Source: a virus
Strand: one strand, 5' to 3'
Virus record (IMG/VR): IMGVR_UViG_3300023179_000144
Location: 1-52,834 of that record
DNA length: 52,834 nucleotides
Part shown: one piece after another, positions 1-52,834 of the stretch
Layout of the letters: every line of letters begins with the position of its first letter
Numbering within the stretch: position 1 is the stretch's first letter
Made by a program: the position numbers and the translations under genes
Notes under the pieces: generated by a model
Databases searched by the model: none
What the model saw: only the letters and a program-made list of their open reading frames with translations
What the model was told of the DNA's origin: nothing

Positions 1-1
1 A

Positions 2-160
2 GGGTTTTTGATCGCTGAGTTGGCTGAGGTTGCAGCGAAGTTGCCAAAGCGCGACAACATTTTTGCAGGGCAAATGATCAAGGCGTATGATTGCTTTGGT
101 AAGTTGAGCGCGAGGCAGGAAGCAGTGGTTCGTGAAATCCTTTTGAGAGCGGGAGTTTGA
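2..160 (+). CDS. C-terminal end of a hypothetical protein (5' truncated by window edge)
   Basis: An open frame enters from the left edge and stops with TGA at 158-160. The last 52 residues read as a helical, Ala/Leu/Lys-rich segment ending in REILLRAGV. The start lies outside the window and I do not recognise the family. The stop is one base before the ATG of the next gene, so the two are likely co-transcribed. Confidence 0.6.
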   Translation, partial: GFLIAELAEVAAKLPKRDNIFAGQMIKAYDCFGKLSARQEAVVREILLRAGV

Positions 161-161
161 G

Positions 162-446
162 ATGAACGTAGCGCAAACGATTTTAGCGCAGATCAAGGCG
201 ATTGATTTTTTTGCGATGGGTGCGTGGGGTGCCAAGGATCTTGTCAGGATGGACGATGGTCTTAAGTTCAAGACATCAGGGATGACGCCGTTCAAGGGTT
301 ATGTGTATGTCAAGTATGATTGTGGAAGGGATCTGTATGAGGTGCACTTTTACAAGTTGAGGAAGTGTGAAATCAAAGTCTACAAAATTGTAAATCATGT
401 CTACGCCGAAAATCTCGTTGATGTGATTGATCGATTTGTCGGTTGA
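162..446 (+). CDS. Hypothetical protein, 94 aa
   Basis: A 94-residue soluble protein, rich in aromatic and basic residues in the second half (YVYVKYDCGRDLYEVHFYKL). It has no signal peptide or membrane segment. Its ATG follows the previous stop directly, and its stop codon overlaps the -35 element of a sigma70-like promoter at 443-471. I do not recognise the family. Confidence 0.6.
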   Translation: MNVAQTILAQIKAIDFFAMGAWGAKDLVRMDDGLKFKTSGMTPFKGYVYVKYDCGRDLYEVHFYKLRKCEIKVYKIVNHVYAENLVDVIDRFVG

Positions 447-471
447 CCTAATTACTTGTTTTTGTGGTAAT
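443..471 (+). promoter_or_regulatory. Sigma70-like promoter, TTGACC-N17-GGTAAT
   Basis: TTGACC (443-448), a 17-base spacer and GGTAAT (466-471) lie just ahead of the gene starting at 502. The -35 is the same as in the promoter at 9200-9228. The -10 is weak at its first two positions, so this is a candidate only. Confidence 0.4.
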
Positions 472-501
472 GGCGTTACAGAAAACAAAAAAGGAATTAA
501 G

Positions 502-654
502 ATGGACAAGGCTGCAAAGTTAGCAATGTTGATGGAACAGTTAGAGCGTGTTGCGGATCAGCTGGATGATATGGGATATTTGGAAGTTGGCAGGAAGATA
601 GATGATCTGATATGCGAGCTCGATTTTGAGCTTTGTGCATGTAACGTTGAGTGA
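502..654 (+). CDS. Hypothetical small acidic protein, 50 aa
   Basis: The start at 502 is preferred because AAGGA lies just upstream, whereas an earlier in-frame ATG at 427 would sit inside the preceding gene. The product is a short acidic amphipathic helix (MDKAAKLAMLMEQLERV...) ending in a Cys-containing tail (ELCACNVE). The family is unknown. It follows the promoter candidate at 443-471 and heads a run of small accessory genes. Confidence 0.5.
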   Translation: MDKAAKLAMLMEQLERVADQLDDMGYLEVGRKIDDLICELDFELCACNVE

Positions 655-664
655 GGAGATAGAG

Positions 665-877
665 ATGCCTAGTATGTCTTATTGTATGTTCGAGAATACC
701 GCCATTGAAATGGCTCAGTGTTTAGACAATGTTGAGAATAATCTGGATAATCCAGAGTTTCTGCAGGACATGTCAGATTACGAACGTGACGGTATCATGC
801 AATTAGTGCAACTGGCAAGGCGTTTTGCCCGTTACGAGGGCTTCTTGCAAGCACAAAAGAACAGATTGTCATATTAG
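665..877 (+). CDS. Hypothetical protein, 70 aa
   Basis: The start at 665 is chosen for the GAGGAG ribosome site at 653-658; an earlier in-frame ATG at 626 would overlap the preceding gene. The product is acidic and helical, with no recognised motif. It ends eight bases before the next start, as in an operon. Confidence 0.55.
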   Translation: MPSMSYCMFENTAIEMAQCLDNVENNLDNPEFLQDMSDYERDGIMQLVQLARRFARYEGFLQAQKNRLSY

Positions 878-884
878 GATAAAG

Positions 885-1040
885 ATGAAAGATCAAGTTA
901 AAGAAAAGTTGGAAGAAGTTCGTAGGTTGTTGCATCAAGCTACGATGAATGGTAACAGTTTAGAGGGTACTGCGCTTCTTACTGTGATGGAGCGAAATCT
1001 AGATAAATTGCTAGAGTATACTGACACTTATTTGGATTAA
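885..1040 (+). CDS. Hypothetical small helical protein, 51 aa
   Basis: Start at 885, preceded by AGGATAA. The longer frame from 825 would overlap the preceding gene by 50 bases in another frame and is not preferred. The product (MKDQVKEKLEEVRRLLHQ...) is strongly amphipathic and probably a short coiled coil. Function unknown. Confidence 0.5.
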   Translation: MKDQVKEKLEEVRRLLHQATMNGNSLEGTALLTVMERNLDKLLEYTDTYLD

Positions 1041-1051
1041 TAGGAGTTAAC

Positions 1052-1252
1052 ATGAGTTATAATCAAAGACATGGTGGACCTTACGATCGTGGTAGTGCCG
1101 ATAGTTACTACAACCGCCCTTTCAATCCACATTTCTTTGTAGGGGGCACCTACAATTCTAGGCGTATAGGTATGGCAGATATGGCTGCTGAAGAAATAGT
1201 TGCCTATACTAAAGGATACAATGATAACGAAAAGTCTGGATGCAAGAAATAA
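1052..1252 (+). CDS. Hypothetical protein, 66 aa
   Basis: ATG at 1052 after TAGGAG. The N-terminal half is rich in Gly, Tyr, Asn and Arg and is probably disordered; the C-terminal half is helical (MADMAAEEIVAYTKGYND) and ends in CKK. I do not recognise the family. It is followed by a gene at 1262 with a GGGG-type ribosome site. Confidence 0.55.
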   Translation: MSYNQRHGGPYDRGSADSYYNRPFNPHFFVGGTYNSRRIGMADMAAEEIVAYTKGYNDNEKSGCKK

Positions 1253-1261
1253 GGGGAAAAA

Positions 1262-1441
1262 ATGTATTTTGTTTACGATGTTTATAAGAACTCCATTCAT
1301 AAAAATACTATTGTCGTAAATGCTTTAGACGAAAAACATGCAGAGAATTTTTTACACAAAACCTTGACAGGATTTAGTTTTAAGCTGATTAGAACATCAG
1401 TATCAATTGTAAATGCGGATGGAAAAAATGATCCAAGCTAA
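1262..1441 (+). CDS. Hypothetical protein, 59 aa
   Basis: A 59-codon frame from ATG 1262 to TAA 1439-1441, with AAGGGGAAAA just ahead of the start. The product begins MYFVYDVYKNSIHKNTIVVNA and looks like a small beta-alpha fold. It overlaps the start of the next gene in another frame, as is common in this genome. Function unknown. Confidence 0.5.
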   Translation: MYFVYDVYKNSIHKNTIVVNALDEKHAENFLHKTLTGFSFKLIRTSVSIVNADGKNDPS

Positions 1442-1745
1442 AGAAATTGTTCCTACATATTATAGCACGACAGACGATAAAGAACGTGCAATTTTTCGTG
1501 AATGGTTATCAGGTCTACTTAGGACTGAGCATGTTAAAATTACATTCACTAAGAAAGATGGTTCTGTTAGAGAACTACTTGCTACTCTTAAAGAAGAAGC
1601 AATCGTTCCATATGAGAAGAAAACTGAAAGGACTAAAGCTCCAAATAAGGATTCTATCTCAGTATGGGATATTGAGAAAAATGCATGGAGGTCATTCCGC
1701 TTTGATTCTGTCTCCAAAATTTCTTTTACAATTGGCAAACAATGA
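1428..1745 (+). CDS. SH3-fold protein of the DUF2693 type
   Basis: About 105 residues. The core (VKITFTKKDGSVRELLATL and, later, SVWDIEKNAWRSFRFDSVSKISF) matches the small phage proteins annotated as DUF2693 or SH3 beta-barrel fold: a Lys/Arg-rich strand, then a WDxExxxWRSFR strand. In-frame ATGs lie at 1413, 1419 and 1428; I take 1428 because GGA-type ribosome sites precede it, but 1413 is possible. Its stop overlaps the ATG of the next gene (ATGA). Molecular role unknown. Confidence 0.65.
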   Translation: MIQAKEIVPTYYSTTDDKERAIFREWLSGLLRTEHVKITFTKKDGSVRELLATLKEEAIVPYEKKTERTKAPNKDSISVWDIEKNAWRSFRFDSVSKISFTIGKQ

Positions 1746-2788
1746 GCCCAACAGTGAACTCAACGGAACCAGTTGCTACAATCATTGTAGCTGGAAGTCC
1801 TGATTATCATAGTAAACTTATCAGAGCAATGAATTGGTATTCCTTGGAGAAAGATAAGAAAGAAGCTCGCATGTATCTCAAGCAGCAGGTAAAAACACTT
1901 AAGCCTGATCTGTTTAAGACGTTTGACCAGGTTCCTGATGATCAAATCAATTGTTCCTATGCTTGGATCTCGAGGATCCTTCAGCGTGGCTCTGTCCTTG
2001 ATCCTAGCCATGTCAACCAACTTAAATCATACTTAGAAACACTTAATCCAAAGAAAATAGTAAGGACTGATAGTGCTCCTAGAAAGTCAGTTGTTGACTA
2101 TACACAAGAACGTTCTAGTGAATATATCGGTGAGCTTGAAGGGATTCTTGATCAAGATGTACTTACTTTCTCATTGTTAGATGATCTTAAAGCAAAATCG
2201 ATTCCACAACCCTATGTTCCTCATATCACAAAATGGGTAAAGGTTAGGATGAAGGAATTCTTGGCTGTTTACGATAGCAAAGAATTGCAAGATGCCTATC
2301 GGTGGTCAAAAACAAAGGCTAAAGTTAAGTTAAAGTTGATGTCCTCGTTTCTCGAGGATCTCGAAAAGTACTCGTCTTTCAGAAAAGCTAACCGTAAACC
2401 TAAAGCGAAGAAAGCAAGGCCACCTGCAGCTCAGGTGAAAGCACTAAAGTATAAGACAAAGGATGAAGAGATAAATATTCAATCGATTAGTCCACTGGAA
2501 ATTGTCGGTGCTTCTCAAGTCTGGTTCTATAATACCAAGACAAAAAAGCTAGCCCTATATAAGACAGAATCATTAACCGGAATTCAAGTCAAAGGGACTA
2601 CGTTGCAAAACTATCAGCCCGAACTATCTTCAATGAAGACATTACGTAAACCTGAACAAAGTATTCAAGCTCTGTTGAAGGCAGGCAAAGTACAACTACG
2701 CAAGTTCATGGATGAGCTTTCAACAAAGCCATCACAAGTAAATGGAAGAATCAATACAGATATGTTAATACTAAGGGCAATAAAGTAA
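1742..2788 (+). CDS. Conserved T4-like phage protein of unknown function, 348 aa
   Basis: Translationally coupled to the preceding gene (ATGA). The N-terminal third is helical (PDYHSKLIRAMNWYSLEKDK); a very basic linker near residues 215-230 (RKANRKPKAKKARPP) joins it to a C-terminal beta-rich domain (VWFYNTKTKKLALYKTE, KGTTLQ, KTLRKPEQ, INTDMLILRAIK). I recall this C-terminal pattern from uncharacterised T4-like marine phage proteins. The basic linker suggests nucleic-acid contact, but that is inference. Confidence 0.6.
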   Translation: MSPTVNSTEPVATIIVAGSPDYHSKLIRAMNWYSLEKDKKEARMYLKQQVKTLKPDLFKTFDQVPDDQINCSYAWISRILQRGSVLDPSHVNQLKSYLETLNPKKIVRTDSAPRKSVVDYTQERSSEYIGELEGILDQDVLTFSLLDDLKAKSIPQPYVPHITKWVKVRMKEFLAVYDSKELQDAYRWSKTKAKVKLKLMSSFLEDLEKYSSFRKANRKPKAKKARPPAAQVKALKYKTKDEEINIQSISPLEIVGASQVWFYNTKTKKLALYKTESLTGIQVKGTTLQNYQPELSSMKTLRKPEQSIQALLKAGKVQLRKFMDELSTKPSQVNGRINTDMLILRAIK

Positions 2789-2789
2789 A

Positions 2790-3728
2790 ATGGGGATAGG
2801 AGTTGGTACAGTTGTAAGAATTGTTTTATCTAAAATTGGGGGAATTCCTTTGATGGGGATTCCATCTGGTCTTACTATTAACGGCATGCCCGCAACAGTC
2901 CAACTGACCATATCACCAACAACTTTAATAGGATTAGCCACCGGGCAGGCTGGTGGTCTAGGCGGTTTATTAAATAGTGTTGCCTCTGGCGTAACAAACA
3001 ATCTTACAACTTCATTTGATGGATCATTAAGTCAACTTTTTCAAAATCCAGCAAGTACATACATCACCGATGCATCTACCAATTTTACTTCTGCTTTTTC
3101 AGAAGTAACATCCTATGCTGGCGTTTTAGATATTGCTGGGTTATCTGGTGTAATAGAGACTGTAGGGGATAACGTCTATCATACTCTTAAGACATTCGAA
3201 GCACATACAAACAGAATTTCAGGTGTTTCGATTGCAGACGACGAATCGCAATATGGCCTTACTGATGTTTTAAATATTACTTCCGGCATAGATGCTAACA
3301 TTGCCTCAAATCTTAATATTAGTGTTAATAATTATACCAATTCATTAAATAGAAATAGTGTTGTGCAGCAATTGCAAGCAAATCTTGCCTTAGTGAGCAC
3401 TGCAATTAATTCTAATGACCAGTCACAGGTGGATAGCCTTGTAGCTAACATTACAGCTCTTAAAGCTAACCTGGATACCACCGTTAACACGGATGTCACT
3501 AACTTTAATAAAACGTTAATCAAGGCTGATGTAATAGGAAGTGTGCAAAATCTTGCCATGGCGTATAATGGATCTTCTGCTGCTCAAAACTTGATTGGTT
3601 CAGTAACAAATGCAGCAATGAACACAGCAATCAAAGCTGCAGCTAGCCAGTTAGGAGGTATTACTGGTGGTGGTGTGCAGATTAATGCAGGAAGTGTTAA
3701 CGCACCTAACGGATTATATTCACCTTAA
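2790..3728 (+). CDS. Hypothetical, probably structural protein, 312 aa
   Basis: ATG at 2790, one base after the previous stop. The first 60 residues are hydrophobic and glycine-rich (IGGIPLMGIPSGLTINGMPATVQ). The rest is low in Cys and Trp and rich in Asn, Thr, Ser and Ala, typical of virion or fibre proteins. The N-terminus is faintly PAAR-like (ING turns), but the spacing is not convincing. It precedes the RNase H gene. Function unknown. Confidence 0.5.
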   Translation: MGIGVGTVVRIVLSKIGGIPLMGIPSGLTINGMPATVQLTISPTTLIGLATGQAGGLGGLLNSVASGVTNNLTTSFDGSLSQLFQNPASTYITDASTNFTSAFSEVTSYAGVLDIAGLSGVIETVGDNVYHTLKTFEAHTNRISGVSIADDESQYGLTDVLNITSGIDANIASNLNISVNNYTNSLNRNSVVQQLQANLALVSTAINSNDQSQVDSLVANITALKANLDTTVNTDVTNFNKTLIKADVIGSVQNLAMAYNGSSAAQNLIGSVTNAAMNTAIKAAASQLGGITGGGVQINAGSVNAPNGLYSP

Positions 3729-3739
3729 AAGAGATTAAA

Positions 3740-4615
3740 TTGATAGTTATAGATTATTCGCAGACTGTGATTGCAAACTTTATGAACGATGTAGGGGGAA
3801 GGAAAGATGTAGAGATTTCAGTTCCGTTACTTCGCCACATGATCTTAAATACAATCAGAAGTTTTAAACAGCGCTTTGGTAGAGAATACGGCGAAATTGT
3901 TATTGCTTGCGATAACAAAAAGTATTGGCGTAAAGAATTCTTTCCTTACTACAAAGCTAATCGTAAAAAAGCAAGGGATCAATCTGGCTATGATTGGTCA
4001 TTAATTTTTGATACAATGAATACGATCAAGGCAGAAATTGATTTGATTTTTCCCTACAAGGTCATCGATGTTGATGGGGCAGAAGCAGATGATGTCATAG
4101 CAGCACTTGTAGAATACTCTCAAACATTATCGGTCGGCAATGTTTTGTTTGAAGACGACCCCCAACCTTTTTTAATTATTTCGGGAGATCATGATTTTGT
4201 TCAACTTCAGAGATTCAACAATGTCAAACAATTCTCGCCAATTCAAAAAAAATTCATTAAGACAGACACAACGCCGGAGAGAATTGTTTTGGAACATACT
4301 TTCAAGGGAGATAAAGGGGATGGAATCCCAAATGTTTTATCAGCAGACAATTGCTTCATTACTGGAGAAAGACAAAAATCTGTTACCTCCAAAAAAATAG
4401 AAGAATGGATAAACAAGTTGCCTGAAGATTATGAATTTCAAACAAGATTTAAACGTAACCAGATATTAGTAGACTTTAATTTTATTCCACTACATATTAA
4501 GAATGCTGTTATTGATAAGTATAAGTCTCAGCCTCGTAAAGATAAGAGTCAGCTTCTAAATTATTTTATGAAGCATAAGATGAAACAAATGATTGAACTG
4601 ATTGAGGAATTTTAA
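3740..4615 (+). CDS. rnh: RNase H / 5'-3' exonuclease (T4 rnh-like), TTG start
   Basis: T4 RNase H removes RNA primers and 5' flaps from lagging-strand fragments. The 291-residue protein (T4 about 305) has the FEN-1 acidic residues in order: D5 (VIDYSQ), D58 (ACDNKKYW), the E115/D117/D118 cluster (DGAEADDV), D150 and D152 (SGDHDF), then DKGDGIPN at about 191-198 in the H3TH region. KEFFPYYKANRKKARD (65-80) is the conserved arch. The frame has no ATG at the N-terminus; TTG at 3740 gives the expected start, with GAGAT upstream. Its stop overlaps the next ATG (TAATG). Confidence 0.93.
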   Translation: MIVIDYSQTVIANFMNDVGGRKDVEISVPLLRHMILNTIRSFKQRFGREYGEIVIACDNKKYWRKEFFPYYKANRKKARDQSGYDWSLIFDTMNTIKAEIDLIFPYKVIDVDGAEADDVIAALVEYSQTLSVGNVLFEDDPQPFLIISGDHDFVQLQRFNNVKQFSPIQKKFIKTDTTPERIVLEHTFKGDKGDGIPNVLSADNCFITGERQKSVTSKKIEEWINKLPEDYEFQTRFKRNQILVDFNFIPLHIKNAVIDKYKSQPRKDKSQLLNYFMKHKMKQMIELIEEF

Positions 4616-5118
4616 TGAAGACAACCGTTCCACAAGCACTAGAAGAAATGGAGAAGGCAAGAACTTTTGATGAGAAAGTTAGAGTCCTACAACAATATTC
4701 AAGTGATCCACTCAGAGCCTTAATTAGGTTAAATTTTGATTACAATGTAAAATTTAATTTACCTGAAGGCGCACCTCCTTATAAAACAGATAAGAACGTC
4801 CAGGACGGTCAAGCGCAGTCTAACCTGTATCTTGAATACAGAAGATTTTATATCTGGCTTGATTCTAACATTAATTTAACCCGGATTAAGAAAGAACAAC
4901 TATTTATCCAAATGCTAGAGGGCATTCACTGGAAAGAAGCAGAAGACCTTGTACTTGCTAAAGATAAAAAGTTACATTCCAAATACAAATCATTACACCC
5001 TAAAATTGTTCAGGAAGCTTTTCCTGGCTTAATTCCTCCTGATGTTGTTGATCTTCCAAAGGAGAAGAAAACAACAAAAAAAGCCAAGGACCCTTTGGAG
5101 GAATCCTTACCAGAATGA
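4615..5118 (+). CDS. Conserved T4-like protein, DUF6433-like
   Basis: 167 residues, translationally coupled to RNase H (TAATG). The core (DPLRALIRLNFDYNVKFNLPEGAPPYK, then NLYLEYRRFYIWL and KKEQLFIQMLEGIHWKEAEDL) matches a family common in T4-like marine phages, which I recall as DUF6433. The Lys/Glu-rich C-terminus is probably disordered. The family has no known biochemical function; position next to RNase H and near dsbA suggests a replication or late-transcription link (inference). Confidence 0.65.
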   Translation: MKTTVPQALEEMEKARTFDEKVRVLQQYSSDPLRALIRLNFDYNVKFNLPEGAPPYKTDKNVQDGQAQSNLYLEYRRFYIWLDSNINLTRIKKEQLFIQMLEGIHWKEAEDLVLAKDKKLHSKYKSLHPKIVQEAFPGLIPPDVVDLPKEKKTTKKAKDPLEESLPE

Positions 5119-5228
5119 CATTCTGGAAAAAAAAGGAAATTCCAGAGGTGAAAGAAGATCCTTGGTTGCCATATTACGATATTCCAAAATACGATGACTA
5201 TTACACATTCAAAGTCAATAAAGAGTAA
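5115..5228 (+). CDS. Hypothetical 37-residue acidic/aromatic peptide
   Basis: ATG at 5115 overlaps the previous stop (ATGA), and the frame runs to TAA at 5226-5228. The peptide begins MTFWKKKEIPEVKEDPWLPYYD and is Tyr/Asp/Pro-rich. It is shorter than usual gene-caller limits, but the coupling and composition suggest it is translated. Function unknown. Confidence 0.45.
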   Translation: MTFWKKKEIPEVKEDPWLPYYDIPKYDDYYTFKVNKE

Positions 5229-5232
5229 CTGC

Positions 5233-5261
5233 TTGACATTGGCTGTATAATCAGATAAAAT
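5233..5261 (+). promoter_or_regulatory. Strong sigma70-like promoter, TTGACA-N17-TAAAAT
   Basis: A consensus -35 TTGACA (5233-5238), a 17-base spacer and TAAAAT (5256-5261). A second TATAAT at 5246-5251 is only 7 bases from the -35 and cannot pair with it. It should be read by unmodified host polymerase and drive the small genes at 5281 and 5393 and then dsbA and ligase. Confidence 0.7.
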
Positions 5262-5280
5262 ATTATTTTTGGAGATCATA

Positions 5281-5352
5281 ATGCTTATTTACTTATCTAC
5301 TAAATCTCGTGTTAAAGCTAAGTCGATGACAAAAGGAAAAGGTAGAATATGA
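5281..5352 (+). CDS. Possible 23-residue basic peptide
   Basis: ATG at 5281 is six bases after GGAG (5271-5274), just downstream of the strong promoter. The frame encodes MLIYLSTKSRVKAKSMTKG followed by four residues, and stops at 5352. It may be a real small basic peptide or a leader. The good ribosome site is the only positive evidence. Confidence 0.35.
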   Translation: MLIYLSTKSRVKAKSMTKGKGRI

Positions 5353-5392
5353 TAATTGGTGTAAAAGTGTTGGTATAACAGGGAGTAAAAAA

Positions 5393-5617
5393 ATGACTAA
5401 AGTATTAAAGACTGGTCAGTATATTCCGCCTAAGATATATCGGCGTGAAACCGCTAACATTCCATCACGCGATTCAGGAATCGGTTTTGCTTCTAAAAAA
5501 GAAGTTAATGTCTATACGGGTGATAAAGTAATGGGGATTTCTATTGTACACAAGTCCTGCTTACAACCCGTATTTACAAATGACCAGGCTAAAGACTTTG
5601 CCAATATGAGGCGATAA
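5393..5617 (+). CDS. Hypothetical protein, 74 aa
   Basis: ATG at 5393 with GGGAG about ten bases upstream. The sequence (TGQYIPPKIYRRETANIPSR, then KVMGISIVHKSCLQPVF) is of a type I have seen in unannotated phage and bacterial proteins; I cannot name a family. Basic and soluble, with no membrane segment. Probably an early gene given the promoter at 5233-5261. Confidence 0.55.
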   Translation: MTKVLKTGQYIPPKIYRRETANIPSRDSGIGFASKKEVNVYTGDKVMGISIVHKSCLQPVFTNDQAKDFANMRR

Positions 5618-5648
5618 GATTTGGCTAATTTATGTGAGGTAAATTTTA

Positions 5649-5945
5649 ATGAATAACATTCCATCATCTCCAGCAGATCGTAAGCGTATCCAAGACGCAC
5701 TGAAAGAGATGTCTGATAGCATGACGCGGATTGAAGCAGAACGTGACTTGATCAAAGAAATCATCAACAATGTCCACGAAGAGTTTGAGCTTAATAAAAA
5801 GACATTTCGTAAGATGGCCAAGGTATATCATAAGCAAAACTTCAGTAAAGAGGTGGCTGAGCATGAAGAATTCGAAGTCCTTTATGAGAATATAACTCAA
5901 ACTATGTATATAACTCAAACAACAACAATGTCTACTGCATCATGA
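5649..5945 (+). CDS. dsbA: DsbA-like dsDNA-binding protein, late transcription
   Basis: T4 DsbA binds double-stranded DNA near late promoters and stimulates gp55-dependent transcription. This 98-residue protein aligns with T4 DsbA along its length: a helical start (RKRIQDALKEMSDSMTRIEAERDLIKEI), then the conserved LNKKTFRKMAKVYHKQNF and EHEEFEVLYENI. A Thr-rich tail of about 15 residues is extra. The stop overlaps the next ATG (ATGA). It sits just upstream of ligase. Confidence 0.85.
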   Translation: MNNIPSSPADRKRIQDALKEMSDSMTRIEAERDLIKEIINNVHEEFELNKKTFRKMAKVYHKQNFSKEVAEHEEFEVLYENITQTMYITQTTTMSTAS

Positions 5946-6151
5946 GTTTGCGATATATCCTCGAGGCAATTAAGGTTGACAGCAAGGGGCGAGCAAAGTC
6001 TTCTGCTATACACGGTGTCTATATGACACTCGAGGAAGTGGAAAACGTAATAAGTTGCCTTGAATCGAATTCTAAGTTAAAATTCAATATTAACACTGAC
6101 TACACACTATTTGATCATGTCAATTTACCAAATCATACAATTATTAGATAA
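5942..6151 (+). CDS. Hypothetical protein, 69 aa
   Basis: Coupled to dsbA by ATGA and overlapping the ligase start by about 40 bases. The sequence (MSLRYILEAIKVDSKGRAKSS ... LEEVENVISCLE) suggests a mixed alpha/beta fold. Not recognised. The long overlap with ligase means the ligase ribosome site lies inside this gene. Confidence 0.5.
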   Translation: MSLRYILEAIKVDSKGRAKSSAIHGVYMTLEEVENVISCLESNSKLKFNINTDYTLFDHVNLPNHTIIR

Positions 6152-7439
6152 CACATCTTCTCGATTGGCAAAAGAGCAGATCCTAAGAGAGCATTCTGAT
6201 AATGATCTTCTGAAGCGAGTAATCAAGCTCGCTTTAGATCCATTCACTCAATTTTACATTCGCAAAATCCCAAGTTACCAGGACAAGCCAGTCGCTAAGA
6301 TTTCGCTTGGGTTTGCTCTTGGTGAATTGAGAGCGCTTTCTTCGAGGGAAGTAACAGGTAAAGCAGCAATTGAACATTTGAGAAGTTTACTGGAGAATAT
6401 GGATGCAGAAGACGCAATGGTTATCGAACGAGTTATCGAAAAAGACCTTAAGTGTGGAGTCAGCGACGCAACCGTCAACAAAATCTGGCCTGAGTTCATT
6501 GCAACGTACCCCGTCATGCTGGCTTCTGGGTATGAGGACAAACTCATTTCCAAGTTCAACTGGCCAGGCTATGTCCAACTCAAATTGGACGGCATGCGCT
6601 TTAACGCGATCGTCCGTGACGGAAAAGTAGAATTTAGAAGCCGTAACGGTAAGCAGCTTGAGATTGCATCAGATTTACTAGGCAAAGCATTTGTAGAACT
6701 TGCAAAGCAATATGGATATGATTATGTGTTTGATGGTGAGTTGCTTGTTGTTGATGAATTTAGTCATCCTCTAGACCGCAAGACTGGAAACGGTATACTA
6801 ACTAAATCAATCAAAGGAACACAATCTCAAGCAGAGGGATCATTAGTAAGAGCTACGTTGTGGGATGCCATTCCTGTCAATGCATTTCTACTAGGTAAAT
6901 ACGAAGTACCATATCAGACTCGTTTTAGTGAGTTGGTAAAAAATTATGATAAGTTTGGTAATAAATCTGCTCTTAAACATTTGATTAATATGGTAGATAC
7001 TGTCACAGTTGATAACCTCTACGAGGCACAGAAAGTTTTTGCAGATTACTTTAAAAGAGGCTTTGAAGGATCGATTCTCAAGGATAAAAATGGAATTTGG
7101 GAAGACAAGCGATCGAAAGGTCAAATCAAATTTAAAGGCGAACTTGAATGCGATCTTAAGATCGTAGGATGGGAAGAGGGTACGGGTAAGAATAGGGGGC
7201 GCCTTGGTAATTTAATTCTTGAATCAGAAGACGGCAAAATTCGAGCGGGGGTGGGTACTGGATTTACTGATGCTGACCGGGATTCGATTAAACCAGATGT
7301 CGTTGGTAAGATTGTCGCCATCAAATATAATGCAAGAATTCAAGATAAGCGAGGTAACGTAGAAAGTTTATTCTTGCCAGTGTTCGTAGAAATTAGAGAT
7401 GATAAGACTATTGCAGACTCTAGTATTGATATAAAATGA
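6111..7439 (+). CDS. 30: ATP-dependent DNA ligase (T4 gp30-like)
   Basis: Seals nicks between Okazaki fragments using ATP. 442 residues (T4 gp30 487). The N-terminal helical domain (residues 5-140; NDLLKRVIKLALDPF, GKAAIEHL, VIERVIEKDLKCGVS) aligns with T4 ligase. The adenylated lysine is K158 in motif I QLKLDGMR; motif III is VFDGELLV, motif IV FEGSILK, and motif V GQIKFKGELECDLKIVGW. The true start may be the second ATG at 6117 (MSIYQIIQLLDN), which aligns better with T4. The stop overlaps the next ATG. Confidence 0.93.
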   Translation: MIMSIYQIIQLLDNTSSRLAKEQILREHSDNDLLKRVIKLALDPFTQFYIRKIPSYQDKPVAKISLGFALGELRALSSREVTGKAAIEHLRSLLENMDAEDAMVIERVIEKDLKCGVSDATVNKIWPEFIATYPVMLASGYEDKLISKFNWPGYVQLKLDGMRFNAIVRDGKVEFRSRNGKQLEIASDLLGKAFVELAKQYGYDYVFDGELLVVDEFSHPLDRKTGNGILTKSIKGTQSQAEGSLVRATLWDAIPVNAFLLGKYEVPYQTRFSELVKNYDKFGNKSALKHLINMVDTVTVDNLYEAQKVFADYFKRGFEGSILKDKNGIWEDKRSKGQIKFKGELECDLKIVGWEEGTGKNRGRLGNLILESEDGKIRAGVGTGFTDADRDSIKPDVVGKIVAIKYNARIQDKRGNVESLFLPVFVEIRDDKTIADSSIDIK

Positions 7440-8215
7440 AACATAAATTTTTTGGTATAGCGGGTCTTCCAAGAACAGGATCTACTCTTCTTTCATGTAT
7501 ATTAAATCAAAATCCAACTGTTCATTGTGAGGGTAGTTCTTCACTTGGTACGATCATGTTTCATAATTATGGTCTACTTCAAGATTCGATGGTCAATTTA
7601 TCAAGAAAAAGAGATCTAATTGAAAGCCTGTTAGCTCAGCTTCCAGAAGTATATTACTCAGGAATTAAAAAGCCCATCATATTCGATAAAAATAGATCAT
7701 GGTCTATGGGAATCAATTATAGTATGTTTAAGAGTTATCTTAATCCTGAAGGTAAGATCATTGTTCTTTATAGAGATGTTGTTGAGATTTTAAAGTCATT
7801 TACGTTTATTGCAAAGGAAGCAGGATGGGAAGACAAAAGAATTTGGGCTTTATTGGAATCAATGGTAGACATCACTAATGGGCACATATTTTTAGACTTA
7901 AGTGGAATTGTCTATAATAAAACTAATAATATATCTAATACACTATACATAAGTTATAATGATATGGTGCATAATATGAGGGATACTATTAAGGAAATAT
8001 ACAATTTTTGTGATTTACCTTATTTCGATCATGATTTTGAAAATATTGTTAATGAATTTCCTGAGGACGATGAAAACTTTGGAATTGTGGGTCAACATGA
8101 TGTTAGGCGTAACATTTCTCAAAGAATCACAAATAATGTAATATTACCTGGCAGATTACATGAAATTGCTCTTATGTTTAATCAACAACTAAACTCATTA
8201 GGATTGTTAGTATGA
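7436..8215 (+). CDS. Sulfotransferase family protein
   Basis: Predicted to transfer sulfate from PAPS to an unknown acceptor. The 5'-phosphosulfate-binding loop is at residues 10-17 (GLPRTGST), and a 3'-phosphate motif is at about 112-122 (YRDVVEILKSF), the two signatures of PAPS sulfotransferases. 259 residues is usual for a single domain. It is coupled to ligase (ATGA) and to the next gene. Sulfotransferases occur in several marine T4-like phages; the substrate could be a host surface glycan or a small metabolite. Confidence 0.8.
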   Translation: MKHKFFGIAGLPRTGSTLLSCILNQNPTVHCEGSSSLGTIMFHNYGLLQDSMVNLSRKRDLIESLLAQLPEVYYSGIKKPIIFDKNRSWSMGINYSMFKSYLNPEGKIIVLYRDVVEILKSFTFIAKEAGWEDKRIWALLESMVDITNGHIFLDLSGIVYNKTNNISNTLYISYNDMVHNMRDTIKEIYNFCDLPYFDHDFENIVNEFPEDDENFGIVGQHDVRRNISQRITNNVILPGRLHEIALMFNQQLNSLGLLV

Positions 8216-8592
8216 TGAAATTGACCAAAGCTCAAATTGAAAACACAATATTAAGTTTAAAACAGGGATCTAGTTTACTTGTATCTGCTGCTGTGGTTTC
8301 TACCTTGTTAAGCGATAAGCTAAAAAACAAATTGTTAAAAATCCTTGATGAACTTGAGGAGGTCGAGAATGAGTTTAAAGATATCCTTTTATATTATGAT
8401 AAAAAAGTAAATGATGCTGAGATGAACCCACCTGTTGTTTCTTTTACAGTTGGGGATGTTGAAGATCCTCATCTTGTCGCGCAGATGAAAATATTAGAGA
8501 TGTATCCAACGGATTCACATAAGTATAATTACACTTTACTTGTGTCTGATTTTGGTTATCAAGTAAGGGTCTTTGAAAAACAAAGATTGTAG
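8212..8592 (+). CDS. Hypothetical protein, 126 aa
   Basis: Starts ATGATG, overlapping the sulfotransferase stop. The first half is helical with a heptad-like segment (NKLLKILDELEEVENEFKDILLYYDKK); the second half is beta-rich (PPVVSFTVGDVED, YNYTLLVSDFGYQVRVF). I do not recognise it. The tight coupling suggests it could work with the sulfotransferase, but that is weak evidence. Confidence 0.6.
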   Translation: MMKLTKAQIENTILSLKQGSSLLVSAAVVSTLLSDKLKNKLLKILDELEEVENEFKDILLYYDKKVNDAEMNPPVVSFTVGDVEDPHLVAQMKILEMYPTDSHKYNYTLLVSDFGYQVRVFEKQRL

Positions 8593-8601
8593 GAGATTTT
8601 T

Positions 8602-8841
8602 ATGGATGAAGAAGCAAAACTTAAACACAGCAAGAGAATCCAACAGAAAGAAAATCACATTAAAAAGCAAGTTGATATTGCAAAACAACATGGCTTAGGT
8701 TTTGTTGATGAAGTGATCCAACAACCTCATCGATTAGCAAAACACAATGTACTGGATTGTGTGAATCCTCGAAAAGTACTGAAAGAACGAACAAAGCAGG
8801 AAAAAAGTTTCGATCAGACGCGTGTGTGGGAGACAGAATAA
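8602..8841 (+). CDS. Hypothetical basic protein, 79 aa
   Basis: ATG at 8602 after AGGAG. A highly charged, Lys/Gln-rich helical protein (KHSKRIQQKENHIKKQ) with a short conserved-looking middle (VIQQPHRLAKHNVLDCVNPRK). It is the last gene before a hairpin at 8841-8860 and a new promoter. Family unknown. Confidence 0.6.
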   Translation: MDEEAKLKHSKRIQQKENHIKKQVDIAKQHGLGFVDEVIQQPHRLAKHNVLDCVNPRKVLKERTKQEKSFDQTRVWETE

Positions 8842-8860
8842 CCCTACAACTTAGTAGGGT
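8841..8860 (+). terminator. Weak hairpin after gene 8602-8841
   Basis: ACCCTAC (8841-8847) pairs with GTAGGGT (8854-8860) around a six-base loop. The downstream T-run is poor (ATTAATCTCTTT), so termination may be partial. Its position, after one gene set and before the promoter at 8896, supports a transcript end here. Confidence 0.45.
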
Positions 8861-8888
8861 ATTAATCTCTTTGAAATCAAGAAGTTAC

Positions 8889-8952
8889 GACCTCGTTGAC
8901 TTAAATCCTGATTCCTCTATAATGGGCATATGTCAAACAAAACGAGGTCAAC
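8889..8952 (+). promoter_or_regulatory. Sigma70 promoter TTGACT-N16-TATAAT flanked by inverted repeats
   Basis: TTGACT (8896-8901), a 16-base spacer and a perfect TATAAT (8918-8923) precede the gene at 8954. The 12 bases GACCTCGTTGAC (8889-8900), spanning most of the -35, are matched in inverted form by two overlapping pieces, AACGAGGTC (8941-8949) and GTCAAC (8947-8952), which include the ribosome site. The arrangement could bind a repressor or fold in the leader. Confidence 0.7.
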
Positions 8953-8953
8953 C

Positions 8954-9193
8954 ATGATTCGAGATACAGAAATCACCATTTCAGGCCGCAGGGCTCTTGT
9001 TGCAGCAGAACACGCTGCTACGTTTATCAAGAAAAACGAGCTCGTGACGGAAGCAAGTCGCCTGCAAGCACTCGCTGCTGTAGGATTTTCGAGAGAAGTT
9101 GATGCTAAGTTAGTTCAAACGATGGTTAAAATTCAGCGAATCAATCGTAAGATCAAACGCGAAAACATGTTTGTCGTTTTCCCGCAGCAGTAA
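8954..9193 (+). CDS. Hypothetical protein, 79 aa
   Basis: ATG at 8954 is chosen because GAGGT lies just before it; an earlier in-frame ATG near 8930 would be at the predicted transcript start. The product is helical (GRRALVAAEHAATFIKKNELVTEASRLQALAAVG) with a basic C-terminal segment (KIQRINRKIKREN). The family is unknown. Base composition looks more G+C-rich than in the structural genes. Confidence 0.6.
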   Translation: MIRDTEITISGRRALVAAEHAATFIKKNELVTEASRLQALAAVGFSREVDAKLVQTMVKIQRINRKIKRENMFVVFPQQ

Positions 9194-9199
9194 CACCTG

Positions 9200-9228
9200 T
9201 TGACCTTTTTTCAAATATCCCTGATAAT
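9200..9228 (+). promoter_or_regulatory. Sigma70-like promoter, TTGACC-N17-GATAAT
   Basis: TTGACC (9200-9205), 17 bases and GATAAT (9223-9228), right after the preceding gene and 25 bases before the start at 9254. It repeats the design of the promoter at 443-471, so two promoters of this type serve small-gene clusters. Confidence 0.65.
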
Positions 9229-9253
9229 GACTCATCAACTGGAGAAACACACA

Positions 9254-9490
9254 ATGAACACACAAGAAAGACTTCGCGCACAGCATCATGATAACACCTT
9301 CGGCATGCCTAAGGTTGAACTTGACTTGCTCGTTGAGCAAAACAAGGATCGTTTGGTTGGCCTTGCTGCAGGAATGTTGAGCGACATTCAAGAGTTACTG
9401 GCTAATGCCCCTGCATCGAAGATTCGTGATGAGATGATCAGAAAGCAGTTGAATGTAGCTAAGTACGTGATGTTTGAATCCAACGTTTAA
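9254..9490 (+). CDS. Hypothetical protein, 78 aa
   Basis: The start at 9254 follows GGAGAAACAC. The longer in-frame reading from 9200 begins inside the promoter and is rejected. The product (MNTQERLRAQHHDNTFGMPKVELD) is helical, with LLVEQNKDRLVGLAAGML and a basic end. Family unknown. Confidence 0.6.
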   Translation: MNTQERLRAQHHDNTFGMPKVELDLLVEQNKDRLVGLAAGMLSDIQELLANAPASKIRDEMIRKQLNVAKYVMFESNV

Positions 9491-9507
9491 TTTAGGATAA
9501 AATCACT

Positions 9508-9720
9508 ATGTGGAACCTCGAAGGAATGCATGTTGAGGGTAAGTACATGGGTGAATTCCCTGTGCATGGTAAAGTTGTGAGTAGCCGTGTTAAGTACGGT
9601 GGTGAAGTAGTTCACACGGTTATCCTCAGCAAGCCAATCGTGATGAAGTGGCGTGCTGAGCCTGCAGAGCGTGTTTTGCTCGAGCACAAGTTTGTTTCAA
9701 GAGTGATGGACAACGTTTAA
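9508..9720 (+). CDS. Hypothetical conserved phage protein, 70 aa
   Basis: Beta-rich small protein: MWNLEGMHVEGKYMGEFPVH, then GKVVSSRVKYGGEVVHTV. This looks like a small barrel with an SRVKYGG turn, and I have an impression of similar unnamed proteins in other phages. No catalytic motif. It lies between two small genes downstream of the promoter at 9200. Confidence 0.6.
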   Translation: MWNLEGMHVEGKYMGEFPVHGKVVSSRVKYGGEVVHTVILSKPIVMKWRAEPAERVLLEHKFVSRVMDNV

Positions 9721-9729
9721 GGGGATTTT

Positions 9730-9963
9730 ATGCGTATAATTCAAGATTATGGTTTAGTGAGAGTGGTCAATGATGGAGATCCCTTCAACAAGGCTTTCAA
9801 CATTGTTGTTGAGACTCGTAGCAGCTTAGAGTCACCGTGGCAATTTTATCATGGATTCAATTCTCTAAGCGATGACTATGCCTACACGAATGCTAGAGAA
9901 GCAGCAGGTCGTGCAGTGAAGAAAATTGCAGCAGAAATCGCTAACAACTATCCTGGAGCCTAA
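9730..9963 (+). CDS. Hypothetical protein, 77 aa
   Basis: ATG at 9730 with AAGGGGA upstream. Alternating strands (YGLVRVVNDGDPFNKAFNIVVE) are followed by a helix (YTNAREAAGRAVKKIAAEIANN). No family recognised. It is followed two bases later by the next gene. Confidence 0.6.
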   Translation: MRIIQDYGLVRVVNDGDPFNKAFNIVVETRSSLESPWQFYHGFNSLSDDYAYTNAREAAGRAVKKIAAEIANNYPGA

Positions 9964-9965
9964 TA

Positions 9966-10286
9966 ATGAAGCTTTTTATTGAATGCCAATATCTCGAAAA
10001 CTACGGCACTGCCGTTTTTCCACATTGGAAGTATAAGGGTGGCGAGGAATACTTTTACTCGCTAGAAGACTTTAGGTTTGAAGATGATTTGGCTAATAAA
10101 AAGCTCTCAATGATTGTGGATTCTCTTCGTTCAAAGGTTGAATGGGATGACGAATTTTCAAAACAATATATATTAGATTGGAGTGTCGTCGAGGACGACT
10201 ACTTCACTTCATTTGAGAAAGACCAGCTAGAGTATGAGGGTAAAATTACCTATCCAACTAAATACTTAAACGAGGAGACTATATGA
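9966..10286 (+). CDS. Hypothetical protein, 106 aa
   Basis: Begins MKLFIECQYLENYGTA, rich in aromatic and acidic residues (GGEEYFYSLEDFRFEDDLANKK). The strongly negative charge could suit a DNA mimic or a protein-binding role, but nothing specific supports that. It overlaps the next start (ATGA). Confidence 0.6.
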   Translation: MKLFIECQYLENYGTAVFPHWKYKGGEEYFYSLEDFRFEDDLANKKLSMIVDSLRSKVEWDDEFSKQYILDWSVVEDDYFTSFEKDQLEYEGKITYPTKYLNEETI

Positions 10287-10615
10287 AAAAGTTTCTAATT
10301 GGTTTACTTATATCTGCCGCAGCAATTCCGTCAGCATATGCCTGGGGTGATAGAGAGCAGGGCGCTTTGGCTGGTCTGATTGTAGGATCAATGATCCACA
10401 ACAACAGCCATAGACAATGGTATCCCTCGCATTACCACGCACCTCGATATGTGCATCCAGGATTTGTAGCTCCGATTGCTGCTGCACCTGTTTATTACTA
10501 CGTACAACCTCAAGTTGTCGTAATTCAAGATAATTGCAAGAGAGTTCCAGTCTATGATCAAAACAATCAGATAGTTGCTTTCACGCAAGTTTGCAATAAC
10601 CAGGTTACTCAGTAA
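10283..10615 (+). CDS. Secreted small protein with signal peptide
   Basis: The N-terminus MKKFLIGLLISAAAIPSAYA is a clear Sec signal peptide with a likely cleavage after AYA (residue 20). The mature part has a glycine-zipper-like stretch (GALAGLIVGSMI), then Pro/Tyr/His-rich sequence and two Cys near the C-terminus (CKRVPVYDQNNQIVAFTQVC) that could form a disulfide. It resembles small bacterial envelope proteins. A periplasmic role during infection, such as superinfection exclusion, is possible but unproven. Coupled at both ends. Confidence 0.7.
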   Translation: MKKFLIGLLISAAAIPSAYAWGDREQGALAGLIVGSMIHNNSHRQWYPSHYHAPRYVHPGFVAPIAAAPVYYYVQPQVVVIQDNCKRVPVYDQNNQIVAFTQVCNNQVTQ

Positions 10616-10899
10616 TGGTTAGGATCAACGATATCATTGACGACGAAGACCTTGCCTTGTGTATTGATGGTTGTACAGACCTTAATATGATCAGAAGAGT
10701 CATCGATATAACACAACAAGAAACGTTGGTCGATGTACATATGTTTGCAGAGCAATTTGCAAAGAATATTGAAGGATTCATCGAATTTGAAAAAGGAACT
10801 TCAGAGTGGCGTGAGGCTTATGAAAATAATTTCGATTGGGGCATTGGTATAGCCGATTCAATCAATGACTATATTTACGATAAGTGGACAAAATTATGA
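10615..10899 (+). CDS. Hypothetical acidic protein, 94 aa
   Basis: The start shares a base with the previous stop (TAATG). Highly acidic (MVRINDIIDDEDLALCIDG) and helical through the middle. No family recognised. It is coupled to the next gene by ATGA. Confidence 0.6.
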   Translation: MVRINDIIDDEDLALCIDGCTDLNMIRRVIDITQQETLVDVHMFAEQFAKNIEGFIEFEKGTSEWREAYENNFDWGIGIADSINDYIYDKWTKL

Positions 10900-11105
10900 A
10901 AGTTTGGATTGATCCTCCTGAAGGATGGAGATATGGATTTCCTAAGATCTATGACCAAGATACTGACGGCACGACTAAAGAGTTCTTGATCAAGAACGGT
11001 TATCCAGAAAAGTTGTATGATCAGTTGGCTACTAAATCAACGATGTGGGTAAGGACCTGGGCGGCTGAGAATCAACAAGAAGATTTACCACCGCATACAG
11101 ACTAA
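10896..11105 (+). CDS. Hypothetical protein, 69 aa
   Basis: ATG at 10896 overlaps the preceding stop; an upstream in-frame ATG at 10884 is less likely. The sequence MKVWIDPPEGWRYGFPKIYD is aromatic-rich and compact, with TMWVRTWAAENQ later. Not recognised. Confidence 0.55.
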   Translation: MKVWIDPPEGWRYGFPKIYDQDTDGTTKEFLIKNGYPEKLYDQLATKSTMWVRTWAAENQQEDLPPHTD

Positions 11106-11107
11106 CG

Positions 11108-11311
11108 ATGAACTTTTTACATACAAACGAAGCATTGCCAAGGATCTATTATGATCTAAATGTGCAGAAAAAACATCATGCTTTAAGAGTTCCAAAACCA
11201 CCAAAAGATCCTGAAATTATATTTGAACCACCTACCATTGAAGAAGTAAATGAAGATATCAAACCCCCACCGAAAGCAAAGAGCTCTAAGCCAAGTAAAG
11301 GAAAACGTTGA
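11108..11311 (+). CDS. Hypothetical Pro/Lys-rich protein, 67 aa
   Basis: A short protein whose second half is disordered, with repeated PP and basic residues (KPPPKAKSSKPSKGKR at the end). It overlaps the next frame by about 60 bases. Unknown function; the basic tail could contact nucleic acid. Confidence 0.5.
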   Translation: MNFLHTNEALPRIYYDLNVQKKHHALRVPKPPKDPEIIFEPPTIEEVNEDIKPPPKAKSSKPSKGKR

Positions 11312-11525
11312 CGAAGAAATCAAAGTTGAGTGGCTTACACCAAGACGTACAAAAGCTGTAATTTTAAAGGACGGACGTGTAGGATATATTCAAAGAGAAG
11401 AGGATGGGTTATACCATGTTTTAATTCCACAATCAAACTGGCCATTTCCAGACTGGCAAATGTGCAAGAAGTCTCATTTTAAAAACTACAATTACCTCGA
11501 AGGAATTGAAGAGGCGCCTTTTTAA
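11250..11525 (+). CDS. Hypothetical protein, up to 91 aa
   Basis: The frame has a well-formed C-terminal part (VEWLTPRRTKAVILKDGRV, then EDGLYHVLIPQSNWPFPDW). The only ATG, at 11250, makes the first 20 residues basic and overlaps the previous gene, so the true start is uncertain. The stop shares a base with the next ATG (TAATG). Confidence 0.5.
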   Translation: MKISNPHRKQRALSQVKENVDEEIKVEWLTPRRTKAVILKDGRVGYIQREEDGLYHVLIPQSNWPFPDWQMCKKSHFKNYNYLEGIEEAPF

Positions 11526-12037
11526 TGCACCAAGTTATAGACGATTTTTTGGATCAGCGATCATTCAATGAGATGGTAAAGACGTTTTTACCTTTTAATT
11601 TTTCATCGTTTGATTGGTACTATACAGAAATTGTGACTACTGGTAATAAAGGTGTAGATTTATCTAGTACAGGATACTTTATTCATAACCTATTTAATGT
11701 AGATAGGCCTGAAAATGATAAATCTAGTAAGTACTTTCCTATCATATTTCCTATTCTTGACAAACTAAACATCCATGCGATGTTAAGAGCTAAGGTAAAT
11801 TTGTATCCTAGAACTACCAATATTGAAGAGCATGTGCCGCACGTTGATTACACATTTCCACATAAAAGCTGTATCATGTTTCTTAACGATTGTAATGGAT
11901 TTACAAGGTTAGTACAGGAAAAGGTTGACTCTATTTCCAATAGACTTTTAATGTTCGATGGTGATAAAATACATAACAGTTCTTCGTGTACAGATAAAAA
12001 ATTTAGACTAACATTAAACATTAATTACATCGATTGA
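11525..12037 (+). CDS. 2-oxoglutarate/Fe(II)-dependent dioxygenase
   Basis: Predicted to use Fe(II), O2 and 2-oxoglutarate to oxidise an unknown substrate. 170 residues. The metal triad is H106 and D108 (HVD) plus H150 (DGDKIHNSS), with R161 (FRLTLNINY) as the 2OG-binding arginine. The strands around SCIMFLNDCNGFTRL and RLLMFDGDKIH fit the jelly-roll. 2OG oxygenases are common in T4-like marine phages. Substrate unknown. Confidence 0.85.
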   Translation: MHQVIDDFLDQRSFNEMVKTFLPFNFSSFDWYYTEIVTTGNKGVDLSSTGYFIHNLFNVDRPENDKSSKYFPIIFPILDKLNIHAMLRAKVNLYPRTTNIEEHVPHVDYTFPHKSCIMFLNDCNGFTRLVQEKVDSISNRLLMFDGDKIHNSSSCTDKKFRLTLNINYID

Positions 12038-12038
12038 T

Positions 12039-12662
12039 ATGAAAGTATACATTGGTCCATACAAAAATTGGATAGGTCCATATCAAATTGTGGATGCTTT
12101 ATTCTTTTGGCACGAGAAATATCCAAGCGATGAACTTATAAAACGTTGGGATTATCGCCTACATGATAAGTTATCAGAGTGGTTGGCATCTACTTGGGTA
12201 AATGATTTCTGTGAGTGGGTTCAAAGCAAAAGACAACGTAATATTCAAATTCGTATTGATAAATGGGACACATGGGGCATGGATCATACACTTGCTATGA
12301 TAATTGTTCCTATGCTTAAACAACTTCATGTAACCAAACATGGGGCACCCTACGTTGATGATGAAGATGTACCAGAAGATCTTAGATCTACTGCAGTTCC
12401 TATTCCAGAAGATTATGATGTAGATGAAAATCATTTCAAGCGTTGGGATTGGGTGATGGATGAATTAATCTGGACATTCGAGCAATGTGCTATGGAAGAT
12501 AGCACTAATCAATTTTTCACGCATCCTACTGGAAAGTTTGATAAGTTTGAAGATAGAATTGCTGCTATTGAGGTAGATCGTGAAGGATTGGATGCTCACA
12601 CGGCCCGTATTAAAAATGGATTGCGGTTGTTTGGTAAATACTATGAAGGATTGTGGGATTAA
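12039..12662 (+). CDS. Conserved T4-like phage protein of unknown function, 207 aa
   Basis: Begins MKVYIGPYKNWIGPYQIVDALFFWHEKYP and contains WDTWGMDHTLAMIIVPMLKQL, WDWVMDELIWTFEQ and LDAHTARIKNGLRLFGKYYEGLW. I recall this Trp-rich layout from many T4-like marine phages, where it has no assigned function. Acidic, cytosolic, no signal peptide. The start is one base after the preceding stop. Confidence 0.7.
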   Translation: MKVYIGPYKNWIGPYQIVDALFFWHEKYPSDELIKRWDYRLHDKLSEWLASTWVNDFCEWVQSKRQRNIQIRIDKWDTWGMDHTLAMIIVPMLKQLHVTKHGAPYVDDEDVPEDLRSTAVPIPEDYDVDENHFKRWDWVMDELIWTFEQCAMEDSTNQFFTHPTGKFDKFEDRIAAIEVDREGLDAHTARIKNGLRLFGKYYEGLWD

Positions 12663-12664
12663 AG

Positions 12665-12796
12665 GTGCACAAGTACAATTGGTCAAGAATAGTCAATAAC
12701 TATTATTCCAATACAAAATTTACTGTTATAGAATTGTTTTTAATTATAGGATTGCTAGCTTACTCAGTGTTGGAGATTTATAAATACTTTTTATGA
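12665..12796 (+). CDS. Possible 43-residue single-pass membrane peptide, GTG start
   Basis: A frame from GTG 12665 to TGA 12794-12796 encodes a basic N-terminus (HKYNWSRIVNNYYSN) followed by a hydrophobic helix (FTVIELFLIIGLLAYSVLEI). The composition is unlike random A+T-rich sequence in being a clean amphiphile. No good ribosome-site spacing is visible, so the start is uncertain. Its last codons overlap the late promoter at 12779. Confidence 0.4.
   Translation: MHKYNWSRIVNNYYSNTKFTVIELFLIIGLLAYSVLEIYKYFL
12779..12786 (+). promoter_or_regulatory. T4-type late promoter TATAAATA
   Basis: An exact TATAAATA, the T4 late -10 consensus recognised through gp55 with gp33 and the clamp. It lies 26 bases before the ATG at 12812, giving a leader of about 20 bases. 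It would transcribe the small gene and the zinc-ribbon gene as far as the terminator at 13395. Confidence 0.6.
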
Positions 12797-12811
12797 ATAC
12801 TCTAACATCTT

Positions 12812-13093
12812 ATGACAGCTACAATCTTACAATTTCCTGTTAAGGAAGTCTCAAGGACCAGTTACCGAATCCCTCTATATTCGGACGAAGAGGTCTTTAT
12901 CACTCTTTTAATCGTCAATACGTTTGGCGATTTACCATTCAAAGCTAAAGAAGAAGATTTAGCTCGTCTAGATTCCAGCCTTGTCCTTAAGTTTTTACAT
13001 GATGCTCAAGACTTATCCATTTTCTCTCCAAGTACAAGAAGTTTAATTAGAAAAATACTTCGCTCTGTAGAAGAAATTCCAATTCAAATGTGA
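12812..13093 (+). CDS. Hypothetical protein, 93 aa
   Basis: MTATILQFPVKEVSRTSYRIP, then a helical body (EEDLARLDSSLVLKFLHDAQDL). Not recognised. It has its own late-type promoter at 12779-12786 and is followed ten bases later by the zinc-ribbon gene, so the two probably share a transcript. Confidence 0.6.
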   Translation: MTATILQFPVKEVSRTSYRIPLYSDEEVFITLLIVNTFGDLPFKAKEEDLARLDSSLVLKFLHDAQDLSIFSPSTRSLIRKILRSVEEIPIQM

Positions 13094-13102
13094 GGATTTG
13101 TT

Positions 13103-13366
13103 ATGCCAACCTATGATCTTAAATGTAATGATTGTCAAGAAGAATTTACTGTGAGATGCTCATATGAAGAGCGTTTAGCTACACCATGTCCAAAGTGCAC
13201 TTCCACAAATCATGAACAACATTTTACCACTACTTCGCCTTCAGTGGGTGACTCGGTTCGTCTAGGAGTCAGAACGATAGATGGTGGTTTTAGAGAGGTA
13301 TTGTCTAAGATACATTCGGCTAATGGCCTTCGAAGTACCTTGGCATCCAAACTATCTAGGCGATAA
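13103..13366 (+). CDS. FmdB-family zinc-ribbon protein
   Basis: 87 residues beginning MPTYDLKCNDCQEEFTV, the hallmark of the FmdB/regulatory zinc-ribbon family (MPxYxYxCxxCG). Four cysteines form two knuckles: CNDC (8-11) and CPKC (30-33). The tail (VGDSVRLGVRTIDGGFREVLSKIH) is also seen in phage members, and the basic C-terminus could bind nucleic acid. Function in phage is unknown. It is the last gene before a strong terminator. Confidence 0.8.
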   Translation: MPTYDLKCNDCQEEFTVRCSYEERLATPCPKCTSTNHEQHFTTTSPSVGDSVRLGVRTIDGGFREVLSKIHSANGLRSTLASKLSRR

Positions 13367-13394
13367 TATGTTTGTTTACAAAAAATTACTCCTG

Positions 13395-13436
13395 GGGGGC
13401 AATAGCTAATATGGTTATTGCCCTCTTTTTATTTTT
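13395..13436 (+). terminator. Strong rho-independent terminator before phoH
   Basis: A 12-base-pair stem (13395-13406 with 13414-13425; core GGGCAATA/TATTGCCC, outer and inner ends with G-T pairs) and a 7-base loop are followed by TTTTTATTTTT. It separates the zinc-ribbon transcript from phoH. Confidence 0.85.
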
Positions 13437-13447
13437 AGAGGGCGTAC

Positions 13448-14197
13448 ATGGCAAAAAAACAACAACATTTACAATTACAAGACTCTACACCTAAAATGAC
13501 TTTATCTTCAAATAAATTAAAGTTACGTTTAGATGATATGGAGGTAATTGAGCCATTAACAGATAACCAAAGGAGAGTATTTGATGAGTATGATCATGCA
13601 AACATTATGTTGTTGCATGGGGTGGCTGGAACAGGAAAAACGTTTATAGCATTGTATCATGCATTAGAGGAGGTGCTTGATCGATCTAATCCATATGAAA
13701 AAGTAGTTATTGTAAGGTCTGCTGTTCCTTCAAGGGATATCGGTCATTTACCGGGTGATGAAAAAGAAAAGACCGAAGTTTATACAGAACCTTATGTAGA
13801 AATTTGCAAATCCCTTTTTGGTAGATCGGACGCTTATCAACGACTTAATGAACAAGGTGTAATTCAATTTTTAGTTACCTCTTTTGTTCGTGGTATTACA
13901 TTGGATGATTGTATTATTATAGTAGACGAATGTCAAAATATGACGGATATGGAGCTTAATTCAATTATTACTAGAGTCGGAGAAAGATCAAAAATTATAT
14001 TTTGTGGTGATTTTAGACAGACAGATCTCTACAAGAAATCTGATTTATCAGGACTTAAAAAGTTTATCGTTATTGCCGACATGATGCCTTCTTTTAAAGT
14101 ATTTGAGTTTGGAATAGAGGATATAGTTAGATCTAGTATTGTTAAGGAATATATAATAGCAAGAATGGCTTACGAAGAAAGATATGGTGGAAATTAG
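13448..14197 (+). CDS. phoH: PhoH-like ATPase
   Basis: 249 residues with Walker A GVAGTGKT (58-65) and Walker B IIIVDE (156-161), followed by QNMTDMELNSIITRVG and FCGDFRQTD, the typical PhoH C-terminal motifs. PhoH belongs to the P-loop NTPases linked to RNA metabolism and, in some bacteria, the phosphate-starvation response; it is one of the commonest auxiliary genes in marine phages. Its exact role in infection is unresolved. The gene is isolated between two terminators, so it is probably an independent unit. Confidence 0.92.
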   Translation: MAKKQQHLQLQDSTPKMTLSSNKLKLRLDDMEVIEPLTDNQRRVFDEYDHANIMLLHGVAGTGKTFIALYHALEEVLDRSNPYEKVVIVRSAVPSRDIGHLPGDEKEKTEVYTEPYVEICKSLFGRSDAYQRLNEQGVIQFLVTSFVRGITLDDCIIIVDECQNMTDMELNSIITRVGERSKIIFCGDFRQTDLYKKSDLSGLKKFIVIADMMPSFKVFEFGIEDIVRSSIVKEYIIARMAYEERYGGN

Positions 14198-14207
14198 ATA
14201 AATAACT

Positions 14208-14232
14208 AGGGGGCTTTTAAAGCCCCCTTTAC
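14208..14232 (+). terminator. Rho-independent terminator after phoH
   Basis: AGGGGGCTTT (14208-14217) pairs with AAAGCCCCCT (14219-14228), followed by TTA. GC-rich stem ten bases after the phoH stop. The T-run is short, but the stem is strong. GATAAATA at 14197-14204 is a late-promoter-like box, but a start from it would fall in this stem. Confidence 0.75.
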
Positions 14233-14246
14233 ATTAATTGGTCAAT

Positions 14247-14333
14247 ATGAATATTTCAGGCGTAGATATATCAGGAATAGGTTTAGTAGAACCTGTCAAT
14301 ACGAGCGGTGTTGATTTAGGGACAACGGTATAA
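14247..14333 (+). CDS. Possible 28-residue peptide
   Basis: A short frame (MNISGVDISGIGLVEPVNTS...) from ATG 14247 to TAA 14331-14333, with the near-repeated segment SGVD. There is no clear ribosome site. It is listed because the stretch 14233-14391 otherwise holds no gene. Confidence 0.25.
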   Translation: MNISGVDISGIGLVEPVNTSGVDLGTTV

Positions 14334-14335
14334 AA

Positions 14336-14392
14336 ATGTACAAGTATAAATTATGGTGTAGGCAATATTTTCAACTATATAGGGTAGAATAA
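14336..14392 (+). CDS. Possible 18-residue coupled leader peptide
   Basis: ATG 14336 to TAA 14390-14392, where the stop shares a base with the ATG of the A-type carrier gene (TAATG). The peptide is [18 protein letters not shown]. Translation would bring ribosomes to the next start. The weak ribosome site makes this tentative. Confidence 0.3.
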
Positions 14393-14712
14393 TGCTCACA
14401 GTTACAGATAAAGCGTTTAATCAAATACGACAAGTTCAACTAGAAGAAAATGAAACTTCTCCTTTAAGAGTTTTCATTCAGGGTGGAGGTTGTTCGGGAT
14501 TTCAGTATGGCTTTACGTTTGATGAAAAACAAGGTGATGATGATTTCGTATTAGAGAAAGATGGGATAAAATTATTAGTTGATGCCATGTCCATGTCTTA
14601 TCTGGATGGAGCCGAAATAGATTATAAAAAAGATATAGCATCTGCACAGTTTGTAATTAAAAATCCTAACGCTACAACTACTTGTGGTTGTGGCTCATCT
14701 TTCGCGGCATAA
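14392..14712 (+). CDS. A-type iron-sulfur cluster carrier (IscA/ErpA/HesB family)
   Basis: Carries Fe-S clusters from scaffold to apo-enzymes. 106 residues, the normal family length, with the three ligand cysteines C34 ([11 protein letters not shown]), C98 and C100 (TTCGCGSSF at the C-terminus). The family signature is intact, so it should be functional. It lies directly upstream of iscU and the two probably form one transcript. HesB-like genes are known auxiliary genes in T4-like marine phages. I cannot separate IscA from ErpA by eye. Confidence 0.92.
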
Positions 14713-14714
14713 AA

Positions 14715-15110
14715 ATGTCTTACTCTTCTCAAGTATTAGATCACTACGAAAATCCTCGTAACGTTGGCTCTTTTGCTAAAGAAGTGAAAAGAATAGGTAC
14801 CGGCATGGTTGGAGCACCTGCCTGCGGAGATGTAATGAAGTTACAGATACAAGTAAACGAAGAGGGTGTTATCACAGATGCGAAATTCAAAACGTATGGC
14901 TGCGGCTCAGCGATCGCAAGTTCATCACTCGTTACGGAATGGGTCAAGGGTAAGACGCTGGATGAGGCGGGATCTCTTAAGAATACTCAAATCGCCGAAC
15001 ATCTTGCACTCCCCCCAGTTAAAATACATTGCTCAATTCTTGCTGAAGACGCGATCAAGGCTGCTATAAAAGACTTCAGAGATAGGTATGAAAACATTCA
15101 ATCAAATTAG
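14715..15110 (+). CDS. iscU: IscU iron-sulfur cluster scaffold
   Basis: Scaffold on which IscS sulfur and iron form [2Fe-2S] clusters. The start at 14715 gives 131 residues (E. coli 128) and the normal beginning MSYSSQVLDHYENPRN. All active residues are present: C37 and D39 (PACGDV), C63 (YGCGSA), H105 and C106 (KIHCS). The HscA-binding motif LPPVK (99-103) is intact. The sequence is very close to proteobacterial IscU. A 60-base sample (14881-14940) has 29 G/C, against 21 at 15301-15360, suggesting recent acquisition. No iscS, hscA or fdx is present here. Confidence 0.95.
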   Translation: MSYSSQVLDHYENPRNVGSFAKEVKRIGTGMVGAPACGDVMKLQIQVNEEGVITDAKFKTYGCGSAIASSSLVTEWVKGKTLDEAGSLKNTQIAEHLALPPVKIHCSILAEDAIKAAIKDFRDRYENIQSN

Positions 15111-15534
15111 AGAAGCATTTAGCGGTCAAAAACCAGATGTTCAGTCTGATACTATGAACTTAAATGACATGCATAAGTATCTTGGTGCTGCTAAAATGAA
15201 GCTAATTATAAATCATCCTGATTTTAAAGAGCATTTTTCTACCCCTATGACGACTAGAACGCCAATTGGTGCAAGGTTTAGAAGAACTAATGGCGTAGAG
15301 CGTGTTGAGATTGCTCATGCACCAATAGGTGATAATAAGTTTAGAAAAATGGTAACGTTTACATTGGGTCACAGCGGTCGAAAAATTTCTCAGACAGATA
15401 CTTTTGTAAATAGAAACGATGATAGATATTCTAGCGTAGAAGGCAAGCCTATAAAATGGGATCACTTCAAAACCAATATTCATAAAGTAGATGCTGCCTT
15501 AGAAAAAAGATTGAAAAAGAAAAGAAAGGAGTAG
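15088..15534 (+). CDS. Hypothetical protein, 148 aa
   Basis: Begins MKTFNQIREAFSG, a phage N-terminal form common in virion and internal proteins, and ends in a very basic tail (DAALEKRLKKKRKE). The middle is beta-rich with repeated Arg. It overlaps the end of iscU by 23 bases and is followed by the endolysin. Function unknown; a structural or DNA-binding role is possible. Confidence 0.55.
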   Translation: MKTFNQIREAFSGQKPDVQSDTMNLNDMHKYLGAAKMKLIINHPDFKEHFSTPMTTRTPIGARFRRTNGVERVEIAHAPIGDNKFRKMVTFTLGHSGRKISQTDTFVNRNDDRYSSVEGKPIKWDHFKTNIHKVDAALEKRLKKKRKE

Positions 15535-15536
15535 CA

Positions 15537-16169
15537 ATGGAATTTGAATTTGATTTCACAGTAGACCATGTCAGGGCACTGTTGCCTAAGGTAAAAAACC
15601 ATGATGAATGGTTTGAATCGATGGTTGATGCCTTACCTCAATACAACATTTATAATGTAGAGAGAGTCGCTGCTTTTATTGCGCAATGCGCACACGAGTC
15701 TGGTGGTTTTACCATGTTATCAGAGAATTTAAATTACTCTGCAGACGGTCTGCGTAAAGTTTTCCCTAAATACTTTCCTAATGCTGAGATTGCACAACAA
15801 TATCATAGACAGCCTGAAAAGATTGCAAATAGAGTCTATGCAAGCAGAATGGGTAATGGGCCCGAATCATCTGGCGAAGGATTTAGATACAGAGGTCGCG
15901 GTCTTATTCAATTGACTGGTAAAGATAATTATAAACGTTGTAGTAATTATATGTTTGAGGATGATACACTGCTTCAACAACCTGATGTGCTTACTCAACC
16001 TTATTACGCTTTACATTCTGCGTGTTGGTTTTGGACCGCAAATAAATTAAATGACCTGGCTGACACGCAAGACTTAAGAATGATGACAAAGAGAATTAAT
16101 GGTGGTTTTATTGGTCTAGATGATCGTGTTAAACATTATAACCATGCTTTAGAAGTATTACAAACATAA
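15537..16169 (+). CDS. Endolysin, glycoside hydrolase family 19 type
   Basis: Cleaves peptidoglycan (the chitinase-like fold used in many phage lysozymes). 210 residues. Catalytic acid E54 lies in AHESGGF (52-58), with E63 in LSENLNY (61-67) the likely second acid; GEGFRYRGRGLIQLTG follows, a strong GH19 signature, and TKRINGGFIGLDDR near the end is typical. No signal peptide, so it needs a holin; a holin candidate is at 24557-24862 on the other strand. Confidence 0.9.
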   Translation: MEFEFDFTVDHVRALLPKVKNHDEWFESMVDALPQYNIYNVERVAAFIAQCAHESGGFTMLSENLNYSADGLRKVFPKYFPNAEIAQQYHRQPEKIANRVYASRMGNGPESSGEGFRYRGRGLIQLTGKDNYKRCSNYMFEDDTLLQQPDVLTQPYYALHSACWFWTANKLNDLADTQDLRMMTKRINGGFIGLDDRVKHYNHALEVLQT

Positions 16170-16170
16170 C

Positions 16171-16827
16171 ATGAAAACATTTCGCCATGTACCAGTTGAT
16201 CTACCTTTAATAAAGCAAGTCAATCTAGAAAATAAACGTTTATATGAAACATCTATGGGAAACAAATACCCATCGATTACTACAGTGTTGTCTGAATATA
16301 ATAAACATGTTATAATGGAATGGCGTAAAAGGGTAGGGGCCGATAATGCAAATAGTATAGCTGCAGCTGCCTCGAGGCGTGGCACTAAGGTCCATTCTAT
16401 TATTGAGGCTTATCTTAAAAACGATGATGCACCGATAGAAGATAAGTTAGATCTCGATAGATTTTTTTCTTTGGAACCTTTCTTAGACTGCATTGATAAT
16501 ATACATGTTCAAGAGAAAGGTTTATATTCCGATCACCTAAGGATAGCTGGAACAGTAGACTGTATTGCTGAGTATAATGGTAAGTTATCTGTTATTGATT
16601 TTAAGACATCTTCTAAACCAAAGAAGAAAGAATGGATTGATAATTACTTTATGCAATGTGCAGCATATGCAATCATGTACGAAGAAAGAACCGGTACTCC
16701 AATCAATAGGCTAGTTATTATGATTTCTGTTGAGCAGGACGCACCGCAAATATTTTTAGAGAAAAGAGATAATTGGGTCAAGCAACTTTTACATTATAGA
16801 GATTTGTATGAAAGAAAAAAGACGTAA
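16171..16827 (+). CDS. PD-(D/E)XK exonuclease (RecB/Cas4-like fold)
   Basis: 218 residues. Metal-site residues: D130 (AGTVDCI), then D143 and K145 (VIDFKTSS), and Q162 in MQCAAYA, the order of the RecB-nuclease family; an upstream helix RRGTKVHSIIEAYL (69-82) carries the family H and E. T4-like marine phages often carry such a nuclease. Its job may be recombination or host DNA breakdown (inference). It overlaps the start of the halogenase gene by 20 bases. Confidence 0.85.
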   Translation: MKTFRHVPVDLPLIKQVNLENKRLYETSMGNKYPSITTVLSEYNKHVIMEWRKRVGADNANSIAAAASRRGTKVHSIIEAYLKNDDAPIEDKLDLDRFFSLEPFLDCIDNIHVQEKGLYSDHLRIAGTVDCIAEYNGKLSVIDFKTSSKPKKKEWIDNYFMQCAAYAIMYEERTGTPINRLVIMISVEQDAPQIFLEKRDNWVKQLLHYRDLYERKKT

Positions 16828-17950
16828 AAAATTAGCTGTAATTGGAAGAGGCACTGCTGGTTGTCTATCAATTGCTCATTTTCAAAGATGGTCTGATTTT
16901 GATATAGAGTGGTATTTTGATCCAAACATTAAACCTCAAGCAGTTGGAGAAGGTTCTACTGCTTCTCTTCCTTATAACCTTTTTGATTATTTAAATTTTA
17001 CCATTGTCGACTTAGAAAAAATACATGGCACACTTAAAGGCGGAATAAAAAAGACAAATTGGGGATATAAAGATTATATACACCCTTTTCCTGGCAATGT
17101 TCATGGATATCATTTCAATGCTGTAAAATTGCAAGAGATGATCATTGATAAATTAAGCAATCATCCAAGAATAAAAATAACAGAGAAAAACGTTAGTGAT
17201 GATTCTATAGATAGTGATTTCGTAATGAATTGCATGGGTGCACCCAAAGAAAAAGATGAACGATTCATATACAGCAACCACATTCCTGTCAACTCAGCCT
17301 ACGTTACTCAATGTTATTGGGAAGGTGTAAAATTTGAATATACACTGACTATAGCAAGACCATATGGCTGGGTATTTGGTATTCCTCTTCTTAACAGATG
17401 TAGTATTGGTTACATGTTTAACAGCAGTATTAATAGTTTAGAAGAAGTAAAAGAAGATGTAAAAAATGTTTTTAAAGAATACGGATTGACGCCTAGTCAA
17501 GATACTAATCATTTAAAATTTAAAAATTATTATCGTAATCAAAATTGTACTGGAAGAGTTGTTTATAATGGTAATGCTAGTTTTTTCTTGGAGCCATTGG
17601 AGGCAACCAGCTTAGCATTTGTAAATCATATTAACAGAAATGCTTTTGACCATTGGTATGATAAGACATCTGTTGAAACCGTTAACACAAAATACAACGA
17701 TTTAATAAGTCAAATAGAATCAGTAATAATGTTACACTATGCAGCTGGTTCTAAATTTGATACAGAATTTTGGAAATTTGCAAAGGCTAGAGGGCTAGAA
17801 AACTTTTTAAGGTTTATTAATACAGATACATTTTTAAAGATAAGGCAAAGCATACTTTTAAATGAACCTGAAATAGGTACATGGCCGCCTTATTCTTGGG
17901 AAGTTAATTTACATAATTTAGGTTTAATGAAATACCTATCAGCAAAATAG
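16808..17950 (+). CDS. Flavin-dependent (tryptophan-type) halogenase
   Basis: Predicted FAD enzyme that chlorinates or brominates an aromatic or other substrate using reduced flavin. 380 residues, shorter than bacterial PrnA-type enzymes (about 510-530). FAD site: VIGRGTAGCLS (11-21); VGEGSTASLP (46-55) matches the GEAT motif region. K77 (GTLKGGIKKTNWG) lines up with the lysine essential for hypohalous-acid transfer. The WxWxIP signature is WVFGIP (188-193), with Phe for the second Trp. T4-like marine phages carry similar genes. Substrate unknown; activity not certain. Confidence 0.8.
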   Translation: MKEKRRKKLAVIGRGTAGCLSIAHFQRWSDFDIEWYFDPNIKPQAVGEGSTASLPYNLFDYLNFTIVDLEKIHGTLKGGIKKTNWGYKDYIHPFPGNVHGYHFNAVKLQEMIIDKLSNHPRIKITEKNVSDDSIDSDFVMNCMGAPKEKDERFIYSNHIPVNSAYVTQCYWEGVKFEYTLTIARPYGWVFGIPLLNRCSIGYMFNSSINSLEEVKEDVKNVFKEYGLTPSQDTNHLKFKNYYRNQNCTGRVVYNGNASFFLEPLEATSLAFVNHINRNAFDHWYDKTSVETVNTKYNDLISQIESVIMLHYAAGSKFDTEFWKFAKARGLENFLRFINTDTFLKIRQSILLNEPEIGTWPPYSWEVNLHNLGLMKYLSAK

Positions 17951-17951
17951 A

Positions 17952-17959
17952 TATAAATA
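17952..17959 (+). promoter_or_regulatory. T4-type late promoter TATAAATA upstream of the tmRNA
   Basis: An exact late consensus two bases after the halogenase stop. The expected start is near 17965, just before the tmRNA acceptor piece. An inverted repeat ATACAA/TTGTAT overlaps it (17957-17974). This suggests the tmRNA is made late, with virion genes. Confidence 0.6.
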
Positions 17960-17970
17960 CAATTATAGTT

Positions 17971-18214
17971 GTATGAAGCAAGCAGAAAAGTGCTGCGGAC
18001 GCCGGGGCAGTACCGGCCAGGTCCACCAAAAATACATTCGGAACACGATACTTGATTATTTTTGATGGGCCTGAACAAGTTTCGACGGGGCAAATAGTAA
18101 GTAAGTGGACAACTCGTTAGGCGAAGGACGTAATCCTAGCAAAAGCAAATAGACGCAAACGACGACTATTTTTATCAGGACCTTAAGCTAGCCGCTTAAA
18201 CCTGACGGGGTATT
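17971..18214 (+). ncRNA. ssrA: Circularly permuted (two-piece) tmRNA
   Basis: tmRNA rescues stalled ribosomes and tags the nascent chain for proteolysis. The acceptor part comes first: T-arm stem GCCGG/CCGGC (18001-18005, 18013-18017) with loop GGCAGTA, then CAGGTCC (18018-18024), A, and CCA at 18026-18028. After 38 bases comes the 5' part: GGGCCTG (18067-18073), which pairs with CAGGTCC over seven pairs, with G-U at pair three, the alanine identity signal. AAGTTTCGACGGGG follows. The resume codon GCA is at 18155, and the tag is ANDDYFYQDLKLAA with stop at 18197-18199, ending in the LAA degron. The outer 5' boundary is approximate. Confidence 0.92.
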
Positions 18215-18256
18215 GGCAGTTCACCTTGTTACCCAAAGAACTGCCTTTTTATTTTT
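18215..18256 (+). terminator. Terminator of the tmRNA transcript
   Basis: GGCAGTTC (18215-18222) pairs with GAACTGCC (18238-18245) around a 15-base loop, followed by TTTTTATTTTT. It ends the tmRNA precursor before the gene at 18282. Confidence 0.85.
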
Positions 18257-18281
18257 ACACACAAACACAAAGGAGAAGTAA

Positions 18282-18548
18282 ATGAGTAATATGACACCAT
18301 TCGAAATTCGTTTAGAGTTATTAAAGTTGTCGAAAGACATGCTTAGTGAGGATTATTTTGCTAAGCGTTCAGTATCAGAAAACAACTGGCAAACCGCTTG
18401 TGAAAATGCAAGACAGCGCGGCGAACCTCTACCCCTCCAACCAGATCTTCCAGCCTATCCTCATGAAGAAGATGTTATAAAAAAGGCAAATATGCTTAAT
18501 GGATTTGTTTCACAAATCCCATCGGCTGAAAAACCAATTAGGCAGTAA
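18282..18548 (+). CDS. Conserved hypothetical phage protein, 88 aa
   Basis: ATG at 18282 after AAAGGAGAAG, an excellent ribosome site. The sequence (MTPFEIRLELLKLSKDMLSEDYFAKR, then YPHEEDVIKKANMLNGFVSQ) is a type I recall from T4-like marine phages without a known function. It stands alone between the tmRNA terminator and a perfect hairpin at 18551. Confidence 0.65.
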   Translation: MSNMTPFEIRLELLKLSKDMLSEDYFAKRSVSENNWQTACENARQRGEPLPLQPDLPAYPHEEDVIKKANMLNGFVSQIPSAEKPIRQ

Positions 18549-18550
18549 AA

Positions 18551-18572
18551 AACAGGGGGTATACCCCCTGTT
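18551..18572 (+). terminator. Perfect palindrome hairpin, probable terminator
   Basis: A 22-base palindrome: nine pairs with core CAGGGGG/CCCCCTG around a TATA loop. It lies a few bases after the stop of the gene at 18548. No long T-run follows, so termination strength is uncertain. Confidence 0.55.
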
Positions 18573-18581
18573 GGAGATTCT

Positions 18582-19109
18582 ATGGACAAAATAATAAAAA
18601 TATTACTAACTTGTCTTTCTGCTTTACTTGTTGGTAATTTATTTTTAGATTTTATTAATTATAAACTTGAAATTTTAAGAACTGAGCAAGCTGAAACTAA
18701 GTATACCACTATGGCTGAGCGTGAAAGACAACTTGAATGTTTAGCTAGAAATATTTACTTTGAAGCAGGAAAAGAATCGTTTGAAGGCAAGGTAGCTGTA
18801 GCACAGGTTACTATCAATAGATCAGAATCAGGAATTTTCCCTAGTGATATTTGTAAAGTAATTTATCAAAAAAATATTTTTATGGAAAGAGTAGTGTGTC
18901 AATTTAGTTGGTATTGCCAACAGGTTAACAAAAAACATATACAGCCAGAAACATACAAAGAATGTTACGCTGTTGCAAAAAAGGTTTTGTTAGAAGGATT
19001 TAGACTTGACATTTTAAATGAAGCCATGTATTATCATGCAACCTACATTAATCCAAAGTGGAGAAAAGAAAAAGTAGCAGTTATTGGAAACCATATTTTT
19101 TATAAGTAA
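18582..19109 (+). CDS. SleB-type cell wall hydrolase with N-terminal membrane anchor
   Basis: 175 residues. Residues 4-25 form a hydrophobic signal anchor (IIKILLTCLSALLVGNLFLDF). The rest matches the SleB/Hydrolase_2 family: LARNIYFEAGKESFEGKVAVAQVTINR, with E61 the expected catalytic acid, then CQFSWYC and NEAMYYHATYINPKW. Predicted to cut peptidoglycan as a lytic transglycosylase-like enzyme in the periplasm. Together with the GH19 protein it gives the phage two soluble or anchored wall enzymes. Confidence 0.85.
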   Translation: MDKIIKILLTCLSALLVGNLFLDFINYKLEILRTEQAETKYTTMAERERQLECLARNIYFEAGKESFEGKVAVAQVTINRSESGIFPSDICKVIYQKNIFMERVVCQFSWYCQQVNKKHIQPETYKECYAVAKKVLLEGFRLDILNEAMYYHATYINPKWRKEKVAVIGNHIFYK

Positions 19110-19111
19110 AA

Positions 19112-19447
19112 ATGAAACAAAACGCAAAAATGAACTTTAAAATCCCTTCCCTAGATTTACAAAAAATTATTGAGTATTGTAAAACTAATCTTACCCATGC
19201 AACAGCGGAAACCATTTCCTGGGTCGGTGTAATGCTAATTCATGCAGCTACTGTCCCAACCATGATTGCATTAATGACGGGTCTATCTGATAAGACACCA
19301 CCCATTGAATTAGTTTTAATTATTTGGGGTGGACTAGCTTTGTTCTATGTTAGAGCAGCAATACTAAAGGATATGCTTAATGTAATTACAATAGGTTTTG
19401 GCTTTTTAATTCATGCTGTAATGTTAGCATTGGTAATGTTTAAATGA
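19112..19447 (+). CDS. Small membrane protein, about three helices
   Basis: 111 residues with hydrophobic segments near 37-57 (ISWVGVMLIHAATVPTMIALM), 67-84 (IELVLIIWGGLALFYVRA) and 90-110 (VITIGFGFLIHAVMLALVMF). It follows the SleB-type hydrolase by two bases and overlaps gp33. Could be a holin or antiholin-like protein by size and context, or a T4-like protein of unknown role. An alternative start is Met7 at 19130. Confidence 0.6.
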   Translation: MKQNAKMNFKIPSLDLQKIIEYCKTNLTHATAETISWVGVMLIHAATVPTMIALMTGLSDKTPPIELVLIIWGGLALFYVRAAILKDMLNVITIGFGFLIHAVMLALVMFK

Positions 19448-19704
19448 ATGATATAAAAGATTTAACTGATGGATTAGTAATTACTAAAAGATTTAGATCA
19501 TCCAATGAATTTTCTATTCACATAGAAGAACAAGTAAGGTCACTTAATATTAGTTATATGGAAGCTATTATTACTTATTGCAATGAACAAGACATTGATG
19601 TAGAAAGAATAGCTGGATTGATTAGTTCTTCTTTAAAAGATAAAATCCAACTTGAAGCTGAAGAATTAAATATGATAAAGAGAGGTGGTAGGTTACCCTT
19701 ATGA
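19444..19704 (+). CDS. 33: Late-transcription co-activator gp33-like
   Basis: gp33 links the gp45 sliding clamp and RNA polymerase for late transcription. 86 residues (T4 112). The pattern FSIHIEEQVRSLNISYMEAIITYCNEQDIDVERIAGLISSSLKDKIQ with EAEELNMIKRG matches my memory of gp33 of T4-like marine phages. Its place right before gp59 and gp32 fits T4 order (33-59-32). It overlaps both neighbours by ATGA-type junctions. Confidence 0.7.
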   Translation: MNDIKDLTDGLVITKRFRSSNEFSIHIEEQVRSLNISYMEAIITYCNEQDIDVERIAGLISSSLKDKIQLEAEELNMIKRGGRLPL

Positions 19705-20279
19705 TTATGACAGAATTTGAAGTGTATCGGTTTTACTTGGCATTAAAATTACATTTTACAACAGACAAATATGATGTTATTAAACAAAAAGGTAGAGTAA
19801 GAGCAAAGCGTGCGGCATTTGCAAAACGCAATGATTTAATTTCTATTAAGAAAATTGCAAAGAATTATTCGGATGAAGAGGTAGTAAATTTTTTGGTTGC
19901 AAACTTTGTATCCGGCGACAGATGGGGTGGAATATTTGATACCGAAGCAAATGAAAGATATCTTTCATGGAAAAAAAGAATTGAGGGTTTAACGTATACA
20001 TTTACTGAAGATATCAATAAATTATTTTCAAATAACATCAATCCTTTTAGTTGCTCGAAAGAAGAACATTCCTATATAATAAAACAATACTTAAGAAATA
20101 ATGTTTCTATAGAAACATTAGTTGTCATAGATTCATTTAGATCATTTGTAGATGAATATGATCAAATATATAAAGAAGATATAGTTTGGCCAGATATTTC
20201 AAGAATTATTAAAAAGTATAAACCGTTTCTAAAATTTAATAAAGAAAAACTCTATGCAATCTATAGAACAAGATCTTAA
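19701..20279 (+). CDS. 59: Replicative helicase loader gp59
   Basis: gp59 loads helicase gp41 on forks covered by gp32. 192 residues (T4 217). Alignable features: YRFYLALKLHFTTDKYDVIKQKGRVR near the N-terminus (T4 has YKLYLMIKQHMNGKYDVIKY), AKRNDLISIKKIAKNY, LVANFVSGDRWGG, and SIETLVVIDSFRSFVDEYDQ with W before the C-terminal KIIKKYK segment. It lies two small genes upstream of gp32, its partner. ATG at 19701 or 19707 could be the start. Confidence 0.88.
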   Translation: MIMTEFEVYRFYLALKLHFTTDKYDVIKQKGRVRAKRAAFAKRNDLISIKKIAKNYSDEEVVNFLVANFVSGDRWGGIFDTEANERYLSWKKRIEGLTYTFTEDINKLFSNNINPFSCSKEEHSYIIKQYLRNNVSIETLVVIDSFRSFVDEYDQIYKEDIVWPDISRIIKKYKPFLKFNKEKLYAIYRTRS

Positions 20280-20472
20280 TTATACTGGTGCGAAAATTAA
20301 GCGCCTAGAGGAAAATATAGTAGACCTTCAAGATGCGGTTTCTCATTATGCTGATCAACTTAAAGAAACACAAAAATTTTTAATTAAACTTGCACACAAC
20401 CAAGCTGAACTCACTAAAAGAATTAGTGCCTGGCCGTATATCGTAGTGGCTGACGACAGTGAAGAAGCATAA
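20254..20472 (+). CDS. Small coiled-coil protein, conserved in T4-like marine phages
   Basis: 72 residues with a long heptad region (IKRLEENIVDLQDAVSHYADQLKETQKFLIKLAHNQAELTKR), then SAWPYIVV. I recall the same LQDAVSxYA...AELxKRISAWPYI pattern in T4-like marine phages beside gp32. It overlaps gp59 by 26 bases. Function unknown; a link to the gp59/gp32 replication module is inferred from place only. Confidence 0.65.
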   Translation: MQSIEQDLNYTGAKIKRLEENIVDLQDAVSHYADQLKETQKFLIKLAHNQAELTKRISAWPYIVVADDSEEA

Positions 20473-20493
20473 CAGGAGATTTATTGCATTACT

Positions 20494-20682
20494 ATGAGTG
20501 ACACAAAACAATATGAAAATTACGACCGCGAAAAAAAATTGCATCGTGTGGAAAAACAAAAAAGTAAGGTTGCAAAGCATCGCAAATACATATATAATAT
20601 GTTGACTAAGGATAACTTAGATGACGAATTTGATCAGCTGTATGATGATGAATATTTTAATACAAAAATTAAGCGCCGTTAA
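20494..20682 (+). CDS. Hypothetical charged protein, 62 aa
   Basis: Highly charged: a basic helix (REKKLHRVEKQKSKVAKHRK), then an acidic patch (DDEFDQLYDDEYF) and a basic end. AGGAG lies about 18 bases upstream. It sits between the coiled-coil gene and gp32. Not recognised. Confidence 0.55.
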   Translation: MSDTKQYENYDREKKLHRVEKQKSKVAKHRKYIYNMLTKDNLDDEFDQLYDDEYFNTKIKRR

Positions 20683-20707
20683 TATATCGTAAATAAGGAG
20701 AAGTAAC

Positions 20708-21628
20708 ATGGCTAATGGATCCCTATCGGAACTTCGTAAATCACGTGGTGGTTTCGATAAGATGATGAAAGAAGTTGAAAAGATTTCTGCCCCTGCAGAA
20801 GGTAGTGGTAAAGACGATCGTTTCTGGCAGCCAGAAGTAGATAAAGCTGGAAATGGTTACGCTGTAATTCGATTCCTATCGCCACCTAAAGGCGAAGAAC
20901 TTCCTTGGGTTCGCATTTGGAATCACGGTTTTCAAGGTCCTACTGGAAAGTGGTATATTGAAAACTCTCTCACAACGATTGGTAAACAAGACCCAATCTC
21001 AGAATTGAATACCAAATTGTGGAACTCTGGCAACGAGAAGGACAAAGAGACAGTTCGCAAACAAAAACGCAAACTCACCTACATCTCAAACGTTTTAGTT
21101 GTTAAGGATCCTGCACATCCTGAGAATGAAGGAAAGGTGTTTCTCTTTAAGTATGGCAAGAAGATCTTTGATAAGATTAAAGACCTTGCTGAACCTCAGT
21201 TTGAGGATGAGAAGCCTGTAAATCCTTTTGACTTTTGGGAAGGTGCTAACTTCAAGATTAAGATTCGTAATGTAGAGGGTTATCGCAATTACGATAAATC
21301 AGAATTCGAATCCCCTTCAGCTATTTCAGACAATGATGATGGAATTATGGCTATTTGGAATAAGCAATACTCTCTTACAGAGTTCTTACATCCAAGAAAC
21401 TTTAAATCTTATGAAGAGCTCAAGGCAAAACTAGATTCTGTGTTGAACGCAACATCTGCCCCGGCAATGCGCAGGATCGAAGAGGATGATGTTGCAGAAG
21501 CTCCTGCTCCTAAAGCAGTTGCTCGTCAAGCAGCTCAACCAGAAAAGCCTGCACCAAAGAAAGAAGTAGATTTTGATGACGATGAAGAATCTCTCTCATA
21601 TTTTGCAAAACTTGCAAACGAAGAGTAA
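20708..21628 (+). CDS. 32: Single-stranded DNA-binding protein gp32
   Basis: gp32 coats ssDNA in replication and recombination. 306 residues (T4 301). N-terminal basic cooperative domain (SLSELRKSRGGFDKMMKE); an OB core with NVLVVKDPAHPENEGKVFLFKYGKKI and FWEGANFKIKIRNVEGYRNYDKSEF close to T4; an acidic C-terminal tail (VDFDDDEESLSYFAKL) for partner binding. The T4 zinc-site Cys/His residues are absent and the protein has no Cys. Excellent ribosome site AAGGAG. A small hairpin (21660-21677) follows in the 106-base gap, which otherwise shows nothing clear. Confidence 0.93.
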   Translation: MANGSLSELRKSRGGFDKMMKEVEKISAPAEGSGKDDRFWQPEVDKAGNGYAVIRFLSPPKGEELPWVRIWNHGFQGPTGKWYIENSLTTIGKQDPISELNTKLWNSGNEKDKETVRKQKRKLTYISNVLVVKDPAHPENEGKVFLFKYGKKIFDKIKDLAEPQFEDEKPVNPFDFWEGANFKIKIRNVEGYRNYDKSEFESPSAISDNDDGIMAIWNKQYSLTEFLHPRNFKSYEELKAKLDSVLNATSAPAMRRIEEDDVAEAPAPKAVARQAAQPEKPAPKKEVDFDDDEESLSYFAKLANEE

Positions 21629-21734
21629 CACTAAAATTAGTCTTAGCCCAAAACAACCCTTACACCATTATGTGTAACATTGGTTGATGTAGAGGATGAC
21701 GAAGTTTAGGTTTTTAACTTAAAAAGGAACTAGT

Positions 21735-22001
21735 ATGAAAACATTGATCGCTTTAATTGCAGCATTTGGTCTTTCAACCGCTTTTGCTGCTGATGCTAAG
21801 AAAGAAGAGGCTAAAAAGGCTGAACCCGCAAAAGCTGAAGTAAAAAAGGATGAAACACCTAAGCCTAAGGTCAAACCGGTTGGCAAAGATGGCAAGCCAG
21901 TAGATGACAAGGCTGCTGCAGCACCAGCTGCTCCTGCAGCACCAGCTGCTCCTGCAGCACCAGCTGCTCCTGCAGCTAAAGCAGAACCTGCTAAGAAGTA
22001 A
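21735..22001 (+). CDS. Secreted Ala/Pro/Lys-rich protein
   Basis: Signal peptide MKTLIALIAAFGLSTAFA, cut after AFA (residue 18), then alternating Lys/Glu/Ala/Pro sequence with a run of APAAPA units (residues about 60-80) encoded by an 18-base tandem repeat. The mature protein is probably an extended rod in the periplasm. Similar Lys/Ala/Pro proteins occur in bacteria. It has its own downstream terminator. Function unknown. Confidence 0.7.
   Translation: MKTLIALIAAFGLSTAFAADAKKEEAKKAEPAKAEVKKDETPKPKVKPVGKDGKPVDDKAAAAPAAPAAPAAPAAPAAPAAKAEPAKK
21918..21971 (+). repeat. Three tandem 18-base repeats encoding AAPAAP
   Basis: GCAGCACCAGCTGCTCCT is repeated three times exactly (21918-21935, 21936-21953, 21954-21971). 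Identical copies suggest recent expansion by slippage; copy number could vary between relatives while keeping frame. Confidence 0.9.
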
Positions 22002-22005
22002 ATAA

Positions 22006-22036
22006 AAAAGGAGAGAGCTAAAAACTCTCTCCTTTT
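22006..22036 (+). terminator. Terminator after the Ala/Pro-rich gene
   Basis: AAAAGGAGAGAG (22006-22017) pairs perfectly with CTCTCTCCTTTT (22025-22036) around a 7-base loop. It is nearly symmetrical in function, with A-run before and T-run after. Confidence 0.85.
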
Positions 22037-22041
22037 ACACT

Positions 22042-22236
22042 ATGAAATTAGAACTTAATGACCTTGTTGCAGTATTGGCAATTTTTGATCTGGCGGCATC
22101 CAGAGGCGCCTTCAAGGCAAATGAACTAGCTGAGATTGGTGCAGTATTTAATAAAGTACAAACTTTAGCTCAATTGGTGCAAAGAAATGCCGAAATTCAA
22201 TCTACACCACCAGACGAAGAACTTATGCCAGAGTAG
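22042..22236 (+). CDS. Conserved hypothetical phage protein, 64 aa
   Basis: MKLELNDLVAVLAIFDLAASRGAFKANELAEIGAVFNKVQTL, a helical pair of a type I recall in T4-like marine phages. Its 3' end overlaps the 3' end of the convergent gene on the minus strand by 14 bases. Unknown function. Confidence 0.65.
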   Translation: MKLELNDLVAVLAIFDLAASRGAFKANELAEIGAVFNKVQTLAQLVQRNAEIQSTPPDEELMPE

Positions 22237-24556
22237 GAAATGCATTTTTAAACATTACATTTTCTATAGTGGAATTTACATTTCTTGTTCCAGATATAGA
22301 AGGTAATGTCTTAGTTGATCCACCTTGAGGTTGTGGCACAGCATTGTTTACATTATTAACAACGATTGGTGGCATTGCTTTATTAGATGCTGTTTCTTGT
22401 TGTTGCAATGTCTCAATCTCTTTTGCAGAAGTTGACATTGGAGATGGAACTTGACTAACTGATGATTGACTTACATTTACAACTGATGGATTACTACTTA
22501 CCATATTACTACTTACCATATTACTACTTACCATATTATTACTACTTACCATATTATTACTAGATGATTGAGAATTGGTAACATTATTACTAGATTGTGA
22601 AGGTGTTATATTAGTGTTATCACCATTTTTAATAGTAATAGATCCAGCACCAGCAGCCTCTATCTGATCCTTAAACTTTTTAACAGCCTCAACTTTAGCT
22701 TTCTGTTGTGATAATTCTTTAATACTTTGTACTCTTTGGGTAGGTGAATTTTCTGTAATTTTATATTTCTTAGAATCTTCTTTATAAATCTCTTCAGTTC
22801 TTTGGTTTCTAAATTCAACAAACTTCTTATAATTTTCTGGATCTTTTTCAGCAAAAGCTTTTTCACTAAAGTTGATATCAACCTTTTCTGACATTCCTGT
22901 TTTTTGAATTTGAGTCGATGATTCCGAATTGTTAACTATATCTTTACTTTTTTCAGTAAGATATTCTGTCTCCTTCTTAACTCGATCTGCTCTTGCTTGT
23001 CTTGCCATGTTACCTAAGAATAAAAAGTCTCCAACCTTCTCAACGCCCCTTGCGATTCCAGATTGAATCTTTTGGCCAGTAGTCATCTTTTGCCAATTGG
23101 CTTCATCTTGTGATTCATTAATTTTTATATCATTACCCTGCTCATCTTTGCCGACACCCAGCTTACCTAATCCATAATCTACAGCTGCACCTCCAGCTAC
23201 AGCAACTGCTCCAGCTGCTAATGTAGGGGCTGCAGCAAGTGCCATTCTTCCTGCAGCAGAGGCACCTTTCTTGATTGCACCAGTAGCTGCAGCTCCAGCT
23301 GCGCCTCCAAGTAATCCTTCGATTAATGAACCACCACCTCCACCCGTTTCTCTTAATTCATCGAGTTTATCTAATAGCTTAATAGTATTCTTATCCATAG
23401 CCTTAATGATTGGAGCTACATCAAAGGTCTGTTTTTGCTCTGCATTTGATACATTAAGCTGTGATGGTGTGGCAACAAGAGGAATAAACTTGGGCCTTTT
23501 AGGTTCATTAGAAGGTTTTGTCTTTTCCTCTTTTTCTTTTTTTGCTAATCTACCTGGCACCAAAAAATTAAGAATATTTTCCTTTACTCTTTTATAATCA
23601 TCTTTAAGATCTTTTTCAATATTATCTACAAAACTTATTTTTTTTATTATTTGTTTTTCATTAAGATTTGTATCTGTGTTTACATTTTTAATATTGTTAT
23701 AATCTTTAAGATCAAATATATTTTCGTTGGTATTTAATTGATTTACCTTATCAAAATTACTTAAATTACTACTAGTATTGTTACTGGTACTATTGTTTTT
23801 ATTGTTAGTATTGTTGGTATTGTTGGTATTGTTAGTATTGTTAGTATTGTTACTGGTACTATTGTTTTTATTGTTAGTATTGTTGGTATTGTTAGTATTG
23901 TTACTGGTACTATTGTTTTTATTGTTTTTATTGTTTGTATTGTTACTGGTACTATTGTTTTTATTGTTAGTATTGTTACTGGTACTATTGTTTTTATTGT
24001 TAGTATTGTTGGTATTGTTAGTATTGTTGGTATTGTTAGTATTGTTAGTATTGTTAGTATTGTTAGTATTGTTAGTATTGTTAGTATTGTTACTGGTACT
24101 ATTGTTTATATTGTTTGTATTGTTACTGGTACTATTTTTTGTATTGTTAGCATTAATATTGGAATTACTACTAGTAATAATATCAATAGTACTAGTGTTG
24201 TTGTTATTAATAGAGCTTTTTAATTGAGTTATTTTTTCGAGTAAATTATTTTTTTTAATATTATTGTTTAGTTTATCTATATTTTCGCTGAATAAACCAA
24301 AACCTTTTTCTAAAACCTTTACTAGCTTATCTAAAGAATCGGATGATAGTTTAGTATATTCAGTTAATTTTACTAACCTATCATTATCTTCCTTAGCATT
24401 TGTTTTTTGTTTTGATTTGTCGTTATAGTATGCACTATTTAAATTACTAGGTTTTACTTTTGCTATTAATCCCAATAGTCTATTAGCAACATCAGCCTTT
24501 CGACTTTGCTTTTCATTAACAGCAATAACTCTTTCTAGTAATTTGTTTGCTAACAT
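22223..24556 (-). CDS. Probable tail tape-measure protein with Asn/Thr repeat tract
   Basis: 777 residues. N-terminal coiled-coil region (about 1-115; LVKLTEYTKLSSDSLDKLVKVLEKGF), then about 120 residues of Asn/Thr/Ser/Lys repeats (140-260), a linker, a Gly/Ala-rich hydrophobic stretch (about 405-460; LLGGAAGAAATGAI, AAAPTLAAGAVAVAGGAAVD) typical of tape-measure proteins, then coiled coil and a Ser/Asn/Val/Met repeat near 690. Support for tape measure: it follows a tube-like gene and the frameshifted chaperone gene, the order seen in lambda (V-G-GT-H). T4's counterpart is gp29 (590 aa). An internal virion protein is the alternative. Confidence 0.55.
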   Translation of the reverse strand: MLANKLLERVIAVNEKQSRKADVANRLLGLIAKVKPSNLNSAYYNDKSKQKTNAKEDNDRLVKLTEYTKLSSDSLDKLVKVLEKGFGLFSENIDKLNNNIKKNNLLEKITQLKSSINNNNTSTIDIITSSNSNINANNTKNSTSNNTNNINNSTSNNTNNTNNTNNTNNTNNTNNTNNTNNTNNTNNKNNSTSNNTNNKNNSTSNNTNNKNNKNNSTSNNTNNTNNTNNKNNSTSNNTNNTNNTNNTNNTNNKNNSTSNNTSSNLSNFDKVNQLNTNENIFDLKDYNNIKNVNTDTNLNEKQIIKKISFVDNIEKDLKDDYKRVKENILNFLVPGRLAKKEKEEKTKPSNEPKRPKFIPLVATPSQLNVSNAEQKQTFDVAPIIKAMDKNTIKLLDKLDELRETGGGGGSLIEGLLGGAAGAAATGAIKKGASAAGRMALAAAPTLAAGAVAVAGGAAVDYGLGKLGVGKDEQGNDIKINESQDEANWQKMTTGQKIQSGIARGVEKVGDFLFLGNMARQARADRVKKETEYLTEKSKDIVNNSESSTQIQKTGMSEKVDINFSEKAFAEKDPENYKKFVEFRNQRTEEIYKEDSKKYKITENSPTQRVQSIKELSQQKAKVEAVKKFKDQIEAAGAGSITIKNGDNTNITPSQSSNNVTNSQSSSNNMVSSNNMVSSNMVSSNMVSSNPSVVNVSQSSVSQVPSPMSTSAKEIETLQQQETASNKAMPPIVVNNVNNAVPQPQGGSTKTLPSISGTRNVNSTIENVMFKNAFPTLA
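22491..22553 (-). repeat. 15-base tandem repeat encoding SSNMV
   Basis: On the plus strand TTACTACTTACCATA occurs three times in a row (22491-22535), then an 18-base variant with an extra codon (22536-22553). It encodes repeated N-M-V-S-S near the C-terminus of the large minus-strand protein. Confidence 0.85.
23774..24145 (-). repeat. About 370-base Asn/Thr-encoding microsatellite
   Basis: A patchwork of 9-base units (plus strand TATTGTTAG or TATTGTTGG; minus strand codes N-N-T) and longer blocks containing TTACTGGTACTATTG (codes N-S-T-S-N). The block organisation shows repeated duplication of units with conserved reading frame. The opposite strand gives a spurious Leu/Val frame. Confidence 0.9.
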
Positions 24557-24862
24557 TTAGATCGGTCTTCTAATAGTTGGTTTGTTAATCTCTGGCATAC
24601 TTTGTAAACTTTGAATTCCTGCAATCTTTTCTTTACCTCTTGACCAAGCGGTAACACCGAGAATTGCACCCATCGATAAGTGATATAATCCTGCGCCCTG
24701 TAGTGTGATAGGGTTCCATTGTGTAGGTTGACCAATAGTTAAAGACTGTAAGATTGCCCATAACACTGGAAATATCACAAAATCCATTGTGCACGTAACC
24801 ATATAGATCCAACCCATCATTGGACGCCACTTTTTATCCATCCAATTTTCTTGATTTTCCAT
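24557..24862 (-). CDS. Holin-like protein (3TM holin type)
   Basis: 101 residues. The pattern KWRPMMGWIYMVTCTMDFVIFPVLWAILQ, then WNPITLQGAGLYHLSMGAILGVTAWSR fits the phage holin family I know as holin of 3TMs, common in T4-like marine phages. The hydrophobic parts are about 17-40 and 57-75. It would let the GH19 endolysin reach the wall. Its ATG overlaps the stop of the gp26 frameshift extension (TAATG) and its stop abuts the tape-measure start. Confidence 0.78.
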   Translation of the reverse strand: MENQENWMDKKWRPMMGWIYMVTCTMDFVIFPVLWAILQSLTIGQPTQWNPITLQGAGLYHLSMGAILGVTAWSRGKEKIAGIQSLQSMPEINKPTIRRPI

Positions 24863-25065
24863 TACATAGCCTCTCTTTGTTTTCTCAAAATTGCCTCACG
24901 TTCTGTTCTCTCTTTTAAGTCATTTACTAATAAAGCAATGTATACATCTCTTTCCCATGGTAACATATTCTCTAGTTCGGTTAGTGAATATTTGTAATGA
25001 TGCATTAATGTAAAATTAGTTTGAAAATAATTCTCTAAGCCTTCATGGGAAAGGCTTAAACGAAA
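24862..25065 (-). CDS. Frameshift extension of gp26 (gp51-like chaperone part)
   Basis: Sixty-seven codons in the -1 frame relative to gp26, with no good start codon at its 5' end, running to TAA at 24864-24862. The sequence (HEGLENYFQTNF, then HHYKYSLTELENMLPWERDV and YIALLVNDLKERTERE) matches the T domain of tail-assembly chaperones: a helix, ENMLPWERDVY, then charged helix. A ribosome slipping at AAATTTT (25071-25065) would make a 300-residue gp26 fusion. An internal ATG (MHHYKYS) could allow separate synthesis, but no ribosome site is seen. Confidence 0.75.
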   Translation of the reverse strand, partial: FRLSLSHEGLENYFQTNFTLMHHYKYSLTELENMLPWERDVYIALLVNDLKERTEREAILRKQREAM

Positions 25066-25071
25066 AAATTT
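25036..25071 (-). promoter_or_regulatory. Programmed -1 ribosomal frameshift signal
   Basis: On the minus strand: heptamer A-AAT-TTT in the gp26 frame (25071-25065), six spacer bases, then an 8-base-pair perfect hairpin TAAGCCTT / AAGGCTTA (25058-25051 with 25043-25036) with a 7-base loop. The hairpin begins at the gp26 stop codon. This is the full classical layout: slippery X XXY YYZ, short spacer, stimulatory stem. Confidence 0.8.
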
Positions 25072-25763
25072 TGAAGGCCCTCTAATGTAACTTTATTGTG
25101 TGTACCACATTTATTACAATCCCCTTCAATAGTTTGCATTATTTTAGGCATGGTTTTATAGAATTGCTCTAACTGTAAAAATTGTTCTTTTGATAAAGAC
25201 AATAAAAATTCTTCTATTTCCTCTATTGTATATTCTTTTGCATTATATACTTCATCGTCTTTTGTAATTGTTTTTAAATTATTGCTTATTACTTCAAATA
25301 TTTTATCTACATCATCTTGATATTCATAGATTATTAACATTTCTTTAAATGTAGGGTATTCTAATTCAACAATAATATTTCCAAATCTAATTTTCTTTGT
25401 ATGAATTTCATTTTTTACTACTTTTATTTCATTGAGATTGGCTTGCACTGGAATTTCGTTTCCACACTCGCACGTAATGGATAAATTTAGAATTTCACCT
25501 ATTGATCTCGATCTAAGATTTAAAAAAATGTACTCAATATCAAAATGAGGTAGCTTATCAACCTTTAACTTACCAAATGTACAATTATCTATTAATTCTC
25601 TTATTACCCTTGCAATTTCTTCAATATTACTATCCTTGAGCATCATTAATATCTTGTGCTCTTTTACTAAAAAAGGTCTATATTTTATCTTTTTATTTGT
25701 TGAAGGTAATATTATTTCATAAGTAGGTACTTCCATTTTTGGTAACGGCATTTGTATTGTCAT
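25056..25763 (-). CDS. 26: Baseplate hub / tail-assembly chaperone gp26-like, zinc site
   Basis: 235 residues (T4 gp26 208). Features: an N-terminal PTYEIILPSTNKKIKYRPFLVKEHKILMM, typical of the family; a four-cysteine metal site C98, C100 (CECGN) and C216, C219 (CNKCGTHN). The last codons carry the frameshift signal, so two products are expected: gp26 and a 300-residue gp26-51 fusion. Good ribosome site (AAAGGT). Position between a tube-like gene and the tape measure fits a G/GT chaperone. Confidence 0.82.
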   Translation of the reverse strand: MTIQMPLPKMEVPTYEIILPSTNKKIKYRPFLVKEHKILMMLKDSNIEEIARVIRELIDNCTFGKLKVDKLPHFDIEYIFLNLRSRSIGEILNLSITCECGNEIPVQANLNEIKVVKNEIHTKKIRFGNIIVELEYPTFKEMLIIYEYQDDVDKIFEVISNNLKTITKDDEVYNAKEYTIEEIEEFLLSLSKEQFLQLEQFYKTMPKIMQTIEGDCNKCGTHNKVTLEGLQNFFV

Positions 25764-25775
25764 AATTTACCTTTA

Positions 25776-26354
25776 TTAATTAACATCAGTAAAAGTAGAA
25801 TTTTTTCCAGAGTTTGTAAACCCTGTCAATGGCCTCCATCTTCTGAATGTAAAGTTAACATTGCAACGATGGAATTGGTCTCTGCTTCCCTGATTTAATT
25901 CCATCATGTTCATACTTCTTGGAAAAGCCTCTAGCAATTCAATCGCATAAACTCTCTTAGATTGATTATCGAGTTGATATATTTGTATAGTAGTTTTATA
26001 ATTATCGTTTAAGTTAACTGTAAATTGTTCAAAATCTACAATAGAAGCCATCCATTGATCAAAGAACTTCTTTTGAGTCATATTCTGATCAACTAGGAAT
26101 GTGAATGGCAACCCCTCACCACCAAACTCAATTGCATGAGGTCTTTGATGCGATGGTCCAAATATCTTTAATGGTCTAACTGAGATGCTAAGTTGAGGAA
26201 GAGTTGTCGATTCGCACATTAGAGAGATATCATTCCTTGTATCCCAAGCACCAGCTAAACTTGCAGGTGGAGAAATCACTACTTCAAAGTTATTAAGACG
26301 AGCTAATCCCTTTTTAAGTACATTCTGTTTAAAGTTATCTACGCTAAATAGCAT
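25776..26354 (-). CDS. Tail-tube-fold baseplate protein (gp54/gp19-like)
   Basis: 192 residues. NNFEVVISPPASL, RNDISLMCESTTLPQLSISVRPLKIFGPSHQRP, GEGLPFTFLVDQNMTQKKFFDQWM, and late AIELLEAFPRSMNMMELNQG form the tail-tube pattern shared by tube proteins and the tube initiator gp54. The size fits gp19 (163) better than gp54 (320), but its place in the baseplate region suggests initiator. Its ATG overlaps the previous stop (TAATG). I cannot decide between tube and initiator. Confidence 0.65.
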   Translation of the reverse strand: MLFSVDNFKQNVLKKGLARLNNFEVVISPPASLAGAWDTRNDISLMCESTTLPQLSISVRPLKIFGPSHQRPHAIEFGGEGLPFTFLVDQNMTQKKFFDQWMASIVDFEQFTVNLNDNYKTTIQIYQLDNQSKRVYAIELLEAFPRSMNMMELNQGSRDQFHRCNVNFTFRRWRPLTGFTNSGKNSTFTDVN

Positions 26355-26926
26355 TAAATCATCCTCGAGGAGTCTCTCCAGACTTGGTTTTTATTAGCAC
26401 TTTCAAACCTTTCAATAGGTAGCATTGACATAACGACCCAATCATCTGGATTTATTTTTAAAAATCTACTTTGTACATGGTCGTTAAGATAATGCTTCAC
26501 ACATGGTATCACTGGTTTAAGTTTTGCAGCGCTTGATAGAATTTTCCAAGATAATGCTAACCTTCTATCCTCGTTTTTACTTACAGCATACTCATTCAAA
26601 GCACCCATCAATCTTAATCTTAAACCATAATTAAGATAATGGAGGTTAATCCCGTAAAATCCACCCTTTACTTTTCTAAAGGGGAATATAAGTGGAAAAG
26701 TATCGTAGTATGGCAACGTTTCTTTAGTTTTGGGATCATACATAAAGAGATACATTGATCCAACCAATACTCTATTCTCCAGCTGATTGGTTGCTCTAAG
26801 ATAAGTCTCAGGACGCTGAGTGCCAAGTTTTCTAATTTGATCTTGGAACCATGTTGCAGATCTTTTCTGATCTTGCGAGCTGATCTTAATCTTTTCTAAT
26901 TTGGAAAATGGATTTGCTGTAGCCAT
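26354..26926 (-). CDS. T4-like virion protein, gp2/gp3-like
   Basis: 190 residues: ATWFQDQIRKL, GSMYLFMYDPKTKETLPYYDTFPLIFPFRKVKGGFYGINLHYLNYGLRLRL in two adjacent parts, and LPIERFE near the end. I recall this YYDTFPL...GFYGINLHYL pattern in T4-like marine phages, often annotated as DNA end protector gp2 and sometimes as another virion protein. In T4, gene 2 lies next to gene 4, as here. The exact assignment is uncertain. A GATAAATA box (26932-26939) lies only 5 bases before the ATG. Confidence 0.6.
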   Translation of the reverse strand: MATANPFSKLEKIKISSQDQKRSATWFQDQIRKLGTQRPETYLRATNQLENRVLVGSMYLFMYDPKTKETLPYYDTFPLIFPFRKVKGGFYGINLHYLNYGLRLRLMGALNEYAVSKNEDRRLALSWKILSSAAKLKPVIPCVKHYLNDHVQSRFLKINPDDWVVMSMLPIERFESANKNQVWRDSSRMI

Positions 26927-26939
26927 TACAATATTTATC

Positions 26940-27386
26940 TCACTTTATTCCAAGCTCTTTTTCTGTTAATACCATAAACTTCCATCCCCTATCATCACAA
27001 AATTCCTTTGCTGATTTCCATTTTGCACTATTGACACCATATTGAAATACTTCATCAACAAATCTTTTAGTCTTTTTAGCAGGAATAGTAGGAGGTTTCG
27101 TTTGGCTATCTGGTTTGATTTCAATTAAATACTTTTGAATCTGACCATTGGAAGCTTTAACTTTAATATAAAAGTCTACAAAGTATCGATGAATCTTTTT
27201 ATCAAGTGGTGAAACGTAAGGAATCACTGCGATCTCTGAACCCCATTCAATAATAGAAGGATTCGAATCACACCATTTCATAAACCTTAATTCCCATGAA
27301 CTCCTAAAGATGATGCCGTGAACATCTCCAACATACTTGGATATATTTGTTGGTTTAAATTTACCTTTGTAGAACTGTTTAGCCAT
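26940..27386 (-). CDS. 4: Head completion protein gp4
   Basis: gp4 acts when the filled head is finished so that tails can join. 148 residues from 27386 (T4 150). MAKQFYKGKFKPTNISKYVGDVHG, then IIFRSSWELRFMKWCDSNPSIIEW, IPYVSPLDKKIHRYFVDFYI and YLIEIKPDSQTKPP match the family, including the nuclease-like D-E-K arrangement. The earlier in-frame ATG at 27404 would add MRIFIP and leave almost no leader from the late promoter at 27420-27427, so 27386 is preferred. Confidence 0.85.
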   Translation of the reverse strand: MAKQFYKGKFKPTNISKYVGDVHGIIFRSSWELRFMKWCDSNPSIIEWGSEIAVIPYVSPLDKKIHRYFVDFYIKVKASNGQIQKYLIEIKPDSQTKPPTIPAKKTKRFVDEVFQYGVNSAKWKSAKEFCDDRGWKFMVLTEKELGIK

Positions 27387-27389
27387 GGG

Positions 27390-27431
27390 TATAAATATTC
27401 TCATTACTCTAATACTTACTATTTATAAATA
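27390..27431. promoter_or_regulatory. Divergent late promoters sharing a palindrome
   Basis: Plus strand TATAAATA occurs at 27390-27397 and 27424-27431; minus strand TATAAATA at 27427-27420. The last two overlap by four bases within the perfect palindrome CTATTTATAAATAG (27419-27432). The plus copies can serve gp48 and the baseplate operon; the minus copy serves gp4 and the minus-strand tail genes. Confidence 0.65.
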
Positions 27432-27439
27432 GGCCCCTA

Positions 27440-28591
27440 ATGGAAAAGAATTTTGCCTCAATGGAAGATTATAGAGATGTTGCGGATAGACAAGAACGCA
27501 ACAAAAATCTATATGATCCCAACCTTTCTCCCACGTATAGTTCGGGGCGCTATAACATTGGTTCAATGAGATATCCACAAGATATTGGTGAACAAGAAAA
27601 TCTTCAGTATGTTGCATTTTACATTAATGTAAGAGGAAAGTCCAAGTATAATCAAGATAATAGAATACAATCTATACCTTCTGAAGGTACTTCTAGCTTG
27701 ACTTCAGATCAAATGGCTGCTGGTGTAACTACTGCTGGAACAATCGCTGGTGCTGTTGGTGGAGTAGCTGTAGGTAATAAACTAGGCGTACAGACTACAC
27801 CAGGAAGAGTTGTTACTGGATCCGTTGGTACTGCAGTTGGCTTAGGTGGGACATTAGCATTTCAAAGCACCGAAATAGGTAGAGCAGATACTTCTCAAAG
27901 AATTAGTTCAGTTATTACTCTTTATGTTGATGCTCCTCCTTCTGTTACATATGGTGCAAAATATGCAAACCAAGATCTTGGAACCTTAGCTGGTTTGCTA
28001 TCACAAGGTGGTGCAGCTGTTGGCGATCTTCTAAGAAATTTTTATAATGCTGGATTTGATTCTAATTTTTTTAATAGTGCAGGTAATTTAGGTGGAATAG
28101 GTGCAGAAGGTGCTGGTGCTTTGTTATTACAACTTGCGCAGCTTCCAAGTGCATTTGGTTCTACTGATCTTAAAGCTCTTCAATCAGCTGCATCAAAAAC
28201 AACTACCAATCCATTTAGAGAAGTGCTGTTTGAGATGATGGACTTTAGATCGTTTAAATTTAAGTATAAGTTTATGCCAAGAAATGATAGTGAATTAAAT
28301 TCAGTAAAAAAGATTATTGATGAATTTAAGTTTCACATGCACCCAGAACTATCTAAAAACAAATTCTTTTTAATTTATCCTGCAGACTTCAATATTGTAT
28401 ATTACTTTAGAGGTTCTGCCAATGAATTTGTACATAAGATTGGAAGGTGTGTGCTCACAGACATGAGTGTAGAGTATGGAAGTGGTGAATATACTGCATT
28501 TAGTAATGGCAGCCCCTCAGAAATCAATATGGCTCTATCGTTCCAGGAAACAGAAATGCTTACCAAAGAACGTATTCTTGCTGGATACTAA
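27440..28591 (+). CDS. 48: Baseplate tail-tube cap gp48-like
   Basis: 383 residues (T4 gp48 364). The start region GRYNIGSMRYPQDIGEQENLQYVAFYINVRGKSKYNQ is the family signature. The middle is Gly/Ala-rich (residues 95-150; GTIAGAVGGVAVGNKLG). The C-terminus (FEMMDFRSFKFKYKFMPRN, FKFHMHPELSK, FLIYPADFNIVYYFRG) is a tube-like domain. It begins the plus-strand baseplate operon. No clear Shine-Dalgarno is visible: the ATG lies 9 bases after a TATAAATA. Confidence 0.82.
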   Translation: MEKNFASMEDYRDVADRQERNKNLYDPNLSPTYSSGRYNIGSMRYPQDIGEQENLQYVAFYINVRGKSKYNQDNRIQSIPSEGTSSLTSDQMAAGVTTAGTIAGAVGGVAVGNKLGVQTTPGRVVTGSVGTAVGLGGTLAFQSTEIGRADTSQRISSVITLYVDAPPSVTYGAKYANQDLGTLAGLLSQGGAAVGDLLRNFYNAGFDSNFFNSAGNLGGIGAEGAGALLLQLAQLPSAFGSTDLKALQSAASKTTTNPFREVLFEMMDFRSFKFKYKFMPRNDSELNSVKKIIDEFKFHMHPELSKNKFFLIYPADFNIVYYFRGSANEFVHKIGRCVLTDMSVEYGSGEYTAFSNGSPSEINMALSFQETEMLTKERILAGY

Positions 28592-28593
28592 TT

Positions 28594-29328
28594 ATGGCAT
28601 ATTTTACAAATTTTCCGATTGTTTATTATACACTTGATGATAGAAAATCAGTTAACCTCGTTCAAGACGTTCTTCGTAGAATCGTTATTGATCAAAGAGT
28701 ATTAGAAAATACTTTAATATTTGACGAATATGATATGGTTGAAGGCGAGACGTTGGAGATGGTTGCTGATAAGTTCTATAAAGATCCAAATATGTATTGG
28801 GTGATAGCACTTACAAACGATATACTTGATCCAAGATTTGATACTATATTAGGTTATAATGAATTTGAAAAGTTTATTAAATCCAAATATCCATCTAATG
28901 TTTTTTTAACAGCTAATGTTGCAAATTCTTTTTATATTAATGAAGTAATTACTGGATTATCATCTGGTGCAACAGCAAAGGTATATTCAAATATTACACT
29001 GTCCTCTAATCTTCAATACATTAACTTGAATGGTGCATTTGAGGCTGGTGAAGATATACAAGGATACTTAAGTAGAGCTAATGCAACGATAACATCTAAT
29101 AATCCACATGTTGTTGATTCTAGATTTAACACACATCATTATGAAAATGGCAACGGAATTATTGTAACATATGCCACATATGCAAATTCTACGGTTGCTA
29201 CAAAGAAAGAAGTGACAAACTATGACTATGAAGTTAATTTACAATCAGAAAAAAGAAGATTAAAAATTTTGAAGCCAGAATATGCATCTATAATTGTTAC
29301 AGAATTTGATAAGAAAATTTCATCATGA
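28594..29328 (+). CDS. 53: Baseplate wedge gp53
   Basis: 244 residues (T4 196). N-terminal LysM-like part: LIFDEYDMVEGETLEMVADKFYKDPNMYWVIALTND in two pieces, then DPRFDTILGYNEFEKFIKSKYP, as in T4 gp53 (NPQLYWVLLMCND). The middle (about 105-190) has an inserted SGATAKVYSN-type segment (DUF-like linker seen in these phages), then YDYEVNLQSEKRRLKILKPEYA, the conserved end. The start is two bases after gp48. Confidence 0.85.
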   Translation: MAYFTNFPIVYYTLDDRKSVNLVQDVLRRIVIDQRVLENTLIFDEYDMVEGETLEMVADKFYKDPNMYWVIALTNDILDPRFDTILGYNEFEKFIKSKYPSNVFLTANVANSFYINEVITGLSSGATAKVYSNITLSSNLQYINLNGAFEAGEDIQGYLSRANATITSNNPHVVDSRFNTHHYENGNGIIVTYATYANSTVATKKEVTNYDYEVNLQSEKRRLKILKPEYASIIVTEFDKKISS

Positions 29329-30701
29329 GTGAATCAGGAATTGAGCCATTTTTACAGAAGCCTGGTTCTGTAAATTTATCTGAGATCTACATCTTATTGC
29401 CTGGTGGTAGGGCATTTGATCTTACTAGCTACATGATGGAATTTTCTTTTTTTGAAGATATATTCAGCAATACTATGTCTGGCTATATTGCTATTACCGA
29501 TAGCAGAAACCTTATTGCATCATTACCTATTGTTGGTGATGAGTATATTCATGTTAGCTTTATTACTCCTTCATTTCCTGAATCTTCAAGAATAAAAAGA
29601 GTATTCAAGGTATTTTCAATATCTAATAGAAAAATAATTAGAGATACAAGTACTACTGTTTATACATTAGAATTCTGTTCACCAGAATTAATTAAAGATA
29701 GTGCTGTAATATCTCATGATTTATTTGATGTCCCAAGTGTTGCACCTAATATTCCCAATTCTATCTTCAAAAAATATCTTGCTGCCCCAAGAGAAGCGAT
29801 TGTTGATCCAGAATCTTTAACGTGGTCATTTGGTCAAGAATCTTCAATCGATTATAATACTAAAGAAACTGCAAATAGTGCTAAAGTAATCATTCCTGGT
29901 TGGAGCCCATTAAAGGTTATAAATTGGATTGCATCTAGATCAGTTCCTCCAAATCTTCCTGCTTGTAACTATTTGTTCTATGAGAATAATAAAGGGTATA
30001 AATTCTATCAAGTTGAGCAGCTAATTAAGGATCAACTTTCTGCGCCTAGGGGACCATTCACTTATTATGGAACTGGCATTCCTGATAAGGATACAAGCGA
30101 CCTAATGACAAGAGTGCAAGCACTCGAATTTGATATATCTAATGATGCATTGAGGAATGCACATTCTGGTTACTTTGCAAACCAAATGATTACATTAGAT
30201 CTATTTAAGAAACAAGTAGATTATGTTAGATATGATCATGTTGGTGATTGGATAAAGTATACGCATACAAATGGTAATGAGAGCGTATTACCAACTTTCG
30301 GAAAAGATGTAAAGAGAGCAGCAGATGTATACACTAAAGTATATCCACTTAACTCTAAACTATTTCAGAATGCGCCTAAGGTAAATGGTCCTTCAGGAAT
30401 AAACAGTTCAACTGGAACAATATTTGGAAATAGGCATTCTAATATTCAAGATCTAACTAATCTAAAATTAAGAATATTAATTCCAGGAAGAACTGATCTC
30501 GGGGCAGGAAACTTAATTAAATTAAGAGTACCAAACCTAGCACCAAGAGATGAGACTGATTCATCAAAAGATTTATTTGATACTTTATACTCTGGTAATT
30601 ATTTAATTACATCTATTAGACATAAAATTATGGCTGGAGAACATATGATGACTTGTGAATTAGTAACTGACTCTTTATTAACTACTATGTTGGTTGCTTA
30701 A
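29325..30701 (+). CDS. Baseplate hub gp27-like
   Basis: 458 residues. GRAFDLTSYMMEFSFFEDIFSNTMSGYIAITDSRNL, VFSISNRKI and YTLEFCSPELIKDS are typical of gp27-type hub proteins (tube-like barrels joining baseplate to spike). GWSPLKVINWIASRSVPPN and YLFYENNKGYKFYQVEQL are a common later motif. It is followed by two gp5-like genes, as gp27 binds gp5. ATGA overlap with gp53. T4 gp27 is 391 residues. Confidence 0.75.
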   Translation: MSESGIEPFLQKPGSVNLSEIYILLPGGRAFDLTSYMMEFSFFEDIFSNTMSGYIAITDSRNLIASLPIVGDEYIHVSFITPSFPESSRIKRVFKVFSISNRKIIRDTSTTVYTLEFCSPELIKDSAVISHDLFDVPSVAPNIPNSIFKKYLAAPREAIVDPESLTWSFGQESSIDYNTKETANSAKVIIPGWSPLKVINWIASRSVPPNLPACNYLFYENNKGYKFYQVEQLIKDQLSAPRGPFTYYGTGIPDKDTSDLMTRVQALEFDISNDALRNAHSGYFANQMITLDLFKKQVDYVRYDHVGDWIKYTHTNGNESVLPTFGKDVKRAADVYTKVYPLNSKLFQNAPKVNGPSGINSSTGTIFGNRHSNIQDLTNLKLRILIPGRTDLGAGNLIKLRVPNLAPRDETDSSKDLFDTLYSGNYLITSIRHKIMAGEHMMTCELVTDSLLTTMLVA

Positions 30702-30703
30702 AT

Positions 30704-31816
30704 ATGAGTAAGCACATTTATCCAAACTTTAATTGGTGGATTGGCGTTGTAGAAGATAGAATGGATCCTGAAAAGATGGGTCGTGTGAGAGCTCGTATTT
30801 ACGGTTATCATACTCCAGATAAAGCAGCTCTACCTACAAAAGATTTGCCATGGGCATTTCCTATTCAACCTATTACATCTGGAGCAATTTCTGGAATAGG
30901 ATCTTCTCCACTCGGCCCTTTGCCTGGAACATGGGTTATAGGATTTTTCCTTGATGGCGAAGATATGCAACAGCCTGCATTCTTTGGTACTTTTGCAAGT
31001 AAGTTTACTGGAATATTCTTTAAATCAGATACATCTCCCCAACCATCTGTAAATATGAATGATGGAATATTGAGAGATCCAAAAACTAATGAGCCTATAT
31101 TAGATAAGAATGGAAATCCTCAACCGATTGCAGCACCTCCTACACCAGGTTGGACATTGGGTCAAACTTCAGAAAAGTATGAAAGTGGTGGCAGAGGTCC
31201 AGGAACAATCAATAATTACAAAGCGTCTAACGATGCAGGTGGTGCTTCCTATGGCACATATCAATTAGCATCATTCTTGCCTGCAACAAGACCAGACGGT
31301 AAATCTAGATCTGGCTCTTATGCAAAGAACTCTCCTGTATTACAGTATCTTGCAACATCTGGATATGGTGCACAATTTACTGGATTGGTGCCAGGTACAG
31401 ATGCGTTTGATGCAAAGTGGAAAGAGATAGCAGCAAAAGATGCAGATAATTTTAAAAGAAGCCAACACGATTTTATACAACGAACATATTACGAACCAAT
31501 GGCTGGCAAACTTAAATCAAAAGGTATAATAGATGCTAATAGTCACGGACCAGCTGTGAAGGATCTAATTTGGAGTACTGCAGTTCAATTTGGGCCAAAT
31601 GAAACATCTTTATTTGAAGTTCCTTTATCTGGTAAAAAAGAAAAAGACGACTTATCAATTGTTAAGCTAGTATCTCAGTATAAAATATCACAAGCTCCTA
31701 ATTATAGGGGGTTTAGTAGTGCTGGATTAGTTTCATCTGTTCAAAATAGATACAAGAATGAAGAGCAAGACTTAATTAAACTAGCATCTAACATTACTGG
31801 CGGCAATGTAGGATAA
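30704..31816 (+). CDS. Baseplate hub OB-fold protein with lysozyme-like domain (gp5-like, first part)
   Basis: 370 residues. Residues 1-110 are the gp5/VgrG-type OB domain: FNWWIGVVEDRMDPEKMGRVRARIYGYHTPD, LPWAFPIQPI, PLPGTWVIGFFLDGEDMQQPAFFGTF. After a Pro-rich linker, residues 150-345 resemble a peptidoglycan-hydrolase domain: SEKYESGGRGPGTINN, with E in KYESGG the likely acid, then GGASYGTYQL and AVKDLIWSTAVQFGP. It would open the wall during infection. T4 joins the OB, lysozyme and spike in one gp5; here the spike is in the next gene. Confidence 0.75.
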   Translation: MSKHIYPNFNWWIGVVEDRMDPEKMGRVRARIYGYHTPDKAALPTKDLPWAFPIQPITSGAISGIGSSPLGPLPGTWVIGFFLDGEDMQQPAFFGTFASKFTGIFFKSDTSPQPSVNMNDGILRDPKTNEPILDKNGNPQPIAAPPTPGWTLGQTSEKYESGGRGPGTINNYKASNDAGGASYGTYQLASFLPATRPDGKSRSGSYAKNSPVLQYLATSGYGAQFTGLVPGTDAFDAKWKEIAAKDADNFKRSQHDFIQRTYYEPMAGKLKSKGIIDANSHGPAVKDLIWSTAVQFGPNETSLFEVPLSGKKEKDDLSIVKLVSQYKISQAPNYRGFSSAGLVSSVQNRYKNEEQDLIKLASNITGGNVG

Positions 31817-31818
31817 TA

Positions 31819-33939
31819 ATGAGTACAACAAATATTAAAAATGTAGTCTTACAAGATTTAATCAATACAACGATTAATTCTTTACAACGTTCTTCGCTTA
31901 ATAATGTTCCAAATAATGTTCTTCAGCCAACATTAAATACTGTCCTTAATCCTCTTGCCACTCAGCTTGTAAACAATACAAACCAGACTCATCTTACTAC
32001 ACTTAATAGAGCAGATACTACGAGGATAGGCGTTAACAATCCATTTGATTTAATTAATAATAATTTTTCATCAAATCAAATATCAAATAACTTACTTACA
32101 TCATATCCATCTGGTTCAATTAATACCATTACTCAAAGTTTTGGTGACATTGCAACTAGAAACTTATTTAATCAATTACCAAATGTCTTCACACAAGGCG
32201 TTAGTTCTGAATCTATTAAACAAGGATTAACTAACGCACTAAAAGGCACTGTAAATGAATCATTGAATAAGATTACTGGACAATTTGTTAATGGATTGTT
32301 TGGTAAATCATTACCTCAAAATACATTTATTAATAATAATTCAATTGGTGCAATCGCTACTAACCCAAGTGTTGCCCTTTCTGACATTAATAATCAATAT
32401 GCACAAGGTATAACTTCTAAATATTTGGATTTTGCAGGAAACTTTGATCCTGGTAATCAAGAAAATAAAAATAAACTAGCTAATCAGAATTTTGGATTTT
32501 ATGATCCTACAGGTACCTATCCTGAAGAATCTTATAAAGATAAAAGTGAAGTTAATTTAGCAGCACAGGGAGAGATTACTCAACAGGTAAAAGAAAGAGA
32601 AGCAGATAGGCCAAAGATTCCTCAAGCAGGTGGTAGCAATTGGCAAGTCCCTCCACCGGCATTTAATGGAAAATATCCATACAATAAAGTTACACAGACT
32701 GAACGTGGTCACATATTTGAAGTAGACGACACACCAGGTTCCGAAAGACTTTTTTTCTATCATAGAAATGGAACCTATGTTGAAATAAATGCATTTGGGA
32801 CTATGGTTAGAAGAACAAAAGGTTCTGATTATACTATTGTTGATAGAAATGGTTATATTTCAATAGCAGGTAAATGTAGTGTATCAGTGGGTGGTTCAAC
32901 AAACATCTATGTAGGCAATGACGCAACGATTGAAGTTGGTGGTGATGTAGATCTAACCTGCCATAACGATATAGAGGCAAAGGCTGGTGGAAGGCTTAAG
33001 TTATCTGGTGCAGAGGCAGTAGATATTCGTGGCAAAAATGTTTACATTGAAGCTGATAGTCAATTACATTTGAAAGGTGATTCTGCAGCATTCCTATCAT
33101 CTCCTTCTGTGCAAATGAATGGAAGTAGCTCATTCAAAATAGGGTCTCCATCCTTTAGAGCAGGACCATTTTCTGTATCTTCGGCCTCATCCTCACAAGC
33201 ATCTGTATTAGATAGAAGAAAAACTGCTACAGAAACTAATATATCAGAATACGAACCTCCATCACCAAGAGACTCTCTTGCTTTGAAATGTGAAGATGAT
33301 GGGGCATCTGGAGATGAGCTTTCTGATCATCAGAAAGAATTAATTAGACAAGGTATTATTACTGAAGAAGATCTAAGAAAGCCACCAGTAGAGGGCGAAT
33401 CCTCAGATGTTAAATCTGGCAACGATAAAGAAATTGAAAAGTCTGGTTTTTGTGATAATTTAAAAGAGGCACCAGAATCATTTAAGCTATCTCCTAATTT
33501 TACTTTAGGAATGTTGTCATCGAAGGCACCATGTTCTCAAGATAAACTTGTAGCACAGCGTGGTCTAACTTATGGAAACATTTTAAGTAACCTAGAAGTT
33601 ATTGCTAAAAACATTTGCGAACCAGTGTTTAACCTTTATCCAAATATGCTTGTTACATCTGGATTCAGAAGTGAGGCAAATTGCACAGCAACTTCTCAGC
33701 ATGGCAAAGGGCAGGCAGTAGATATTCAAATAAGAGGAATTGCAAAGAGCGAATATTTCAATATTGCAAAAATTTTAGCACAATCTCTTAACTACGATCA
33801 ATTATTATTAGAATATTCTAATTATACTAATAACCCATGGATTCATATTTCTTTTGCCGCAGGTTCAAATAGAAAACAAGTGATGACATTCTATAATAAC
33901 AAAAAGCATTCAGATGGCCTTGTAAATTTGGCCACGTAA
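31819..33939 (+). CDS. Spike protein: gp5-like beta-helix with M15-type peptidase domain
   Basis: 706 residues. Residues 1-220: Asn/Leu-rich helical attachment region. About 290-450: gp5/VgrG spike with GHIFEVDDTPGSERLFFYHRNGTYVEI and repeated VGGSTNIYVGNDATIEVGG strands. About 560-695: a VanY/M15 metallopeptidase-like domain, SGFRSEANCTATSQHGKGQAVD with zinc ligands H628 and D635, acid E665 and third ligand H676 (WIHISF). Predicted to pierce the envelope and cut peptide crosslinks. Its partner is the preceding OB protein. Confidence 0.78.
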   Translation: MSTTNIKNVVLQDLINTTINSLQRSSLNNVPNNVLQPTLNTVLNPLATQLVNNTNQTHLTTLNRADTTRIGVNNPFDLINNNFSSNQISNNLLTSYPSGSINTITQSFGDIATRNLFNQLPNVFTQGVSSESIKQGLTNALKGTVNESLNKITGQFVNGLFGKSLPQNTFINNNSIGAIATNPSVALSDINNQYAQGITSKYLDFAGNFDPGNQENKNKLANQNFGFYDPTGTYPEESYKDKSEVNLAAQGEITQQVKEREADRPKIPQAGGSNWQVPPPAFNGKYPYNKVTQTERGHIFEVDDTPGSERLFFYHRNGTYVEINAFGTMVRRTKGSDYTIVDRNGYISIAGKCSVSVGGSTNIYVGNDATIEVGGDVDLTCHNDIEAKAGGRLKLSGAEAVDIRGKNVYIEADSQLHLKGDSAAFLSSPSVQMNGSSSFKIGSPSFRAGPFSVSSASSSQASVLDRRKTATETNISEYEPPSPRDSLALKCEDDGASGDELSDHQKELIRQGIITEEDLRKPPVEGESSDVKSGNDKEIEKSGFCDNLKEAPESFKLSPNFTLGMLSSKAPCSQDKLVAQRGLTYGNILSNLEVIAKNICEPVFNLYPNMLVTSGFRSEANCTATSQHGKGQAVDIQIRGIAKSEYFNIAKILAQSLNYDQLLLEYSNYTNNPWIHISFAAGSNRKQVMTFYNNKKHSDGLVNLAT

Positions 33940-33958
33940 TTCGAACATAAATATTAAG

Positions 33959-34363
33959 ATGTCTACAACAACAATCAATAGAAAAACAAAATTATATACT
34001 GATATAGATCTAGCTTTCTCTAAATCTATATCGGGTGATGTTGCTACCAAGTCTGATGAGAACGCAATTAAGGCAGCTCTCAAACATCTTATCTTGACTA
34101 TAAATTATGAGAGACCATTTCATCCTGAAATTGGATGCCAGGTCAACAACTTATTATTTGAACCGTTTGACCCTATAACACAAGCTATTATGGAGCAAAC
34201 GATTTACGATGTAGTAGCAAAGTTTGAGCCACGTGTTGAACTATTAAAGGTTAAGGTATCAAGCCAAGTAGATAGCAATGATGTACAAGTGTCTATTACG
34301 TTTAGAACTAGAAATAGTCCAACACCTATCAATTTTATTACTATATTAAATAGAGTTCGATAA
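33959..34363 (+). CDS. 25: Baseplate wedge gp25
   Basis: 134 residues (T4 132). ALKHLILTINYERPFHPEIGCQVNNLLFEPFDP is the classical gp25/GPW motif, with VVAKFEPRVELLKV following. Part of the wedge core that binds gp6 and gp53. CATAAATA at 33946-33953 lies just before the start, a late-box variant. The stop overlaps the gp6 ATG (TAATG). Confidence 0.92.
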   Translation: MSTTTINRKTKLYTDIDLAFSKSISGDVATKSDENAIKAALKHLILTINYERPFHPEIGCQVNNLLFEPFDPITQAIMEQTIYDVVAKFEPRVELLKVKVSSQVDSNDVQVSITFRTRNSPTPINFITILNRVR

Positions 34364-36222
34364 TGGCAAATATTAGAGTCACAGAGCTTGATTTTGATCA
34401 AATCAAGAAGAATTTAAAAGAATATCTTAAGACGCAGACAACTTTTAATAGTTATGAGTATGAAGGTTCTGCATTATCTATTTTATTAGATATTCTTTCA
34501 TACAATACTCACTATAATGCATTCTTGGCAAATATGCTTGCCAACGAAATGTTCTTAGATAGTGCAGTAAAGCGGGCCTCTATTGTGTCGTTGGCTAAAC
34601 ATCTTGGATATACACCAAGATCAGCAAGAGGTGCAATTGGTAACATATCTTTCAGCATCACTTTAAATAATCCTTCAACAAACTATATCAATCTACCTAA
34701 AAATACAGTACTAACTGCATCGATTGGTGGCAATCCATTATCATTTTATAATTCAGAAGATGTAGTCGGCGAAAGAAATATTAATACATTTTCATTTGTT
34801 GGCGTTCCTATTAAAGAAGGTAGTGTACTAGATTATAACTTTACTGTTATTAATCCAGGACCTGCTGAAAAATACGTTATTCCAAATATAAATGTTGATA
34901 CCACATCAATAGTAGTTACTGTTCAAAATTCTTCTTCTGACTCTACTACTTACTACTATCAACATGCACTAGATGTAGCAAGTATTAATGGCACATCCAA
35001 AGTATACTTCCTTGATGAGAATAAGCAAGGGTTGTATGAGATATATTTTGGCGATAATGTATTTGGAAAGAAATTAGTAGCTGGAAATATTGTTAGAGTA
35101 TCATATGCAATTTGTAATGGGGCATTAGGAAATGCTACAGAAACTGAAGAAATTATATTTTCTTTGTCTTCGATAGCTGGCGTTGGTAATGTTAGTATAG
35201 ATTCTGGTAGCCTTGTAATTAATACAAGACCATCCAACGGTGCAGATATTGAAGGTGTAGAAAGTATTAAATTCAATGCGCCCAAATTTAGATCATCGCA
35301 GAATAGAGCAGTCACTGCAAATGATTATGCAGCAGTAATTAAGGCATCTAATCCTAATATTGAGAGTATTGCAGTTTGGGGTGGTGAGGAAAACAATCCA
35401 CCAACGTATGGCAAAGTGTTTATTGCAATTAAACCAACTACTGGTTATATCATTACAGACTCAGTAAAAGATTACATTAAGAATTATGTTCTTAAAGATA
35501 AAAAAGTAATGTCTGTAATTCCTGAGATTGTAGATCCAGATTATCTTTTTGTGAATTTAATTGTTGATATTACATATGATAGACTTGTAACATCTCTCAA
35601 TGCTGCAAAGATTCAGAATCTAGCAACTGGTGCAATTCAATTATACTTTGATAATGAATTAGAAAAGTTTAATAAACCATTATCATTTTCTAAGTTATTA
35701 AATACGATTGATACAACTACTACAGCTATTACAAGTACTATTATGTCTGTTGGGTTGCAAAGAAGAGTAAATGTTACTTTAAGTGCAAATAATCAATTTA
35801 TAGATTCTAATAATATTAAATTCTATAACAGGATTCATCCTAATTCTGTTAAGTCAACATACTTCTTTGTTCAATATGCTGGTGTATCAACAAAAGCGTA
35901 TATGAAAGATCAATCAGCATCTAATCCACCTAATTATGATGGATTAGGGGATATCTACTTGGTCAGAGAATCTGATGACTTAGTAATTAATGATCAGTTT
36001 GGTACGGTTAATTATAGAACTGGTGAAATTGAAATTCCGGAATTAATTCCTACAGCACTTCCAACTGGTACATCCGATTTAAGAATTAATGTTAGTGTTC
36101 AGCGTGCTTCATACAACTTAGCTACTCAAAAAAATCTTATTCTTACCTTAGACAATACTGATACTGATATAGATAAAGGAAGAACATCTGGACTCGTTGT
36201 AAACGTAACAGCAGAATCTTAA
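34363..36222 (+). CDS. 6: Baseplate wedge gp6
   Basis: 619 residues (T4 660). ELDFDQIKKNLKEYLKTQTTFNSYEYEGSALSIL and LDILSYNTHYNAFLANMLANEMFLDSAVKRASIVSLAKHLGYTPRSARGA are the family's N-terminal hallmark, split here by position; FRSSQNRAVTANDYAAVIKASNP is the gpJ-like core. It forms the inner ring of the baseplate with gp25 and gp7. Coupled to gp25. Confidence 0.92.
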   Translation: MANIRVTELDFDQIKKNLKEYLKTQTTFNSYEYEGSALSILLDILSYNTHYNAFLANMLANEMFLDSAVKRASIVSLAKHLGYTPRSARGAIGNISFSITLNNPSTNYINLPKNTVLTASIGGNPLSFYNSEDVVGERNINTFSFVGVPIKEGSVLDYNFTVINPGPAEKYVIPNINVDTTSIVVTVQNSSSDSTTYYYQHALDVASINGTSKVYFLDENKQGLYEIYFGDNVFGKKLVAGNIVRVSYAICNGALGNATETEEIIFSLSSIAGVGNVSIDSGSLVINTRPSNGADIEGVESIKFNAPKFRSSQNRAVTANDYAAVIKASNPNIESIAVWGGEENNPPTYGKVFIAIKPTTGYIITDSVKDYIKNYVLKDKKVMSVIPEIVDPDYLFVNLIVDITYDRLVTSLNAAKIQNLATGAIQLYFDNELEKFNKPLSFSKLLNTIDTTTTAITSTIMSVGLQRRVNVTLSANNQFIDSNNIKFYNRIHPNSVKSTYFFVQYAGVSTKAYMKDQSASNPPNYDGLGDIYLVRESDDLVINDQFGTVNYRTGEIEIPELIPTALPTGTSDLRINVSVQRASYNLATQKNLILTLDNTDTDIDKGRTSGLVVNVTAES

Positions 36223-36223
36223 T

Positions 36224-38848
36224 ATGTCATTAGATTTTAAAGTATCTAGTATAGTCTCTGAACAGCTCCCTGAGTTTGTTCAGAGTGATTATCCCAATTT
36301 TATTTCTTTCTTAGAAAATTATTATGAATATGTTGAAAAGGTAGGTTTGCCTTCTGAAATTATTCAGAATCTTTCTAAGTATAATGATATTGATCTTACT
36401 CAAGATGCTTGGATAACCTATTTTCTTAAGTATTATGCTGAAGATATACCTAAGAATAAACAGCTTGATAGTAAAATATTAGTTAAGACTCTCACTGAGC
36501 TCTATAATAGAAAAGGATCTGAAAAAGCAGTTAAAATGCTTTTTCGTATTCTATATGGCATTGAATCTGAAGTTCAATATCCATTTGAATACGTCTTAAG
36601 AGCTTCTGGGGGTCAATGGCAATCACCAATATCAATTAAGATTAGAACTGGATTAGGTGACTTTACTAAATTGATAGGTACTACTATTGTTGGTGATATA
36701 TCAGGCGCAACTGGATATGTTGTAGATATTATCAGCTATGTCGCTAACCAAGAATTAATTTATGAATTATTTTTAGATAGAAAATCTGTTACAGGAACTT
36801 TTCAATCATACGAAACAATTACAGGGACATACTCATCATTAAATAGTACTGTCTTAATTGAAAATATTTACTTAGATATTTTTGACCGTGAGCCAACAGA
36901 AGATGAAATTTCACTTGTACTAGAAGATATTAACAACGGTATTTCTATCAATACAATCATTAAAGGATTGTTGAAATCATACGCTGTATTAGCTTTACCT
37001 AATGTTGATTTTATTGATAAGATCTATTATGCAACAACAGGTGCACTTCCAAGCGTAGATACAAGATATTACGAACATACACGCTTATTAAATGGTGTTG
37101 CAAAGACAACTTTAATTGACGATGTGATGGCATCACTAGCTTCAGTAAGATATCTTAAAAATTATAGTGTAGAAAGAAATAGTGTAACTGCAACTGGAAC
37201 TATTATTCCAGTAGTCAGCGAAGTAGTTGTTTATGATGGTGGAAGAAACTTTAGCTTAGGTGATAAAGTAAAAGTTGCAATGAACACAGGCAGAACTGCC
37301 TACGGTGTAGTTGCAGATGTTGATACTAATCCAATTTGGGATTATTCTAATTATGAACTTCTTTCTGAATCAGAATTAGTAATTGTATCTGAGAGTGGAA
37401 ATATCCTTGGTCAAGAGATAGATAAAACTGAAGTTTCTTTGCCAAGTCAAATAGAATTATTACAAGAAGACGGCAATGTGTTATTGCATTCAGGTAACAT
37501 TTCTGTTGTCTTGGAGACATTATTATATACTCCATCAAACTCTATCATTAAGATAGAAATGACTGATTGCGATGTATTTTCTGATTCCTATAATGATCTT
37601 GCTGATTTTGAAATCTTATTAGAAAATAAAACAAAACTTTTAAATGAAGATATATCTACAGCAAATACTTCTATTATCCTAGAAACACCTTTTGCAGATT
37701 ATGTAAGAGATTTTGAGTTTTTATCAGAAAGTGGAAGCGATATTATCAAAGTTGAAGATGGATATTCCTCGATTATCCAGGAAAGAGCTCATTATGCTGT
37801 AATATCGTTTGTTAATAAAGATGGCCAAGCAACAAACGGAATAAGGTCTAATGTTGATTATATTTCTGGTCCTGTTTGTAGATATCATGGTGATTGGAAA
37901 AACTTCCAATCAAGAATTAGCTTAGATAATGTAGGTGCAGTGACTCCTGGTCGCTATGATATTGGCGTTGATTCTTCTATTAGAAGAAGGTTTATCGAAA
38001 GAGTATTTTATTACTCAATGAACCGCGCACCAACAGTATTAGAGTATAGAGATTATGAAGCAAAGATTATAAATGGTGTATCGTTGGCTGATATTATTGC
38101 TGAAATAACAACTTTACTTGAAGCTACTGATACTGGTAAACCATTAAATTCTAATTCTCAGTTTATTACTGGTCTTTATAGAATTTGCTTAGATAGAGAA
38201 CCAGAGGCTGGAGGATTAGTATATTGGTCTAAGTTATTAGTCGGCACGAATATTGAAAACTTTATTAATAACACTTACCTTATTATGTTTGGTAGAGTGC
38301 CTGAATCTTTAGAATTGAAGCTTTGGGTAAATTATATTGAAGGAAATAAGTTTGCCAATAAATTAGATACTATGAAGAATTTTATTAGAAATATTGCAGA
38401 TAACGATGAAGCTTCTAATTATCTAAAAGACTTTAATAACTTCTTAAATAGCCTATACAGAAGCACTTTAAATAGAAATCCATCTGAAGTAGAGAGATCA
38501 AGAGACTTTAATTTTATTCAAAAAGGAAATAATAGATCATACATTATTAACTTAGTTGTAGATAGTCTTGAGTGCTCAACATTCTTTTCAGGTAACTATA
38601 TTAATAGAATTCCAAGAAACCTTATTGCAAAATCTATAGCGGAATCAAGAGAGGCTCAAGGTTATCTTGCTCAATTCTTGGCTGCAGATGTTCAATCAAA
38701 AGATCCAATTTATTATTCACCATTCTCTTATACAATTTTATCTGAACAGCCTAAGATAAAATGGGAAAAGACTGTTAGAGATCTTGTGCATCCAGCTGGT
38801 TTGCAATCATTTGGTCGTGTTAAAGTGTTTATAAGGAATTCTGTGTAA
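36224..38848 (+). CDS. 7: Baseplate wedge gp7-like with DUF4214-like repeats
   Basis: 874 residues (T4 gp7 1032). The N-terminal 130 residues (EQLPEFVQSDYPNFISFLENYYEYVEK, TELYNRKGSEKAVKMLFRILYGIESEVQYPFEYVL) are the T4-like gp7 form in marine phages; the end is IKWEKTVRDLVHPAGLQSFG. Inserted between are several DUF4214-like units, e.g. at about 207 (IYLDIFDREPTEDEISL), 587, 645 (LYRICLDREPEAGGLVYWSKLL), 684 and 739. The repeats may be adhesive or spacer modules. Stop overlaps the next ATG. Confidence 0.8.
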   Translation: MSLDFKVSSIVSEQLPEFVQSDYPNFISFLENYYEYVEKVGLPSEIIQNLSKYNDIDLTQDAWITYFLKYYAEDIPKNKQLDSKILVKTLTELYNRKGSEKAVKMLFRILYGIESEVQYPFEYVLRASGGQWQSPISIKIRTGLGDFTKLIGTTIVGDISGATGYVVDIISYVANQELIYELFLDRKSVTGTFQSYETITGTYSSLNSTVLIENIYLDIFDREPTEDEISLVLEDINNGISINTIIKGLLKSYAVLALPNVDFIDKIYYATTGALPSVDTRYYEHTRLLNGVAKTTLIDDVMASLASVRYLKNYSVERNSVTATGTIIPVVSEVVVYDGGRNFSLGDKVKVAMNTGRTAYGVVADVDTNPIWDYSNYELLSESELVIVSESGNILGQEIDKTEVSLPSQIELLQEDGNVLLHSGNISVVLETLLYTPSNSIIKIEMTDCDVFSDSYNDLADFEILLENKTKLLNEDISTANTSIILETPFADYVRDFEFLSESGSDIIKVEDGYSSIIQERAHYAVISFVNKDGQATNGIRSNVDYISGPVCRYHGDWKNFQSRISLDNVGAVTPGRYDIGVDSSIRRRFIERVFYYSMNRAPTVLEYRDYEAKIINGVSLADIIAEITTLLEATDTGKPLNSNSQFITGLYRICLDREPEAGGLVYWSKLLVGTNIENFINNTYLIMFGRVPESLELKLWVNYIEGNKFANKLDTMKNFIRNIADNDEASNYLKDFNNFLNSLYRSTLNRNPSEVERSRDFNFIQKGNNRSYIINLVVDSLECSTFFSGNYINRIPRNLIAKSIAESREAQGYLAQFLAADVQSKDPIYYSPFSYTILSEQPKIKWEKTVRDLVHPAGLQSFGRVKVFIRNSV

Positions 38849-39114
38849 TGAGACGTAATGTTTTTATCTATATTAATGTAAATGATCTTGATCCAAGAGG
38901 ACCAAGTGTTTACTCTAAAGCTCCACCTCTTGGTGCAAGGATAGGAACTACTGAGAGATTTTGGTATTCACCAAGCTGGATTCCAAATACAGATGATTTT
39001 TCTGCAGACCCATTGCAAATTAAAGACATTCAAGATATTACGATTGCTCAGTATATTTTCGAGCCCGCCACAAAATATAACATAGCACCACCGAGTTATA
39101 TAAAAGTCGTTTAA
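38848..39114 (+). CDS. Hypothetical virion-operon protein, 88 aa
   Basis: Coupled to gp7 (TAATG). The protein (MRRNVFIYINVNDLDPRGPSVYSKAPPLGARIGTTERFWYSP) is Pro/Tyr-rich and beta-like. Its place between gp7 and gp8 suggests a small baseplate protein, but no family is recognised. Confidence 0.55.
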   Translation: MRRNVFIYINVNDLDPRGPSVYSKAPPLGARIGTTERFWYSPSWIPNTDDFSADPLQIKDIQDITIAQYIFEPATKYNIAPPSYIKVV

Positions 39115-39154
39115 GACTAATCGAATAAATAATATATTATCTAAGAGGATTTAA

Positions 39155-40477
39155 ATGGCCGCGATTGTAACAAACGAGTTCAGAATATTAAATGCCAGAC
39201 AACTGGTAGAGAGTGTGTCTGAAACCGCCCCCTCCAATGTATATTTGTTCATTGGTCGTCCTCAGGCGTGGACTGATGATCAAGATCCACCTACTCCTCT
39301 TGATACTGTGCAAGCACAATATGAATGGAATAATGAGATGATTGCTCTAAAAAGAGTAACATCTGATAATGTTTCATTTGTTATTCCAAGAAGAGATTGG
39401 GCATCGGGAACAGTCTATGATGAGTATAGCCACGATATTAGTAGTTTAAATCCTACTTATAGTGGTGCTTCTGATAAAGCTGATGCAACCTATATTGTGA
39501 TGACTGAAGAATATCGTGTTTATAAATGTTTATTTAATAACGGTAATACAGCATCAACTGTTAAACCAATATCAACAAGTGGTTCACCATTCTTTACATT
39601 AGATGGATATTGTTGGCTCTATCTCTATACGATTGATGTAACTTCAAGAACCAAATTCTTAACACCAGACTTCATGCCTGTGTTATCCTCATTTGTATCT
39701 AATGTGGATGGTTCAGTAAATTATATAAAGATTATTTCTGGTGGATCTGGATATAGCTTTGCTCCAACGGTTGCGCTTGATGGTGATGGTGCTGGGTTCG
39801 AGGGCACAGTATATCTTAGTGATGATGAAGTAGCAAATGTTACTATTACTAATCCAGGATATGGATATAGATTTGCTAATGTAACATTTTCTGGTGGTGG
39901 TGCAACAACTGCAGCCACCGGTAAAGCAATTATTTCACCATATGGTGGCCATGGCACTGATACAGTTAGTGAACTTGATGCATTTTATGTCATGTTGTAT
40001 ACACAACTTGCATATGACGAAGGAAGTGGTGATTTTCCGCCTTCAAACCAATTTAGAACAGTTGGATTATTAGTTGATCCAAAAGATCAAGGAACTAACA
40101 CAATATCATATGCAACAACTCTCAATGCTACTTATTCTGTAAGTTGCACAAGTGCAAGTGGGCCATTTACTGAAGATGAAATTATTTTAGGTGGTACATC
40201 TGGTGCTAAGGCAATGTTGCTAACTGCACCTACGCCATCAGTTGGTGCTGTAACGATGAGATACATACAGCCAGCTAATCAGGGTGCAAACTTTAGATCA
40301 TTTACAGTTGGTGAAACTATTACTGGTCAAACATCTGGAAGAACTGCAACTGTCGCTTCAATAGTTGCTCCAGAGTATAAAACTGATTCAGGTAAAGTGA
40401 TTTACGTAGAAAATAGATCACCAATCACAAGATCCCTTTCAAACGTAGAGTCAATTCATATTGTCGTTGAATTCTAA
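39155..40477 (+). CDS. 8: Baseplate wedge gp8
   Basis: 440 residues (T4 334). The conserved parts are MAAIVTNEFRILNARQLVES, VYLFIGRPQAW, VSFVIPRRDWASGTVYDEYS, YRVYKCLFNNGNTAST, and the end GKVIYVENRSPITRSLSN, parallel to T4 (AVIPRRDWGD, MIYMENRPPI). A Gly-rich insertion (about 195-265; GGSGYSFAPTVALDGDGAG) is extra. The ribosome site is AGAGGAT; AATAAATA at 39123-39130 is a weak late-box candidate. Confidence 0.9.
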   Translation: MAAIVTNEFRILNARQLVESVSETAPSNVYLFIGRPQAWTDDQDPPTPLDTVQAQYEWNNEMIALKRVTSDNVSFVIPRRDWASGTVYDEYSHDISSLNPTYSGASDKADATYIVMTEEYRVYKCLFNNGNTASTVKPISTSGSPFFTLDGYCWLYLYTIDVTSRTKFLTPDFMPVLSSFVSNVDGSVNYIKIISGGSGYSFAPTVALDGDGAGFEGTVYLSDDEVANVTITNPGYGYRFANVTFSGGGATTAATGKAIISPYGGHGTDTVSELDAFYVMLYTQLAYDEGSGDFPPSNQFRTVGLLVDPKDQGTNTISYATTLNATYSVSCTSASGPFTEDEIILGGTSGAKAMLLTAPTPSVGAVTMRYIQPANQGANFRSFTVGETITGQTSGRTATVASIVAPEYKTDSGKVIYVENRSPITRSLSNVESIHIVVEF

Positions 40478-40485
40478 GGTAACAA

Positions 40486-43400
40486 ATGATCAAGACTTAT
40501 AATCAATTCCCGTATTACGACGATTTCCAAGAAAATAAGAATTTTTATAGAATTCTATTTAGACCTGGTCGTGCTGTGCAAGCAAGAGAGCTTACACAGA
40601 TGCAGTCTATTCTTCACAACCAGATTTCTAAGATCGGTGATCATTTGTTTAAAGAAGGTGCGTTGATTGATTCAACAGCAACTCCTACTTATGATAATAA
40701 ATTAGAATATGTTAAACTATATGCCACTCATCCAACATTAGGTACAATTGCTGATAATGTTATTGCGGGATTAATTGGTAAAAAAGTATTAGGATCAGTT
40801 ACAGGAATTAGAGCAGTTGTTAGAGCAATTACTAAGGGTGAAACAGTAGATGGAATCTATGAGCCACCTACAATCTATGTTGCATATGAAAATAAAGCGT
40901 CTGATGGTATTGTAAGTACATTTGTTGCTAATGAAGATTTAGTTGAAATCACTACAAGTAATCCTGTAACACTTAGAGCAGAAAAAACTAACCCAACAGG
41001 AAGAGGTGTTGGTCTCGGTTTAAATGCCAATTATGTTTATGTAAAAGGAACATTTGTTTATATCAATAGTGAATTGAAGATTGTAAGCAAATATTCTAAT
41101 CTTGCTTCTAAAAGTATTGGTTTTCAGATCAATGAAAGAATCATTTCATACGGAAGAGATACATCTTTATTAGATCCAGCTGTAGTATCAGAGGGTAGTG
41201 CTGAAAGTAATTATTATGCAACAGGCGCAGATCGTTATCAAATTACAGTAGACATCAAAGCTATTGATTTATTAGAAGATTTGCAAAATGCACCTGAAAA
41301 TTTTGTTGAATTAATTAGAGTAGATGCAGATGGCAATCCATCTATATCTCAAGCCCAAAATGTTTATAATAAGATTGGTGATGAATTAGCAAAAAGAACG
41401 TTTGAAGAATCTGGTAATTATGTTGTCAATGATTTCAAAGTTCAATTAAGAGAGCATAAAAGAAATAGTACTGTAAACTTAACTACTGGTGTAGTTAATA
41501 TAGCTGGTGGTGAGTATATACAAGGCAATGCAGATAAGATTTCTGCAGTAGTTACACCTGGTTTAGCTTATGTAAAAGGGTATAGAACTGAATTGCCATT
41601 TCCATCTTATTTGGAAATCAATAAGGCAAGAGAATTTACTACTAAGCCATATGAAAATACACCAATTGCAACTGGCCATTATATAAAGATTACAAATGTA
41701 TACAGTTTACCAAATTTAGCATCTGATATTCCTCTTGTTAATCTTTATAATACATTAAATTCTACTCAAGGCACAGCCCCAGCTTCTACTGCTTTAGTTG
41801 GAACTGCAAGAGTAAGAGCAATTGAGTATGCAGGTGGCTTCATTGGCACAAGATCAGCTATCTATCATCTTTGGTTGTTTGATATTAAGATGAATCCAGG
41901 TGAGACATTTGCAAGATCAGTAAAATCTATTTACAGTGATAATGATGGCTTTCCAGATTTTACATGTGACATCTATCCAGACTTATTAAAATTATCTGGC
42001 GAAGTATCTACGACCAATGGAAGTAATATTCTTATTGGCGATCGCTCATTATTTGGTATGGAATTGGCTGTACTTGGCAAGAGCAAAGATTTTGTATTCG
42101 TTGATGACAAATATACTGCTCAGGTCTATCAAGTTGCCAATGTTATTAATGATACAAAAGCATTCTTATCGACAACAGCAACATCTACATTAAACAGAGT
42201 AGAGGCATATGCTGCAGTTGCTGACCTAGAAGAAAAACATAATTATAATTACTTTCAACCATTGAAGTATCGTGATGTAAAAACTATTTCACCATCAAAA
42301 TACATCATAAAAAGAGCATTTCATAGTACATTAGACTCTTCCTCTAGAGCGACTATTTCTCTTTCATCAAATACTGATGAATATTTTGAAGGCGCATCAC
42401 TTAAAAATAGTATATTGACTATTGGAACAGGTAGTGATATTGGTAAATTCATTTCACCAAAGAATGTAAGATTAATTGATAATAAAACATTAGAGATTGA
42501 TCTTTATAAAGCAAATCTTGTTTCTAGCCCAACATCAACTTATTCTGGAAATGAATCCTTTAGACTAATTGTACCTATTAGAAAAGTTGCGTCTAAAGCA
42601 ACTCCTACTGTTAAACAATTGGTCAGAAGTCATTATGAAGATTATATATATGAAGCTAACGTTAATCAATCAACCATTATTTTAAATAAGGCTGATGGAT
42701 ATAAGTTAGAAGGTGTTTATATGTCTAATAACACCGTGAATTTTGGCAATTCATGGAGCGAATATAATAAAATAGATATTACTGATAGATATGTTTTTGA
42801 TAATGGTCAGAGGGACACCTATTATGACCTAGCTAGAATTTCAAGATCTGCAATGGCTCTAAAGCCAACTGCACCTATTCGTGTAGTTTATTCTTATTTT
42901 ACAAATAGTGGATCTGGTGATTATTTTAGTGTAGATTCTTATACAAATATTGATTATAGTGAAATTCCAACCTATACGTTTAATGGCACTCAATATAATC
43001 TTTCTGATGTTATTGATTATAGACCAATTAAAGCAAGTGATAGCACATTTACTGGCACAGGTGCGTGGCTTCCAGAATTCCTAACAAATATTAATAAAGA
43101 TTTCACATTTACAAGTAACATTAGCTATTATTTGCCTAAGAATTCTATTGTTACATTAAGTGAAACAGGAAGATTTAAAGTAGTTGAAGGTAGTTCTAAA
43201 CTTTCACCAACTGATCCATCAATTCCAGATGATTCTATGCCTTTGTTTAGAATAAAACAAAAAGCGTATGTAAGGGATATTAATAAAGATGTTTTAATAG
43301 AGGATCTTGGTATTAAAAGATATACTATGAAAGACATTCGTAGTCTTGAAAATAGAATTAAAAATGTTGAATATTATACATCTCTTAATTTGTTAGAAAA

Positions 43401-44151
43401 AGCAACAGAAAATATTAAGATCAAAGATACGATGGGTATCGATAGATTCAAGAATGGTTTTGTTGTTGATAATTTTTCTGGGTTCAGTATTGCTGATCTA
43501 AATAACTCCGACTACAATGCTGCAATTGATGCTAAGAAAAACGAATTAAGACCTAATTATTTTCAGACCCCTTTAGGGTTGCAAGAATACATTGAAAATG
43601 ATGATCCCAAGACTGCTATTGGCCAAAAGATTAGAGAAGCATATAATGTAATACTTGGCAGGGAGCCAGAGGCTGCTGGATATGATTATTGGAGTACTGC
43701 TGTGACTTCAGCAACAGAACTTACTACCATGTTCAATGCGTTCCTAGCCTCAGAAGAAAGAAGTAATTATGTAGCACAAGGCAACGGTATGCCTATCGGA
43801 CAAATTACTGAGAACAATGCTGCTTTCATGACACCATTTAACCGTAAGAATAAAAATTATCAGCTTACAGGTGATCTTGTTTCATTACCTTATAGACACG
43901 TGCCATATGTAAGAAATGCATTTGCGTCTTATGGCGTATCTGTTAATCCATTTGGAATTCCAACTTTTATGGGAATGATGAGTTTATCTCCAGAAGATAT
44001 ATTAGTTACGAATGATCAACAAATTGCTGCTGTTTATAATGATATTAACAATGATATTATTCCATTAATAGATAAAACATCATCTACTGCAATACTATGG
44101 GATTCAGAAACCGATTCGTTATATCAAAATCAAAGTACTGATGGATATTAA
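40486..44151 (+). CDS. Large virion structural protein, DUF4815 type
   Basis: 1221 residues. The N-terminus NQFPYYDDFQENKNFYRILFRPGRAVQARELTQMQSILHNQ is the DUF4815 signature found in T4-like marine phages and others, probably in tail fibre or baseplate periphery. Residues about 1044-1100 hold a DUF4214-like unit (KIREAYNVILGREPEAAGYDYWSTAV). The C-terminus is FMGMMSLSPEDILV. In T4 terms it lies where gp9/gp10 would be. Confidence 0.75.
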   Translation: MIKTYNQFPYYDDFQENKNFYRILFRPGRAVQARELTQMQSILHNQISKIGDHLFKEGALIDSTATPTYDNKLEYVKLYATHPTLGTIADNVIAGLIGKKVLGSVTGIRAVVRAITKGETVDGIYEPPTIYVAYENKASDGIVSTFVANEDLVEITTSNPVTLRAEKTNPTGRGVGLGLNANYVYVKGTFVYINSELKIVSKYSNLASKSIGFQINERIISYGRDTSLLDPAVVSEGSAESNYYATGADRYQITVDIKAIDLLEDLQNAPENFVELIRVDADGNPSISQAQNVYNKIGDELAKRTFEESGNYVVNDFKVQLREHKRNSTVNLTTGVVNIAGGEYIQGNADKISAVVTPGLAYVKGYRTELPFPSYLEINKAREFTTKPYENTPIATGHYIKITNVYSLPNLASDIPLVNLYNTLNSTQGTAPASTALVGTARVRAIEYAGGFIGTRSAIYHLWLFDIKMNPGETFARSVKSIYSDNDGFPDFTCDIYPDLLKLSGEVSTTNGSNILIGDRSLFGMELAVLGKSKDFVFVDDKYTAQVYQVANVINDTKAFLSTTATSTLNRVEAYAAVADLEEKHNYNYFQPLKYRDVKTISPSKYIIKRAFHSTLDSSSRATISLSSNTDEYFEGASLKNSILTIGTGSDIGKFISPKNVRLIDNKTLEIDLYKANLVSSPTSTYSGNESFRLIVPIRKVASKATPTVKQLVRSHYEDYIYEANVNQSTIILNKADGYKLEGVYMSNNTVNFGNSWSEYNKIDITDRYVFDNGQRDTYYDLARISRSAMALKPTAPIRVVYSYFTNSGSGDYFSVDSYTNIDYSEIPTYTFNGTQYNLSDVIDYRPIKASDSTFTGTGAWLPEFLTNINKDFTFTSNISYYLPKNSIVTLSETGRFKVVEGSSKLSPTDPSIPDDSMPLFRIKQKAYVRDINKDVLIEDLGIKRYTMKDIRSLENRIKNVEYYTSLNLLEKATENIKIKDTMGIDRFKNGFVVDNFSGFSIADLNNSDYNAAIDAKKNELRPNYFQTPLGLQEYIENDDPKTAIGQKIREAYNVILGREPEAAGYDYWSTAVTSATELTTMFNAFLASEERSNYVAQGNGMPIGQITENNAAFMTPFNRKNKNYQLTGDLVSLPYRHVPYVRNAFASYGVSVNPFGIPTFMGMMSLSPEDILVTNDQQIAAVYNDINNDIIPLIDKTSSTAILWDSETDSLYQNQSTDGY

Positions 44152-44181
44152 AAAAATATGATATCCTTTTAGGAGATACTA

Positions 44182-45648
44182 GTGTCATTAATTAGTTCAA
44201 CAAAAAATTCATTTGGTTCATCTGCGTTAAATGTGGAGACTCAACCCCCCACTATTGCAAGATACATGCCAGATGTCAGTATTAAGTTTAATGTCAAAGG
44301 AATGAAACCTTTCACTAAACTATATGCTTTCTTCGGTAATCGTGATGTTACAAATAAAATAGTAGTTAATTCTCCATCAAATAATAATCAGTTTATTACT
44401 ACTGATTTAATTACTGATGTAGATGGTAATGTATCTGGTACATTCTCATACAAAGAAGCTGAGTTAAAGTTTATTGCTGGTGTTTATGATTTTATCTTAA
44501 CAGATAGTCCAGATAATTCATCAACAAATAGAACTACATTTGCTATGGCTAAGTTTAGTTCTGCTGGCAAGGTTCTTTATGATACTGATGGTACCATTAG
44601 AACAAGGCAGCCACTATCTGGTTTAAATCTTTCCACATCAGATACTACCTATGTTAATCAACCTGTTTATGTTGAATCAAGCGATGGAACAGGAACATCT
44701 GTTGTAAGTAACATTGATGTTATAGACTTTATGTTCATGTATGCATTTGGTCAAAAACCATCTGCAGAAGATAAATTAGCAGCTTATAATATGTTTACTA
44801 CCGATGGTGTGAATTGGGATAATTTCCTAGCTGCAAAATCATTAAATGTAGAAACCGGTGCCGAAACAACTGGTGTAGAAATGTGGAATAGTGATGGTAC
44901 ACCAAGAATTCACCCGATATTAACTTATGTTGATAGATCTACCGTACCTTTGGTTGTAGGTGATGGTGAGACGCCAGGTGATCTTGGAACAAAATTTATA
45001 CAAAATGCTACTTACAATTATGGAAAATGGGATTGGTTTTGGTTAAACAAAACTCAAGGTTCAACAAATGATCACAAATGGCTGTTTTGGCCAGCTACCA
45101 TGTATCAGGCCTACTTCCATCCATCTAGGCCAGGTTGGTCTACCCAATATGTTCCATATTATAATTCTGTAGCCTACTCAAGTATTAATACAGATGGTAG
45201 AAAAGTATTTGATAGAATGTTAAGATTTATCAATACATATATTACAAGAGAAATTAATGATAAAAACGGTATTGATGGTTATCTTGGTTATCTAGCAAGA
45301 GAATATAACTATACAGCTGTAAATACTAATAATACAAATGTTCCTATTGGCAATCCAAAACTACCTGATACAATTAGTGTTAAGGATCCTGATACTGGAT
45401 CTTATGTAAATATTTCAACAGTATATAAAAATTCATATAAAGACTTATTTACATATGAAGGTGTTGTTTATATGAATGGTGACAGCTGCCTACAGCACGG
45501 AGAATGGGATCTACTTACAGTACCATTAAATAAACAAGGTGAGGATGCATATAATCCAAGTTTTGATTCTTCTAACCCACCAACAATTGAAGCAGATAAT
45601 AGAGTGGTTGGTGTGGAAAAAGAAAAGATATTCTACGATGAAAGATAA
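44182..45648 (+). CDS. Virion structural protein, 488 aa, GTG start
   Basis: GTG start with AGGAGA nine bases upstream. N-terminal TIARYMPDVSIKFNVKGMKPFTKLYAFFGNRDVTNKI is an Ig-like beta domain found in T4-like marine phage virions. DUF4214-like residues at about 178-225 (VIDFMFMYAFGQKPSAEDKL). The middle is Trp/Tyr-rich. Likely part of the fibre/baseplate periphery. No specific T4 homologue is named. Confidence 0.7.
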   Translation: MSLISSTKNSFGSSALNVETQPPTIARYMPDVSIKFNVKGMKPFTKLYAFFGNRDVTNKIVVNSPSNNNQFITTDLITDVDGNVSGTFSYKEAELKFIAGVYDFILTDSPDNSSTNRTTFAMAKFSSAGKVLYDTDGTIRTRQPLSGLNLSTSDTTYVNQPVYVESSDGTGTSVVSNIDVIDFMFMYAFGQKPSAEDKLAAYNMFTTDGVNWDNFLAAKSLNVETGAETTGVEMWNSDGTPRIHPILTYVDRSTVPLVVGDGETPGDLGTKFIQNATYNYGKWDWFWLNKTQGSTNDHKWLFWPATMYQAYFHPSRPGWSTQYVPYYNSVAYSSINTDGRKVFDRMLRFINTYITREINDKNGIDGYLGYLAREYNYTAVNTNNTNVPIGNPKLPDTISVKDPDTGSYVNISTVYKNSYKDLFTYEGVVYMNGDSCLQHGEWDLLTVPLNKQGEDAYNPSFDSSNPPTIEADNRVVGVEKEKIFYDER

Positions 45649-45662
45649 CCTAAAGTAAAGAT

Positions 45663-47936
45663 ATGTCAGACTATAAATCACAAGTATTTGATATTTGTCT
45701 TGAAAAAATCAAGATTAAATTAGCATCGTATCTGTATACCACTCTGATGGGTGCTAATTATAAGCAAACGGGTGAGTCAACAGAAGTCAATGGAGCTGTT
45801 GTTCCAACCTCTGGAACTCGTGGCTACTACACATATTCTCAAATACCAGCACTTGGTACAGGATTTAATCCAAGCACATTAGGTTTAGCTGGAACAAACA
45901 GTTCTCCTCAGCCATGGTATAGAGATGCAAGAATTGCTTGGTATAACGGTCTAAGAAGTACAATTACTGACGATCTTTACAAGATTGGTAAAGGCGGTAA
46001 AGATGTTGTATTATTGAGTAATGGTGCAGCTGACAATACAAATATTAATACTAAAAATGGATTAATTGGAGCTGTAGATCCAATTGCACAGTCATTCTTT
46101 GTTACCGAAGATGCTGTTGTTATAACAAAAATAGATTTATTTTTATATTCTAAAGACGATAATCTTCCAATTTATCTAGAATTAAGAAAGATGGTTTCAG
46201 GTGTACCTGGAACTGATATTATTCCTTTTGGAAGAGCAGTTGTTCCTAGCAATTTTGTTGTTACAAGTGCAGATGCAACAAAGCCAACTACATTTATTTT
46301 TGAATCGCCAGTTCATTTAGAATCTGGAGAATATGCATTTGTTATTAGAACAGATTCAGCTAACTATAAACTTTGGGCATCAGCATTAAATGATGTTGAT
46401 ATTGTTAAAAAGACAAGAATTACCGAACAACCTACAGTAGGCAATTACTTTAAATCTCAAAATTTAACAAATTGGACAGAAGATCCTGTTGTAGATTTGA
46501 AGTTTACGTTGTTTAGGGCTGAGTTTGATATTTCTGCAATTGGAACTCCTCAGTTTTCTGTATTATCGCCAAGCTACGATACCATTACTCTTGAAAATAA
46601 TCCATTAGAGTTTTTCCCCAATGTAAACTACATGCGTGTTTATGCACCTAATCATGGAAATGCAACAGGTGATGTAATTTCTTTACAAGGTATTAATTTT
46701 ACAACAAATATTATTGACGAGGATACAAGCACACTTAATACAACCTATCAGGTTATTAAGGCTAACAAAGATGATTTCATCGTCCAGTGGACAAATGTTG
46801 CAAATGCTAATATAATTTCAAGAGCAACAAGAGTTGGCGGAACAGGAATTGTTCTTTCTGGTTCTAAAAATATTTTATTTGATACAGTGATTCCTGAAGT
46901 AGCAACATATGTCCCAAAGAATACTAAGCTCGAGGCATTTGTTAAGACAGTCGAAGAAGGAACAAGAGGATATCGTTATCAGTATATTGATTTAGCAAGC
47001 CAGTATAATTTCGAAAAGATGCAGGTATTGCTAAGCAGCAAGAATAAAGGCAACATGAGTCAGGATTATAACACACTTTATCCTGGCTTAAGAAACTTTG
47101 AACCTTTCCATGTTGTATTTCCAATATCTTCTGAAAATACTTTAGTATCTCCATTAATTGATATCAAGAAAACTAGATTTAACTTTGTTAAGAGTGATCT
47201 AGATAGTGGAAGTTTGTTACCATACAACCAAACTACAGTAGATCAAACATTAGTTTTCACTAATTCTAATGTTTATGTTAATATATCAGATGCTGCATAT
47301 AGAAATTCTAGAATTTATGTTCAGTATCCAGATCAAAGATCTAATGTCAATCAATATGTTAGGGAAGGTTCATTAATTATCTATAATGTACCTAAACTGA
47401 ATGCAACATTAACTTATCGTGTTGATAGTGTGGAGAATACAGGTGCAAATATCTATGTGACAGAGATGACGCCACCGTATGTTCCAATGTTCACTAACTT
47501 AATAAATCATGATGGTGCAACAAGAGTTAATACCAACATGTATGTAAATACATACTATGTATTTGATACCGCATCTAAAGGATCAACAACACCTGCTCAA
47601 CACATTACAAAAGAATTTAAGTTTGCAAATCCAAGTTCTGGATTGACGGCCTATGCTGATGTTTGTGTGCCTGATGGTACTTCTATTACGATGATGTATA
47701 GAACTAAGCAGGTTGGTGAAGGTGATACTCCTATCAGCGATAAGCCATTTAAGTATTTTGAACAAACAAAATTAAGTAAGTTAATTACAGATAAAAATAA
47801 ATTTGTTGAAATATCTGTTAGTGGCGAAAATTTACCATTATTTGAATCGGTTCAGGTTAAAATTATTTTTAACAGAAACTCACAAAGTGGTTTAGTTCCT
47901 AGGGTGAAGAATTTAAGGGTGATTGCTCTTGCATGA
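45663..47936 (+). CDS. Virion structural protein, 757 aa
   Basis: The N-terminal KSQVFDICLEKIKIKLASYLYTTLMGAN is helical; about 140-240 has a jelly-roll-like segment, PIAQSFFVTEDAVVITKIDLFLYSKDDNLPIYLELR, with VHLESGEYAFVIRTDSANYKLW, which recurs in T4-like marine phage structural proteins. The later half is beta-rich. Probably a baseplate or fibre-network component. Overlaps the next gene (ATGATG). Confidence 0.72.
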   Translation: MSDYKSQVFDICLEKIKIKLASYLYTTLMGANYKQTGESTEVNGAVVPTSGTRGYYTYSQIPALGTGFNPSTLGLAGTNSSPQPWYRDARIAWYNGLRSTITDDLYKIGKGGKDVVLLSNGAADNTNINTKNGLIGAVDPIAQSFFVTEDAVVITKIDLFLYSKDDNLPIYLELRKMVSGVPGTDIIPFGRAVVPSNFVVTSADATKPTTFIFESPVHLESGEYAFVIRTDSANYKLWASALNDVDIVKKTRITEQPTVGNYFKSQNLTNWTEDPVVDLKFTLFRAEFDISAIGTPQFSVLSPSYDTITLENNPLEFFPNVNYMRVYAPNHGNATGDVISLQGINFTTNIIDEDTSTLNTTYQVIKANKDDFIVQWTNVANANIISRATRVGGTGIVLSGSKNILFDTVIPEVATYVPKNTKLEAFVKTVEEGTRGYRYQYIDLASQYNFEKMQVLLSSKNKGNMSQDYNTLYPGLRNFEPFHVVFPISSENTLVSPLIDIKKTRFNFVKSDLDSGSLLPYNQTTVDQTLVFTNSNVYVNISDAAYRNSRIYVQYPDQRSNVNQYVREGSLIIYNVPKLNATLTYRVDSVENTGANIYVTEMTPPYVPMFTNLINHDGATRVNTNMYVNTYYVFDTASKGSTTPAQHITKEFKFANPSSGLTAYADVCVPDGTSITMMYRTKQVGEGDTPISDKPFKYFEQTKLSKLITDKNKFVEISVSGENLPLFESVQVKIIFNRNSQSGLVPRVKNLRVIALA

Positions 47937-48163
47937 TGTATAAAATTAAAGATTATCCTCATTTGGTGAAGGACGATGGCACTAAGGCTGTAGTTAATAC
48001 GGACTTTACAAGCTATCAAAACTATATCGCCGAAAGAAATTACAGAATGGGTGTCAAGGAAAATACATCACAGCTTGAGCATGAAATAAATAATCTTAAG
48101 TCTGATATGGCTGAGATTAAATCACTTTTAATTCAACTCCTTGGAATAAGTAAATGGCCTTAA
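47933..48163 (+). CDS. Small coiled-coil virion-operon protein, 76 aa
   Basis: The C-terminal half is a trimeric-type coiled coil (ENTSQLEHEINNLKSDMAEIKSLLIQLLG); the first half is YKIKDYPHLVKDDGTKAVVN. Similar small genes precede tail fibres in T4-like marine phages. A connector or fibre-stalk role is inferred. It overlaps the fibre gene by ten bases. Confidence 0.6.
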   Translation: MMYKIKDYPHLVKDDGTKAVVNTDFTSYQNYIAERNYRMGVKENTSQLEHEINNLKSDMAEIKSLLIQLLGISKWP

Positions 48164-50265
48164 CGGTTGTCAATGTAACTGACACAATCAATACATTTCG
48201 TCTTAAGACCAACGAGCTATCTGCTAATGTTGGTGATAAGGGGAATTTCTTAACTGGCATTGCCACAGCTAATGTTGTCGAGGCAATCAATTCTGTATTT
48301 AAGAACGCTAATTCAGCTGTCCATTTAATTGGTAATTTGTCTTTACTAGATGCTGGTATTATTAATCGCAACAACTTAGTATCCGCAATAAATTATGTTT
48401 GGGCAAATATTGATGATGTTGTTTATGTTACTAGTGCAAATGGAGTTGGAACTAATCTTTATGTAACTAACGCCTATATTCAAGGTGGCACATTTAATAA
48501 TGCCAACATCTTTGGAGGGTTAGTTGTATCCAATGCAGTTTTTACTAACGCAGTTTTTACTAACAATATTACATCTGTAGATAATATTGTTTATTTTTAT
48601 AGTGCATCTGATGGTACATACATTGCTGCAGAACCAGGTGGATTTAGATTTGCAAATAAACAAGCTAATCTTGCCTATATCACACATGATGGTAATCCAA
48701 CCAATCAAAATACTCTCTTAACATTTAGATTTGCAAACTTGCATCTTGCACAAAACACCGATGCAAGAATGTCTAATGCCTATATTGCAAATGCTAATCT
48801 ATATTATGCAAATATTGATCATGCAAATGTCAATGATCTAATAGTAACTGATAATGTTATTACATTTGGTAAAACAAATGGTGCAAACATTACATGGAAT
48901 CCAGTTGCAAATGCCATATTGTTTAATAATGGTGGCTATAGTTATGGAATGTTGCAGGCTAATAATCAGTTATTAGATCAAAATACAGTTATGAAAGTTG
49001 GACTTGCTAACATTCATTATTTGCAAGTTAATAACACATCAGTATCTAATATTACAATACTTGGTGCCAATGTTAGAAACATGATAGCCAATGATAATAG
49101 CTATTATTTTCATTCAACTACAGAAGGTAGTTATATTAGATGGGAAGAATTGCCTGGTGCTGGATATGACGGGCATTATGTATTTGCTGCTAAGAATAAT
49201 GAATATACTGATATTACCTATACAGGATTTCCATTTGATGAAAATTCGTTAGTTTCAACTAAATTTGGTAATATTAATTATGTAACTACTGTTGGTAACC
49301 AAAATCAATATATTAATGGTGTTAAAGTATTTACTGACACACTAGTATTAGAGGCATGGCCTGGAATATGGTGGGATCCAGCAAGCAGTGGTACATATCC
49401 ACTTGGTTTGATGGGTAATACGATTACTAGTGGCCATAACAATATGTACTTTTCAGTACAAAAGACCTCTGTTCCTACTGCATATTTTACATATACTTAC
49501 CAAGCACAAGACGGTACCTTTGCTGCAGAAGGTAATTTGTACTCAGGAGCTGGGAAAGTTACTCTTAATGATGGCACCAAAGTAAGGGAGCTTAAAGCTA
49601 ATGTAATTGGTCTTTACCTTGATGGTGCTAATATTGTAGACCAAATTACTGGTAATATTAACTATGTAACTACTACAAGAGATCAAACTGTTAGTGGAAT
49701 TAAACATTTAACAGGGATAAGCAGATTTAGTAATTATCAAGCGTTTTGGGGCAGAGGTGCAGGTAATGCTATATACTGGACTGATCAAGGGTCTAACTTT
49801 TCACCAGTTATATATTCTGAAGATCTTAACAATTTAACAATCGATGCTAATAGCAGTAGCGCAAGCAGTAATCTTACTTTAGCATCTAAGGTAGTTTATG
49901 CACCATATATTATGTTTGGTGCACAGCAATTAGTAAAAACCGTTGTTGTTAGTCCGGGTTCAACTACTATTAATTTGGCATTAGGTGGTATTTTTGAATG
50001 TACGATGAATTCCTCTATTACTAGTTTATCTATTACAAATATTCCTGGCAATACTGGTTTAACGCAAACCACCGCATCTATTTTTATTTTAAGACTAATT
50101 TACACTGGTGCTGCTGTTTATGTTACATGGCCAGCATCGTTTAAGTGGCCAGGTGGAACTGCCCCTGCTTTATCATCCGGATCAAGTAAAGTAGATACAT
50201 TTGCATTTTATACTACTAACTATGGTTCAACCTGGAACGCATTTATTGTAGGCCAAAATAATTAA
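48154..50265 (+). CDS. Tail fibre protein
   Basis: 703 residues, beta-rich. Contains Asn/Ala/Ile/Val units (YIANANLYYANIDHANVNDL; AVFTNAVFTNN) like pentapeptide or collar repeats, two copies of an INYVTT...Q...G.K..T unit (about 370 and 505), and a C-terminal FILRLIYTGAAVYVTWPASFKWPGGTAPALSS, YGSTWNAF domain common at fibre tips. Predicted host-recognition fibre. The glycosyltransferases downstream may modify it or the host surface. Confidence 0.8.
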   Translation: MALTVVNVTDTINTFRLKTNELSANVGDKGNFLTGIATANVVEAINSVFKNANSAVHLIGNLSLLDAGIINRNNLVSAINYVWANIDDVVYVTSANGVGTNLYVTNAYIQGGTFNNANIFGGLVVSNAVFTNAVFTNNITSVDNIVYFYSASDGTYIAAEPGGFRFANKQANLAYITHDGNPTNQNTLLTFRFANLHLAQNTDARMSNAYIANANLYYANIDHANVNDLIVTDNVITFGKTNGANITWNPVANAILFNNGGYSYGMLQANNQLLDQNTVMKVGLANIHYLQVNNTSVSNITILGANVRNMIANDNSYYFHSTTEGSYIRWEELPGAGYDGHYVFAAKNNEYTDITYTGFPFDENSLVSTKFGNINYVTTVGNQNQYINGVKVFTDTLVLEAWPGIWWDPASSGTYPLGLMGNTITSGHNNMYFSVQKTSVPTAYFTYTYQAQDGTFAAEGNLYSGAGKVTLNDGTKVRELKANVIGLYLDGANIVDQITGNINYVTTTRDQTVSGIKHLTGISRFSNYQAFWGRGAGNAIYWTDQGSNFSPVIYSEDLNNLTIDANSSSASSNLTLASKVVYAPYIMFGAQQLVKTVVVSPGSTTINLALGGIFECTMNSSITSLSITNIPGNTGLTQTTASIFILRLIYTGAAVYVTWPASFKWPGGTAPALSSGSSKVDTFAFYTTNYGSTWNAFIVGQNN

Positions 50266-50281
50266 AAAATAAAATTTTATT

Positions 50282-50959
50282 ATGATAAATGTGAAAATTT
50301 TTATTGGGTATGATTCAGAATTTTCTCAAGTTTATGAAACTTGTGTAGCATCTATAAAACGTTACACCAATGTTCCTATTGAACCTATAAATATAAATTT
50401 TTTAAAGCAACAGGGTCTTTATTGGAGAAAAGATAAAGGATCTACGGAATTTACTTTCACTAGATTTCTTGTTCCATATTTAAAAGGGTATTATGGTTAT
50501 GCTATCTTTTGTGATTGTGATTTTATTTGGACAAGAGATCCCTTGGATGTAATGAAAGAGATAGAAATAAATAAGGCTGTCAATGTTGTAAAACATAATA
50601 TAAGAGCTCAAGACTTACCGTCTATTAAAATGGATGGTCAGCCTCAAGTTTGGTATGAAAGAAAGAATTGGTCATCTTTTATGGTCTTTAATTGTGATCA
50701 CCCATTTTGCAAATTATTAACGCCCGAATATGTTTCTACTTCCTCATGGAAAGATTTACAAACATTGGAATGGGCAAGGGAATCTATAGGAAATATTCCA
50801 TATGAATATAATTTCTTAGTAGGATATTATGAGCCAAGTATTTTGCCTTATGGAATCCATTATACTGATGGAGGTCCGTGGCTAGAAGATTATAAAGATT
50901 GTGAATTTAATGAATTGTGGAATGAGGTTTATGTAAATAATGTACAACGCCGAACTTAA
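50282..50959 (+). CDS. Glycosyltransferase, GT-A fold with DXD motif
   Basis: 225 residues. IFIGYDSEFSQVYETCVASIKRYTN is a GT-A N-terminus; YAIFCDCDFIWTRDPLDV carries the DCD sugar-nucleotide/metal motif; FMVFNCDHPFCKLL and LEWARESIG follow as in GT8-like enzymes. Sugar donor and acceptor unknown. Located directly after a fibre gene and before a second glycosyltransferase. Confidence 0.82.
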   Translation: MINVKIFIGYDSEFSQVYETCVASIKRYTNVPIEPININFLKQQGLYWRKDKGSTEFTFTRFLVPYLKGYYGYAIFCDCDFIWTRDPLDVMKEIEINKAVNVVKHNIRAQDLPSIKMDGQPQVWYERKNWSSFMVFNCDHPFCKLLTPEYVSTSSWKDLQTLEWARESIGNIPYEYNFLVGYYEPSILPYGIHYTDGGPWLEDYKDCEFNELWNEVYVNNVQRRT

Positions 50960-51695
50960 TAATAAATGGATTGGGCATCTTAAAAACTTTGTTGCAGATA
51001 AAAAAGTATTACTTGTTGGTAATTCACTTTCACTTTTTGCCGATAAAACTGGAGAATTAATTGATAGCTATGATGTTGTAATTAGAGTTGGTAAAGGATT
51101 ACCTTATACAGAATTTAAAGAATTTTTAGGAAGTAAATTTGATGTTTGGTCATTTGGAGTTTTAAGATCTGGTGCAATTAATCAAGTAACTGCACCATTT
51201 AAAATTTATAACTTTGCACAGGTTCATTTTTATAATAAAAAAGATATGCTGGTTACTCCTGCGTTCATGTATAATGATAAACATCAAGTGTATCGGGATT
51301 ATTTTTTAATTGGTTCTATTAGAGATTTAAAGGGATACTTAAGATTCTTTCCAAAAGATTGTGATAGAATTTCACAAGGATTAATAACGTTACTATTTTT
51401 TATAGATAAGATAAAAAGTTATAAGGATATTACTCTTTACGGTTTTGATTTTTTTGAAAATCACTTATCCTTTAACTTAAGTGATGGTGAAAAACAATCT
51501 TATAGCTGGCACTTACCTAAGACTAAGACAGGTGCCGTGATGCCACATTCTAATAAGCTAGAAAAACCATTTATTGAAAGACTAGCGAGCAAAAACTTAA
51601 TTAACATTATTAAATGTCCAACAGGACCTATTGATAAATATGTTATGGATTCATTGTTTCAAAAATTTAGGCCAGAGGCAGTCAAAAAGGAATAA
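50940..51695 (+). CDS. Sialyltransferase-like glycosyltransferase (GT29 type)
   Basis: 251 residues. VLLVGNSLSLFADKTGELIDSYDVVIRVGKG corresponds to the GT29 L-motif (VVGNS-SL...G--ID-hD-ViR), and DRISQGLITLLFFID with later KDITLYGFDFFENH, SYSWH resembles the S-motif region. It overlaps the preceding gene by 20 bases. It could add a sialic-acid-like sugar, but the donor cannot be read from sequence. Confidence 0.68.
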   Translation: MYNAELNNKWIGHLKNFVADKKVLLVGNSLSLFADKTGELIDSYDVVIRVGKGLPYTEFKEFLGSKFDVWSFGVLRSGAINQVTAPFKIYNFAQVHFYNKKDMLVTPAFMYNDKHQVYRDYFLIGSIRDLKGYLRFFPKDCDRISQGLITLLFFIDKIKSYKDITLYGFDFFENHLSFNLSDGEKQSYSWHLPKTKTGAVMPHSNKLEKPFIERLASKNLINIIKCPTGPIDKYVMDSLFQKFRPEAVKKE

Positions 51696-51697
51696 AC

Positions 51698-52174
51698 ATG
51701 CTTTTCGTCAGGGTTATAGACGGTGAGGCCCAAGGCCCGCCGACCGATATTCAAAGAATAAAAGAAAGACATAAAAATATATCTTTTCCAAAAAAAATTA
51801 CTGCTGATTATACGGAAATATTGGCTTCTTTGGGTTATGAGCCTGTGCCTATCCCAATCAATGGCAATAAACCTACTGCTAATGTAAATGAGATTGTTGT
51901 CCTTACTAAGCCCGAATATGTTAATGGGGTTTGGGAAAGGAGATATACCATTGTAAAAAGATCTTTACAGGAAATCGAAAAGCAATTATTTTTTGTAAGG
52001 CATGCAAGAAATCAGCTATTGGCTTCTACGGATTATGTAGAATTGCCATCTATTAGAGAAACTAAATCAGAAGAATGGAAGGCAGCTTGGGATTCGTATA
52101 GACAACAATTGAGAGATATAACAGATACAGATGATCTTTTTAATATCACATGGCCAAGATCTCCTAAAATATGA
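51698..52174 (+). CDS. Tail fibre assembly chaperone-like protein
   Basis: 158 residues. The C-terminal half, RNQLLASTDYVELPSIRETKSEEWKAAWDSYRQQLRDIT and DLFNITWPRSP, is the signature of phage tail-fibre assembly proteins that help adhesins fold. It is placed between fibre genes, as expected, and is coupled to the next fibre gene (ATGA). Confidence 0.78.
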   Translation: MLFVRVIDGEAQGPPTDIQRIKERHKNISFPKKITADYTEILASLGYEPVPIPINGNKPTANVNEIVVLTKPEYVNGVWERRYTIVKRSLQEIEKQLFFVRHARNQLLASTDYVELPSIRETKSEEWKAAWDSYRQQLRDITDTDDLFNITWPRSPKI

Positions 52175-52834
52175 GTGCTTCATTATTATTGCTTCTTGCT
52201 GGCCAAGGATTTACTGTATTTGAAACACATCCTACAACGGATTATGTTACAAATACAGTATACACTACTTATTACGAAACAACCTACGATACTAATAAAG
52301 CCACTAACACAGTATACCTGACAAACCATAATACTAACACTTATAAAAATACTGTTACTCTCTTTGATACATTAACCGTTTTTGGAACTAACAGAATTAC
52401 AAGCAGAACTACTAATTTTAGTACAAATACAGAATTTATAACTGAATTTCCAACTTATTTTCAAGTACAAACTTATTATTCAACAGATGTAACTTATTAT
52501 AATTCTGCACTTACATATTGGGATGTTGGGGGTCCAGTTAAAGGAGATCTTGGAGTAAGAAATCAAGGGTTCGATGACTATACCTTTGTTATTCAGCTTT
52601 ATTTGCAGTATATGGAAAGATATCCAGCACAAGGAGAAATAGATTGGTGGTATAATGATATTGTAACACCTTACGGTCAATATCATTCAGAATTAGGTGG
52701 TGGACCAGGTGGTGTCAGTGGCTTTATTGGTTTTCCGGAAACTAGAAATGCTATGACCTATTGGACCGAGTCTGGGTCTGTAAGCACTATTTATTTAACT
52801 ACTTACGAACAACAAACAACCAGAACTACCAATC
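52171..52834 (+). CDS. Thr/Tyr-rich tail fibre or adhesin (3' truncated by window edge)
   Basis: Starts at the ATGA overlap and stays open to the window end (221 codons visible). N-terminal MSASLLLLLAGQGFTVFE, then strongly repeated Thr/Tyr/Asn sequence (TVYTTYYETTYDTN; TNTVYLTNHNTNT). Around residue 136 is a DUF4214-like unit (FVIQLYLQYMERYPAQGEID). Likely a fibre or adhesin whose assembly uses the preceding chaperone. Confidence 0.6.
   Translation, partial: MSASLLLLLAGQGFTVFETHPTTDYVTNTVYTTYYETTYDTNKATNTVYLTNHNTNTYKNTVTLFDTLTVFGTNRITSRTTNFSTNTEFITEFPTYFQVQTYYSTDVTYYNSALTYWDVGGPVKGDLGVRNQGFDDYTFVIQLYLQYMERYPAQGEIDWWYNDIVTPYGQYHSELGGGPGGVSGFIGFPETRNAMTYWTESGSVSTIYLTTYEQQTTRTTN

Follow-up and report, generated by a model that had tools for sequence, protein, structure and literature searches.

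The sequence analyzed here (the window) comprises all 52,834 bases of a virus record in IMG/VR and represents a genome fragment. Its T4-like genes include those for a gp32-type single-strand DNA binding protein, DNA ligase and RNase H, as well as baseplate, tail and head-closure proteins. Rfam covariance models and ARAGORN identify positions 17967-18245 (+) as a complete circularly permuted tmRNA gene, which fills the gap between the end of a halogenase-like gene (17950) and the start of the next ORF (18282). Its order is that of a permuted gene: the acceptor half comes first, followed by an intervening segment and then by the coding half. The features of the locus, with the basis for each assignment where it matters, and two genes downstream of it are as follows:

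17952-17959 (+), TATAAATA, candidate T4-type late promoter octamer (motif scan, placement)
17967-18028 (+), acceptor piece (read on the sequence, RF04321/RF01850, covariation)
17967-17971 and 17991-17997 (+), P2 strand of the acceptor piece
18001-18017 (+), T arm with the loop GGCAGTA
18018-18024 (+), acceptor strand CAGGTCC
18025 (+), A73
18026-18028 (+), CCA
18029-18066 (+), intervening segment, 38 nt (covarying helix, predicted fold)
18067-18114 (+), 5' end of the coding piece (RF models, loop comparison, covariation)
18067-18073 (+), acceptor strand GGGCCTG, with G1 at 18067
18076-18086 (+), D-loop motif CAAGTTTCGAC, with A18 at 18078
18086-18092 and 18110-18114 (+), P2 strands of the coding piece
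18115-18137 (+), proposed pseudoknot 1
18115-18118 with 18127-18130 (+), first helix of pseudoknot 1, CGTT with GACG (in the RF01850 alignment)
18119-18121 with 18135-18137 (+), candidate second helix of pseudoknot 1, AGG with CCT (read from the sequence)
18155-18199 (+), tag frame ANDDYFYQDLKLAA with stop TAA (sequence, ARAGORN, relatives)
18175-18205 (+), hairpin around the tag end, TCAGG 18175-18179 with CCTGA 18201-18205 (predicted fold)
18208-18245 (+), 3' pseudoknot
18215-18222 with 18238-18245 (+), hairpin of the 3' pseudoknot, GGCAGTTC with GAACTGCC (in the RF01850 alignment)
18208-18212 with 18230-18234 (+), crossing helix of the 3' pseudoknot, GGGTA with TACCC (read from the sequence)
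18246-18256 (+), T-rich run TTTTTATTTTT 3' of the hairpin, possible terminator (read from the sequence)
19444-19704 (+), gp33 late-transcription coactivator (PF16805)
19701-20279, gp59

The permuted-tmRNA model (RF04321, tmRNA_permuted) matched 17967-18199 over its full length (model positions 1-213) with 127.7 bits and an E value of 1e-24, the gathering score being 47. The beta_tmRNA model (RF01850) gave 89.2 bits at 17914-18251, which is near its gathering score of 84; typical bacterial beta-type genes reach far higher scores against this model (251.5 bits). ARAGORN called one permuted tmRNA in the window, with the tag ANDDYFYQDLKLAA. These scores bear out a first-pass annotation, made from the letters alone, that had proposed a permuted tmRNA at this locus and a covariance-model search as the check. 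Its finer coordinates also hold (CCA at 18026-18028, coding half from 18067, tag at 18155-18199, a spacer of 38 nt), as does the pairing of the two ends that it described: GGGCCTG at 18067-18073 and CAGGTCC at 18018-18024 form seven pairs, the third of which is the alanine identity pair G3-U70 (18069/18022). The span that it gave, 17971-18214, points to the right locus but falls a little short on either side, since the acceptor half begins near 17967 and the 3' pseudoknot lies largely beyond 18214. The T loop, GGCAGTA instead of TTCRANN, was absent from that description. A terminator scan with a loop limit of 8 made no call at the T-rich run that follows the gene, and among the relatives a run resembling it is found only in L043.

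Comparative evidence for the structure came from an alignment of 16 related sequences in which the middle of the intervening segment was left out. The 33 base pairs considered are 96.4% kept across these sequences, and 14 of them show two-sided changes; none of 500 shuffles attained this, and sliding the pairing partners brought pairing down to 35-51%. The G3-U70 pair is invariant (16/16), the hairpin of the 3' pseudoknot is kept by a two-sided change in relatives with GGTAGTTC/GAACTACC, and the letters of the hairpin around the tag end are identical in most relatives. Both covariation and the predicted fold indicate that the arms of the intervening segment (18029-18034 and 18057-18062) pair with each other and lengthen the acceptor stem. 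Because the predicted precursor fold is only moderately better than those of shuffles (z -2.45), we place the weight on the comparative evidence. The covariation counts argue against the view that the gene is a decaying, host-derived passenger with no function, which we consider very improbable. The helix in the intervening segment was also considered as a phage-specific trait, an idea that was rejected because a bacterial gene from Thauera (L140) has the same helix.

The T loop, unusual at first sight, would speak for such a passenger, but its form is matched by its partner in the D loop. Position 55 of the T loop is coupled to position 18 of the D loop across phage and bacterial genes: T55 occurs with G18 in 27 genes from phages and 13 from bacteria, and G55 occurs with A18 in nine of nine genes, while the single remaining count in the tally (L113) is a false script site and not a tmRNA. 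The window gene does not have the beta-type combination of a TTCRANT T loop with G18; it has GGCAGTA with A18. The same T loop is present on different T stems in L088, L004 and the phage Melnitz, and the alpha_tmRNA consensus is GGCgGUA with A18. Decay or sequencing error as the source of the odd T loop was rejected, since the alpha consensus and other genes share this form and the D-loop partner matches. Judged by its sequence, this coupling makes the window gene a beta-type body joined to an alpha-like loop pair (A18/G55) and not a plain beta gene; recombination would be the simplest origin. The A18/G55 coupling also speaks for a tertiary contact that connects the two RNA pieces, which would be processed separately.

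Genes of Betaproteobacteria that match RF01850 (e.g., that of Thauera) share with the window gene the beta-type body, the CCUUGUUACC loop in the 3' pseudoknot and a hairpin in the intervening segment. However, these bacterial genes have T55/G18, tags of about 10 residues (e.g., ANDERFAVAA) and mostly no encoded CCA, whereas the window gene has G55/A18, a tag of 14 residues and an encoded CCA. Genes of Alphaproteobacteria (RF01849) share the T-loop type GGCgGUA with A18, but no RF01849 match was among those listed for the window, in output that hides overlapping hits of the same clan, and the body of the window gene resembles the beta type.

Relatives were gathered by a neighbor-protein search and a tag-pattern search, which led to related viral contigs. 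The tag pattern occurs in 34 stretches of viral DNA, and a version of it that is slightly shorter had no match in 84,980 bacterial and archaeal genomes. The same tag peptide is encoded by 26 of 27 distinct sequences, the remaining one being ANDDYFSQDFKLAA, although the search pattern is biased toward keeping the first 11 codons. The LAA end and the stop lie outside this pattern and are kept in all 27, with silent GCC/GCT and TAA/TGA changes. The tag is a peptide of 14 residues with a hydrophobic, degron-like LAA end. Both its constancy and the absence of the exact tag module from the searched bacterial and archaeal genomes tell against a decaying passenger; the fixed tag also offers a mass-spectrometry handle on phage-tagged proteins. 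A search for relatives based on the halogenase confirmed none, and at the DNA level nothing similar to the locus was found in isolated phages.

Two related genes, L043 and L044, carry the tag module and 3' pseudoknot of the window gene but have a different tRNA-like domain; they are without an encoded CCA, and only 7 nt separate the discriminator base from G1. As such sequences show, the permuted tmRNA gene is mosaic between relatives, apparently through an exchange of modules. Mosaicism of this kind is what a passenger might also show, and it is the other point in favor of that reading. ARAGORN misses the short-form genes in L043 and L044, and surveys that rely on this program may therefore undercount phage tmRNA genes. 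The short permuted form (about 7 nt between the halves, no encoded CCA) is located at 5419-5618 in L043 and 4824-5023 in L044, and it was also seen at 7378-7571 in L184 and 3797-3990 in L186. In L183 (2919-2989) and L185 (5410-5480), which are tRNA-rich viral contigs, the permuted-tmRNA match covers the tRNA-like part only (model positions 26-117), and the tag part is unmatched. Among genes with the same tag, the region of pseudoknot 1 has two interchangeable versions, one in L045, L046, L055 and L057 and the other in the window, L047, L050 and L059. Long intervening segments that contain small ORFs of about 32-61 aa, some of which include a hydrophobic stretch, were observed in L050, L072, L091, L073 and Melnitz (L135). 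An excess of such nested ORFs over shuffles, calculated for L050, L072, L091 and Melnitz, is clear only for Melnitz (0.002, uncorrected); five of the ORFs had no PHROGs match at 0.001, and two that were tried with tblastn had no match outside Melnitz itself. In bacteria, an RF04321 survey of 150 genomes from the order of a Burkholderiaceae MAG yielded 5 above the cut-off; filters were strict and 14 candidates were scored per genome, so we draw no frequency from it.

The baseplate wedge protein of the window has its best matches among isolates, at about 37% identity, in Melnitz (host OM43), Synechococcus phage BUCT-ZZ01, and the Pelagibacter phages HTVC008M and Mosig, and each of these four, the nearest isolates tested, carries a permuted tmRNA. 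The order tmRNA, gp33, gp59 is the same in Melnitz and in the window, and the tmRNA is also close to gp33 in HTVC008M and in the related contigs G001 and G007. The presence of the gene in the four nearest isolates, together with this shared neighborhood, makes it look like an old resident of this phage branch; the gp33-adjacent position likewise argues against a passenger.

The first-pass annotation had implied that a permuted tmRNA in a T4-like phage would be new. However, a two-piece tmRNA in the T4-like phage Melnitz was described in 2022 (Buchholz et al., PMC9004378), where 402 of 18,146 phages were reported to encode 133 unique tmRNAs, 53 of them two-piece and 50 of those marine or aquatic. 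The tmRNA database paper that introduced RF04321 lists 79 bacteriophage tmRNA sequences (PMC11915505). The window gene is therefore of a known kind; it is real and most likely functional, and it extends phage permuted tmRNA from published marine isolates to an uncultivated T4-like family with a beta-type gene. Melnitz (MZ577097.1), a T4-like phage of the Kyanoviridae, is similar to the window in several respects: both have a permuted gene with a tRNA-like domain, a T loop that reads GGCAGTA and is combined with A18, a tag of 14 residues with LAA at its end, and the same gene neighborhood. On the other hand, the gene of Melnitz is of the alpha type, whereas the window gene is above the beta-type cut-off; the Melnitz gene has a glutamine riboswitch behind it, the tag ANDNYVPVDYALAA and 142 nt after the CCA as opposed to 38 nt in the window. 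Phage-encoded tmRNA or tmRNA-like RNA is also known from the mycobacteriophage Bxz1 group and DS6A (PMC4131195), but the mycobacteriophage tmRNA genes are not reported as permuted in that paper, and DS6A has a tRNA-like domain only.

The octamer TATAAATA just upstream of the gene is a candidate T4-type late promoter; with the spacing of T4 late promoters, transcription would start near 17965. The octamer is not enriched in the window as such (6 copies versus 9.8 expected); only its placement is, as five of the six copies have the start of a gene or of the tmRNA no more than 60 nt downstream of them. Of the 16 sites of NATAAATA, 9 are so placed, compared with 0 of 56 sites of five control octamers (binomial about 4e-9). 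In 13 distinct uncultivated sequences and in Melnitz, NATAWATA ends 7-10 nt before the acceptor piece, a slot where the octamer would be expected at a rate of about 0.1%; the 13 sequences are related and thus are not independent events. The octamer is missing at that place in L042 and L084. In L074, a tRNA-like sequence (recognized by eye; its anticodon reads TGT) that ends in CCA lies directly upstream of the tmRNA and replaces the octamer. Of the marks of a T4-type late promoter and its transcription proteins, the window has the motif, its placement and a gp33 gene, and the sequences of this family predict late expression of the tmRNA. This is opposite to the early timing that was proposed for Melnitz. 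Also in the window, TATAAATA is found on both strands at 27390-27431, between divergent head-closure and baseplate genes, and this segment is likely a two-way late promoter, judging from the motif.

Alternatively, read-through or a host sigma factor could drive expression of a working phage tmRNA early in infection or during all of it, the octamer being only a -10 box; the roles of this tmRNA would be those suggested for Melnitz, namely, to recycle proteins of the host or to keep its hijacked machinery in operation. Melnitz does have a perfect TTGACA-17-TATAAA that overlaps the same octamer, and the paper on this phage proposes that its tmRNA is expressed early (PMC9004378); furthermore, TATAAT is found upstream of the tmRNA in L143, as is a tRNA in L074. 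In the window family, however, no -35 box was found with the octamer (2-4 of 6 matches, the best, 4/6, at an off spacing), in contrast to the perfect sigma-70 box of Melnitz, and octamers of the TATAAATA type mark the starts of structural genes elsewhere in the window. Early or continuous expression is thus unlikely in our judgment.

We consider it probable that the window carries a working phage ssrA gene that is expressed late and relies on the SmpB and processing enzymes of the host. Its processing, charging, timing, rescue and degradation may be pictured as follows. Transcription from the T4-type late promoter would begin almost exactly where the acceptor piece has its 5' end. The precursor would fold into a tRNA-like domain in which the 38-nt segment forms a hairpin that lengthens the acceptor stem. 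This segment would then be removed by host enzymes, RNase P cutting at G1 of the coding piece and 3' processing ending at the CCA, and leave two pieces joined by base pairing; such excision is plausible, and the idea of host processing, raised in the first-pass annotation, fits what has been described of the processing of permuted genes (PMC11915505). Host alanyl-tRNA synthetase could charge the molecule via G3-U70, and host SmpB, assumed to be compatible, and EF-Tu would deliver it. Late in infection, the RNA would rescue ribosomes that have stalled on broken messages, and the lineage-specific tag of 14 residues, ending in the LAA degron, would be added to their products. Searches of the window and of 16 related records found no gene for SmpB, and host SmpB is therefore assumed. 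An RNA that instead binds SmpB or ribosomes as an inhibitor or decoy and blocks host trans-translation has a precedent, as such an effect is reported for a tRNA-like molecule that lacks a tag and resembles the one in DS6A (PMC4131195, PMC11915505). Yet a decoy would need neither a full tag frame with a conserved LAA and stop nor pseudoknots, all of which are present in the window gene, and we regard this role as improbable.

Beyond the proposed working, late-expressed gene itself, a more tentative generalization, which is quite possible in our view, is that a T4-like phage lineage maintains its own tmRNA under late-only, phage-controlled transcription for late rescue with a phage-specific tag, the gene consisting of exchangeable modules while the tag stays fixed. 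The putative modules are the tRNA-like domain, in which the D and T loops are coupled, the two versions of pseudoknot 1 and an intervening segment of 7 to about 226 nt. For the late promoter, the tag family and the loop coupling in phages, no earlier report was found in literature coverage that mostly excludes subscription journals.

Several other features of the window were observed. A perfect 22-base inverted repeat, AACAGGGGGTATACCCCCTGTT, lies at 18551-18572, just 3' of the ORF at 18282-18548, and is terminator-like on the minus strand. Possible auxiliary genes at 7436-8215, 13448-14197 and 16808-17950 encode a sulfotransferase, a PhoH-like protein and a tryptophan halogenase, respectively, and two ORFs at 14392-15110 appear by eye to resemble iron-sulfur cluster assembly proteins.
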